A DNA stretch of 44,183 nt, from NCBI GenBank assembly GCA_002067365.1, contig MVRK01000113.1, forward strand, positions 1 to 44,183, written 5' to 3'. The first letter of the stretch is position 1; every line of letters starts with the position of its first letter. The notes beneath the pieces are model-generated. The model did not search any database. It saw only the letters and a program-made list of their open reading frames with translations, and was not told where the DNA came from. The position numbers and the translations under genes are program-made. This DNA comes from Methanosaeta sp. PtaU1.Bin060 (GTDB lineage: Archaea; Halobacteriota; Methanosarcinia; Methanotrichales; Methanotrichaceae). Positions 1-44,183 of this stretch are shown one piece after another.

Positions 1-309
1 TGAAGCTGCACTCGCCGAGGATGTGTCCGTCTCATTGGCCTCTGAGAAGCCGTAGGCCGGCTCATGCCACCTGACGACCCTTGATTTCTCGGGCCACTTG
101 GTGTTGATATCCTTTGGCTCTGCCGCAGTGGCGTTGCCTATCTCATCGAGCTTCTGCAGAGGGTCCCAGCCGCCGCTGCTCTGACTGCACTCTCCACCAA
201 GAGATGCGCATTCAGCTCCTGCATGGACCACCCCTGACAATGCCATGAACGCCACGAACCCTGCACAGATTCCAAAGACCAGAATATACTTCGGTCCCAT
301 CAGACTCAT
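1..309 (-). CDS. Secreted protein of unknown function, truncated by the window edge
   Basis: The reading frame opens at an ATG (309-307), five bases after a strong ribosome binding site (GGAGGA on the minus strand, 315-320), and runs to the left edge without a stop, giving 103 residues. The first 30 residues form a signal peptide: a short start, a hydrophobic stretch (about residues 8-28), then an Ala-Gly-Ala-Glu junction. The visible mature part is hydrophilic, with two early cysteines (Cys-Ala-Ser-Leu and Glu-Cys-Ser) and a Gly-Gly-Trp-Asp segment. It follows the NosD-like gene on the same strand with a 48-base gap, so the two may be co-transcribed. The cysteine- and glycine-rich start of the mature chain resembles in style the secreted rhodanese-like protein at 6809, but too little is visible to assign a family. 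Confidence 0.75.
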   Translation of the reverse strand, partial: MSLMGPKYILVFGICAGFVAFMALSGVVHAGAECASLGGECSQSSGGWDPLQKLDEIGNATAAEPKDINTKWPEKSRVVRWHEPAYGFSEANETDTSSASAAS

Positions 310-357
310 GAATTTCCTCCAGGTTTTTCTTAGATGGTGGGGGCACACACGCATTCT

Positions 358-1782
358 TCAACTTCTGGGCACCACACTGACTTCCCCCAGGGTCTCCTTC
401 AGCTCGAATCCCCTGGCATCGCGCACAGTGAGAACGATCTCGTATCTGCCAGGGTCCAGGAGGGCGGTGGAGAAAGTGCCCTGGTAGATATCACCCACGG
501 ATGTCAGGCGCGCATAGCCTTTTGCCTCCACGCCGGAGCTGTAGGCGTGAACTGAAACCTGAGAGAGGCTGTACTTGGATTTCAGCCAAGCCTTTATAGC
601 AATATTGTCCCCCACTCTAACCTCTTCAGGCGTCACGCTCTTCTCTGTGATGCTGATCTGCATGACCTGGTTGCCCATTATTGGGTACTTGTCCTGAGAT
701 ATCTCGTTTATCCTATAGGGCTGATCGCCAAATCCATCCTCTCCAGGCATGTCCTGGTTCGGGCCATTCATCTCATCTGTCCCCTGGTAGTCGCTCCAGA
801 GATTGCCGCCCCGAGGATAGCTCGCGTTCCAGATGTTTTTGCCCCTCTCCTCGGCCTGAACGACATTCTCCATGAAGCGATTTCCGTAGATCTGGTTTCC
901 GCTTGACTCCACGAAGATGCCGCTCTTGCTGTCGGATATTGTGTTGTTTATGATGGTGTTTTTGTCTGAGCTGCCCTGTGCCTGCAAGCCGTAACGCCCA
1001 TTTTCAGAGACATTGTTTCCTCTTATCAGGTTCTGGCCGGAATCGAGGAGACTGATGCCTGCCACCACATTATTCTGGATGGTGTTGTTGAGGACGCTGT
1101 TATCATGGCAGTTGAGCCGCAGGTCCAGGCCGGAATTGGTGTTCTCGGACATTATGTTGGACTCGATGAGGTTTCCTGCGCAGTCCGTGAACATATAGAG
1201 GCCGTACATGTTTCCTTTCAGCACATTTCCTATTATCGTGTTGTTGTTGCAGGATGGGAAGAGGTTTATGCCGTATGCGCCATTGCCGTATGCTGCGTTG
1301 TCTGCGATGAGGTTGTCGTTCGAGTTGGAGAGGTATATCCCATACCATCCCTCCCCTCCAAGGCCGTTGAGGCTGGCGTTATTGCCCGTGATGGTGTTGC
1401 CGTCGGAGTAGAGAAGGGCGATGCCCGGCTGAACGCAATGAAATACGCTGTTGTTGGAGATCCTGCAGCCCTTGACGCTGTTCAGCTTTATTCCGTAAAA
1501 TCCGTTTCTGATCACAAATCCCGATACGCTGACGTTATCCGCCTCAATGTTCACGCAGGCGTCTCTGTCTCCGGCGGTGATCAGAGAGCCATTGCCGACC
1601 AGATTCAGGCTCTTCGTCACTGTTATTTTGTCATATGCGCCCGATGCTACCTGGAGGGTGTCTCCAGGAGTGGCAGCGTCTATCGCAGCCTGCAGATTTG
1701 AACTCACCTGCACTGTTGCTCCGTCCGCCACGCATGCTGCCAGAAAGATTGCGCATGCGATCAAAACGGCCTTACCTCTCAT
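358..1782 (-). CDS. Secreted right-handed beta-helix protein (NosD/CASH family) with C-terminal Ig-like domain
   Basis: 474 residues. A signal peptide (about 1-22) is followed by successive parallel beta-helix turns (about 25-330) with the recurrent pattern N-x-I-x-x-N-x-(A/V), as in NosD-like PbH1 repeats of archaeal surface proteins. The end of the helix has the family hallmark Asn-Leu-Trp-Ser-Asp-Tyr and a Glu-Asp-Gly-Phe-Gly-Asp motif. The last 95 residues look like an Ig-like beta-sandwich. There is no C-terminal membrane anchor, so it is probably released or held in the cell envelope. NosD itself helps insert copper into N2O reductase, but most archaeal members are generic extracellular or carbohydrate-binding beta-helices, and nothing nearby suggests denitrification. 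A TATA-like element (minus strand, about 1816-1826) and GGTGGT upstream support the start. Confidence 0.88.
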   Translation of the reverse strand: MRGKAVLIACAIFLAACVADGATVQVSSNLQAAIDAATPGDTLQVASGAYDKITVTKSLNLVGNGSLITAGDRDACVNIEADNVSVSGFVIRNGFYGIKLNSVKGCRISNNSVFHCVQPGIALLYSDGNTITGNNASLNGLGGEGWYGIYLSNSNDNLIADNAAYGNGAYGINLFPSCNNNTIIGNVLKGNMYGLYMFTDCAGNLIESNIMSENTNSGLDLRLNCHDNSVLNNTIQNNVVAGISLLDSGQNLIRGNNVSENGRYGLQAQGSSDKNTIINNTISDSKSGIFVESSGNQIYGNRFMENVVQAEERGKNIWNASYPRGGNLWSDYQGTDEMNGPNQDMPGEDGFGDQPYRINEISQDKYPIMGNQVMQISITEKSVTPEEVRVGDNIAIKAWLKSKYSLSQVSVHAYSSGVEAKGYARLTSVGDIYQGTFSTALLDPGRYEIVLTVRDARGFELKETLGEVSVVPRS

Positions 1783-1931
1783 ACTGAACCACCATCATCA
1801 AGAGCTGTCGAGAAGTTAATAAAGCTACCGAAGGATTTCCCTGGCAAAGGGCCAGAAAGCCGATGATCCCCAGCCAGGATAACCCATTGGGCCCAATAAA
1901 CGCTTATGTGGGTGTTATGTGAACGCAAGAC

Positions 1932-1966
1932 TTTTTATTTATCCAGTTTCTTCTCATAATGGAGGT
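1932..1966 (+). promoter_or_regulatory. TATA box and ribosome binding site of the DNRLRE-like gene
   Basis: A T/A-rich element (TTTTTATTTA, 1932-1941) places the expected transcription start near 1960-1966. GGAGGT at 1961-1966 lies six bases ahead of a TTG at 1973. These signals rule out the longer frame opening at 1919, because that start would lie upstream of the promoter itself. Confidence 0.6.
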
Positions 1967-1972
1967 AATAGT

Positions 1973-2581
1973 TTGAGGTATCTGTACTGTCTCGTCGGGC
2001 TATTTGTATTATTGGGCATAGCTTATGCCGCCGGAGGCCATCTCCCGGTTCAATCCCCTGTGATGATGGATTCGGATACTTATGTTGATGCCGATCATGC
2101 GAGTGAGAGCTTTGGAGATAGCGATCTTCTCTGGGCATCATCTTCAGGCGGAAATCCTGTGAAGGTGGCCTATCTGAGCTTCGTCAACGATTTTGTCACA
2201 AACAGCGTCTCAAGCTCGGATCAGATTGATGCTGCAAAGCTCTCGCTCAATGTGGCAAAAGTCGAGAAGCCTGGGAAGATCACCGCCTACTTCATCGAGG
2301 GGCCAACGACAAACGAGGCTACATGGGATAGCAAAGCAAAGTATGAGACTGAAGCCTCTGGCTTTGCGGATGTGGAGGCCGAGGGAGAGTACAGCCTGGA
2401 TGTGACTCCGATCATCAAGGAGGCGATAAAATCCTGCCCAGGCGAGTGCGGCTATACGATAGCCTTGGTCGCAGAGGGCGATGCGTCTGTGGGCTTTGCC
2501 TCCTCGGAGACATGCAAGGATAAGAAGGCCGAGGAATGCAGTGGCAAGAAGCCGGTTCTTGAGTACACCCTGACTGATTGA
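1973..2581 (+). CDS. Secreted DNRLRE-domain-like protein
   Basis: 202 residues from a TTG start chosen for the GGAGGT six bases upstream; the ATG-less extension to 1919 would lie ahead of the promoter. A signal peptide (about residues 1-20, ending Ala-Tyr-Ala-Ala-Gly-Gly) is followed by a single beta-rich domain. Its order of motifs (Asp-Thr-Tyr-Val-Asp at the start, a Lys-Val-Ala-Tyr-Leu-Ser-Phe strand, Asp-Ala-Ala-Lys-Leu-Ser-Leu, a Trp near the middle and a Ser-Leu-Asp-Val-Thr strand) matches the DNRLRE/CBM96-like fold found in archaeal and bacterial exported proteins. Four cysteines in the C-terminal third could form disulfides. It probably binds a surface polymer or acts as a structural module; no enzyme motif is visible. 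It is transcribed divergently from the NosD-like gene. Confidence 0.8.
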   Translation: MRYLYCLVGLFVLLGIAYAAGGHLPVQSPVMMDSDTYVDADHASESFGDSDLLWASSSGGNPVKVAYLSFVNDFVTNSVSSSDQIDAAKLSLNVAKVEKPGKITAYFIEGPTTNEATWDSKAKYETEASGFADVEAEGEYSLDVTPIIKEAIKSCPGECGYTIALVAEGDASVGFASSETCKDKKAEECSGKKPVLEYTLTD

Positions 2582-2643
2582 GCGCAGAACAGCGGTTCCG
2601 GTCATAAGCCCCATCATCGACCAGACTCATCATCATCGACCGA

Positions 2644-2675
2644 CTATTTTTTATCTCTCTTTCTTTTATACCACA
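2644..2675 (+). promoter_or_regulatory. T-rich tract ending in a TATA box ahead of the thioredoxin-CcdA gene
   Basis: A pyrimidine tract (ATTTTTTATC at about 2644-2654, then CTTTCTTTTATACC to 2671) lies between the two genes. Its T run suits termination of the upstream gene, and the TTTTATACC element is about 25 bases ahead of the ATG at 2694, which suggests a short or absent leader for the downstream gene. Confidence 0.4.
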
Positions 2676-2693
2676 TCGATCAGGTAGACGCCG

Positions 2694-3845
2694 ATGGACA
2701 GCTCAAGAGAGAGAGGAGATGGAAAGATTGCCCGCAGGCTCATAGCCCTGGCCATCCTTCTCGCGATCTTCGTCAGCCTATCCTCTGCTGACCAGGAGAT
2801 CATACTCATAAAATCGCGCGGATGCCCCAAGTGCGCCGCAGCAGAGCGAGTCCTGAACGGCATCATGGCCGAGGATAAGGACCTGAGGCTCGTGCAGTAC
2901 GACTACATCTCCGACGACGGCCACCGCATCATCAAGGAGTACAAGGTGAAGGATGTGCCCTCGGTGATCATCGGGCAGAGGGTGATAGGCTACAGGGATT
3001 ATGAGAAGGACAGTGCCAAGCTTGAGCGGCTCGTCCGCGAGGCCCTGGCAAACCAGAGTCAAGATAGCGTCGGCCCGTCCATCACGCTCCAGGCCAACCA
3101 GAGCAGCAACCAGAGCATCGACTACCAGAGCGGCACCGACAACGAAGCCGAATTGAACCTGCAGGAGATCTCGCTTTATGCAGTATCTGCCGTCCTTGGG
3201 GCCGGACTACTGGCGGGCTTCAATCCATGTCTTCTCGGCATTCTGGTCTTCCTGGCTGCATCGGTTCTAGCGAGTTCGAGGCGAAGGCGCGAGATGGCGA
3301 CGATGGTCGCCTTCTTCTCCCTTGGCATCTTCACAATGTATTTCCTCTTCGGCCTCGGGATGCAGCGCCTACTGCAGGCTGATGCTGTGGCAGCGGCCTT
3401 CAGGTATATCCTGACGGCGTTCCTGATCGCCATCGGCATGGCGCATATTCTCGATGCTGTGCGGCTGAACAGCGGCGGCAATTCGCTCTTCCGGACGGAC
3501 TGGGCCCTCAAGTACTTCCGCTCGGGCGTGGACAGGGGAAGCCTCAGCTCCTACTTCCTCATAGGAGCCCTCTTCTCACTGGTCAAGCTACCATGCGTCG
3601 GCGGCGTCTACCTCGCGATCCTGGACCTGATCTGGGCCAGGAACTACACAGAGGGAGCAATCTTTCTGGCAGCCTTCAATCTGGGAGTCGTCCTGCCCAT
3701 CCTGATCCTGGGAGGATTCCTGACCCTGGGGATGAGCCCTGCACAGGTGGATTCCTTCCGCAAGGACCACCGCGTCGGGATGAGGCTTGTCACCGGCCTG
3801 ACGCTGCTCGCTCTGGCACCTCTCATCTACTGGCAGCTGATTTGA
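2694..3845 (+). CDS. Thioredoxin-like domain fused to a CcdA/DsbD-type membrane electron carrier
   Basis: 383 residues. An N-terminal hydrophobic segment (about 14-32) exports a thioredoxin/glutaredoxin-like domain (about 33-120) with the redox motif Cys-Pro-Lys-Cys and a Val-Pro-Ser cis-proline site. A polar linker rich in Asn-Gln-Ser follows. The C-terminal half (about 158-383) has six or so membrane segments with the CcdA signatures Gly-Phe-Asn-Pro-Cys and Leu-Pro-Cys-Val-Gly-Gly, whose two cysteines pass electrons across the membrane. The protein therefore probably moves reductant from cytoplasmic thioredoxin to an extracytoplasmic redox partner fused in the same chain, a simplified DsbD. 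Likely targets are exported cysteine proteins such as those encoded nearby or cytochrome c apoproteins; the target is inferred. Confidence 0.9.
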   Translation: MDSSRERGDGKIARRLIALAILLAIFVSLSSADQEIILIKSRGCPKCAAAERVLNGIMAEDKDLRLVQYDYISDDGHRIIKEYKVKDVPSVIIGQRVIGYRDYEKDSAKLERLVREALANQSQDSVGPSITLQANQSSNQSIDYQSGTDNEAELNLQEISLYAVSAVLGAGLLAGFNPCLLGILVFLAASVLASSRRRREMATMVAFFSLGIFTMYFLFGLGMQRLLQADAVAAAFRYILTAFLIAIGMAHILDAVRLNSGGNSLFRTDWALKYFRSGVDRGSLSSYFLIGALFSLVKLPCVGGVYLAILDLIWARNYTEGAIFLAAFNLGVVLPILILGGFLTLGMSPAQVDSFRKDHRVGMRLVTGLTLLALAPLIYWQLI

Positions 3846-3953
3846 GGCGACGGCCTGATGGCAAAGACGCAGGCGGCAGCGGCAGACATTTTTGGCGGAC
3901 CTTGGAAAAAGGATTAATAGAGAGATGGATCTCCAGAAGTACGAGGTGAACCT

Positions 3954-5141
3954 TTGTTTTTAGTAGGAGAGGCTCTTATTGGAAAGGAGCCTGAGATAGC
4001 TCACATCGATCTGCTCATAGGGGAAAAGGAGGGCCCCGTGGGGACGGCCTTTGCCTCCGGCCTCACGCAGCTCTCGGCCGGGCATACACCCCTTCTGGGG
4101 GTCATCAGGCCGAACCTTCCCCCAAAACCCTCGACGCTCATAGTCCCCAAGGTCACAGTCAAGAATATGGAACAGGCTGCCCAGATCTTCGGGCCCGCCC
4201 AGATGGCTGTCGCCAAGGCTGTGGCTGATGCTGTGGCAGAGGGCGTGATCCCAAAGGAGAAGGTCGAGGAGCTGGTAGTGATAGTATCCGTCTTCATCCA
4301 TCCAGCGGCCAAGGACTACGATGCCATCTACCGCTATAACTACGGTGCCACAAAGCTGGCGCTCCAGCGCGCGATGGAGGGCTTCCCGGACATCGAAAAG
4401 GTGCTCTACGAGAAGGACAGGTCAACGCATCCCATCATGGGATTCAGGGTCACGCGCCTCTGGGATCCGCCATATCTGCAGGTCGCCTTCGACCTGGTGG
4501 ACCTGGCAGAGGTCAAGCGCGTGCTAGCGGCGCTTCCTGAGAGCGACCACATCCTAATCGAGGTCGGGACACCTCTGGTGAAGATGCTGGGGATCAACGT
4601 CGTCAAGGAGATCCGCGCAGTACGGCCAGGTGCCTTCGTCATCCTCGACCTGAAGACGCTCGACACAGGGAACCTGGAGGTGCGGCTGGCTGCGGACTCA
4701 GCCGCAGATGCAGTGGTCATCTCGGGCCTAGCGCCGAAGAAGACCCTGGAACTCTCCATCAACGAGGCCAGGAAGACTGGCATCTACTCGGTGATAGACA
4801 TGCTCAATGTGCCGGATCCGGTGGCGGTTCTGAAGGAGCTGGCTGTCCTGCCGGACGTGGTAGAGCTGCACCGCGCCATCGATATGGAGAAGAGCGCCTA
4901 CGCCTGGCAGAATATCCCCCAGATCAAGGAGCTGGCAAAGGATGGTCGCAGGCTTCTGGTGGCAGTGGCCGGAGGCATTCGCGTGGACAACGAGAGCCAG
5001 GCGCTCAAGGCGGGCGCAGACATCCTCGTCGTCGGACGCGCCATCACCCGCTCCAGGGATATTCGCGACGCCGCCGAGCAGTTCCTGGCTGGCCTGAAGC
5101 AGACTGAAATTGATCAGTACAGGATCATGACGGACTTCTGA
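3954..5141 (+). CDS. fae-hps: Bifunctional formaldehyde-activating enzyme / 3-hexulose-6-phosphate synthase (Fae-Hps)
   Basis: 395 residues from a TTG start, five bases after GAGGTG (3943-3948). Residues 1-160 are Fae, which condenses formaldehyde with tetrahydromethanopterin; the catalytic His17 is present in Glu-Ile-Ala-His-Ile-Asp. Residues about 165-390 are the HPS (orotidine-decarboxylase-like) barrel, with Phe-Asp-Leu-Val-Asp, Ile-Leu-Asp-Leu-Lys and a terminal phosphate-binding Val-Ala-Gly-Gly-Ile. In methanogens lacking the oxidative pentose phosphate route the fusion runs in reverse: hexulose 6-phosphate is split to ribulose 5-phosphate and formaldehyde, and Fae captures the formaldehyde. 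This supplies ribose for nucleotides from the fructose 6-phosphate made by the gluconeogenic genes further right. The fusion is well known in Methanosarcinales. It stands alone, with no clear operon partner. Confidence 0.96.
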   Translation: MFLVGEALIGKEPEIAHIDLLIGEKEGPVGTAFASGLTQLSAGHTPLLGVIRPNLPPKPSTLIVPKVTVKNMEQAAQIFGPAQMAVAKAVADAVAEGVIPKEKVEELVVIVSVFIHPAAKDYDAIYRYNYGATKLALQRAMEGFPDIEKVLYEKDRSTHPIMGFRVTRLWDPPYLQVAFDLVDLAEVKRVLAALPESDHILIEVGTPLVKMLGINVVKEIRAVRPGAFVILDLKTLDTGNLEVRLAADSAADAVVISGLAPKKTLELSINEARKTGIYSVIDMLNVPDPVAVLKELAVLPDVVELHRAIDMEKSAYAWQNIPQIKELAKDGRRLLVAVAGGIRVDNESQALKAGADILVVGRAITRSRDIRDAAEQFLAGLKQTEIDQYRIMTDF

Positions 5142-5157
5142 AGATCGCAGATCTCCG

Positions 5158-6573
5158 ATGATCCGCTCTTTTCTCTTTTTTTCGAAACATAGTTCTCTGC
5201 CATTATTTCGGCTTCAAAAGCAGCTATTTCAAAGACCGTTATTGTCATTACTATTATTGCTATTATCATCATCGCCAATATTGCTGATATTTGCGCAGCT
5301 CACGATCAGCGGGGCAGCAGTGGATGTGCAGGTGGGCCCGCAGGCCGAGCCCGGCGGCGCTGTGATCCTGGTGGTGGACGGCTTCGGCTCATCCTATGCA
5401 TACCCTGAGCACGAGCCCTACGCCCTGGACGGCGCTCTCCTCGAAAAGGCGGTTCTCTACAACCTCACGGGCTCGGGGGCGCGTCTCGTGGACGTGCGGG
5501 TCCCCGTTCCTGAGACGACGAAGAGCCATGGCATTCTTGTCACCGGCTTCTCGGGCGCTGACCCGCAGAATCTCGGAAGGACTATCTTCGACAGGGCGCG
5601 CGAGAAGGGCTACCTCTGCCTCGGGGTGCTGGAGCGCGGCGACTCGAAGGAGGTCCTGCAGAAGCTCGATGCCGTGCTATATCTGGACGACAACTCCATC
5701 CACGGGGCAGAGCCTGTCCCGGGGTTCAGGGATGGCGTCCCGCAGGATCTGCATGCGCTCCTCCAGGCCTGGCGGGACAGATTCTCCAATTATACAGCAG
5801 AGCCGGGCACCGCTGGCTATGCCGGGTATAACCTATGGGGCCTGGAGACGGCGACGGACATTGTGGAGCATATGGGAAGCAGGCATTTCCTGCTCATCGC
5901 CAACATAGGCGGAGCCGATAGCGCAGGCCAGGATCTGGGAGCCGAGGGCTACATTAAGACCTTAGAGGCCCTGGATGCGCCTCTCGGCAGGCTGGCGGAG
6001 GCATGCCGCAGGAACGGGGACCTCCTCGTGATCACAGCAGACCACGGCATGTGCTTTCCCTCCTCGCGGGGCAGGGGCGGGCACTCTGCGACGAAGTACG
6101 CGGGCCGCCTGGAGAGCCTGCGAGTTCCCCTGGTCTTCCATGGTCCGGGCGTAGAGGAGCTGAACCTGGGAGGCGTCTGGTCGGAGACTGATATCGCACC
6201 CACTCTCCTGGACCTGCTGAATATCCCTGAAAACCTGTCTGCCGAGGGAAGGGCGCTGCCCATCAAGGAATGCTACAGCCTGCTGGTGAAGGGCGCACCA
6301 GACGGCGCGTCGCTCTGGCGCGGTGGAGTGCTGCTGGCCAATGCCACAGGGGATGACGAGTACAACTTCCAGGGCCTGAAGAGAGGGGTTTACACTGTCA
6401 AGGCGGGAGAGAGGGCGCAGGAGGTCCTCGTCAATGGCGACCAGCAGGTGAATCTGGAGAAGAAGGCCGCTCCGCCCTGGGAAGCCATGAAGAGGGTCCT
6501 GGGAATCATCCTCATCATGGCCATAAACCTGGCAGGGATAGCGATTATTCTCAGGATCCTGAGGAAGGATTGA
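5158..6573 (+). CDS. Membrane-anchored alkaline-phosphatase-superfamily enzyme
   Basis: 471 residues. A long hydrophobic N-terminus rich in Leu and Ser (about 25-50) and a C-terminal membrane helix (about 448-468) place the catalytic domain outside the cell, tethered at both ends. The domain has the AlkP/phosphoglycerate-mutase-type metal ligands: Val-Val-Asp-Gly-Phe-Gly near residue 67, and Thr-Ala-Asp-His-Gly followed by Gly-Gly-His in the second half. A Leu-Arg-Val-Pro-Leu strand and a small beta domain with Asn-Leu-Glu-Lys precede the anchor. It could hydrolyse or transfer phosphate, phosphonate or sulfate groups on surface glycans or lipids; the substrate cannot be read from sequence. 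The DNA for the N-terminus (5180-5290) is low-complexity and AT-rich compared with the rest. No good ribosome binding site is visible at this ATG, so the exact start is uncertain. Confidence 0.82.
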   Translation: MIRSFLFFSKHSSLPLFRLQKQLFQRPLLSLLLLLLSSSPILLIFAQLTISGAAVDVQVGPQAEPGGAVILVVDGFGSSYAYPEHEPYALDGALLEKAVLYNLTGSGARLVDVRVPVPETTKSHGILVTGFSGADPQNLGRTIFDRAREKGYLCLGVLERGDSKEVLQKLDAVLYLDDNSIHGAEPVPGFRDGVPQDLHALLQAWRDRFSNYTAEPGTAGYAGYNLWGLETATDIVEHMGSRHFLLIANIGGADSAGQDLGAEGYIKTLEALDAPLGRLAEACRRNGDLLVITADHGMCFPSSRGRGGHSATKYAGRLESLRVPLVFHGPGVEELNLGGVWSETDIAPTLLDLLNIPENLSAEGRALPIKECYSLLVKGAPDGASLWRGGVLLANATGDDEYNFQGLKRGVYTVKAGERAQEVLVNGDQQVNLEKKAAPPWEAMKRVLGIILIMAINLAGIAIILRILRKD

Positions 6574-6808
6574 GGCTTTGCCGGGATAGGTTCAAAGAAC
6601 CTGAGTTATGAAGGGCTGAAAGCCGGGAGATCATCAGATTTTCACCATCCATGCCTTCGGAAACATGCCCCCGGAAATCCTTAAGTGGGCAGGAGTCTGA
6701 GATGTGGCAGACCCTCCGGCCCCAAGGAGAGGGAAAAGGTAAACCCCTGAGGAGGAAGGATTAGCTGATCTGAGTCTGCTCTGGTCTGGTGCGACAGGAG
6801 ACGAAGCT

Positions 6809-7831
6809 ATGAATAAGAATCTGCTTATTATCTTGTGGATTGCCTATGCCGCGCTGTTATTGCCGCAGTTTGCCCACGCGAGCTGCCCGCCAGGCGGCTG
6901 CGGCAGCGGTGTGGACTACTGGATGAACTCTGCCCAGGACTTCATCAACACCGACGCGCCCATCGTAGGGGTGAGACAGGAGAGCGATGTGCAGACGGGC
7001 AGCTTCGTCGCGGGAAAGCCCGCAAATTGGGGTTTGAACGCCACAGATAGCCAGGCAGCCTTAAAAGAGGTACAGCCAGGTTCGAGGAACAGCCTCTTTC
7101 TTAGGGGAGAGTTCCTTGAGCCTCTGGCCAGCATCTCAGGCACCGCAGTTCTGGTGGACGTCTCAGATGTGCGCCCGCAGGGCTCAGCTCACATCAAGGG
7201 CGCCATAGAGGTTCCTGCAAAGAGCTTCCTTTACGAGAACCACAGCATCAGGCCGGTATCTGAGGTCCAGGATATCCTCGGCAGGGCTGGCATCTTGCGA
7301 GACGATCGAGTGGTCGTTTACGGCAGCTCCTTTGGCTCTGGCGAGGCGACCTTCGCGCTCTGGCTTCTGCGCTACCTCGGACAGAAGGATGTTTTGGCCC
7401 TCGACGGAGGGCTGGACGACTGGACTAGAGCGAGCCTACCACTGGAGACGGGGATGAACCTTCGAGCGCCCATCAACTACACGCCCAGCATGAGGCCCGA
7501 GCTTCTGGCGGATTACGATTATGTGCTCAGCGGAACACCCCAGCTGGTGGATGCGAGAAGCTTTCTCGATTACGGCCAGGGAAGGATAAAGAACGCCCTC
7601 TCGATCAGCTCTGATCAAGTGATGGAGGGCGCACGCATCAAGCCCGGGAACGATCTCAACCAGACCTTCGCCACGCTGGATCAGAAGCGGCCTGTCGTGG
7701 TATACTCAGATGATCTTTACAAGGCTTCTCTCGTCTGGTATGCGCTTCTTCTGATGGGCTACGACTCGAGGATCTACACCTGGCAGGATTGGCAGGCCCA
7801 TGTGAAGCCGAGGACATATACTATAAAGTGA
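6809..7831 (+). CDS. Secreted tandem-rhodanese protein lacking both catalytic cysteines
   Basis: 340 residues. A signal peptide (about 1-24, ending His-Ala) precedes a mature start with two cysteines flanking Pro-Pro-Gly-Gly. Two rhodanese-like domains follow (about 105-215 and 235-335): each has a Val-Asp-(Val/Ala) opening strand, a His/Arg-Ile-Lys-Gly/Asn-Ala substrate-side segment and a Val-Val-Tyr strand where the active-site loop begins. In active enzymes that strand leads into Cys-x-x-Gly-x-(R/S); here it reads Tyr-Gly-Ser-Ser in domain 1 and Tyr-Ser-Asp-Asp in domain 2. Both sulfur-carrying cysteines are thus absent, so sulfurtransferase activity is unlikely. It may bind a ligand or partner outside the cell. 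An AAATCCTTAAGTGG element near 6674-6687 could be its promoter, and AGGAGA lies shortly ahead of the ATG. Confidence 0.85.
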   Translation: MNKNLLIILWIAYAALLLPQFAHASCPPGGCGSGVDYWMNSAQDFINTDAPIVGVRQESDVQTGSFVAGKPANWGLNATDSQAALKEVQPGSRNSLFLRGEFLEPLASISGTAVLVDVSDVRPQGSAHIKGAIEVPAKSFLYENHSIRPVSEVQDILGRAGILRDDRVVVYGSSFGSGEATFALWLLRYLGQKDVLALDGGLDDWTRASLPLETGMNLRAPINYTPSMRPELLADYDYVLSGTPQLVDARSFLDYGQGRIKNALSISSDQVMEGARIKPGNDLNQTFATLDQKRPVVVYSDDLYKASLVWYALLLMGYDSRIYTWQDWQAHVKPRTYTIK

Positions 7832-7864
7832 ATAACATGGCGAAGCCAACCACTATTCACCGTT

Positions 7865-8152
7865 TCAGCTCTTTTCCGCGTTCTCCCTGACCCAATCCCT
7901 CAGGCGCTCCAGGGCACCTTTAGTTAGCTGGCGATTGTCGCAGGGAGAGAAGTCCTTGGGGCTGCAGCCTCCAAGGATGTCCATCATCCGATCGGCCGCT
8001 GCAGTGGCTCCCTGCTCCTCAAGCCTGTCCAGCAATACGGCGGCGCGGGTGTTGAACTCGCGGCATCTCGTGGGATCGGAGACGCCCTTCTCGTGGATCT
8101 CCGACAGCTCCTCAACAGCCTCTAGGATCTTGGTCCACCCTTCTCTGTCCAT
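7865..8152 (-). CDS. Small helical protein of unknown function
   Basis: 95 residues, predicted soluble and largely helical, with amphipathic stretches such as Ile-Leu-Glu-Ala-Val-Glu-Glu-Leu near the start and Ala-Leu-Glu-Arg-Leu-Arg-Asp-Trp-Val near the end. Three cysteines are present (about residues 29, 67 and 75), the last two in a short loop Cys-Ser-Pro-Lys-Asp-Phe-Ser-Pro-Cys that might bind a metal or form a disulfide. I do not recognise a family. No ribosome binding site precedes the ATG, but a TATA-like element (TCTATATCA on the minus strand, about 8176-8187) sits about 30 bases upstream, which fits a leaderless transcript. It converges on the rhodanese-like gene with a 33-base gap. 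Confidence 0.6.
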   Translation of the reverse strand: MDREGWTKILEAVEELSEIHEKGVSDPTRCREFNTRAAVLLDRLEEQGATAAADRMMDILGGCSPKDFSPCDNRQLTKGALERLRDWVRENAEKS

Positions 8153-8533
8153 TCGATCAGATATTTATCGCATCAATTGATATAGACACTCCTCCGAGAA
8201 GAGGTAGGCGGCCCAAGAAGGCGGATCCGGTCTTATCCGGGCAGCACTGAGCGCAATCATGGATGCGCAGTGATTCTATACGAGAGATCAGTCGGCGATC
8301 TGATGAAGAAGAGGCCGAGGCTTTCGAGAGATCGGCATTTGGCACAGGAGCATTCCTGAGATGAGACATCTTTAGGGCAAGACTATTACGCCCTTGAAAT
8401 GAACAGGATACTTCGGCATGCAGCAAGATCCGGCATCACAGAATTCCATTTTTAGATCCAAAGACGGCTCCAGATGGATATGGCTGATAAGGTGGGAACG
8501 CGCGATTCGGAATCATAAAGCTGTGGGAAAGAG
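8153..8533. other. Intergenic stretch between the small helical protein and the acetyltransferase
   Basis: Holds the promoter of the leftward small gene near 8180. A minus-strand frame (8157-8426) exists, but it has no ribosome binding site, an unusual Ser/Arg-rich composition and no family likeness. I see no RNA gene or repeat here. Confidence 0.4.
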
Positions 8534-9205
8534 ATGAGGCGCTTCGAAGAAGATGGCTTTCGCATGAAGTTTCTGGATGAGAAGGCTCTTCCAGACATCC
8601 TGAGCCTCCAGGAGGAGGTTGCCCGATGTCTTCCAGACCCGAAGATCTTTCATCTCCAGAGCGAAGAGAGCCTCTGGCATAACTTTCAGATCGAGCGTTC
8701 GGTGATCGGCGTACTCGCAGAAGATCGTCTGGCAGCCTTCAGCATCATCCGCGTCCCCGGCGATGCCTCAGAGAACCTCGGCAGAGACCTGAGCATCCCT
8801 TCGGAGGAGCTGGGTAACGTCGCCCATCTGCAGGCGATAGCAGTTCATCCTGAATACAGGGGCCGCGGCCTGCAACGGAAAATGGAGAGGGCTCACATAG
8901 GGGTGATCGAGGAGATGGGCTTCAAGCACATCTGCTGCACTATCTCCCCTCAAAATCCAGTCAGCCTTCACAATACCCTTGAATGCGGATTCCTGATTAA
9001 GGCGCTCAGGCCCAAGTTCGAGGGCTGGTGGAGGTTCATCCTTCACAGAAGCTTCCCCCGCGAGAGAATGATACGCCACGAGGAGATCAGGATCAGCGGC
9101 TCGGATATCGCGGGCCAGGCTGAGCTCCTGAGCAGAGGCTTTGTCGGCTTCAAGATGGCATTCGTTCCCGGGGGCTTTGAGGTCTTTTACGAACGAGAAT
9201 ATTGA
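8534..9205 (+). CDS. GNAT-family N-acetyltransferase
   Basis: 223 residues. The central region carries the acetyl-CoA-binding signature: the strand Leu-Gln-Ala-Ile-Ala-Val-His followed by Pro-Glu-Tyr-Arg-Gly-Arg-Gly-Leu (the Q/R-x-x-G-x-G/A loop), about residues 97-116, then Cys-Thr-Ile-Ser and the Asn-Pro-Val-Ser-Leu-His-Asn-Thr segment that normally packs against the acetyl group. The N-terminal 90 residues and C-terminal 60 residues match no substrate-specific subgroup that I recognise. The substrate (amino acid, small amine or protein N-terminus) is unknown. The gene is monocistronic by spacing: a 381-base gap upstream and 185 bases before the haemoglobin gene. GGGAAAGAG just ahead of the ATG is only a modest ribosome binding site. 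Confidence 0.85.
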   Translation: MRRFEEDGFRMKFLDEKALPDILSLQEEVARCLPDPKIFHLQSEESLWHNFQIERSVIGVLAEDRLAAFSIIRVPGDASENLGRDLSIPSEELGNVAHLQAIAVHPEYRGRGLQRKMERAHIGVIEEMGFKHICCTISPQNPVSLHNTLECGFLIKALRPKFEGWWRFILHRSFPRERMIRHEEIRISGSDIAGQAELLSRGFVGFKMAFVPGGFEVFYEREY

Positions 9206-9390
9206 TCCTGTGAATTTCATGAGCCAATTCGATCCTGGCAGAGACCGCCTAATTACGGCTAGCGGGCATCAACCACTCGGCTCGCAGCCCTTGTAAGGGT
9301 GCAGAAGCCCCTGGCAATCGGCAGGATTCTCCTTTTCCAGGAAAACCTATTTTGCGTATGAAAGAAATTAGTAAAGATTAAGTGATCGGA

Positions 9391-9762
9391 ATGGCAAGAA
9401 CTCTCTACGAGAGGCTGGGTGGTTACGACGCCATCGCATTCGTTGTCGATAGCCTGATGGCCAGGTTGAGGGACGATGCACGCCTGGCCAGATATTTTGC
9501 AGGACATGGCGAGGACTCCGCAAAGAGGCTGCGCCAGCTCCAGGTGGACATGATCTGCCAGGCCACAGGCGGTCCCTGTTTCTATCTGGGCCGCGAGATG
9601 AGGACTGTGCACAAAGGGCTTGGGATCGACGGTGGTGACTGGCAGACTATGATCACTCACCTGGTGGGAGTGCTGGATTCATTCAAGGTTTCCGACGCTG
9701 AGCAAAAAGATGTGCTCAAGCTGCTTAACAGCATCAAGAACGATATCGTGGAGAGACCCTAG
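9391..9762 (+). CDS. Group I truncated haemoglobin
   Basis: 123 residues from the ATG at 9391; the in-frame GTG nine bases earlier is better read as part of a GTGAT ribosome binding site. The chain opens Leu-Tyr-Glu-Arg-Leu-Gly-Gly, the usual trHbN start. It contains the Gly-Gly-Pro turn and the haem-ligating proximal histidine in Val-His-Lys-Gly-Leu-Gly-Ile (about residue 78). The helix B position that usually carries the ligand-stabilising Tyr (Phe-Tyr in typical proteins) reads Leu-Met here, so the distal pocket differs from the canonical NO-dioxygenase form. In a strict anaerobe the likely roles are NO or O2 scavenging or haem handling; this is inference. A 116-base gap separates it from the PEP synthase gene, so co-transcription is possible but unproven. 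Confidence 0.92.
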   Translation: MARTLYERLGGYDAIAFVVDSLMARLRDDARLARYFAGHGEDSAKRLRQLQVDMICQATGGPCFYLGREMRTVHKGLGIDGGDWQTMITHLVGVLDSFKVSDAEQKDVLKLLNSIKNDIVERP

Positions 9763-9878
9763 GCGAGAGGCATAGCCTCTGCTCTTTCTTTGGAAAAATA
9801 TGATGGAGATGCATTAGCCTGCTCGCCGAATGGGTTTTGGTCTCTGAAGAGAGTTTTGACTGAAGGATGGATTGATTC

Positions 9879-12314
9879 ATGGCGGATAATAAGAGTTATG
9901 TGCTCTGGTTTGATGAGATAGGGATCGAAGACGTGCCGTCCGTTGGCGGAAAGAACGCATCTCTGGGCGAGATGTACAGGGAGCTCACCACCAAAGGGGT
10001 GAAGATCCCCAACGGCTTTGCCACCACATCGCAGGCTTACTGGCATCTTCTCGAATCGGCGCAGATCCTGGATGGTCTGAAGGAGGCGATGGCAGGCATC
10101 GATAATAGCGACGTTTCGGATCTTGCCAGGCGCGGAAAGATGGCTCGCGATCTGATCCTGAATTCAAAGCTCCCCGAAGATCTCTGGGAGGAGATCAGAG
10201 CGGCTTACGACCGTCTGGCAGAGCAGTACGGCCCGAATCCTGATGTGGCTGTCAGAAGCTCTGCCACCGCAGAGGACCTGCCCACGGCCTCTTTCGCAGG
10301 GCAGCAGGAGACGATCCTGAATGTGCGAGGCTACGATGAGCTGAAGGCGGCCTGCATCAAATGCTATGCATCGCTCTTCCTGGATAGGGCCATATCCTAC
10401 AGGATAGACAACGGCTTCGACCAATTCAAGGTCGCCCTCTCCATAGGCATCATGAAGATGGTCAGGTCCGACCTCGCATCAAGCGGCGTGATCTTCACCC
10501 TCGACACTGAGACGGGCTTTCGAGATGTGATATTCATCACTGGGGCCTATGGCCTAGGCGAGAATATAGTGCAGGGCGCTGTCAACCCGGACGAGTTCTA
10601 CGTCTTCAAGCCGACGTTGCGAAAGGGATTCTTGTCGATCATCAGGAGGAGCCTAGGTGGCAAGAAGATCAAGATGATCTACGGCAGCGGGGAGTCCAAG
10701 GCACTCACATATAACGTGGATGTCCCTGCAGATGAGAGAAGGAGGTTCTGCATCTCCGATGAGGACGTTCTCACCCTGGCAGGCTACGCCGAGATCATCG
10801 AGGACCACTACTCAAAGAAGGCCGGCAAGGAGACGCCGATGGATATCGAGTGGGCCAAGGACGGAAAGACCGGCGAACTCTTTGTGGTCCAGGCGAGGCC
10901 CGAGACAGTCCAGTCCCAGAAGGCGAGGGATGTGCTTGAATTATACCACCTGGAGAAGAAGGGCCCAGTCCTCGTCACTGGAAGGGGCGTCGGAGAGAAG
11001 ATAGCTGCCGGGCGAGCCCGCATCATCTCGGACATCTCCCAGCTCTCCAGCTTCCGGCAGGGGGAGGTCCTGGTCTCCAACACCACGACTCCGGACTGGG
11101 AGCCTGTGATGAAGATCGCCTCGGCAATAGTCACCAACGCGGGGGGCAGGACGAGCCATGCAGCCATCGTGAGCCGCGAGTTCGGGATACCTGCGGTGGT
11201 TGGCGCCGAAGGAGCGACGCAGAAGATCGCGGACGGCCAGGAGGTGACTGTGAGCTGCGCCGAGGGGGATGTCGGCGTGGTCTACACGGGTCGTCTCCCC
11301 TTCAGCGTTGAGAAGTTGAGCCTCAAGGATATGCCGAGGCCAAAGACCCAGATCATGATAAACCTCGGGAACCCTGAGGTGGCCTTCGGCACGTCCATGA
11401 TACCAAACGACGGCGTTGGCCTCGCGCGTTTGGAGTTCATAATCAACAGCTACATCAAGATCCATCCCATGGCGCTGGTGCACCCCGAAAGGGTCGCGGA
11501 TGGGGCCGTCAGGAAGCAGATCGAGGATCTCACCTTCGGCTATGCGAACAAGACGGAGTACTTCATCGAGAAGCTTGCCGAAGGGGTGGGCACCATCGCA
11601 GCAGCATTTTATCCGCGTCCTGTCGTCGTCAGGCTGAGCGACTTCAAGTCCAATGAGTACGCCAACCTCATCGGCGGCGAGGACTTCGAGCTGAAGGAGA
11701 GCAACCCCATGCTCGGATTCCGCGGCGCTTCACGCTACTACAGCGACAGGTATCGCGAGGGCTTTTCGCTGGAGTGCGCTGCCATCAAGCGCGCCCGCGA
11801 GGTGATGGGGCTCACCAATATCATCATCATGATACCCTTCTGCCGCAGGCTGGACGAGGCCGGGAAGGTCCTGGCGGAGATGGAGAAAAACGGCCTGAAG
11901 AGGGGCGAGAGGGGGCTCGAGGTCTATTTGATGTGCGAGATCCCAAGCAACGTGATTCTCGTGGACGAGTTCTGTCAGCTCGTGGACGGGATGTCCATCG
12001 GCTCCAATGACCTGACGCAGCTCACATTGGGCATCGACAGGGACTCGGAGATCCTGGCCAAGGAGTTCGACGAGAGGGACCCGGCGGTGAAGATCATGGT
12101 CTCCCAGGCCATCCAAGGAAACAAGAGGAACAAGAGGCACAGCGGCATCTGCGGCCAAGCGCCCAGCGACTATCCCGATTTCGCCGAGTTCCTCGTGGGC
12201 GAGGGGATAGACTCCATCTCCATCAATCCTGACAGCGTGATGAAGATAACCCTCAAGGTCCTGGAGACTGAGAAGGCCATGAAGAAGTCAAGCGCCGAGA
12301 CAAAAGAGTCTTAG
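9879..12314 (+). CDS. ppsA: Phosphoenolpyruvate synthase
   Basis: 811 residues, about the usual length. It makes phosphoenolpyruvate from pyruvate and ATP, releasing AMP and phosphate, the entry step of gluconeogenesis in methanogens that fix acetyl-CoA to pyruvate. Domains in order: N-terminal ATP-grasp domain (Ser-Val-Gly-Gly-Lys-Asn-Ala near residue 22, Ala-Val-Arg-Ser-Ser-Ala-Thr-Ala-Glu-Asp near 125); swivelling phosphohistidine domain with Gly-Gly-Arg-Thr-Ser-His-Ala, catalytic His427; and a C-terminal PEP-binding barrel ending in Gly-Ile-Cys-Gly-Gln-Ala-Pro-Ser. GGATGGATTGA ahead of the ATG is the probable ribosome binding site. The pfkB-type kinase follows after 23 bases and the aldolase after that, so this gene heads a sugar-phosphate operon. 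Confidence 0.97.
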   Translation: MADNKSYVLWFDEIGIEDVPSVGGKNASLGEMYRELTTKGVKIPNGFATTSQAYWHLLESAQILDGLKEAMAGIDNSDVSDLARRGKMARDLILNSKLPEDLWEEIRAAYDRLAEQYGPNPDVAVRSSATAEDLPTASFAGQQETILNVRGYDELKAACIKCYASLFLDRAISYRIDNGFDQFKVALSIGIMKMVRSDLASSGVIFTLDTETGFRDVIFITGAYGLGENIVQGAVNPDEFYVFKPTLRKGFLSIIRRSLGGKKIKMIYGSGESKALTYNVDVPADERRRFCISDEDVLTLAGYAEIIEDHYSKKAGKETPMDIEWAKDGKTGELFVVQARPETVQSQKARDVLELYHLEKKGPVLVTGRGVGEKIAAGRARIISDISQLSSFRQGEVLVSNTTTPDWEPVMKIASAIVTNAGGRTSHAAIVSREFGIPAVVGAEGATQKIADGQEVTVSCAEGDVGVVYTGRLPFSVEKLSLKDMPRPKTQIMINLGNPEVAFGTSMIPNDGVGLARLEFIINSYIKIHPMALVHPERVADGAVRKQIEDLTFGYANKTEYFIEKLAEGVGTIAAAFYPRPVVVRLSDFKSNEYANLIGGEDFELKESNPMLGFRGASRYYSDRYREGFSLECAAIKRAREVMGLTNIIIMIPFCRRLDEAGKVLAEMEKNGLKRGERGLEVYLMCEIPSNVILVDEFCQLVDGMSIGSNDLTQLTLGIDRDSEILAKEFDERDPAVKIMVSQAIQGNKRNKRHSGICGQAPSDYPDFAEFLVGEGIDSISINPDSVMKITLKVLETEKAMKKSSAETKES

Positions 12315-12337
12315 CCTTCGCTGACCGAGGGACTGGC

Positions 12338-13270
12338 ATGATCTACACCATAACCCTCAATCCAGCGCTCGACCGCACCATCTGGATCGACAGAATCAGG
12401 GACGACGTCTCCAACCGCATCCTGGAGGAGAAGAGCTTCGCAGGAGGAAAATCGATCGATGTCTCGAAGGTGCTGAAGAACTTCGGGGTGGAGAACACAG
12501 CCCTCGGGTTCGTGGGCGGCTTCGCGGGCAGGGAGCTTGAGGGCAGGCTCCTGAACGATGGCATTCAGAGCAATTTCGTGCGCGTCTCGGGCGAGACGAG
12601 GACGAATATAGTAATCCACGAGCGTGAGACTGGAAGGCAGATCGTATTCAACGCCCGCGGCCCCGAGATCAGGCCAAGCGAGCTGATGCAGTTCGTGGAG
12701 CTGATCGAGGATCTTCCATGCGCTGATGTTGTGACAATCGGTGGGAGCTTGCCTCTGGGCGTCAGCCCCGAGATCTACCGCAAGATCATAACCCTGGTGA
12801 AGAGGTGCCCTGCTACTGTGGCGCTTGATGTGGACGGCGCTGCCCTGAAGGTGGGAATTCAGGCCAGGCCGAATGTGATCAAGCCCAACATCCACGAGCT
12901 TTCGGAGCTGGTGGGGCGCGAGCTGACGGAGATCGGCGAGATCCTGGCAGCGGCCCGCGAGGTCAACGGGCAGGGCGTGGAGATAGTCCTCGTCTCGATG
13001 GGCGGGAAGGGGATACTGCTGGTGGCCGACGGCAAGGAGTATCTGGGAGTCCCGCCGGCTGTGAAGGTCGAGAGCACAGTCGGGGCCGGAGACTCCTCGG
13101 TTGCAGGCTTCATCAGCGGCCTGGTCAGGGGCAAGGATCTGAAGCAGTGCCTGAAGTACGCTGTTGCGGCGGGAACAGCCACAACCCTGCAGCAGGGGAC
13201 TGCGCTCTGCCAGATGAAGGATTTCCAGAGGATAGTCGCCCAGGTGAGCCTGCAGGTGCTCAAAGGTTGA
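12338..13270 (+). CDS. PfkB-family sugar-phosphate kinase (1-phosphofructokinase/LacC-like)
   Basis: 310 residues. The N-terminus (Thr-Leu-Asn-Pro-Ala-Leu-Asp), the Gly-Gly-Lys-Ser-Ile-Asp-Val-Ser segment near residue 35 and the C-terminal ATP/anion-hole motif Gly-Ala-Gly-Asp-Ser (about 249-253, catalytic Asp) identify the FruK/LacC/PfkB branch of the ribokinase superfamily. Its place between PEP synthase and fructose-bisphosphate aldolase points to fructose 6-phosphate or a related hexose phosphate as substrate. Many methanogens instead use an ADP-dependent phosphofructokinase of a different subfamily, so this could be an ATP-dependent alternative or a kinase for another phosphosugar. GAGGGA precedes the ATG, and the 43-base gap to the aldolase gene supports one transcript. 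Confidence 0.9.
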   Translation: MIYTITLNPALDRTIWIDRIRDDVSNRILEEKSFAGGKSIDVSKVLKNFGVENTALGFVGGFAGRELEGRLLNDGIQSNFVRVSGETRTNIVIHERETGRQIVFNARGPEIRPSELMQFVELIEDLPCADVVTIGGSLPLGVSPEIYRKIITLVKRCPATVALDVDGAALKVGIQARPNVIKPNIHELSELVGRELTEIGEILAAAREVNGQGVEIVLVSMGGKGILLVADGKEYLGVPPAVKVESTVGAGDSSVAGFISGLVRGKDLKQCLKYAVAAGTATTLQQGTALCQMKDFQRIVAQVSLQVLKG

Positions 13271-13313
13271 TGCGGGCGCAAGGCGGATAGATGCAGGATA
13301 CGGTGAAGGAATA

Positions 13314-14225
13314 ATGGCTGAAGAGATCATTGTGCCCCTGGATGTTCCGGGCGAGAGCCGGAGCAGGTACATTCAGAACTACATGAAGATCACGCGAGGC
13401 AGCGGGCGGCTGATGCTATTTGCGGGGGACCAGAAGGTCGAGCACTTGAACGACGACTTCTCGGGGCCAGGAATCGACCCGGGGGATGGCGATCCAGGGC
13501 ACCTCTTCCGGGTCGCAGGCAAGGCCAAGATCGGCGTCTTCGCTGCGCAGCTGGGACTTATAGCGCGCTATGGAATGGACTATCCAGAGGTCCCCTACCT
13601 CGTGAAGCTCAACTCCAAGACAAACCTGATCAAGACATCTCAGGCTGAGCCGCGAAGCTCTCTGTGGCTTGAAGTCGAGCAGGTCGTGGACCTCAAGGAG
13701 AAGAGCGGTCTTGAGATCCTGGGCGTCGGATACACAGTATACCTGGGCAGCGAGAAGGAGGCAGAGATGCTGCGCGAGGCTGCGCAGCTCGTCTTCAAGG
13801 CTCACAGCCACGGCCTCGTGACTGTGCTCTGGATGTACCCCCGCGGGAAGGCTGTGAAGGATGAGAAGGACCCGCATCTGATCGCTGGCGCAGCTGGCGT
13901 TGCTGCTGCCCTTGGAAGCGACTTCGCCAAGGTGAACTACCCGCAAAAGGCGGGCTGCAGCTCTGCAGAGGTCTTCAGGGAGGCTGTACGCGCCGCGGGC
14001 CGCACCAAGGTGGTATGCGCCGGAGGCAAGAGCACCGACGCCCGCGCATTCCTGCAGAGGCTTCACGATCAGATCCACATCAGCGGTGCAGCAGGAAACG
14101 CCACGGGCAGAAACATCCACCAGAGGTCCCTTGCAGAGGCAGTGAGATTGTGTAACGCCATCTATGCAGTGACAGTGGAGGATGCCGATGTCGAGGACGC
14201 CCTGAAGATTTATTTGGGTGATTAG
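13314..14225 (+). CDS. fba: Archaeal class I fructose-bisphosphate aldolase
   Basis: 303 residues of the archaeal DhnA-type class I aldolase family, which condenses glyceraldehyde 3-phosphate and dihydroxyacetone phosphate into fructose 1,6-bisphosphate. Visible family marks are Leu-Phe-Ala-Gly-Asp-Gln-Lys-Val-Glu-His near residue 35, Trp-Met-Tyr-Pro-Arg-Gly, the Schiff-base lysine in Phe-Ala-Lys-Val-Asn-Tyr-Pro (about Lys206), Ala-Gly-Gly-Lys, and the phosphate-binding Gly-Ala-Ala-Gly-Asn-Ala-Thr-Gly-Arg-Asn near the end. No metal-binding class II motif is present. It is the third gene of the ppsA-pfkB-fba run and ends just before the AT-rich inserted gene on the other strand. It supplies hexose phosphate for Fae-Hps and for glycan or storage-sugar synthesis. 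Confidence 0.93.
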   Translation: MAEEIIVPLDVPGESRSRYIQNYMKITRGSGRLMLFAGDQKVEHLNDDFSGPGIDPGDGDPGHLFRVAGKAKIGVFAAQLGLIARYGMDYPEVPYLVKLNSKTNLIKTSQAEPRSSLWLEVEQVVDLKEKSGLEILGVGYTVYLGSEKEAEMLREAAQLVFKAHSHGLVTVLWMYPRGKAVKDEKDPHLIAGAAGVAAALGSDFAKVNYPQKAGCSSAEVFREAVRAAGRTKVVCAGGKSTDARAFLQRLHDQIHISGAAGNATGRNIHQRSLAEAVRLCNAIYAVTVEDADVEDALKIYLGD

Positions 14226-14321
14226 TCAAGAAAACATGGGCAGGAGGAATTAATGCAGTAAAGATCTTGTTCCATCTTGCCCATTTGTTATGGTTTGATA
14301 AGGATAAAAAATGGATAAAAC

Positions 14322-15563
14322 TTAATCTGACCAGAATATTTTGTACCCAAGTCCTCTTGGGCTCATTAGTATTCTACCCAAATCTCTAAGCTTCCGGATG
14401 GAGTCTTCCACTTCATATCTCGATCCGGGATCAAAGTGCTTTTCCACATCTTGTTGAGTTACCCACGTGTTTCCTTGGTCATGTTCCTCTGCGAACGCCC
14501 GAAGAACGCGATTGTCCATTGGGGTCATGTGCTTGCTCAGGTTTAAGACATCTACCTGTGGGGTATTGTATGTCTCCCTCGTATACGGATTGATTAATTT
14601 ATCACTATCCATGAAGTTGTACATCACTTCATAATAACGGCGGCTGTATGTATCGAAGCTATCTTCATCGAGATTTGTCCTAAAATCCAACCTGCAAATG
14701 GCGTTAGCTATCTTAAGGGTTGAAAGGGGATCGAGCGCATCGGTTTCGAAATCAAGCCGCCTATAGACTTTGCGTAGGGTGGATTCGATCTTTGAGATCA
14801 TGAAATCCTTGACGACTGGACGCGTAATGAGAGCGGTTAATAAATACTCAAGAACATCTTGGTCCAAATCTAATGTTCCTGGTTTGAACTCAGAATCTTC
14901 AATCCTGGTAGGGATCTGCACCCGTGTGTGTTCTTTTGGTGGCAATTTCGCCAGATAGTTATAAGATATCTCAGGAATTTTTCCTAAGCGCCTATCATTT
15001 TCAACTTGAAGATGTTCTTTAGAATTATCTATGAAATTATATCGATAAATATTACCTGAATTCATGAACTCTGTTGGCAATAGATGAGAGATTGTTCTCT
15101 TAAGATCGATCAACGACTTCGGCCCCCCTCCAACACGCGAAATAGTCCAAGTTCCGATCCCACCCGCGCCATGTATTCCGCTGGGGCATGATAGTATTTG
15201 CAATGCTATTGAGAAATCAAGATTATCATGCTCCGCTCTTTTCCAGTTCTGTGTGAGCCTGTATTGGAACTCATTCGAATCGAGATATGGTCTTTGGATT
15301 GTCGCAATCTCATTTATATCGGATTTCGTTACGCCAGTGACTGTGTATACGTCTTTAAAGTTGCAGTAGAGGTTCCTGTTTATCTGGGTAATGCGTCGGA
15401 TTGGCTTCTCCACTTCAAGAGTCACGAATTCATTTTCGGCAGGGCGCAGGTCGGTAGGAATTGCATAGCTAATTCGATCACTGACGTTAGTAGCCCTATA
15501 TGGCGATTTGTAGAGCATGAGCCTTCCAGCAGAGTCGTAATGCACCCATCCAGTGTGAGGCAT
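14322..15563 (-). CDS. AT-rich gene of unknown function with C-terminal winged-helix-like segment
   Basis: 413 residues from the ATG at 15563. A GTG at 15599 also opens the frame, but it overlaps a TATA box (GAGTTTATATG on the minus strand, about 15599-15608), so the later ATG is preferred. I recognise no family for residues 1-340. The last 70 residues (from about Met-Asp-Asn-Arg-Val-Leu-Arg) look like a winged helix: Thr-Gln-Gln-Asp-Val-Glu, a recognition-like helix Val-Glu-Asp-Ser-Ile-Arg-Lys-Leu, then a hairpin with Gly-Arg-Ile-Leu-Met and Gly-Leu-Gly-Tyr. Base and codon use are clearly more AT-rich than in all neighbours, many third positions being A or T. It lies antisense inside a run of sugar-metabolism genes. 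Horizontal acquisition is likely; a nucleic-acid role is a guess. Confidence 0.75.
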   Translation of the reverse strand: MPHTGWVHYDSAGRLMLYKSPYRATNVSDRISYAIPTDLRPAENEFVTLEVEKPIRRITQINRNLYCNFKDVYTVTGVTKSDINEIATIQRPYLDSNEFQYRLTQNWKRAEHDNLDFSIALQILSCPSGIHGAGGIGTWTISRVGGGPKSLIDLKRTISHLLPTEFMNSGNIYRYNFIDNSKEHLQVENDRRLGKIPEISYNYLAKLPPKEHTRVQIPTRIEDSEFKPGTLDLDQDVLEYLLTALITRPVVKDFMISKIESTLRKVYRRLDFETDALDPLSTLKIANAICRLDFRTNLDEDSFDTYSRRYYEVMYNFMDSDKLINPYTRETYNTPQVDVLNLSKHMTPMDNRVLRAFAEEHDQGNTWVTQQDVEKHFDPGSRYEVEDSIRKLRDLGRILMSPRGLGYKIFWSD

Positions 15564-15598
15564 CTGTAGAAGTTGCCGCTCAAATCCAGCAAATCCCA

Positions 15599-15668
15599 CA
15601 TATAAACTCTTTAATGATCTAGGAATAGCATCACCTCGTTGCTATCATTGGAACAATTGATATAAAAA
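15599..15668. promoter_or_regulatory. Divergent promoters of the AT-rich gene and the phosphoglycerate mutase gene
   Basis: A leftward TATA box (TTTATA on the minus strand, about 15600-15606) and a rightward one (TATAAAA, 15661-15667, preceded by GAACAATTGA) lie 55 bases apart. The rightward box sits about 30 bases ahead of the ATG at 15693, predicting an almost leaderless mutase mRNA. The intervening bases are AT-rich like the leftward gene. Confidence 0.55.
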
Positions 15669-15692
15669 GAAGATCGAATGAATTGTGAAAAT

Positions 15693-16424
15693 ATGCTGAA
15701 GCTCGTCTTGCTCAGGCACGGCCAGAGCCTCTGGAACGAGGCTGGAAGGTTCACAGGGTGGACGGACATAGATCTCTCCCAGAAGGGCATCGAAGAGGCA
15801 CGAAATGCAGGCAGGCTGCTCTGCTCATGTGGCTGCACCTTCGACCTCGCCTACACATCCGTTCTCAAGCGCGCCATCAGGACCCTCTGGATTGTGCAGG
15901 ATGAGATGGACCTAATGTGGATCCCGACGGTCTGCAGCTGGCGGCTGAACGAGCGCCGCTATGGAGCCCTGGTGGGGCAGAGCAAGAAGGAGATGGAGGA
16001 GAGGTACGGTGCAAAGCAGGTCCACCGCTGGCGCAGGGGCTTCAGGGATCGGCCTCCGGCCCTGGAAGAGAGGGGCAGTCGTCTTTCTAGCGATGCGAGG
16101 TACAGCCGCCTCGAAGAGGATCAAATCCCCAAAACCGAGTCTCTGGAGGATACATTGAACCGCATGCTGCCCTTCTGGGAGGGCAACATCGCGCCCGAAC
16201 TGAATAAAGGCAGAAGGGTCTTCATCGTCTCCCACGGCAACACGCTGAGGGCTCTGGTCAAGCATCTGGATGCCATCTCCGATGATCGGATTGAGGAGGT
16301 GGAGATGCCGACGGGCGTTCCCCTTGTCTACGAACTGAACGACGATCTTGTGCCCCTCGATCGATTTTATCTCAGAGATGAGGCTGACTGCCGAAGAATG
16401 CGAGAGAAGGCAGCGGGCAGGTGA
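15693..16424 (+). CDS. gpmA: Phosphoglycerate mutase, histidine (dPGM) type
   Basis: 243 residues from the ATG at 15693. An ATG at 15678 is too close to the TATA box at 15661 to be in the mRNA, and the later start gives the usual Leu-Lys-Leu-Val-Leu-Leu-Arg-His-Gly. It interconverts 3- and 2-phosphoglycerate. The phosphohistidine motif Leu-Arg-His-Gly-Gln-Ser, Phe-Thr-Gly-Trp-Thr-Asp, Asn-Glu-Arg-Arg-Tyr-Gly-Ala-Leu and the second catalytic Ser-His-Gly-Asn are all present, giving a complete bisphosphoglycerate-dependent enzyme. Most archaea rely on the unrelated cofactor-independent mutase, so this bacterial-style form is notable. Its stop is six bases before the HPr-kinase-like gene, which indicates a shared transcript. 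Confidence 0.93.
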   Translation: MLKLVLLRHGQSLWNEAGRFTGWTDIDLSQKGIEEARNAGRLLCSCGCTFDLAYTSVLKRAIRTLWIVQDEMDLMWIPTVCSWRLNERRYGALVGQSKKEMEERYGAKQVHRWRRGFRDRPPALEERGSRLSSDARYSRLEEDQIPKTESLEDTLNRMLPFWEGNIAPELNKGRRVFIVSHGNTLRALVKHLDAISDDRIEEVEMPTGVPLVYELNDDLVPLDRFYLRDEADCRRMREKAAGR

Positions 16425-16430
16425 CTGAAC

Positions 16431-17396
16431 TTGAAACCCTCGAGTGATTCTACATACTCAGTCGAGCTGATAACGACGGAGAGAAAGGAGGAGCTGGCGG
16501 AGCTTTACGGCAGCCAGGTTCTCTATGAGATCAAGGCGGAGATCTATGGGTGCTGCATCAAGCTCCTGACGGGAGAGGCGTCTGTCAAGGACAGATGGGA
16601 GGAGAGCTTCTACTTCGCATCGCAGAGCCTCCGATCCCATGGGAGGCTCTATGTTCTGCAAAGCAATTCCGAGGGCCAGAACAGGGTTTACTATGACCCA
16701 TTTTCCAGGACATGCTTCCTCTTCAATGTGGACTACTACGGCTGGATAAAATCGCTGGCTCTGAGCGTTGCGGGTGACATCCTGGAGGATGAGCACAGGA
16801 TCTACTCTGTGCACGGGGCGTGTCTGGATGCCAGGGGGGCGGGCCTCTGCCTGCTGGGCGGTCCGGGCGCTGGAAAGACGACACACACATACGGGCTGCT
16901 GCGCAGCGCGAGGGTGCGCGTCGTCTCAGACGACTGGTTCTTTGGCAGGATCTTCGGAGAGGATGTGCTCGCCTTCGGATCGGAGAAGAACTTCTACATC
17001 CGTGCAGACCTGGCGGACATCTGGAAGGAGTTCGAGGGGTTAGTGAAGAAGGCGGTCTTCGACGAGAAGGGGCGCGCTGTGGTGGACCTGAGATGGGTGA
17101 TCGGGAAGGGCAGGATTCTTCCGCTGACCACCATGCACAGTGTGATAATCCTGAAGAGGGATCAGGACGAGCAGGAGACCGTCAAGGCTCTCGATTCGGC
17201 TGAGGCCCTGAGGATCCTGGAGGAGAACAGCTACTTCAATCCGCACCTGCTGGTCAAGAGCGAGCGCAAGCGCAGGCTGCGTAGCGCCTTCTTCCAGGCA
17301 CTGCTCTCGAGGGCTGGAGCCTATGAGGTAAACACCAAGGGCACCCCCGAGGAGAGCCAGCGCGTGATCAGGAAGATAGCTGAGATCGAGCCTTAG
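16431..17396 (+). CDS. HPr-kinase/PEPCK-like P-loop ATPase
   Basis: 321 residues from a TTG at 16431, five bases after AGGTGACT, which overlaps the stop of gpmA. Residues about 137-165 contain His-Gly-Ala-Cys-Leu and the Walker A loop Gly-Gly-Pro-Gly-Ala-Gly-Lys-Thr-Thr, followed by Val-Val-Ser-Asp-Asp-Trp (a metal-binding Asp-Asp), as in HPr serine kinase and PEP-carboxykinase-like folds. The N-terminal 130 residues form an alpha/beta region without a name. HPr kinase in bacteria links glycolytic intermediates to protein phosphorylation; no HPr or PTS gene is visible here, so the target is unknown. Coupling to phosphoglycerate mutase and closeness to PEP synthase suggest a role near the PEP/phosphoglycerate node. 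A metabolite kinase is equally possible. Confidence 0.75.
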   Translation: MKPSSDSTYSVELITTERKEELAELYGSQVLYEIKAEIYGCCIKLLTGEASVKDRWEESFYFASQSLRSHGRLYVLQSNSEGQNRVYYDPFSRTCFLFNVDYYGWIKSLALSVAGDILEDEHRIYSVHGACLDARGAGLCLLGGPGAGKTTHTYGLLRSARVRVVSDDWFFGRIFGEDVLAFGSEKNFYIRADLADIWKEFEGLVKKAVFDEKGRAVVDLRWVIGKGRILPLTTMHSVIILKRDQDEQETVKALDSAEALRILEENSYFNPHLLVKSERKRRLRSAFFQALLSRAGAYEVNTKGTPEESQRVIRKIAEIEP

Positions 17397-17428
17397 CTGC
17401 AAGCGATCCCTGGAAGAAGGTGAAGGAG

Positions 17429-17638
17429 ATGGGAAAGAAGACGGCTGCATTATTATCGTTGCTGTTAACGGGTCTGGGACAGTTCTATGCGGGTCATTTC
17501 TGGAGGGCAGTGGCGTGGTTCTTCGGAGGCATCTTCTTAGTGGCTGTCCTGACGGTTCTCACAGGATTCGGCGGCATAATTGCGGGTGTCATTATCTGGA
17601 TCGCCTGCGCGTGGGATGCGTATAATATTGCGAGATGA
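17429..17638 (+). CDS. Small TM2-like membrane protein
   Basis: 69 residues. The ATG at 17429 lies five bases after GGTGA; the in-frame GTG at 17420 overlaps that site and is less likely. The N-terminus is Lys-Lys-rich, then Leu-Leu-Thr-Gly-Leu-Gly-Gln-Phe-Tyr-Ala-Gly-His-Phe, the hallmark of TM2/DUF5683-like small membrane proteins (Gly-x-Gln-Phe-Tyr-x-Gly). Two membrane helices follow with a short glycine loop, ending in Trp-Asp-Ala-Tyr-Asn-Ile. Its function is unknown in the family. It starts 32 bases after the HPr-kinase-like gene and could belong to the same transcript. Confidence 0.8.
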   Translation: MGKKTAALLSLLLTGLGQFYAGHFWRAVAWFFGGIFLVAVLTVLTGFGGIIAGVIIWIACAWDAYNIAR

Positions 17639-17888
17639 GGAGCGAACGGAGGAAGTGAGAACGATCGATTTTAGCCTCAATCTACATCGTGCAGGGCATT
17701 TCGGGCTCCGGCCTTTCTGTCGATCTCGCAGTGGTGATGCGCACCTTGGCCGCAAGGATCATCTCTTGCAAGAATTTGTCCACCTGTCACTTTCGCCCCG
17801 CGCCCTCTTCGCCCTCATATCCTCGAAGCCCCCTATAGCTTATCATGTACTTCGAACTCTACCCCACAGTCGCCCTGGAGGCATTCTC

Positions 17889-18122
17889 ATGAGATGGCCC
17901 TGGATGCATAGCAGCAGGACGATCGAGCCTCCAAGAGAAGTCAGCATGAAGCGCGCGCAGCTTGAAACCGCCAAGGAGATCCTGGCCGAGGTCTTCCACG
18001 CCAGGCCCGATGACGTGGAGGAGATGATCCAGCAGAGGCTTGAGGAGCAAAGCCTGGCGTATGAGCCAAGGCCTCTCCCTCAGGATGGTCTGTGGCCCGC
18101 GACCTTCAGCCTGAGGGATTAA
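17889..18122 (+). CDS. Small acidic-helical protein of unknown function
   Basis: 77 residues from the ATG at 17889, eight bases after GGAGG. The frame extends upstream to 17580, but that part overlaps the TM2-like gene and lacks signals. Residues 20-60 form one long charged helix (Lys-Arg-Ala-Gln-Leu-Glu-Thr-Ala-Lys-Glu-Ile-Leu, then Asp-Val-Glu-Glu-Met-Ile-Gln-Gln-Arg-Leu-Glu-Glu-Gln). The tail is proline-rich with a final Trp-Pro-Ala-Thr-Phe. The length, clean ribosome binding site and a TATA-like CCTATAGCTTATC 50-60 bases upstream support a real gene. I recognise no family. A role as an adaptor or regulator would be a guess. Confidence 0.65.
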   Translation: MRWPWMHSSRTIEPPREVSMKRAQLETAKEILAEVFHARPDDVEEMIQQRLEEQSLAYEPRPLPQDGLWPATFSLRD

Positions 18123-18319
18123 GCCCTGGGGCCACTAGCTTCGCAAGCGTGATGACTGTCAGAAGGGCCTCCTCCGCCCGCTGCTTAAGAGCCGCCACGG
18201 CCCGTGAAAAGGGATGATATGGTCTTGCACCCTTGGGCTGGGCGGCGTGGCAAGATGTATAGAACAAGATCGAAAGCGATAAGACCCCCAGGCCCGAAGT
18301 AAGGCTCTCGACTTTGTTG

Positions 18320-18433
18320 TTACTTCTCTTTGTAGCAGCAGCGCTCATGCATCTTCTTGGCCAGCCAGACGAAAGCCAGCAGACCTACGATGACTAACTT
18401 TATCTTGACTACTTTCTTGATGAATCCCATCAT
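18320..18433 (-). CDS. 37-residue single-pass membrane microprotein
   Basis: A short frame opens with two consecutive ATGs (18433 and 18430), seven bases after a GGTG ribosome binding site (minus strand, 18441-18444), and ends at TAA 18322-18320. A TATA element (CTTTTATAGA on the minus strand, about 18463-18473) lies 30-40 bases upstream. The peptide begins Met-Met-Gly-Phe-Ile with four lysines in its first dozen residues, has one hydrophobic helix (about 13-25, Leu-Val-Ile-Val-Gly-Leu-Leu-Ala-Phe-Val-Trp-Leu), then Lys-Lys-Met-His-Glu-Arg, a vicinal Cys-Cys pair and a charged end. Complete expression signals with a sensible topology argue for a real gene. Function unknown; small membrane proteins often modulate a larger membrane complex, but no partner is indicated. 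Confidence 0.65.
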   Translation of the reverse strand: MMGFIKKVVKIKLVIVGLLAFVWLAKKMHERCCYKEK

Positions 18434-18708
18434 GGTTTCTCACCTAAATAATATGTGTCTTAAATCTATAAAAGTATATTGGCTTTTCCAGAGGATCTCT
18501 CCGAGAACGCCGATCGGACGGAGCCTGGCCGTCGAGAAGGAAGGCCTCGGGCCGAATATGAACTGTGGCCTAGCCTGCCACATTCTGCCAGGAAGAGTAG
18601 CATGTGCCGCGGCTTCGGTGCGCGCATCGTATGATTGCGATGGCTTGTCAGAGCAGCGCAAGATTATTCAATGATAATGAAAGATCATGCCTCGGTGGTG
18701 ACTCCATT

Positions 18709-19101
18709 TTGTGCAGCGAAGGCGGCGATCGGCCGAGCATCCTCCTCGTCGAAGACACTCCAGTCAACCAAAAAGTAGCTCTCAAGATGCTCAATCACCT
18801 GGGCTATCAGGCCGATCTGGCCACCAATGGCCTTGAGGCGCTGCACGCATTAAAACAACGGCTTTATGATATCGTCTTGATGGATATCCATATGCCGCAG
18901 ATGGATGGCCTGCAGGCTACGAAAGCCATCCGGGGAGAGCTGCCTCATGCAGATCAGCCATATATCATCGCCATTACGGCCTACGCCACGCGCTTTGACA
19001 GGGCGATGTGCATGAGCGCCGGGATGGACGATTACCTGAGCAAGCCCTTCACCGTGGAGGACCTAAAGCTGGCTCTATTTCGCTATTCAGGGCAGCAATA
19101 A
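18709..19101 (+). CDS. Stand-alone response-regulator receiver domain
   Basis: 130 residues from a TTG at 18709, six bases after GGTGGTGAC; upstream in-frame ATGs lack ribosome binding sites. The chain is one receiver domain: acidic pair in Leu-Val-Glu-Asp-Thr, phosphoacceptor Asp in Leu-Met-Asp-Ile-His-Met-Pro, switch Thr in Ala-Ile-Thr-Ala-Tyr, and Lys in Leu-Ser-Lys-Pro-Phe. No output domain follows. The Pro-Val-Asn-Gln-Lys-Val-Ala motif after the acidic pair is typical of receivers attached to hybrid histidine kinases, so this may descend from such a protein or serve one in trans. No kinase gene is visible in the window. It probably works by protein-protein contact after phosphorylation. 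Confidence 0.88.
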   Translation: MCSEGGDRPSILLVEDTPVNQKVALKMLNHLGYQADLATNGLEALHALKQRLYDIVLMDIHMPQMDGLQATKAIRGELPHADQPYIIAITAYATRFDRAMCMSAGMDDYLSKPFTVEDLKLALFRYSGQQ

Positions 19102-19185
19102 TCTATACGTCAGCCGGAGAAGGCTGCGTAGGGTGGACCGGAAGATTTATGGCTTGACAAATATTGCCAGAAGTTGGTGATAGGG

Positions 19186-19545
19186 TTGCTAAAGATGCAA
19201 TCGATTTCCAGATGCCTGCAGATAATCTATCTCGCCATATTTGTTTTGGGAGTCATGGCCGCTGCTCAGAATCCTCAAACTGAGCCGCCAATAGTCGTGG
19301 GTAAGACGTCACACGGAAACCTGACTCAAAGCGGTGCCCTATTCAGCGGCCAGATTGTACCAATGGCGATACTTAACCGACCCAGCATAGATCGCTTGAA
19401 TCCCGAGCCTGAACCTCCCCTGCCTCTCTTCATGATAGGCGCTAACACCAGTGAGGGTATTTTCAGCGGCCAAATTCAGACAGTCCATCTCGGCCTGACG
19501 GCAAAAGGCAATAAAGCAATCGATGCCGGATCTGTGCCTGAATAG
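19186..19545 (+). CDS. Small secreted protein with a twice-repeated Phe-Ser-Gly-Gln-Ile motif
   Basis: About 119 residues if it starts at the TTG at 19186, four bases after GGTGAT; the ATG at 19195 and TTG at 19174 are alternatives. Residues about 8-30 form a signal peptide or membrane anchor ending Met-Ala-Ala-Ala-Gln. The remaining 90 residues contain two short related segments, Gly-Ala-Leu-Phe-Ser-Gly-Gln-Ile and Glu-Gly-Ile-Phe-Ser-Gly-Gln-Ile, about 46 residues apart, separated by a proline-rich stretch (Pro-Glu-Pro-Glu-Pro-Pro-Leu-Pro). There are no cysteines in the mature part. I recognise no family. It follows the receiver-domain gene by 84 bases on the same strand, which may be coincidental. 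Confidence 0.6.
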   Translation: MLKMQSISRCLQIIYLAIFVLGVMAAAQNPQTEPPIVVGKTSHGNLTQSGALFSGQIVPMAILNRPSIDRLNPEPEPPLPLFMIGANTSEGIFSGQIQTVHLGLTAKGNKAIDAGSVPE

Positions 19546-19675
19546 AGCCTGCTAATCCGCTAATCCATCAATCTCATTTTTTCGTGTTCAGCTCAATTGA
19601 TTCGTTTGATTGATGCTCGTTCCTTTCGATGAAGAGAGGGCGTTCAGCATTTCGCCCGAATCCAAAAACCAATCT

Positions 19676-19966
19676 CTAGATCCCGTCAGCCAACGCATCC
19701 TCGATCTGGCTGCGCAGCTTGCAGATCTCACAGTGATGCTTCTGGAGACACTTCATGATCTCAAGGCCGCTCTCAGTCGTCCTGAAAAGGGGCCTTGGGC
19801 CGCTGCTGGCCGCGATGAGGCCTCGATCTCGGAGAAGACTGATATAGGGATTTACTGTGGTGAAGTTAAGGTTGCACCGGTACACGATCCTCGTCTTGCT
19901 GGCGCCATCAGTGCAGGCTTCGAGGATCTGAGCTATGATCATATCGCTGCTCCTCTTCCACTTCAT
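19676..19966 (-). CDS. Archaeal winged-helix transcriptional regulator
   Basis: 96 residues, start supported by GGTGAGGA immediately upstream (minus strand, about 19969-19976). The sequence fits the archaeal PF14947-type winged-helix family: Ile-Ile-Ala-Gln-Ile-Leu-Glu-Ala-Cys, then Gly-Ala-Ser-Lys-Thr-Arg-Ile-Val-Tyr, Leu-Asn-Phe-Thr-Thr-Val-Asn-Pro-Tyr as recognition helix, and Leu-Leu-Arg-Asp-Arg-Gly-Leu-Ile leading into the wing with Tyr/Phe-Arg-Thr-Thr-Glu-Ser-Gly. A longer open frame on the plus strand (19610-20161) covers the same DNA, but this one has the recognisable fold and the ribosome binding site. Two C-terminal cysteine pairs (about residues 73-83) might sense redox state or metal. 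The target is unknown. Confidence 0.85.
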   Translation of the reverse strand: MKWKRSSDMIIAQILEACTDGASKTRIVYRCNLNFTTVNPYISLLRDRGLIAASSGPRPLFRTTESGLEIMKCLQKHHCEICKLRSQIEDALADGI

Positions 19967-20040
19967 TTCCTCACCGAGTCAGCCGAAATTCAGCGGTTAT
20001 ACCTGGATTCCCTTTTCAATTTTTTAGCTGCAACCCTTGT

Positions 20041-20070
20041 TAGTATATTTAATACTTATAAGACTTACGG
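20041..20070 (-). promoter_or_regulatory. TATA region of the winged-helix regulator
   Basis: An AT-rich block (TTATAAGTATTAAATATAC on the minus strand, about 20044-20062) gives TATA-like elements in both directions. For the leftward regulator it predicts a leader of roughly 50-60 bases. The rightward side has only a 22-24 codon frame behind GGGGTGAT (20081-20088). Confidence 0.45.
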
Positions 20071-20179
20071 ATCAAAAGTAGGGGTGATGCAGGTGAAGGA
20101 AGAGGATGGATCCGAAAGAAAGATCGCGATGAACTATTCGAAACCTGTCAGATCAATGTGATGATCCGCAGCACTCCTC

Positions 20180-21055
20180 TCAAAAGGGCCTGACGCCCGC
20201 CGCCAGGCATCCCGTCAGAAATCCCAGGATGGCTCCCGAGTCGAGGAAGGGCAGACCCGCCTGGGGCTTGTCCCGCGAGGTCGTCATAAGGGCGACGAAG
20301 CCGAGGTAGGTTCCGATCATGGCTCCGAGGGCCGGGAGGTTCAGTCCGAAGAAGCTGGCTGCAGGAAGCGACCAGTCCGCGGATATCACGAGGATAGTGG
20401 GGATTATGGCATCGCCGAGACCCAGAAAGTAAGCGCCCCTCTTCTTGCCCTCGCCGGAGGAGACTGATACCTGATCATGCCTGAAGCTGTAGTCCCTGCT
20501 CTTGGGCACCACGAAGAGCAGCGGGGCCTTGATGCTTATCACGCCCTCCGCCAGGGAGACCATATGGCGTGTCTTGTAGACGGAGATTGCGTCGTAGACC
20601 GCCAGGACTAGCAGCAGAAGCAGCGCAGGAAGGGTCGTCATAGAGACGCCGAAGAGAGAGCTTATGCCGGCACAGACCAGGATTCCGAAGAGATCAATCA
20701 CATACCACTCAGGATAGAAGCGCAACAGGAGGAGCATTGCCGCTGTAGGCACCAACGCCAGCAGCGGGTCCATGAAGGCCACTAGCACATAGTAGATGCT
20801 CGCCGCCACCGAGAGCTGTATGAAGCCGCTGATGATCCAGCCCTGCTTGAGCCTGATGGCCGCCAGCAGAAGTCCAGTGAAGCCCAGGATTATTATGAGG
20901 TAGAGCAAGGGGTTGGCCGTGGAGGCAGGGTCCTCGAAGACCCTGTTGCCGCTGGCGATGATTGCCGGGGTGATGGCCACTGCCAGGAGCTGCACAGCTA
21001 TCATGAAGAGCAGCATGACCACAACAGGGGCCTGGATCTTTGGACTTTCGGTCAT
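20180..21055 (-). CDS. Presenilin-type intramembrane aspartyl protease (archaeal A22 family)
   Basis: 291 residues with about nine membrane segments. The two catalytic aspartates are visible in Val-Tyr-Asp-Ala-Ile-Ser-Val-Tyr (about residue 161) and Gly-Leu-Gly-Asp-Ala-Ile-Ile-Pro (about residue 219), the YD and GxGD signatures of presenilin and signal-peptide-peptidase homologues. Near the C-terminus Gln-Ala-Gly-Leu-Pro-Phe-Leu-Asp occupies the place of the Pro-Ala-Leu motif. A hydrophilic loop between the two aspartate segments (about 180-212) fits the cytosolic loop of the family. It presumably cleaves membrane helices, such as leftover signal peptides, within the bilayer. A TATA element (CATTATATGAAC on the minus strand, about 21085-21096) lies 30-40 bases before the ATG with no ribosome binding site, suggesting a near-leaderless mRNA. 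Confidence 0.9.
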   Translation of the reverse strand: MTESPKIQAPVVVMLLFMIAVQLLAVAITPAIIASGNRVFEDPASTANPLLYLIIILGFTGLLLAAIRLKQGWIISGFIQLSVAASIYYVLVAFMDPLLALVPTAAMLLLLRFYPEWYVIDLFGILVCAGISSLFGVSMTTLPALLLLLVLAVYDAISVYKTRHMVSLAEGVISIKAPLLFVVPKSRDYSFRHDQVSVSSGEGKKRGAYFLGLGDAIIPTILVISADWSLPAASFFGLNLPALGAMIGTYLGFVALMTTSRDKPQAGLPFLDSGAILGFLTGCLAAGVRPF

Positions 21056-21098
21056 AGCGATGATATTATTATCAGCATCAGTTCATATAATGAAGTGC

Positions 21099-21653
21099 TC
21101 AAGGCGGACGATCTTTCCAGGCTGCGGATTCCTTCCTGGCCTTTTCGTCCAGCAGCTCCAGGTAAGAGCTGCGTATCGATTCTCCCAGGCCGAGCTCTTC
21201 GAGAAGAGACAGAACCCGTCTTCTCTGCTCCTCGAAGAAGTCGGCCTCGCCCCTGATCTCCATCTCCAGGAAGGACCCCAGCCCCTCCACATCATCGAGC
21301 GCGAAGGTGATATCCCCCAGAACATACTTGGTCCTGCGCTTCCTGACCACAGCCGAGAGGACGAAGCCCAAAGCCGCGAGGATCTCAGCCATCTCTTGAG
21401 GGCTGTCGATCTTCACAGTCAGCTCCTTGCGGCTTTTGGTCAAGCCGTCGAGCTTCGGCCCCTTGTATGTGAGGCGCGCGCCCTCTTCCTTGATGCGAAT
21501 GCGCAAAGCCTCATCGCTCCTCCTGAAGTCTCTATGTGGATGGTTGAAATATAGGTCCTCGTGACTTTCCGTCCCTGAAAAGGTCGCGCCCAGGGATATT
21601 ATCTTGTCCAGGGTCTCGGGCAGCGTGCGCGCCTTGACCTCTACCTCGATCAT
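21099..21653 (-). CDS. CYTH-domain phosphohydrolase/cyclase (CyaB-like)
   Basis: 184 residues forming one CYTH (triphosphate tunnel metalloenzyme) domain. The defining Glu-x-Glu-x-Lys is at the N-terminus (Ile-Glu-Val-Glu-Val-Lys-Ala). Inner-tunnel charges follow in order: Leu-Arg-Ile-Arg near residue 49, Leu-Thr-Tyr-Lys-Gly-Pro-Lys, Arg-Lys-Glu-Leu, Lys-Arg-Arg-Thr-Lys-Tyr, and Leu-Glu-Met-Glu-Ile near residue 130. Relatives are annotated as class IV adenylate cyclase, thiamine triphosphatase or inorganic triphosphatase; in archaea a triphosphatase is the more common expectation, and the substrate is not decided here. Its ATG overlaps the stop of valS by four bases (ATGA), so translation is probably coupled to valyl-tRNA synthetase. 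Confidence 0.9.
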
Positions 21654-24226
21654 CTTCTGACCAGCACAGTTGCGCTGCCCACATTCAGCACATCGACCGC
21701 CTCGCCCGCTGAGAGGGTCTCGACGACGACCTCCACCGCCTCTGCGGGGACGTCGAGAACCTCGCCATCAACCTCAACCCGGATCTTGCCCGACGCCCTC
21801 TGGCGCTCGACATCGACGGGGTTGAGGGCGCATAGGACATTGATGATCTTGCCGCTCCTCTCCTTGAACCTCGGGCCTAGAATCTTCATCTGCGCCTTTA
21901 CAGCCACGGGCTTCAGCTCGATCTCGGGCCTCCCAGTCAAGCTCTCGACAGCCGAGTTGGCCACTCCCTGAAGGTCAGTCGTCTCAAGGATCGAGGGGTG
22001 ATAGACAACGATTCCGGGCAGAGGCGCATTCAGCGCCAGGCCCCTCTCGGCCTTGTACCTCCGCAGTGCCGCGGCTATCTCCTTGACAGCAAGGCCCTCG
22101 GGATCAGTGGCCACGCCTGGCGGCTCGGGCCAGCCCTGCAGGTGCACGCTCTCTCCCGTCAGGGAGTGATAAATCTCCTCGGAGAGGAAGGGCGCTATAG
22201 GTGCCATCAGCCTCATCAGGGTCTCAATGGCTGTGTATAGAGTGTTCTGCGCCGCTTTCTTCCCGGGGCTGTCCGGGCCGTAGAGCCTGGCCTTGACGAG
22301 CTCTATGTAGTTGTCCGCCAGGACATCCCATGCGAACGCCCGAATCGCCTTGATCGCCTCGTCGAACTGGAATTTGTCCATCGCCTGTGTAGCGGCTTTG
22401 ATCAGGGAATCAAGCTCTCCCAGGAGCCAGCGGTCCACCTGCCCCGGAGGCTCGTTTGTTCTGGCCATCAGGGGCGCAGAGAAGCGATAAATCGACCAGA
22501 GCTTCTGCTGGAACCGGCTGGCTGCTGTGATCTCCTTCCACTGGAACAGGATGTCGTTTCCAGGTGCCCCGCCCATGGCCGCCCACTGGCGCAGAGCGTC
22601 AGCGCCGTTCGTCTCAAAGACCTCCTCGGGCCTGATGAAGTTGTTCAGGGACTTGGACATCTTGTGGCCGTCCTCGCCCAGAGCCATGCCGTTGATGAGG
22701 ATGGTCTCCCAGGGCTTCATGCCCGCAAGCGCTTTAGTCCTCAGGATGGTGTAGAAAGCCCAGGTGCGGATGATATCGTGCCCCTGGGGCCGAAGCTGAG
22801 TCGGCATGCGCATATCTGCCCGATCTGGCCAGCCTGCGACTGCGAGGGCTGAGATGGAGCTGTCCATCCAGGTGTCCAGGACGTCTTGCTCAGGCACGAA
22901 CTCGTCGCTGCCGCACCGGCACCTCACAGGCGGGCTGCTCCTTGTGGGATCAAGCGGCAGCCACTCCTCTTCAGCCACAAGCGTCTCTCCACAGCGCTTG
23001 CAATACCAGACAGGTATAGGCGTGGCGAAAATCCTCTGCCTTGAGATGCACCAGTCCCACTCCACCGAGTCCGCCCAGTTCTTCAGCCGCACCTGCATAT
23101 GCGGCGGCACCCACTCGATCTCCTCAGCAGTCTTCTTGATCTCCTCGGGATCTATCCGCACGAACCACTGCCGCCCCGAGAGTATCTCGATGGGGGTCTT
23201 GCACCGCCAGCACAGTCCGACGTTCTGCTCTAAAGGCTCCTGCTTGAAGATTATCCCCTTATCCTGCATCTCCTGGATGATCCTCTTCTTGGCCTCCTGT
23301 GTGGACAAGCCCCTGTAGGGCCCGCCGATCTCAGTGAGCTTCCCTTCCCTGTCGAGGGCCTGCCGAAGCGGGAGATGATGCTCCATCCACCAGCGCACAT
23401 CCTGCCTGTCTCCGAAGGTGCAGATCATGACGATGCCCGTCCCAAAGTTTGGGTCGACCGCAGGGTCTGAGAAGACTGGAACAGGATAGTCGAACAGCGG
23501 AACCCTTACCTCTTTGCCGATGTGCTTTTTGTAGCGCTCGTCCTCGGGATTGACGGCCACTGCCACGCAGGCCGGCAGTAGTTCTGGGCGACTTGTGGCG
23601 ATCTCCACATAGCCGTCCTCGGCCAAAAAGCGCAGGTAGTTGAGGGTGGTGGTTCGGGAATCATACTCCACCTCTGCGAAGGCGATGGCAGTCCCACAGC
23701 GGGGGCACCAGTTGACGGGATGCTCTGCCTGGTAGATCTGGCCATTCTCGTACATGCGCACGAAGGACTTCTGGGTCCGGACGTAGTACTCTGGCTTCAT
23801 TGTGACGTACTCGTTCGACCAGTCGATGGAGAGGCCGAGGCGGCCCATGGACTCGTGAAACCGCTCGATGGCCTGCATAGTAAGCTGCTCGCACAGCCTC
23901 CTGAACTCATCGCGCGGCACCTGGTTCTTGGTGATGTGGTAGGTCTCCTCTACCTTCACCTCTGTGGGCAGGCCGTGGCAGTCCCACCCCTGGGGAAACA
24001 TGACGTTGTAGCCCTTCATCCGCTTGTACCTGGCGACGAAATCGATATAACACCAGTTCAGCGCATTGCCTATGTGGAAGTTCCCCGTCGGGTAGGGTGG
24101 CGGTGTGTCGATGATGTACTGCGGCTTCTTCGAATCCCAGTCAAAATAGTAGACCGAAGGCTGCCATCGCTCTACCCACTTCTCTTCAATGCCTGCAAAG
24201 TTGTACTCCTTGGAGACCTCGCTCAT
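21650..24226 (-). CDS. valS: Valyl-tRNA synthetase
   Basis: 858 residues from the ATG at 24226, which has GGGAG seven bases upstream; an in-frame TTG at 24268 would add 14 residues and has no ribosome binding site. It charges tRNA-Val with valine. Class I motifs are clear: [10 protein letters not shown] near residue 35 (HIGH) and His-Lys-Met-Ser-Lys-Ser (KMSKS). Between them lies the CP1 editing domain with Thr-Ser-Arg-Pro-Glu-Leu and zinc-ribbon-like Cys pairs (Cys-Pro-Arg-Cys, Cys-Trp-Arg-Cys, Cys-Lys-Arg-Cys). The end is an anticodon-binding helical region followed by a 100-residue tail. The gene overlaps the CYTH gene and diverges from tsr3. Confidence 0.97.
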
Positions 24227-24302
24227 CAGATTGCTCCCGGCCGTTGGCTGCTTTGGAGTTGAACACAATGTTAATAGGATTGTCGGTAGATGATTTTCTG
24301 CG

Positions 24303-24800
24303 ATGAGACTGCTAGTTTATCACGCAGATCAGTGCGATCCAAAGAAGTGCTCGGGCAGAAAGCTGGCGCGCTTCAACCTCGTCCGCCTGACGAGGCACAT
24401 CAACCAGCTCAAGCCCTTCCTGGTCCTCTCTCCCTTCTCAGAGAAGGCCCTCTCGCCCGAGGACAAAGGCACAATGGGCTTGGCTGCTCTGGATTGTAGC
24501 TGGGCCAGGGCTGAGGAGGTCTTCTCACACACCCGGCTGAACACCAGAGCCCTGCCCTTCCTTGTAGCCTCTAATCCAGTCAACTTCGGAAAGCCCTTCA
24601 AGCTCTCGACTGTCGAGGCCCTCGCAGCGGCCCTGGTGATCCTCGGCGAGCCACGCCAGGCTGAGGCGATCCTGGCGAAGTTCTCGTGGGGCCACGTATT
24701 CCTGGAGCTGAATAAGGAGCCGTTGCAGGAGTATGCCTCGGCCAAGGACTCCTCAGAGGTGGTGAGGATTCAGGGATTGTATCTATCGGAACAAATATAG
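24303..24800 (+). CDS. tsr3: Tsr3-family rRNA aminocarboxypropyltransferase (DUF367)
   Basis: 165 residues. Family signatures are [12 protein letters not shown] near the N-terminus, Leu-Asp-Cys-Ser-Trp in the middle, [12 protein letters not shown], [11 protein letters not shown], and a C-terminal Phe-Ser-Trp-Gly-His-x-Phe-Leu-Glu-Leu-Asn. Tsr3 uses S-adenosylmethionine to add an aminocarboxypropyl group to a small-subunit rRNA uridine late in ribosome maturation. It is shared by archaea and eukaryotes. The gene diverges from valS across 76 bases; TTAATAGG near 24270 may serve as its TATA box, placing the transcript start close to the ATG. The hsp20 gene follows after 33 bases. Confidence 0.93.
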
Positions 24801-24833
24801 CCTGTGAACTCCAACATCCTTGAGGTGATTTTG

Positions 24834-25334
24834 ATGGCTGGATTGATCCCTGCTGATGAGATGAAAAAGCTGCAGAAGCGCATGAACAGGCTGCTGGAAG
24901 ATCTGGGCCTCTCAGACCTCGAGTCCAAGTATCTCGATGAGCTTCAGAGGCTGCAGAAGCGCATGAGCGAGCTGGCTGAGGAGGTGGAGGGTGCACCCAT
25001 GGCACAAGGCACTACGATGCCCCTGGCAGACGTCCGGGAGACGGACGAGGCTGTTGTGGTGACCATGGATCTGCCCGGAGTCGAGAAGGGCGATATAGAT
25101 ATCACTGTCACGGATAACAACCTGCGCGTCGTCGCCGAGCGCGAGGCCGAGAAGGAGGTCGATGAGAAGGACTACCACAGGCGCGAGCGCACCTGCAGGA
25201 GGTTCGAGCGCATGGTGAGCCTTCCAGTGGCTGTCAAGACTGAGGAGGCCAAGGCCAAGCTGGACGGCGGGGTCTTGGTGATCACCCTTCCCAAGGAGGC
25301 AGTGACGTCCAGAAAAAGAATAAGCATCGATTGA
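24834..25334 (+). CDS. hsp20: Small heat shock protein (Hsp20/alpha-crystallin)
   Basis: 166 residues from the ATG at 24834, four bases after GAGGTGAT (24822-24829); the GTG at 24804 is in frame but has no such site. Residues 1-60 are a coiled, charged arm rich in Lys-Leu-Gln-Lys-Arg-Met. Residues about 68-160 form the alpha-crystallin sandwich: Leu-Ala-Asp-Val-Arg-Glu, Val-Thr-Met-Asp-Leu-Pro-Gly-Val, Ile-Asp-Ile-Thr-Val-Thr, Leu-Arg-Val-Val-Ala-Glu, and the strand Ala-Lys-Leu-Asp-Gly-Gly-Val-Leu. The end lacks a clear Ile-x-Ile/Val tail but has Lys-Arg-Ile-Ser-Ile. The protein forms oligomers that hold unfolded proteins. It probably shares a transcript with tsr3 and converges with ribBA after a 37-base gap. 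Confidence 0.93.
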   Translation: MAGLIPADEMKKLQKRMNRLLEDLGLSDLESKYLDELQRLQKRMSELAEEVEGAPMAQGTTMPLADVRETDEAVVVTMDLPGVEKGDIDITVTDNNLRVVAEREAEKEVDEKDYHRRERTCRRFERMVSLPVAVKTEEAKAKLDGGVLVITLPKEAVTSRKRISID

Positions 25335-25371
25335 TCTCGACCGGTGATCGGGAGACAATCATTGTGGCCTC

Positions 25372-26571
25372 TCATTTCTGGAGAAGGAGATGGTGCAGCT
25401 TGTCTCTCTTCGTCTCCAGGTAGCGCCTGTTCACGTTATTGGGGGCGATCTCCAGAGGCACCCTCTCTTTTATCTTCAGTCCGTAGCCCTCCAGGCCTAT
25501 GATCTTTCGCGGGTTGTTGGTGAGAAGCCTCATCTCCTTGATCCCGAGGTCCACCAGGATCTGGGCTCCTATGCCGTAGTCCCTCAGGTCCGGAGGATAT
25601 CCCAGCTTGGTGTTGGCCTCCACTGTGTCCGCTCCTGCGTCCTGAAGCGCGTAGGCCCTCAGCTTGTTGGCAAGGCCAATTCCCCTGCCCTCCTGGCGCA
25701 TATAGAGTAAAACCCCGTCTCCATTCTCGCCGATTAGCCGCAGGGCCCGATTGAGCTGCTCGCCGCAGTCGCAGCGCCTGGACCCGAAGACATCGCCTGT
25801 CAGGCACTCCGAGTGAACGCGGACGAGGGCGTTCTCTGCTGAGGGGTCTCCTGTCACTAGGGCCACATGACACTGCCCGTCGAGGAGGGACTCATAGCCG
25901 ATGGCCCTGAAGTCACCATACTCTGTGGGAAGGCTCACATTCGCCACCTTCCTGATGAGCTTCTCGCTCTGCATCCGGTAGCTGATGAGGCTCTCGATGG
26001 TCACCATCTTCAGGCCGTGCTCTTCCGCGAACATCTCCAGCTCAGGAAGCCTGGCCATGGTGCCGTCGGCGTTCATGATCTCGCAGATGACGCCCGCAGG
26101 ATAGAGCCCGGCCAGCCTTGCGAGGTCCACGCAAGCCTCCGTGTGGCCTGTGCGCCGCAGCACCCCGCCCTCCTTGGCACGCAACGGGAAGAGATGACCT
26201 GGTGTCAGGAGATCACCGCGGGTGATCTTTGGATCGATGAGTGCGTGAACTGTGGCCGCCCTGTCATAGGCCGAGATGCCCGTCGTGGTATTGGACCTTG
26301 CATCCACAGAGATTGTGAAAGCGGTGCGCATAGCCTCGGTGTTCTGCGGGGTCATGGGCGGAAGCTCAATCTCTGCCAGGCGCTCGGCTGTCATGGGCAT
26401 GCAGACCAGGCCGCGGGCGTGGGTGACAAGGAAGTTGATGCTCTCGGCAGTCACCATCTCCGCCGCCATCATGAGGTCGCCCTCGTTCTCGCGGTTCTCG
26501 TCGTCCAGGATTATTATAAAGCGGCCACTTTGGATCTCCTCGATGGCCTCTTCAACGCTTGCGAAAGGCAT
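25372..26571 (-). CDS. ribBA: Bifunctional RibBA: dihydroxybutanone-phosphate synthase / GTP cyclohydrolase II
   Basis: 399 residues, the standard bacterial RibBA length. Residues 1-205 are the DHBP synthase: [11 protein letters not shown] near residue 23 and Arg-Arg-Thr-Gly-His-Thr-Glu-Ala near 140. Residues 206-399 are GTP cyclohydrolase II: zinc ligands in Ser-Glu-Cys-Leu-Thr-Gly-Asp-Val and Arg-Arg-Cys-Asp-Cys-Gly, Gln-Glu-Gly-Arg-Gly-Ile-Gly, and Arg-Asp-Tyr-Gly-Ile-Gly-Ala-Gln. It supplies both branches of riboflavin synthesis. Most archaea start the pathway with the unrelated GTP cyclohydrolase III and carry RibB alone, so a complete RibBA suggests acquisition from bacteria. Composition now matches its neighbours. 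It follows amrS on the same strand with a 76-base gap. Confidence 0.96.
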
Positions 26572-26647
26572 ACAAGAAGCAAGGTCGTCGCTTACCTTTA
26601 GAGTTTCCGTCTAGAGCTGTGCTGTCACGAACACGCCTTGAGATCCA

Positions 26648-27664
26648 TCAGGACCATCGCCCTGAAACAGCTGTGCCGCACTTAGGGCAGCGCCCTTCGA
26701 CCACCGAGTTCCTCATGATCCTGAACCCCATGCGCTCGACCAGCAGCTCACCGCAGATATGGCAGCGGGTGTTCTCGTCCTCCTCGGGTATGTTGCCAGA
26801 GTAGACGTACTTCAGGCCGGCATCGCGGCCTATCTTCACGCCCTTGCGAAGCGACTCTGCACCAGTAGCCGGGACGCCCTTCAGCTTGTACATAGGATAG
26901 AAGGCAGTGACATGCCATGGGATCTCAGTGCTCACCGAGGCGAGAAACTCTGCCATGGCGCGAAGCTGCTCCACCGAGTCGTTATAGCCTGGGATGAGAA
27001 GCGTCGTCACCTCCATCCAGACCCCGCTCTTCCAGAAGAACTCGATGTTCTTCTTGACAGGCTCAAGCCTCGCCCCGCAGATCTTCCTGTAGAACTGGTC
27101 ATCCCCCTTCAGATCTATGTTGTTAGCGTCAAGGACTGGCGCGATCTTGCGCGCTGCCTCCTCGCCGGTGTAGCCGTTGGAGACGAAGACGTTCTTCAAG
27201 CCCCTCTCCCTCGCAAGAACAGCGACATCGTATGCATACTCGAAGAAGATGGTGGGCTCTGTGTAGGTATATGCGATGGTCTGGCATCCCTCGGCCTCGG
27301 CTGCAGCTACTACCTCCTCAGGAGGGACGAATCTCCCGGGCGTCTTGCCGGTTTCCTTGGGCAGCTGGGATATGTCTGCGTTCTGGCAGTGAAGGCATCT
27401 GAAGTTGCAGCCCGCAGTGGCGATGGAGTAGGCCAGGCTTCCAGGAAGGAAGTGGAAGAAAGGCTTCTTCTCGATTGGGTCTACGCTGGCGGCTATTAGG
27501 TTTCCGTAGACCAGAGTCATGAACTTTCCATCCTGGTTCTCCCTCACACCACACAGCCCTCTTTTCCCTGGGCGAACGCGGCAGAGCTGATGGCAGAGAG
27601 TGCACTGCACATCTCCATCCAGCCTGTGCCAGAACCAAGCCTCACGGGTGCTCTCCTTGGACAT
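26648..27664 (-). CDS. amrS: AmmeMemoRadiSam-system radical SAM enzyme
   Basis: 338 residues. An N-terminal segment with four cysteines (Cys-Thr-Leu-Cys-His-Gln-Leu-Cys, then Gly-Leu-Cys-Gly-Val-Arg) precedes the radical SAM barrel, whose cluster-binding motif is Cys-Asn-Phe-Arg-Cys-Leu-His-Cys (about residues 84-91). Other family traits are Thr-Tyr-Thr-Glu-Pro-Thr and Phe-Val-Ser-Asn-Gly-Tyr. The last 50 residues form a zinc-ribbon-like tail with Cys-His-Ile-Cys and Cys-Pro-Lys-Cys. The family, found with Memo and AMMECR1 homologues, is near-universal in archaea; its reaction is not firmly known. The ATG has CAGGTGAT just upstream, and TATA-like elements lie around 27712-27727. No Memo or AMMECR1 gene is in view. 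Confidence 0.93.
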   Translation of the reverse strand: MSKESTREAWFWHRLDGDVQCTLCHQLCRVRPGKRGLCGVRENQDGKFMTLVYGNLIAASVDPIEKKPFFHFLPGSLAYSIATAGCNFRCLHCQNADISQLPKETGKTPGRFVPPEEVVAAAEAEGCQTIAYTYTEPTIFFEYAYDVAVLARERGLKNVFVSNGYTGEEAARKIAPVLDANNIDLKGDDQFYRKICGARLEPVKKNIEFFWKSGVWMEVTTLLIPGYNDSVEQLRAMAEFLASVSTEIPWHVTAFYPMYKLKGVPATGAESLRKGVKIGRDAGLKYVYSGNIPEEDENTRCHICGELLVERMGFRIMRNSVVEGRCPKCGTAVSGRWS

Positions 27665-27839
27665 CAGATCACCTGAAACAAAGCATTAAACGAGAGTGGA
27701 TTCTTTTAATATGTATATAATACTATTAGCTATAATACTTTTGCCGTTTGATGATCTGAAGAGCCCTGGAGTCATGTGCTGCTGGCGGGCGCAAAATATC
27801 GCAATCAATATAGACGCAGAAAACCAAAAAGCAGCTTCG

Positions 27840-27879
27840 AAAAAAAAGGGTTAGCTCTGGAGAGCCTTGGGCCCTCCAG
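27840..27879 (-). terminator. Intrinsic-type terminator of the S-layer gene
   Basis: Read on the minus strand, a 10-base-pair stem (27857-27866 with 27870-27879, three-base loop, one G-U pair) is followed within nine bases by a run of eight T (27840-27847). It begins 24 bases past the stop codon of the S-layer gene. This is the clearest hairpin-plus-T-tract terminator in the window and suits a very highly transcribed gene. Confidence 0.75.
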
Positions 27880-27902
27880 CTTTGTTCTTTCTAGTTATCC
27901 GT

Positions 27903-30071
27903 TTAGTCTCTCCTGCCGAGGACGAGGTAAGCGACTGCCAGGAGGCCTGCTATGGCGAAGATGCCCTCAAATCCGGGCTGGCTCTTCTTCTCCTCTTCAG
28001 CGACAGGTGCTGTGGTCTCGTTCTCTGCGGCCGGGGTGACTGTCTCTGGAGTCTCAGCCGGAGTCACATTCTCAGGGGCCGGGGTTGGCTCTGCTGTTTC
28101 AGGGGCCGCGGCCGGGGTGACATTCTCAGGGGCCTTGACTTCAGTTACGTTCTCAGCGACTGCGGCTGCACCTGCGATGGTCACAGGTTTGTAGACGTAG
28201 TACCTGAGGGTGTCGTTATCCGCGGTCTTGATGTTGACGCCGGGCATCAGGGTTGTGTCCTTGTTCTTGGACAGGGTTATGGCGTTATCCTTGTTGTTCA
28301 TGGTGATGATGCCATTGGTGGCATCAACTGTGTTGATGGTCATCTTGTCGTACTCGGTGTCGGCCTTGACCTCAACCGGAGTATCGGATATCTGCCAGAT
28401 GCCGTCGATGGATGCCAGGTCCTGGGATGCGCCGCGGAAGGCGTTCTTGAAGTGGACGCCGATCGTCACGAGCTTGTTCTGGTTCCCTACCTTCGGGTTC
28501 TTGTAGTAGTAGGTCTTGTCGAGCTCATCCGCGTTGTCCTTGGATGGGGAGACGACCTTGCTGTCAACGACTGATCCATCCTTGGAGAGCTCCAGGTAGA
28601 CCTTGTTGCCGTCGGTGTCGATGGACTTGATTGCCAGCTCGTAGCCCTCAGCCAGCTTGAGCGGAGTGCCGGAGGTGACAGTCATCTCATCGTCGTCGTC
28701 CATCAGGATCTTCTCGAGCTGCTCGTCAGAGAGAGAGTTCCTGTCGGTGGACTCGGCGTAGAATATGTCCGATCCGCTTGCCTCATCCACACCCTGGTTG
28801 TATCCTGCGAAGTACTTCTCGGCCTGGAAGCCAATTATCTTGTAGCTGCCCCAGATCTCGCGCTCGTACTCCTTGTTCTGTGCGGTTGTGGTGTAGGTGA
28901 CTCCGCGGGGCTCATCGCCGCTGAGCTTGTTGCCCTCAGTCAGCTTGAAATCGAGAGTCTCAGTGCCGAGATCGTTCTTGATGTCGTAGTAGAAGCCTGC
29001 GAAGTTCTGTGGGTTCCAAGCGAAGTCGCCAGTGGCAACTGCGCCCCTTACCTGGTACTCGCCGGGCTCAGTTATCTCCTTGTAGATGTAGAACCTGAGA
29101 GTATCGTTATCCGCGGTCTTGATGTTGACGCCGGGCATCAGGGTTGTGTCCTTGTTCTTGGACAGGGTTACGGCGTTATCCTTGTTGTTCATGGTGATGA
29201 CGCCATTGGTGGCATCAACTGTGTTGATGGTCATCTTGTCGTACTCGGTGTCAGCCTTGACCTCTGTCGGGGTATCGGATATCTGCCAGATGCCGTCGAT
29301 GGATGCCAGGTCCTGGGATGCGCCGCGGAAGGCGTTCTTGAAGTGGACGCCGATCGTCACGAGCTTGTTCTGGTTCCCTACCTTCGGGTTCTTGTAGTAG
29401 TAGGTCTTGTCAAGCTCATTCGCGTTGTCCTTGGATGGGGAGACGACCTTGGTGTCAACGACTGATCCATCCTTGGAGAGCTCCAGGTAGACCTTGTTGC
29501 CGTCGGTGTCGATGGACTTGATTGCCAGCTCGTAGCCCTCAGCCAGCTTGAGCGGAGTGCCGGAGGTGACAGTCATCTCATCGTCGTCGTCCATCAGGAT
29601 CTTCTCGAGCTGCTCGTCAGAGAGAGAGTTCCTGTCGGTGGACTCGGCGTAGAATATGTCCGATCCGCTTGCCTCATCCACACCCTGGTTGTATCCTGCG
29701 AAGTACTTCTCGGCCTGGAAGCCAATTATCTTGAAGTTGCCCCAGATCTCGCGCTCGAATTCCTTGTTCTGGACTGTTGTGGTGTATGTGATGCCACGGG
29801 GCTCATCGCCGCTGAGCTTGTTGCCCTCAGTCAGATCGAACTTGAGAGTCTCGGTGCCGAGATCGTTCTTAATGTCGTAGTAAAAGCCAGCGAAGGTCTG
29901 CGGGTCCCAAGTGAAGGAGTTATCAACCAAGTTGCTCTGGCCGTTGATTGTTCCGGCCACAGCGCCTCTAACCTCAACACTAGTTGGATTTTCTCCCGCG
30001 ACTACGCCGACCACCATCGCTGTTGCCAGTAGCATCATCGATGTAAGCGTAATTGCAGCCAATTTCTTCAT
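27903..30071 (-). CDS. S-layer protein with two duplicated S-layer domains and PGF-CTERM anchor
   Basis: 722 residues. After a signal peptide (about 1-26) come two homologous S-layer domains of the Methanosarcinales DUF1608 type (about 32-335 and 340-630). Each starts Val-Arg-Gly-Ala-Val, contains Phe-Ala-Gly-Phe-Tyr-Tyr-Asp-Ile and Tyr-Phe-Ala-Gly-Tyr, and ends Asp-Asn-Asp-Thr-Leu-Arg. A Pro/Ala/Thr/Glu-rich stalk with several Asn-x-Thr sequons (about 640-695) leads to Gln-Pro-Gly-Phe-Glu, a hydrophobic helix and Gly-Arg-Arg-Asp: a PGF-CTERM signal, normally processed by archaeosortase A and lipid-linked. It is probably a main cell-envelope protein. GGAGGTT stands ahead of the ATG. A strong promoter and long leader lie upstream. 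Confidence 0.95.
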   Translation of the reverse strand: MKKLAAITLTSMMLLATAMVVGVVAGENPTSVEVRGAVAGTINGQSNLVDNSFTWDPQTFAGFYYDIKNDLGTETLKFDLTEGNKLSGDEPRGITYTTTVQNKEFEREIWGNFKIIGFQAEKYFAGYNQGVDEASGSDIFYAESTDRNSLSDEQLEKILMDDDDEMTVTSGTPLKLAEGYELAIKSIDTDGNKVYLELSKDGSVVDTKVVSPSKDNANELDKTYYYKNPKVGNQNKLVTIGVHFKNAFRGASQDLASIDGIWQISDTPTEVKADTEYDKMTINTVDATNGVITMNNKDNAVTLSKNKDTTLMPGVNIKTADNDTLRFYIYKEITEPGEYQVRGAVATGDFAWNPQNFAGFYYDIKNDLGTETLDFKLTEGNKLSGDEPRGVTYTTTAQNKEYEREIWGSYKIIGFQAEKYFAGYNQGVDEASGSDIFYAESTDRNSLSDEQLEKILMDDDDEMTVTSGTPLKLAEGYELAIKSIDTDGNKVYLELSKDGSVVDSKVVSPSKDNADELDKTYYYKNPKVGNQNKLVTIGVHFKNAFRGASQDLASIDGIWQISDTPVEVKADTEYDKMTINTVDATNGIITMNNKDNAITLSKNKDTTLMPGVNIKTADNDTLRYYVYKPVTIAGAAAVAENVTEVKAPENVTPAAAPETAEPTPAPENVTPAETPETVTPAAENETTAPVAEEEKKSQPGFEGIFAIAGLLAVAYLVLGRRD
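28190..29921 (-). repeat. Internal 891-base tandem duplication in the S-layer gene
   Basis: The stretches 28190-29030 and 29081-29921 align at a constant offset of 891 bases (297 codons) with no net insertion. Several checkpoints (28213/29104, 28391/29282, 28981/29872) keep the same spacing. Long parts are identical at DNA level, including third codon positions, so the duplication is recent or kept uniform by gene conversion. Confidence 0.9.
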
Positions 30072-30563
30072 CTTTTAACCTCCTATTTTCCCTTTTCGAT
30101 CACTCTTGCAGCATACACTCTGATCATACTCAAAACCAATGCCTGAATAAGTCTTCGATCGCCATGCTACATCGTGCGGCGCGATGACTCTGTCAACACC
30201 GCCGCGGCCCAGCGATTCTCAGACATATGTATAGCTACATCACCCTCCTAATCCCATGGGGGATTATAGGGTAGTGATAGAGTATTTCCCTATTATATCT
30301 TTTTTGGTCCTTTAATGCAGCTTGGTGACGATCTTTTCCCGAGCCACTGCTGCAGAAATCGATGGCATAGAGCAGGAAAATGGAATGCTGCATGAGCTCG
30401 CTTCGACTTTCATGCCCGAGATGTGGTTTTTCGCAAATCCCGGCCTAGATGCCCGCAAAACCCATCATCGCCCGTGAGTGGATGTCCGCTAATCCGATTA
30501 AGGATTGCCCATGATCGAGCGGAGGGGAAAACAGTTTTACCCATACACTATATTCAAAAAAAT
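30072..30563. promoter_or_regulatory. S-layer promoter and leader, with a hairpin near the predicted transcript start; start region of the HDAC gene
   Basis: Leftward, a TATA box (GATATAATA on the minus strand, about 30292-30302) predicts a transcript start near 30265-30270 and a leader of about 195 bases ending in GGAGGTT before the S-layer ATG. Exactly at that start lies a perfect seven-base inverted repeat (TAATCCC 30249-30255, GGGATTA 30260-30266, loop of four). Rightward, the deacetylase ATG at 30564 has no ribosome binding site, which suggests a leaderless mRNA. I see no gene in 30310-30560. Confidence 0.55.
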
Positions 30564-31580
30564 ATGACAAGGACTGCCGTAGTCTACCATCCCATATATC
30601 TCCGGCATGAGACAGACGGCCACATCGAGAGAAAAGAGCGGCTGACCGCCATCCTGGAAAGGCTTCGAGCCGAGGATCTCAGAGTCGAGTTCGTCACTCC
30701 GGCGCCAGCGACCCTCGATCAGGTCGCGACCATTCACGGGCAGGGCTACATCGAGCAGGTGAAGGCCATCTGCGAGCACGGCGGAGGCTACCTGGACATC
30801 GACACAGTCCTCTCCAGGGACTCCTATGATGCTGCCCTCATGGCCGCAGGAGGTGCCATCGCTGCTGTCGATGCTGTGATGGGTGGCTTCAAGAGGGCCT
30901 TCGCCCTGGTCAGGCCGCCGGGCCATCATGCCATGCCCAACCGCGGCATGGGCTTCTGCGTCTTCAACAACGTGGCCATCGCAGCTAAGCACGCCCAGGC
31001 GCGTGGCCTGAAGAAGGTGCTGATAGTGGACTGGGACGTGCACCACGGGAACGGAACCAATGCTATATTCTACTCAGACAGTTCGGTGGTCTATTTCTCC
31101 ACCCACCAGTTCCCCCACTATCCCGGCACCGGCAGGGCGGACGAGGTCGGCGAGGGCGGCGCCAGAGGAACAAAGGTCAATGTTCCCCTGCCCTCTGGAA
31201 CAGGCGATGAGGGATATCTAGCAGTCTTCAGGGAGATCCTGAGGCCGATCGCCATGGAGTTTGGGCCCGATATCATCCTCGTCTCAGCAGGCCAGGACCC
31301 GCACAAGAATGATCCTCTTGGAGGCATGAGCCTGACATCGCGGGGCTTTGGTGCCATAGCAGGAGTCGTGAAGGAGATAGCAGATGCCTGCTGTGATGGA
31401 CGGCTGGCAGCCTGCCTCGAGGGGGGCTATAACCTGGATGCCCAGGCCGAGGCGATCGTGGCAGAGCTATGCGCCTTCCAAGGCGATGTGCCCGAGATCA
31501 GTGGCACAGACCTTCGCGTGGCGGCGAGGATAGAAGAGGTCAAGAGGATTCAGAGTGCATACTGGAAGTGCTTCCAGTAG
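30564..31580 (+). CDS. Histone-deacetylase-family amidohydrolase (AcuC/HDAC-like)
   Basis: 338 residues from the ATG at 30564; the frame extends to 30423, but the extra 47 residues do not fit the family, whose members start near Thr-Ala-Val-Val-Tyr-His-Pro. Active-site motifs are complete: Arg-Pro-Pro-Gly-His-His-Ala (the paired catalytic histidines, about 119-125) and the zinc-binding [10 protein letters not shown] (about 157-166), with a later Ser-Ala-Gly-Gln-Asp and a Gly-Gly-Tyr near the end. The enzyme removes acetyl groups from lysine side chains or small amines; possible archaeal targets include chromatin proteins, metabolic enzymes and acetylpolyamines. No partner acetyltransferase is adjacent; the GNAT gene at 8534 is distant. 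It converges with the CCA-enzyme gene. Confidence 0.93.
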
Positions 31581-31693
31581 TCGGCTCTTGCTCGGGAAAA
31601 ACTCTAGAGGGTCGATTTGATTTCGAAGATCACCAGCGGAAAAAAGAGATGAGAGATCGAAGAAAAGAGACGAAAAGGGCATGCGAAGGGCTG

Positions 31694-33055
31694 TCAGCAG
31701 ATCCAGTTCCTGGCCTCGAAGTACTCCCTGAGGAATGCCCTGAACTCCTCATCCTTGATGCTGGCGATCTCTGGGCCCACTAATATATTATGTCCCTCAC
31801 GAATCGCCGAAGAGAGGTGTTTCCCGAGGGAGAGGCCTCCGATCTTCGCTGCCAGAAGATCCTGCGGCCGGGTGTAACTGCGGCATAGCTCTACCACAGC
31901 CCTCCCATCCCTGATATAAGGCCCGGAAAGAGGCTTGGGATGGGCTTCGAGGAACCTGGATAGGTGGTCGGCCTCCCAGACGGGTGGACCCACACGTCTG
32001 CTTGCTCTTGAGAGATGAGAGACCTCCAGCTCGAAGAGCAGGAAAGCCCTGCCCGAGACGCAGCCTACATCGCTGCGAAGAAGGGAGAAGCAGTTCTTCT
32101 CCAGAAGGGCTCTGACTGACTCCTCTGCCTTGCGAAGCTGGGGAAAGAGGACATCCTCCACCACGGATGGGGCTGGAAGGAGAAGGAGCATCAGGCTGCT
32201 GCCTCGTGCCTCCAATAGCCCCAGAAGCTCCTCGTCCGAGAGGGGCTTGGCGCTGGGAGGAAAGAAGAAGTCGATGTTTGGATGGTGCAGGAAGCATCGC
32301 GAGGCAGCAGCGAACTGGAGCATCCTGTCCGGCGTTAGGGCAGCAGCCACATTCCTGCCGGGGTCCACTGGATCGACGACGATGAGGGGCTCACGCCCCG
32401 TATAGGCAGCTCTTTCCTCTGCGGCGCGCCCTTCCAGGTCTATCAGCACCCCAGGACGCCATCCCGATGCGGCCTCAAGCACCTTCTCAAAGGAGCCATA
32501 GTATATTATGAGCAGCTCTGTGAGGTAGCCAGAGAATCCGCCCACCTTCAGCTCCGAGCCGTAGACTCCAACGCCCTTCATGAACTGCTTGGCCAGAAGA
32601 ACCTCATCTTCCAGGCCCGGGATCCTTTCGCTCACATATTTTGTGTGAAAAGGAGTTCGATCCACGGCCGACTTCAGCCTAGATGCGTCCTTGACAAGGT
32701 AGCATGGAACCAGGTCAACATCGAAGCCGTCGATCTTCGCATGGACATAGGCATGCTCTGCATACTTCTCCTCGTGCTCTGGAGCAATCAGCCTCGCGAC
32801 CTCAAGGGCCTCCCCGAGATCAGCGCTCTCAGGTACGCCCAAGAAGAGATCGAGGTCATGATCTTGGGCGAGCCATGTGTTCCTGGCCGCGGAGCCGACA
32901 AGCATGGCCTTCAGATCAATGCCGCGCTCCGCTGCGAGGCGCTCAGCGCCCAGGAGGATCCGGCCCGAGATCTCCTTCAGCCGTTCTCTCTCCTCAGGAC
33001 GCGGCCTGATCCTTCCGAGCACCTCAGCCTTGATCTCGGAGAGGGAACTGTGCAA
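31694..33055 (-). CDS. cca: Archaeal (class I) CCA-adding tRNA nucleotidyltransferase
   Basis: About 453 residues if it starts at the TTG at 33055, close to the family's usual length. The frame is open to 33130, and a GTG at 33022 is another candidate. It adds or repairs the 3' CCA end of tRNAs; both tRNA genes in this window lack an encoded CCA, so the activity is needed. The nucleotidyltransferase signature Val-Gly-Ser-Ala-Ala-Arg-Asn-Thr-Trp-Leu and metal-binding Asp-Leu-Asp-Leu-Phe are near residues 50-70, followed by Asp-Val-Asp-Leu-Val-Pro-Cys with the third carboxylate. The central part has Gly-Gly-Phe-Ser-Gly-Tyr-Leu-Thr-Glu-Leu. It overlaps thpR by about 32 bases as the last gene of ilvD-thpR-cca. 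Confidence 0.92.
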   Translation of the reverse strand: MHSSLSEIKAEVLGRIRPRPEERERLKEISGRILLGAERLAAERGIDLKAMLVGSAARNTWLAQDHDLDLFLGVPESADLGEALEVARLIAPEHEEKYAEHAYVHAKIDGFDVDLVPCYLVKDASRLKSAVDRTPFHTKYVSERIPGLEDEVLLAKQFMKGVGVYGSELKVGGFSGYLTELLIIYYGSFEKVLEAASGWRPGVLIDLEGRAAEERAAYTGREPLIVVDPVDPGRNVAAALTPDRMLQFAAASRCFLHHPNIDFFFPPSAKPLSDEELLGLLEARGSSLMLLLLPAPSVVEDVLFPQLRKAEESVRALLEKNCFSLLRSDVGCVSGRAFLLFELEVSHLSRASRRVGPPVWEADHLSRFLEAHPKPLSGPYIRDGRAVVELCRSYTRPQDLLAAKIGGLSLGKHLSSAIREGHNILVGPEIASIKDEEFRAFLREYFEARNWIC

Positions 33056-33581
33056 GATCGTCGTAAATGGGGCCTCCGCGCGTAAGAGTGCTCTTCTTGA
33101 GGCAAAAGCGGTCCACAGTGAAGCTGCCAAGGTCCGAGCCGGCGAGAGAGGAGATCTTCGGCGAGAGCAGCTCGTTCATCCGGGCGCTCGGCCGGCCCAC
33201 TCGACCCAGAGTCACATGGGGGCTGAAGCCCCGCTTCTCGCGCTTGAAGCCTAAAGGCGCGAGAGACGCCTCCACTTTTTCGTAGAGCGGCGAGAAGTCT
33301 CCCTCCAGGCCCAGCCAGACTACCCTGATGGACCTGTCGGGAAAGGCCCCCATGCCCTTCACCCGCACCACGAAGGGCGAGGCCCTGATCCCGCGCAGGG
33401 CTTCGATGATCCTCGCCACCCTCGCCTCGGGCACCTCCCCCAGAAACTTCAGGGTTATGTGCACAAGCTCGGGCCTGACAAGCCTGAGCCCATCCGTCGC
33501 GATGCGGCTCTGGATGCGCTCTATCTCCTCGCGCATCCCTTCGGGCAGCTCCACGGCCACGAAGCACCTTATCTCAGTCAT
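33024..33581 (-). CDS. thpR: RNA 2',3'-cyclic phosphodiesterase (LigT/ThpR family)
   Basis: 185 residues from the ATG at 33581, which overlaps the ilvD stop in an ATGA; a longer frame to 33668 lies inside ilvD and is rejected. The chain opens [10 protein letters not shown], as is typical. Both catalytic His-x-Thr motifs are present: His-Ile-Thr-Leu-Lys-Phe-Leu-Gly (about residue 43) and His-Val-Thr-Leu-Gly-Arg-Val-Gly (about residue 128). The family opens 2',3'-cyclic phosphates on RNA ends and was first described as a 2'-5' RNA ligase for tRNA halves. Its overlap with cca fits a shared role in tRNA end repair. Position behind ilvD looks like operon convenience. Confidence 0.93.
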
Positions 33582-35221
33582 CTCAGCACGCTGCCCCTGC
33601 TGGCAGATGTCACCGACTTTCTGTACCTGGCCAAGACGCCCTTCGCCTCTGACAAAGGTGCCTTCCACGCCTTTCTTCTCCTCTCAAGCTCAGCGGGGTC
33701 CACGAGGAGGTCGAGCTTCCTCGAGGGGATATCTATGCTGATCATGTCGCCAGGCTCCACCAGCGCGATGGGCCCTCCGACTGCGGCCTCCGGTGAGACA
33801 TGCCCGATGCACGGCCCCCTCGTCCCGCCGCTGAAACGTCCGTCGGTGATCAGCGCCACAGACTCGCTCAGGCCAGCGCCAGCGATGGCGGAAGTCGGAG
33901 CCAGGGTCTCTCTCATTCCCGGACCCCCTTTCGGCCCCTCATACCTTATCACCACCACATCTCCGGGCTTCACCCCGCCCCCGACGATCCCCGCCATGGA
34001 CTCCTCCTCGGAATCGTAGATCACGGCTGGGCCGGTGTGCCTCAGCATGGCCTTCGAGACTGCCGTCTGCTTGACCACTGCACCCTCAGGAGCCAGGCTT
34101 CCGCGAAGGATGGCTATGCCGCCCTCCTGGTGCACAGGCGCTTCCAGAGTGGCTATCACCCTCGCATTAGTATCCGGGTTGGCGGGCTTGAATCTCACCA
34201 GGTTGTCTCCCAGGGTCTTGCCGGTGACAGTCAATGCTTCCATATTGAGCCGATCCCCGAGCCTGACCATCACCGCGGGAATGCCTCCCGCCCTGTCAAG
34301 GTCCAGGATATGATAAGGCCCGCCGGGACGCAGGTTTACCAGGTGGGGCGTCTCTCTGCTCAGCCGATCGAAGCGCTCCAGGTCCAGGTCGATGCCGAAC
34401 TCGGATGCTACTGCTGGTATGTGCAGGACTGTGTTGGTGGACCCGCCGATCGCCATGTCCACGCAGATGGCGTTGTCTATGGCCTCAGTCGTGACGATCT
34501 TTCTCGCGGTGATCCCCTTCTCCACCAGCTCCATGATCTTCATGCCCGATTGCTTCGCGAGGCGTATCTTCTTCGCGTCCACCGCATGGGCTGTGGCGCA
34601 TCCCGGCAGGCTCAGCCCCATAGCCTCGGTGAGGCAGGCCATCGTGTTGGCTGTGAAGAGCCCTGAGCAGGAGCCAGCTCCCGGACAGGCCGATTCCTCC
34701 AGGATCGCCAGCGCCTCGCCCCCCGCCTGCCATCCCTCGAAGACGTTGATCAGGTCGAGATCCTTGTCGCACGCAAAGCCCGGCAGCATCGGCCCGCCTG
34801 TGACCACTATGGTGGGAAGGTCGAGCCTTCCTGCGGCCATGAGGTGCCCCGGAACTATCTTGTCGCACGATGGGATCATGACGAGTCCGTCGAGCTGGTG
34901 GGCCTGGGCCATGATCTCTATGGAATCCTCGATCAGCTCGCGGCTGGGAAGGGAGTACCTCATCCCCCCATGGCCCATGGCGATGCCGTCGCAGACTCCT
35001 ATGGTCTGAAACTCGAAGGGCACGCCCCCTGCGGCGCGCACGCCGGCCTTCACCGCCTGAGCAATTCGGTCGAGGTGAATGTGTCCTGGAATGAACTCAT
35101 TGAACGAGTTGACAATGCCTATGAAGGGGCGGCTGATCTCCTCATCGCAGAGGCCTGTGGCCTTGAGCAGCGCCCTGTGGGGGGCCCTCGCGGCACCCAC
35201 CTTGGTGATATCGCTCCTCAT
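33578..35221 (-). CDS. ilvD: Dihydroxy-acid dehydratase
   Basis: 547 residues, within the family range. It removes water from dihydroxy acids in the final shared step of valine, leucine and isoleucine synthesis. Iron-sulfur and magnesium site motifs are visible: Asn-Ser-Phe-Asn-Glu near residue 38, [10 protein letters not shown] near 117, Gly-Ala-Gly-Ser-Cys-Ser-Gly-Leu near 190, and [10 protein letters not shown] near 465. A TATA element (AATACTTAAACC on the minus strand, about 35281-35292) and GGGAGATCC ahead of the ATG form its expression signals. It leads the operon ilvD-thpR-cca, with four-base and about 32-base overlaps, and diverges from the SSS symporter gene. Confidence 0.97.
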
Positions 35222-35280
35222 TTATGGATCTCCCGAGAATCTCTTTCTATAATCTCTTTTAAGCTCGTTCTCCCTTTTTC

Positions 35281-35382
35281 GGTTTAAGTATTTGCTGATA
35301 TCAATTTATGATTCAATGGCGATCTGAATCGATCAGTCCTACACCTTAAATACATCAAGATCGCAAGCCCGCTTCAGGTGGC
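35281..35382. promoter_or_regulatory. Divergent promoters of ilvD and the symporter gene
   Basis: The leftward ilvD TATA box is at about 35281-35292. The rightward box (CTTAAATAC, 35345-35353) lies about 35-40 bases before the symporter ATG at 35387, with AGGTGG at 35376-35381 as ribosome binding site. The AT-rich 60 bases between the two boxes are free for a shared regulator; no clear operator repeat is visible. Confidence 0.5.
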
Positions 35383-35386
35383 TCTG

Positions 35387-37288
35387 ATGGATGCATATCC
35401 TATGTTTCTGGTCTTCCTTGCGATCTACTTAGCTGTGCTGACAGGCATCGGCCTCATCTCCTCTAGACGCCAGAAGTCTGTGACGGACTTCTGGCTCGCG
35501 GGGAGGGAGCTTGGCGCCATCACCATAGGCTTCTCCGCGGCTTCGTCGTGGCTCACAGCGAGCGCTCTCCTCCTGGCCACGGGCCTCTTTCTCCTAATGG
35601 GCATGAGTTCCATATGGGTCTGGGTCTTCCCCAACATCGCTGGCCTCATAATAATAGCCGCGATCTCCGGGAGGATCAAGAACATCCCGGCCCTGACGCA
35701 GCCCGAGCTTATGGAGATCAGGTACGACCCTGTTATCCGAGCGCCCGTGGCGGTTGCCGTCACCATCATGATGATACTCTTCTCAGTCACAGACTTCATA
35801 GGATTCAAGCTGGTGCTAGGAACCTTCTTCGGCATCGACCCCTTCTTTGCCGTGGCCATCATGGCAGCCTCAGTGGCTTTCTATGTAAGCATCGGAGGCT
35901 TTCGCGCAGTGGTCTGGTCAGACCTGCTGCAGTATCTTCTTCTTGCGGGGCTCGCGATCTATGTGGCGACGCTCTCATTGGGGCTTTCAGCCCAGAAGGG
36001 CATATCCCTCGCGTCGGCCTCGACGGCGCTCGGGTCCGACTGGTGGAATGTCCTGGCCATGGGCGGCCTTATGGGGGCCCTCGTCTTCCAGCTCGCCCTC
36101 TTGCCCGGGTGGGTCGCAGAGCAGGATCCCTGGCAGAAGATATGGGCCTCGCGCGACGAGCGAGCGGCCAGGCGAGGCCTCATTCTCGGAGCCTTCCTTC
36201 TCGCGTTGATCTACCTCTGCTGCCTGCTGACAGCCATCGGCCTCTCGGCGCTCTATCCGCTCCCTGCGGCCGAGGTGGACGCCGAGATGCTCTACCTGAA
36301 GATCATCGGCGACAACGTCTCCCCCTGGCTTCTGGCGCTGCTCACCATCTGCTTCGCAGCTGCCTCCATGTCCTGCACAGATACCTTCGCGACCTCTGGG
36401 GCATCGTGCATCTCCAGGGACCTGATCCAGAGGCACCTTTGGCCCACAGCCACAATGCGCGAGATGCTCGTGGTGAACAGGCTGCTGGTCGTGATCATGA
36501 TCGCGATCTCGGCGGCCATAGCGCTGAATGTGAACAGCATCATGGACGCAGTCATCATCGCGACTGTGATCGGCACAACATCCTACTTCTTTCCCATCAT
36601 CGGCGGGCTCTACTGGCGAAGGGCCACGAAGTGGGGGGCCCTGGCAGCGCTCATCGTCGGCGGCACGACGCAGATCCTTCTCATCTCCTACGAGATCTTC
36701 TGGCTTCGCCAGCCGCTGGACAGCATCTCGCCCTTTCTGACGGAGCATGGCGTGCTAGTCGGCCTGTCCCTGAGCGCGATCTCCTTTGTGGGAGTCTCCC
36801 TTGCCACGAAGCCGACTGAGGACATACGCCTGGCCCCCTTCTTTCCCGATATTGCTCTGAGGGTCTTTGGCAGCGGGGTTCCAAGGATAGACAAAGAGAG
36901 CTCTCGCTACAAAGAGATCATGTCGCAGATAGAGGAGAAGGTCGCAGGCAACAGGTCCCATCTACATCTCTACATCGATCTGGTACCTGTTCGCGCCGAC
37001 GGCGCATTGATGCCAGAAGCTCTCGACTGGAATGAGTTCGTGAAGAGGCTGAAATCCATGCACACCCTCTGGTTTACGCCCACAGGGTCTCACATAGTCT
37101 ACAGGCTCTCCCAGGCAGACCTCCTGTCCTGCGTCAAGATGGTGCGCGGGGACACAAGCCAGATCTGGCTCTCTGCGGAGCCGAAGTCGGAGCAACGAAT
37201 GCGCCAGAGGGAGGAGCTGTGCTTCGCGTACGATGAGATACAGGATGCGCTGCTCGAATTCGGGATGACGGCATCTGTCAGGACATGA
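35387..37288 (+). CDS. Sodium:solute symporter (SSS family) with a C-terminal cytosolic extension
   Basis: 633 residues from the ATG at 35387 (AGGTGG five bases upstream; the GTG at 35378 overlaps that site). Residues 1-480 form about 13 membrane helices of the LeuT-like SSS fold, with the early Gly-Arg-Glu-Leu-Gly-Ala, Ser-Ala-Ala-Ser-Ser-Trp-Leu-Thr and later Ala-Ala-Ser-Met-Ser-Cys-Thr-Asp. It should take up a small solute such as an amino acid or carboxylate with Na+; acetate would suit an acetoclastic methanogen, but the substrate cannot be read from sequence. The last 150 residues are soluble and resemble no common SSS tail: a small alpha/beta-looking region with Ser-His-Leu-His-Leu-Tyr-Ile-Asp-Leu-Val-Pro. 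Its stop overlaps the next gene's ATG by ATGA. Confidence 0.88.
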   Translation: MDAYPMFLVFLAIYLAVLTGIGLISSRRQKSVTDFWLAGRELGAITIGFSAASSWLTASALLLATGLFLLMGMSSIWVWVFPNIAGLIIIAAISGRIKNIPALTQPELMEIRYDPVIRAPVAVAVTIMMILFSVTDFIGFKLVLGTFFGIDPFFAVAIMAASVAFYVSIGGFRAVVWSDLLQYLLLAGLAIYVATLSLGLSAQKGISLASASTALGSDWWNVLAMGGLMGALVFQLALLPGWVAEQDPWQKIWASRDERAARRGLILGAFLLALIYLCCLLTAIGLSALYPLPAAEVDAEMLYLKIIGDNVSPWLLALLTICFAAASMSCTDTFATSGASCISRDLIQRHLWPTATMREMLVVNRLLVVIMIAISAAIALNVNSIMDAVIIATVIGTTSYFFPIIGGLYWRRATKWGALAALIVGGTTQILLISYEIFWLRQPLDSISPFLTEHGVLVGLSLSAISFVGVSLATKPTEDIRLAPFFPDIALRVFGSGVPRIDKESSRYKEIMSQIEEKVAGNRSHLHLYIDLVPVRADGALMPEALDWNEFVKRLKSMHTLWFTPTGSHIVYRLSQADLLSCVKMVRGDTSQIWLSAEPKSEQRMRQREELCFAYDEIQDALLEFGMTASVRT

Positions 37289-38457
37289 TGGAAGAGTTTC
37301 AGGTAGCAGTGGTGGGAGCTGGGCCCGCCGGCTCCACTGCGGCTGAGGTCGCCGCCCTCGCGGGCGCGAAGGTGGTGCTCATAGATCGCAAGAGCGAGAT
37401 AGGCACACCTGTGCAATGCGGGGGCTTTCTTCCCGAGGTGCACGAGCTGAAGGGCCTCATGCCTCGCGCAAGGCTGCCGGCAACCCTGGTCGAGATCCCA
37501 GAGCGCTGCGTGCTGCACCGCACGAGCCTGCAGCGCATCTATCCCCCCTCGGGAAGGAGCAAGGAGTTTCCCGTCGCTGCGAGGGTCGTGGACCGCAGGG
37601 CCTTCGATCGCCACCTGGCATCCAGGGCGGCGCGAGCAGGCTCAAGGGTTCTCCCGGCGACGCGCGCGCGCCTGGATTCTGGCAGGCTTCTTTTATCGGG
37701 CCGCTTCTCGGGCTCAATCGCCCCTCAGGTGATTGTGGGGGCGGATGGCCCCAGCTCTGACATCTCCAGGTCGATGGGAAACCCGAAGGGCGAGATGGGC
37801 ATCTGCATCGAGTACGAGATGGCAGACGTAGAGATAGATGCAGCAGCGGCTGAGATGTATTTCTCCACGCGATATGCGCCCGGAGGCTATGCCTGGATAA
37901 TTCCCATCGCGAATGACATGGCGTTCGTTGGCGTGGGCGTCAGGGCGTCATATCTTGGAAGGGCAAAGGTTCCCGATCTGCTGGACAGGTTCGTAAAGGA
38001 GCATCCACAAGCCTCTGGTAAGCTGAGACGAGGCGAGGTCCTGGCTGTCATGCGCGGCCTGGTGCCTGCGAGCGGTTCTGTTGGATCTCTCCAGAAGGAG
38101 GGGCTGCTCCTGGCCGGGGACGCAGCAGGCCATGTCATGGCCACCAGCGGTGGAGGCATACCACTCGCGATGGTCGCTGGCAGGATTGCAGGAGAGGTCG
38201 CCTCAGAGCATCTGAAAGGCAGCGCGATGCTTGCGGAGTATCCATCGCGCATTCGCGACGCCTTCGGAAAAGAGCTGGAGAGGTCAGTGAGAATAAAGAA
38301 GATGGTCGAGGTGGCCATGCACAGCGACCGGCTCATGGACGCACTCTTGGGGGCTCTAGGCCCCCAGCAGATCAAAGCGGTGATGCGCGCCCAAATACCC
38401 GCCGCCTGGCCCAAAGTTCGCGATCACTCAGAAGAGCCTTCAGCCGACGATCGCTGA
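37285..38457 (+). CDS. Geranylgeranyl reductase-family flavoprotein
   Basis: 390 residues. The FAD-binding Rossmann motif Val-Val-Gly-Ala-Gly-Pro-Ala-Gly-Ser-Thr-Ala-Ala is at residues 9-20, the Gly-Ala-Asp-Gly-Pro-Ser motif near residue 153, and Leu-Ala-Gly-Asp-Ala-Ala-Gly-His-Val-Met-Ala-Thr-Ser-Gly-Gly-Gly-Ile near 275-290. Together these define the digeranylgeranylglycerophospholipid / geranylgeranyl reductase family. A family-typical Cys-Gly-Gly occurs near residue 46. It may saturate isoprenoid chains of membrane lipids or of another prenyl compound; methanogens often carry several paralogues, so its exact substrate is open. It is translationally coupled to the symporter gene through an ATGA overlap, and a second ATG at 37288 is an equally good start. 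Confidence 0.9.
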   Translation: MMEEFQVAVVGAGPAGSTAAEVAALAGAKVVLIDRKSEIGTPVQCGGFLPEVHELKGLMPRARLPATLVEIPERCVLHRTSLQRIYPPSGRSKEFPVAARVVDRRAFDRHLASRAARAGSRVLPATRARLDSGRLLLSGRFSGSIAPQVIVGADGPSSDISRSMGNPKGEMGICIEYEMADVEIDAAAAEMYFSTRYAPGGYAWIIPIANDMAFVGVGVRASYLGRAKVPDLLDRFVKEHPQASGKLRRGEVLAVMRGLVPASGSVGSLQKEGLLLAGDAAGHVMATSGGGIPLAMVAGRIAGEVASEHLKGSAMLAEYPSRIRDAFGKELERSVRIKKMVEVAMHSDRLMDALLGALGPQQIKAVMRAQIPAAWPKVRDHSEEPSADDR

Positions 38458-38504
38458 AGGGCAGCCTTCGTGAATCGCGATAAAAGACAAAATGGCCGAG
38501 CTAG

Positions 38505-38903
38505 CTACTTCTTCTCTTCCTTGGGTGAAGCGCCCAGGAGATCCTCTACGGGCCGAGATCCCTTCTCCACGACCTTGACGTTGATCTGCCCGACGTCGGA
38601 CGAGATCTCCCTGCCATGAATGCTCTTCCTCTTCTTCCTGCCCTCGGCAGTCGGATGATAGCCGGTTCCAGCGGAGACAAGGATCTTTCTGCGCTTCGTT
38701 CCGGGAAGGTCTGAGCGCATGGGAAATCCCTCGCGATCGCTGCCGCCGGTGATCTGCACCGAGTAGCCTGGCATGCCGAGGACATCGCCCTCAATCTTGT
38801 CACCTATGTGCTTTCCCAGAAACTTTCCGGATCCTGGGTCCTTAAGCTCAACCTGATAAGCCTTACCGCTTTCGGGATCTGAGACTACAACTCTAAAATC
38901 CAT
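38505..38903 (-). CDS. rps6e: 30S ribosomal protein S6e
   Basis: 132 residues, the normal archaeal size (eukaryotic S6 is longer). The N-terminus Phe-Arg-Val-Val-Val-Ser-Asp-Pro, the central Ile-Gly-Asp-x-Ile-Glu-Gly-Asp and Ile-Thr-Gly-Gly-Ser-Asp-x-x-Gly-Phe-Pro-Met-Arg, and Lys-Arg-Arg-Lys...Arg-Lys-Lys-Arg-Lys-Ser are clear S6e signatures. The tail beyond residue 115 is a charged extension. It binds rRNA in the small subunit. A TATA box (GATTTTATAGGG on the minus strand, about 38952-38963) precedes it by about 50 bases and implies a leader of some 25-30 bases. It converges with the reductase gene, and a T-rich stretch on the minus strand (about 38480-38497) may end its transcript. Confidence 0.96.
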   Translation of the reverse strand: MDFRVVVSDPESGKAYQVELKDPGSGKFLGKHIGDKIEGDVLGMPGYSVQITGGSDREGFPMRSDLPGTKRRKILVSAGTGYHPTAEGRKKRKSIHGREISSDVGQINVKVVEKGSRPVEDLLGASPKEEKK

Positions 38904-39085
38904 CTTTCTTCCTCGTCTTCTTGAAGCGACTCTGACTTAGAGATCGATTCCCTATAAAATCTTATCTTGACCTCGACTGCCCGGAAAGGTGCTAATCCTG
39001 CACTTCCGGAAGACTCTTTCTGCAAAACAGATCCCCGAGGCTGGGACGGCCAGGCTCCCCGGATTTGCCCCATCCATCAATGTCT

Positions 39086-40075
39086 TTAGGGCTCCATCAT
39101 CCTTGAGTAGTCCAGAAGAGACGATAGGGGATGAGTCCGGATTCTTATTCCCTGCTCCTCAGCGGCCACAGCTCCATTGACTCCTGCCGAGAAGGCGATG
39201 CCAATCTTGCCGGGTCCCACGGGGCACCCCATAATCGGCTCCCCGGGCCCTCCCACATCCAGCAGGCCTCCAAAGCCGGCAGCCTTCGATTTTTCCAGAA
39301 GGGCTGATGCCCGATCCGCTGCGGCGACTGGTATCGCCCTCACATTGGCGAGGATTCTCCCGGACCCCGCAGAGATAGCATCCGTCACTCGCGTCACCTT
39401 GCGGGCCATGAATATCTTCATGGGATCAATAGAGGAGCCAGCATAAGCTACGAGATCGATGAACTCCATCGGCTCTCCTCGACGGACCTCCACCACCCCG
39501 GCATAGCTGGTCTCCACTGGTATGCCCATCTTCATAAGCATCCCGTCGAGGGTGATGCTGCAGATGGTCGCGATACCGATGCATCCTTCAGGAATCTCTT
39601 CGGAGGGCAAACCATCGCCCTCGTCAAGAATAAGGATGCGCCTGCTTATGGTATATCCTGCGTCAAAGGCCTCTCCCAGAATTCTGAGGAGACTATCTAT
39701 ATCCTTCTCGTTCAGGATGCTCGTATTGGCTATCACATCGCCCCGGCAGCTTTCAAGATCGAAGCTCGTCTTGAACATGCACTCCTCAATCCTGGTGTTG
39801 ACGAAGCCGATCCTGTCGTCCACGAGGGCGTCGTTCAGCTCTCTCATGCCCATGGGGGTGAGGACCCGACCGCTATAGCCCCGCTTTATGGTGAACCCCA
39901 GCTCATCCAGGATCTTGAGGTGATACCGGACTGCCCGCTCCCCCAGCTCGAAGCCACGAGTGGCGAGAGAATCGGATATCGCCCTCGCGCCCACAGGAGT
40001 CCCCGCCTCCTCTACGACCCTGAGGATCTCTATGAGCTGCCTCTGGCTCATGTGAGTCTTGGAGAGAAGTCTCAT
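39086..40075 (-). CDS. nrpR: NrpR nitrogen-regulation repressor (single NrpR domain)
   Basis: 329 residues from the ATG at 40075; a frame extension to 40111 would start inside the TATA box and is rejected. Residues about 5-75 are a winged helix (Gln-Leu-Ile-Glu-Ile-Leu-Arg-Val-Val, then Gly-Glu-Arg-Ala-Val-Arg-Tyr-His-Leu-Lys-Ile-Leu). Residues about 85-325 form one NrpR (DUF128) effector domain with Gly-Phe-Val-Asn-Thr-Arg-Ile-Glu-Glu, Ala-Gly-Tyr-Thr-Ile-Ser, and Gly-Gly-Pro-Gly-Glu-Pro-Ile-Met-Gly. NrpR represses nitrogen-assimilation genes (nif, glnK-amt, glnA) and is released by 2-oxoglutarate. Some methanogens have two effector domains per chain; a single-domain form with DNA-binding domain resembles Methanosarcina NrpRI. 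Predicted leaderless from the TATA box about 31 bases upstream. Confidence 0.93.
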   Translation of the reverse strand: MRLLSKTHMSQRQLIEILRVVEEAGTPVGARAISDSLATRGFELGERAVRYHLKILDELGFTIKRGYSGRVLTPMGMRELNDALVDDRIGFVNTRIEECMFKTSFDLESCRGDVIANTSILNEKDIDSLLRILGEAFDAGYTISRRILILDEGDGLPSEEIPEGCIGIATICSITLDGMLMKMGIPVETSYAGVVEVRRGEPMEFIDLVAYAGSSIDPMKIFMARKVTRVTDAISAGSGRILANVRAIPVAAADRASALLEKSKAAGFGGLLDVGGPGEPIMGCPVGPGKIGIAFSAGVNGAVAAEEQGIRIRTHPLSSLLDYSRMMEP

Positions 40076-40097
40076 CTCCTTTGACTCTGCGGGGAAG

Positions 40098-40114
40098 GCA
40101 ATATATATCATATC
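40098..40114. promoter_or_regulatory. Bidirectional TATA element between nrpR and tRNA-Gln
   Basis: AATATATATCATAT (about 40100-40113) is TATA-like on both strands. Its centre is about 31 bases from the nrpR ATG at 40075 and about 30 bases from the first base of tRNA-Gln at 40136, the expected TATA-to-start distance in both directions. I did not find a clear GGAA-N6-TTCC NrpR operator next to it. Confidence 0.5.
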
Positions 40115-40135
40115 CGGCCACCGTATGGCGAAGGA

Positions 40136-40208
40136 AGTCCCGTGGGGTAGTGGTCAATCCTGAGGGCCTTTGGAGCCCGCGACGGTGGTTCGAATCCGCC
40201 CGGGACTA
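40136..40208 (+). tRNA. tRNA-Gln (anticodon TTG)
   Basis: Cloverleaf: acceptor stem AGTCCCG with CGGGACT (40136-40142 and 40201-40207), discriminator A at 40208; D arm with GGTAGT and GGTCAAT; anticodon stem with four firm pairs around the loop CTTTGGA, anticodon TTG at 40170-40172; T arm GGTGG-TTCGAAT-CCGCC. The 3' CCA is not encoded. The base pair closing the anticodon stem (A-G) is mismatched. In archaea this tRNA is first charged with glutamate and then amidated. Confidence 0.93.
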
Positions 40209-40244
40209 TCATCACCATTCGATGAGAACGCAGAACATAGGAAA

Positions 40245-40254
40245 CTTAAATATA
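40245..40254 (+). promoter_or_regulatory. TATA box ahead of tRNA-Glu
   Basis: CTTAAATATA (about 40244-40253) lies about 55 bases before tRNA-Glu, predicting a transcript start near 40278 and a 5' leader of about 27 bases to be removed by RNase P. Confidence 0.45.
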
Positions 40255-40304
40255 TCACCACAGGCGTTCAGAGCCAGGGTCGCTCTGGGCCTCTGTGGCT
40301 ATAT

Positions 40305-40379
40305 GCTCCGGTAGTGTAGTCCGGTCAATCATTCCGGCCTTTCGAGCCGAAGACTCGGGTTCAAATCCCGGCCGGAGCA
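40305..40379 (+). tRNA. tRNA-Glu (anticodon TTC)
   Basis: Acceptor stem GCTCCGG with CCGGAGC (40305-40311 and 40372-40378), discriminator A at 40379; D arm GTGTAGT...GGTCAATCAT; anticodon loop CTTTCGA with anticodon TTC; T arm with GGTTCAAATCCC. It has the usual archaeal tRNA-Glu shape. No encoded CCA and no intron. Confidence 0.96.
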
Positions 40380-40855
40380 TCAACACATAAACATCATGAC
40401 GCCTGTGTGCGATTATTTTCTGGTTTTTATATGGGGGTCGCCCTATACGGTTGAGGCCCTATGGCCAAGAGAGATGTCAGAAAACGGCCGTCCTGTCGCT
40501 CCTCCAACATGGGTGATGGCGAGATGGCGACTCCATTTTCACCAGAACACAAGGTCAGAGCATGCTGGAATCCGCCTCGAAGTGCATCGATTTTCAGTCT
40601 TGATGCTCGATATGTTTATATCTCATTAAACTGCAAAAGACGCCTGTGCCTGAGCAAAACACTCAAATATCAGACGAGAATGATGATAAGGTCAGGTACC
40701 CACACCACAGGAGGGGTAGGCGCTTTGCCTGGGTGGCAGAGCAACTCCAGGTCTCCGGACCCAAAGCATCCTGTCGGGGTGGTTCCAAGGATCAAAGCGC
40801 TTCTATGCGCTTTAAATCCTAACGATTGAGGGTAAAGTAAGGAGGTGGGAACGAA
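40380..40855 (+). promoter_or_regulatory. Promoter and structured leader of the first tandem surface-protein gene
   Basis: After tRNA-Glu come two TATA-like elements: TTTTTATATGG (about 40422-40432) and TTTATATC (40615-40622). The second predicts a leader of about 210 bases. That leader can form three hairpins: 40722-40729 with 40735-40742 (eight pairs, loop TGGGT), 40750-40753 with 40758-40761, and 40788-40800 with 40807-40820 (AAAGCGC/GCGCTTT plus AGGAT/ATCCT). A GGAGGTGG ribosome binding site at 40841-40848 follows 20 bases later. A frame at 40461-40829 runs through this stretch but has no fold or signal that I trust. Confidence 0.55.
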
Positions 40856-41629
40856 ATGAGAAAAGAGATAGCTGTTTTGGTGCTTATCGCCATGGCCCTA
40901 GTAGGTATGGCCGGTGCAGCCAACTACATGTATGAGAAGGCATCGGTTAAGGGCGTCGGATACAAGAACGTAGAGATGATCATTTCCACCCAGTGGGGCT
41001 TCAATGGAGCCAAGCTGGTAGAGAAGGAGTCCGGATCGGGCAACGTCATCACAGAGAGGACTGAGCTCGAGGCCGAGAGGCAGCTCAGCCACGACATGCA
41101 GACTGGGCTCTATGTGGATGCTAACGGGAAGCCAATTTGCGATTACCCGACCGGCTCATGCCCGATGGATTACATCAACTTCACCAAGGAAGCCGAGTTC
41201 GAGTACATGCCAGTCTCTTACCAGACGGGCACATATGACCAGAAGTGGGTCGAGAAGCTCTGCGTCCAGAACTACAGGATCGGCGCTGTGCTGACTGAGA
41301 TGTACACCCATGCCGAGCACCTGCAGAAGACAACTGAGGTCAGGACCAGGGGATATGGTATCGTCGATCTCATCAATCGCAAACCATGCACCCCAGCCTG
41401 CTGCACAGGTGTCCTCGAGGCTAACCTGAACTCCAACGTCATCGGTGTCGCTCACATCGGCTGGATCTCCAGGGACCCCGCGGCAGACACACAGCTCAAG
41501 GGACGCCATGCTGAGTACGGCAGGTCTGTAGAGGACCTCACTGGTGTCTTCTCGATCGAGAAGTTCATCCAGCTCTGGGGCAACTCCACCTGCGGCGCTA
41601 TCAGCGTTGACTGGCTGCCCTGCGTGTAA
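40856..41629 (+). CDS. Secreted surface protein, tandem copy 1 (unknown family)
   Basis: 257 residues with a signal peptide (about 1-21, ending Gly-Ala-Ala), no C-terminal anchor and an apparently beta-rich mature part full of alternating charged/aromatic strands (for example Phe-Glu-Tyr-Met-Pro-Val-Ser-Tyr and Thr-Tyr-Asp-Gln-Lys-Trp-Val-Glu-Lys). Cysteines cluster in a loop (Ile-Cys-Asp-Tyr-Pro-Thr-Gly-Ser-Cys), in Lys-Pro-Cys-Thr-Pro-Ala-Cys-Cys, and at the very end. It is nearly identical to copy 2 except in residues about 83-103. GGAGGTGG eight bases ahead of the ATG is a strong ribosome binding site. I do not recognise a named family; secretion, duplication and company of a further relative suggest a structural role in the sheath or another outer layer of Methanothrix-like filaments, which is inference. 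Confidence 0.85.
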   Translation: MRKEIAVLVLIAMALVGMAGAANYMYEKASVKGVGYKNVEMIISTQWGFNGAKLVEKESGSGNVITERTELEAERQLSHDMQTGLYVDANGKPICDYPTGSCPMDYINFTKEAEFEYMPVSYQTGTYDQKWVEKLCVQNYRIGAVLTEMYTHAEHLQKTTEVRTRGYGIVDLINRKPCTPACCTGVLEANLNSNVIGVAHIGWISRDPAADTQLKGRHAEYGRSVEDLTGVFSIEKFIQLWGNSTCGAISVDWLPCV

Positions 41630-41653
41630 ATAGATAAAACTAAAAAGATACTT

Positions 41654-41673
41654 GCTCCGGCGCATGCCGGGGC
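41654..41673 (+). terminator. Hairpin terminator after surface-protein copy 1
   Basis: GCTCCGGC (41654-41661) pairs with GCCGGGGC (41666-41673) around the loop GCAT, followed by AGTTCATTCTATTTT. The stem is eight pairs including one G-U, 24 bases past the stop codon. The copy-2 terminator has the same stem with the loop-closing pair changed from C-G to G-C. Confidence 0.65.
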
Positions 41674-42094
41674 AGTTCATTCTATTTTAAGTCCAAGCGT
41701 TGTTGTGCGGTATTCCTCTTCTGCATCACGGAGCCGTCGATTTACTATATTCAGCATTTCGAAAGCATTCAACGTGAATTTCGGCGAAACATCCGAGATG
41801 CATTCGACAGGTTTATATGCTAATAATCGAACCAGAGAACTTGCCTGAATGCAGTAATTGTGCAGTCAGATAAAAGAAGCTATCAGGCGCTTCACATCGG
41901 GAGGGATGGATTGGAAGGTCGTGGCTGTTTGTCTCTGGCCGTGTCGTCGGCGAAAGCAGTTTCGGCACCTTTGGTGGAACAGCACATGGAATCCATCGAA
42001 CCGAAGGTCATCCGCCCTGCTGTAGTGATGTCACGTGAGGATCTTTTGCGGTCCCAGGACGGCCTAAGATCCGACGTAAGGAGGTGGGAACGAA
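41674..42094 (+). promoter_or_regulatory. Promoter and leader of surface-protein copy 2
   Basis: The TATA box GTTTATATGC (41811-41820) predicts a transcript start near 41843 and a leader of about 250 bases. A seven-pair stem GGATCTT/AAGATCC (42039-42045 with 42066-42072) stands just ahead of the GGAGGTGG ribosome binding site (42080-42087). Except for the last 19 bases before the ATG, the leader does not resemble that of copy 1. No gene is convincing here. Confidence 0.55.
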
Positions 42095-42877
42095 ATGAGA
42101 AAAGAGATAGCTGTTTTGGTGCTTATCGCTATGGCCCTGGTAGGCATGGCCGGTGCAGCTAACTACATGTACGAGAAGGCATCGGTTAAGGGCGTCGGAT
42201 ACAAGAACGTGGAGATGATCATTTCCACCCAGTGGGGCTTTGGAGGACAGAAGCTGGTAGAGAAGGAGTCCGGATCGGGCAACGTCATCACAGAGAGGAC
42301 TGAGCTTGAGGCCGAGAGGCAGCTCAATCACGATGGAAGCCCAATCGGCGCCACAAAGAATCAGGATGGCACATACACAATGGTTTGTGAGTGGCCAACC
42401 GGCTTGTGCGCAATGGACTACATCAACTTCACCAAGGAAGCCGAGTTCGAGTACATGCCAGTCTCTTACCAGACGGGCACATACGACCAGAAGTGGGTCG
42501 AGAAGCTCTGCGTCCAGAACTACAAGATCGGAGCCGTGCTGACTGAGATGTACACCCATGCCGAGCACCTGCAGAAGACAACTGAGGTCAGGACCAGGGG
42601 ATATGGTATCGTCGATCTCATCAATCGCAAACCATGCACCCCAGCCTGCTGCACAGGTGTCCTCGAGGCCAACCTGAACTCCAACGTCATCGGTGTCGCT
42701 CACATCGGCTGGATCTCCAGGGATCCCACGGCAGACACACAGCTCAAGGGACGCCATGCTGAGTACGGCAGGTCTGTAGAGGACCTCACTGGTGTCTTCT
42801 CGATCGAGAAGTTCATCCAGCTCTGGGGCAACTCCACCTGCGGCGCTATCAGCGTTGATTGGCTGCCCTGCGTGTAA
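42095..42877 (+). CDS. Secreted surface protein, tandem copy 2 (unknown family)
   Basis: 260 residues. The signal peptide and almost all of the mature chain are identical to copy 1; scattered differences outside the loop are few (for example Asn-Gly-Ala-Lys to Gly-Gly-Gln-Lys near residue 49 and Arg to Lys near 143). The exception is a block of about 20-24 residues (from about residue 83), where this copy reads Asp-Gly-Ser-Pro-Ile-Gly-Ala-Thr-Lys-Asn and ends Cys-Glu-Trp-Pro-Thr-Gly-Leu-Cys; it is three residues longer. The cysteine spacing in the loop (Cys-x5-Cys or -x6-) is kept, so the loop is probably disulfide-closed and exposed. It has its own promoter, leader and terminator, so the two copies can be expressed separately. 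Confidence 0.85.
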   Translation: MRKEIAVLVLIAMALVGMAGAANYMYEKASVKGVGYKNVEMIISTQWGFGGQKLVEKESGSGNVITERTELEAERQLNHDGSPIGATKNQDGTYTMVCEWPTGLCAMDYINFTKEAEFEYMPVSYQTGTYDQKWVEKLCVQNYKIGAVLTEMYTHAEHLQKTTEVRTRGYGIVDLINRKPCTPACCTGVLEANLNSNVIGVAHIGWISRDPTADTQLKGRHAEYGRSVEDLTGVFSIEKFIQLWGNSTCGAISVDWLPCV

Positions 42878-42901
42878 ATAGATAAAACTAAAAAGATACT
42901 T

Positions 42902-42921
42902 GCTCCGGGAATGCCCGGGGC
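42902..42921 (+). terminator. Hairpin terminator after surface-protein copy 2
   Basis: GCTCCGGG (42902-42909) pairs with CCCGGGGC (42914-42921) around AATG, followed by CAAAAATCTTTTTCTTTT. It is the same eight-pair stem as after copy 1, with a compensatory swap in the loop-closing pair, here with a stronger T tract. Confidence 0.7.
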
Positions 42922-43292
42922 CAAAAATCTTTTTCTTTTCTGTGATTTCCGGGTTTCAGGCAATCAATTCGCCAGGAATTCCCGCCCAACTGGTCCAAAG
43001 AACGCCTCTGAAGCTCAACCTGCGGAAGAATGCGCAGATCTCGATGGGATTTGCCGGGGGTCATCTGCCAGCATATAGCCGCATAATATGCCGAGATGAA
43101 TTCAATCGCAAAGGACCCAATCCACGGCTTGAAAAACATTACGGGCGGAAATACATCATGGATTATTCAACGCGGGGCTATAACAGATAAATTTATATCA
43201 AATAAGGCACAAGATGAAACCAGAACAAGTCTCGCCCGGAACCTGGTGAGAAGGGATATTTAAGGTTATATAAAATCGGGGGTGAATGTAGC
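42922..43292 (+). promoter_or_regulatory. Intergenic region with promoter of the third surface-protein gene
   Basis: A TATA box (AAATTTATATCA, 43189-43200) predicts a start near 43222 and a 70-base leader ending with GGGGGTGA (43278-43285), seven bases before the ATG. A second TATA-like TTATATAAAA (43266-43275) is too close to the ribosome binding site to be the main promoter. I see no gene in 42940-43180. Confidence 0.5.
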
Positions 43293-44129
43293 ATGAAGGG
43301 AGTAGTACTAGCGGCAGTAGTATTAGTGGCTATGTTGGTTGGGTACTGCAATACCGGCCTTGCAACTGTGCCACTCATACCGCCCGTGCAGTATGAACAG
43401 TTTTGTGAAGACCAAAAAGTCTCAGGAACAGGAGTTATCGACGTCAGCACATCGATCATCGACAAAAAGATCGCCCTGGAGTATTATAATACCATGGCAG
43501 GAGACGGTGACTTCGAGCTTAATTCGGAGCATGCATACTCGCAAGATGCGGATAAGCTCAAGAGGAACATCTCCTCTGTGAACGGCGGCAAGAAGTCCAA
43601 CCTGAACCTCTACGAGAACACGAAGCTCACTTACGCAGGCAACACGCCACTCACCGGCGGAAAGTTCCTGCACTCCAAGGAGTTCTACGGAGGGATCGGA
43701 GCCGATGTTCAGGAGATGTTCTCGGTGAACGAGATGGAGAAGGAGCAGACGTCGTACTTCACATCGACGGTGCCATACAACCCGGCTGCCATCGATCCAA
43801 ATACAGGAAACTTCCTGACGCCCGAGCAGATCCCAGAGGCGTTGAAGCGTGCTGGACGAAATACGGTCGCCGCTAACGAGCTCATGAAGAGCGTTGACTA
43901 TAGTACAGGCGAGGTGACCGAGAACCCGGCACACCTGATCGGCATGGAGATGAAGAACACCTTCAACGGCACATGGGGAACTGACGCGAAGTGGCACAAG
44001 ATCTTCTACAAGGATATAAAGGCCCACGAGATGTTCACAGGAAAGTTCGAGGCCGAGAAGACCATCAAGTTCCACGACAATCCTGTACCTGAGAAGATAA
44101 CCCTGGCTTGCGACGGCATAGACTGCTAG
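43293..44129 (+). CDS. Secreted surface protein related to the tandem pair
   Basis: 278 residues with a signal peptide (about 1-24, ending Thr-Gly-Leu-Ala). The mature chain is beta-rich, with few cysteines (one near the start, two in the final Cys-Asp-Gly-Ile-Asp-Cys). Overall identity to the tandem pair is low, but a stretch is shared: Asn-Gly-Thr-Trp-Gly-Thr-Asp-Ala-Lys-Trp-His-Lys followed by Lys-Ala-His-Glu-Met-Phe-Thr-Gly here, against Gly-Thr-Tyr-Asp-Gln-Lys-Trp-Val-Glu-Lys and a His-Ala-Glu segment there. The early Gly-Thr-Gly-Val-Ile-Asp-Val-Ser-Thr also resembles their Val-Lys-Gly-Val-Gly. It is probably a divergent member of the same extracellular family. A T-rich hairpin-like region (GCCCGGC...TTTTTTT, 44144-44160) follows the stop. 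Confidence 0.8.
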   Translation: MKGVVLAAVVLVAMLVGYCNTGLATVPLIPPVQYEQFCEDQKVSGTGVIDVSTSIIDKKIALEYYNTMAGDGDFELNSEHAYSQDADKLKRNISSVNGGKKSNLNLYENTKLTYAGNTPLTGGKFLHSKEFYGGIGADVQEMFSVNEMEKEQTSYFTSTVPYNPAAIDPNTGNFLTPEQIPEALKRAGRNTVAANELMKSVDYSTGEVTENPAHLIGMEMKNTFNGTWGTDAKWHKIFYKDIKAHEMFTGKFEAEKTIKFHDNPVPEKITLACDGIDC

Positions 44130-44183
44130 GCTGAACAAGCCCGGCATCTATTCTTTTTTTGATTTCAATGGGGGTTGCTGATG

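Follow-up and report, generated by a model that had tools for sequence, protein, structure and literature searches.

Two hypervariable loops on a near-invariant frame in tandem genes for putative archaeal sheath proteins of Methanothrix

Tandem SH genes and their genomic context

The window, that is, the whole 44,183-nucleotide stretch of DNA analyzed here (contig MVRK01000113.1 of the Methanosaeta sp. PtaU1.Bin060 assembly), carries two tandem genes for putative sheath (SH) proteins and a related gene downstream of them (Table 1). The initial annotation had described the pair as nearly identical secreted proteins with a divergent loop, and this was confirmed: both ORFs are present, the proteins are 92% identical, and the loop (loop 1) is saturated at silent sites. 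In BLASTN, the two genes lie in one common DNA block with 92% identity, which begins at the ribosome-binding site and ends ~40 bases past the stop codon; the flanks of the two copies are not alignable. By eye, both N termini resemble signal peptides, with a basic start, a hydrophobic stretch, and a small-residue cleavage motif before residue 22, and the proteins are predicted to be secreted on this basis. No model in Pfam or NCBIfam matched the two proteins, and a sequence search of the PDB found no relative. Among 88 homologues, none matched PHROGs, and stray Pfam matches were found in two.

Table 1. Features of the window discussed in the text
Feature	Position	Strand	Remarks
S-layer duplication-domain protein (PF07752/TIGR01567)	27903–30071	−	Ortholog of Mthe_0677; anchor of the gene count
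tRNA-Gln	40136–40208	+	In the syntenic block
tRNA-Glu	40304–40381	+	In the syntenic block
Homogenised block, first member	40837–41672	+	Ribosome-binding site, ORF, terminator-like hairpin; BLASTN
Putative SH protein gene, copy 1	40856–41629	+	257 aa; putative ortholog of Mthe_0668; fold predicted
Predicted signal peptide, copy 1	40856–40918	+	
Hypervariable loop 1, copy 1	41081–41167	+	Mature residues 55–83; entropy, dS/dN
Hypervariable loop 2, copy 1	41351–41401	+	Mature residues 145–161; entropy, dS/dN
Homogenised block, second member	42076–42919	+	BLASTN
Putative SH protein gene, copy 2	42095–42877	+	260 aa
Hypervariable loop 1, copy 2	42320–42415	+	Unlike copy 1 except for a C..PTG..C motif
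Loop 2, copy 2	42599–42649	+	Sequence identical to that in copy 1
Mthe_0667 ortholog; SH protein reported as partner in a predicted ring	43293–44129	+	55% identity at the syntenic place; alignment

The identity of the genes was approached through synteny. The comparison used G104, a one-contig genome that is probably that of M. thermoacetophila PT. It has three full-length S-layer genes at the places expected for Mthe_0149, Mthe_0677, and Mthe_1177 from a published table (PMC10470525). Counting ORFs down from Mthe_0677 in the syntenic block, the ortholog of the window pair is Mthe_0668 and the next gene is Mthe_0667, these locus tags being assigned by gene order and not by a named record. The pair shares 79% identity with the single-copy G104 gene. 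The window and G104 share the block, including both tRNA genes, and G001 has most of the block's protein genes as well; the copy number of the gene at this locus is one in G104, two in the window, and three in G001. From the gene count and the 79% identity, both window genes are assigned as archaeal SH proteins, the duplicated ortholog of Mthe_0668. In the alignment, the downstream gene is conserved and lacks the two hypervariable loops described below. Mthe_0668 and Mthe_0667 are the two most transcribed SH proteins of M. thermoacetophila and were modeled together in a sheath ring (PMC11576556). The "MspA" of this species reported from MS/MS corresponds to Mthe_1069, a different protein from those of the window pair.

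SH homologues were found in all 26 genomes of the genus. Within the phylum sample, their occurrence was limited to Methanotrichaceae and to a handful of genomes from two further families; 16 viral contigs also carry the gene. This resembles the published distribution of SH proteins, which covers all Methanotrichales, often in multiple copies, with relatives in ANME-1 and viruses. The window genome (G000) has three further full-length paralogues, unlinked, which differ in both loops from the pair and from one another. Shorter relatives corresponding to the C-terminal half occur there too: G000:C95:2797-3189, G000:C97:8373-8756, and their orthologs in most genomes encode short secreted-looking proteins that comprise this half of the frame without the long loops. 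A 1110-aa open frame (G000:C13:3180-3344, L008) starts with the SH N-terminal stretch, followed by apparent TPR/HEAT-type repeats. In another genome, an SH relative with two in-frame stops (G021:C423:3718-4053) is probably a decayed copy.

Sequence diversity, gene conversion, and loop turnover

Diversity among the homologues is not spread evenly over the protein, as the description of a conserved frame with a divergent loop implies. In 90 mature homologues, the mean column entropy was 0.38 bits over 190 frame positions versus 2.79 bits over 46 loop positions; 87 of the 90 loop 1 sequences and 85 of the 90 loop 2 sequences were distinct, and their lengths ranged over 14–88 and 10–45 residues, respectively. 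The divergent loop first placed at residues ~83–105 is real, although slightly wider (residues 76–104 of the copy 1 precursor). It is not the only one: a second hypervariable loop (precursor residues 166–182), missed in the initial annotation, is identical within the pair and differs in the three other full-length paralogues. The loop had also been called cysteine-bounded, which is only partly right: invariance across the 90 sequences is limited to four cysteines of the frame, and loop 1 itself holds one to five.

Within the pair, loop 1 differs at 14 of ~18 synonymous and 30 of ~69 nonsynonymous sites, whereas the frame has dS of 0.06–0.19 and dN of 0.006–0.04. The almost base-for-base match stated in the initial annotation holds for the tandem pair and is peculiar to it. 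When unlinked paralogues are compared, frame dS ranges from 0.47 to >2.5 and frame dN from 0.007 to 0.13 (mostly <0.1). Because silent sites are near saturation there and dN is low, the frame identity between unlinked copies is attributed mainly to purifying selection, and recent conversion was rejected as its main cause. Overall, the sequence comparisons indicate that the frame identity reflects extreme purifying selection together with local gene conversion.

Gene conversion, which had been put forward for testing, is detectable in the homogenised block of the window and in two further patterns. In two genomes, the tandem ORFs are 100% identical and their upstream regions are unlike, as judged by a rough measure of upstream alignment. 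In the 3' frame segment, type A and type B genes within a genome differ by pS 0.467 and pN 0.043, versus 0.582 and 0.082 with permuted labels; none of 20000 permutations of the genome labels reached the observed likeness, to whose silent-site part within-genome base composition could add. The 5' frame segment showed an effect of the same sign that was much weaker. The identical tandem ORFs and the within-genome likeness of the 3' segment indicate that segments are homogenised within genomes. All full-length SH copies seen in G001, including the unlinked one, have FAIQKF where other genomes have FSIEKF; this motif marks, at the protein level, a 3' end that evolves in concert.

The loops turn over rapidly between closely related species. 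The comparison set comprised five species of the thermophile clade, in which the syntenic locus is single-copy and collinear. In three of the five, the frames differ by pS of 0.04–0.05 and pN of ~0.005, yet loop 1 is 45–65% and loop 2 is 35–60% identical. At the DNA level, loop 1 pairs G104 with JAOAKP and JAKPCO with JANIHG (0.87 each; other pairs, 0.65–0.74), in conflict with the frames. Since the loop relationships conflict with the frame relationships, cassette exchange is implied. The second SH gene, type B (G000:C95:401-1135 and orthologs, signature SRIELEAE), has conserved loops and serves as a natural control for the main gene: its loop 1 is 91–100% identical in the same five genomes and 96–100% in sibling pairs. 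Over 18 genome pairs, loops 1 and 2 of type A averaged 52% and 53% identity, whereas those of type B averaged 87% and 80%. The two loops can move separately: the window pair shares loop 2 but not loop 1, the G001 copies have similar loop 1 sequences and different loop 2 sequences, and in DAXT a common loop 1 goes with differing loop 2 sequences. Neither donor DNA for either window loop nor silent donor cassettes, as in programmed antigenic variation, were found in the window genome or in 25 congeneric genomes. Among the viral contigs (L148–L163), several have short loops (e.g., MNCSFPNTCAM/GYQDSCVVNC) resembling those of the G001 tandem copies, a likeness that may hint at virus–host exchange.

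Predicted fold and cysteine coupling of the loops

AlphaFold gave a poor model (pLDDT 47) with a first, too uniform alignment (A1). With a diverse alignment (A2), an all-β model with long strands was obtained at pLDDT 89.8 and pTM 0.86. The predicted long strands span residues 3–23, 31–53, 83–118 (interrupted), 123–146, 164–190, and 196–220. The strands have 20–27 residues and can be counted as about twelve segments in the model. The core of SH proteins is described as two six-stranded β sheets. The chain topology puts loops 1 and 2, each of which connects long strands, at one and the same end of the fold, opposite the short turns (24–30, 119–122, and 191–195). The model thus predicts a variable cap at one end of the core, as in SH proteins. 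A Foldseek search of this model against the PDB and BFVD gave nothing at an E value of 0.001 or below. The position of both loops at one end fits the surface exposure assumed in the initial annotation, as a predicted position and not a measured surface. Because the cap at one end of the Methanospirillum protein faces outward (PMC10593813 and PMC11576556), we infer by analogy that the window loops are exposed outward.

The numbers of cysteines in the two loops are coupled. The loop 1:loop 2 counts were 1:1 in 41, 2:2 in 29, and 1:3 in 8 of the 90 sequences. The total was even in 82 of 90, versus a mean of 47 and a maximum of 66 in shuffles, although relatedness inflates this test; in a larger set, it was even in 110 of 117 sequences. 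In 58 disjoint nearest pairs, parity changes of the two loops coincided (Fisher P 0.01), in a small test in which loop 1 changed parity just five times. This coupling suggests that both loops may form one joint cap, and disulfides joining loop 1 to loop 2 would be its simplest reading.

Proposed explanation, alternatives, and comparison with known systems

Here, we propose an explanation that we consider quite probable as a whole: the proteins would be SH subunits with a frozen frame and jointly capped loops that are replaced as cassettes. The two proteins would be amyloid-like subunits that assemble by edge-to-edge stacking into rings of the Methanothrix sheath. Their frame would supply the cross-β core and the subunit contacts, so that nearly every amino acid change is removed. 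The two loops, leaving the strands at the same end, would form one cap, probably tied by disulfides and probably directed outward as in Methanospirillum. Change would be tolerated in the caps, which in the main-cluster gene would be swapped as cassettes through recombination in the near-invariant flanks. Conversion would keep the tandem ORFs and the 3' ends alike in each genome, and loops may pass from one paralogue or species to another, and perhaps to or from viruses. With the window pair, the cell would be able to build a single sheath lattice that has two kinds of outer surface; an assignment to the sheath agrees with the early suggestion that these are layer subunits differing in their contact surfaces. 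We infer that both copies are incorporated into the sheath and that selection comes from an agent that touches it, either viruses or syntrophic bacteria.

Several other explanations were weighed against this proposal. The loops might be unconstrained spacers that drift without selection for variety and without cassette exchange. Their location between strands and their variable lengths agree with this, but drift is improbable, because type A loops are far less conserved than type B loops over the same 18 genome pairs, and the turnover at frame pS of 0.04–0.05 and pN of ~0.005 is too fast for point mutation; drift also does not account for the coupled cysteine counts or for the conflict between loop and frame relationships. 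A functional specialization, in which the cap and its structural role (hoop contact, plug, or tip) are fixed for each paralogue and the tandem copies are structural isoforms with no arms-race surface, is a more serious competitor, although we regard it as rather unlikely. Cap types do persist across species, as exemplified by a SYPTYC-like loop 2 in five sequences and by the type B loops, and specialized cap roles have been proposed (PMC11576556). Specialization leaves unexplained why the most transcribed gene, at the locus where its ortholog is single-copy, changes both loops between sibling species with its frame barely differing. A joining of loops from different strains or copies during assembly is very unlikely. 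The window genome is in 136 contigs, the two copies share long near-identical runs, and most genomes compared are metagenome-assembled, in which near-identical repeats can be misassembled; however, the same patterns are seen where the assembly has just one or two contigs (G001 with its three tandem copies, G242, and G104) and in many independent assemblies.

The window genome does contain a diversity-generating retroelement, located in a provirus-like contig end (G000:C19:47500-53891, L215; minus strand, 2985-3983, 4108-4402, and 4278-5651). It consists of a reverse transcriptase, a template repeat (4108-4226), and a variable repeat (4284-4402) located at the end of a tail protein whose second domain is Mtd, and 29 of the 30 mismatches between the repeats fall at template adenines. 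As a source of the sheath loops, this element is to be given practically no weight: its variable region lies in the neighboring Mtd-like tail protein, the sheath loops vary in length, and a search of the genome for a template copy of a sheath loop gave none. Retroelement diversification of the loops was rejected. That the Mtd-like tail protein recognizes the sheath is speculation.

Returning to the cassette-replacement proposal, a further step can be taken only tentatively. The main sheath subunit of Methanothrix might be a variable surface antigen, with a two-loop, disulfide-coupled cap whose cassettes are exchanged among paralogues, sibling species, and SH-carrying viruses, and whose diversity is kept by sheath-recognizing viruses. 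The retroelement-diversified tail protein of the provirus-like element is possibly the other half of such a race. A frozen frame with rapidly rewritten loops is reminiscent of surface molecules that face attackers or partners. Among acetate-consuming methanogens, Methanothrix is a major one, and viruses and electron-donating partners meet the cell at its sheath. If the most transcribed subunit indeed combines a rapidly exchanged outer cap with a frozen amyloid-like core, the sheath would be a variable recognition surface beyond its role as armor; this would open direct tests of virus host range, partner specificity, and strain tracking, and would provide a naturally modular display scaffold.

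Conserved scaffolds with recombining, hypervariable exposed loops are known, for example, from neisserial porins and pilins and from flagellins. The window proteins resemble them in the conserved scaffold, the variable loops predicted to be exposed, and the recombination in conserved flanks, and differ in probably belonging to an archaeal amyloid-like cell sheath; silent cassettes were looked for here and not found. SH/MspA of Methanospirillum hungatei (WP_011449234.1; PMC6242892 and PMC10593813) is likewise a sheath subunit with an amyloid-like core and an external cap, and its cysteines are implicated in ring linking; compared by description only, it is larger (~40 kDa) and has a larger cap. 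The closest match is with the archaeal SH proteins of Medvedeva, Borrel and Gribaldo (2024, PMC11576556), which are also secreted, all-β with long strands, and multi-copy, with high-identity tandem copies, locations near tRNA genes and an S-layer-domain gene, and relatives in viral contigs. That study reports cap diversity between types and takes near-identical neighbors as recent duplications, and its main text does not mention recombination, gene conversion, or variable regions. SH proteins and their cap diversity are thus already published, whereas we did not find the hypervariability, the loop coupling, or the loop exchange described. Relative to that account, the window family is distinguished by hypervariable loops within one near-invariant protein, coupled cysteines, gene conversion, and loop exchange.
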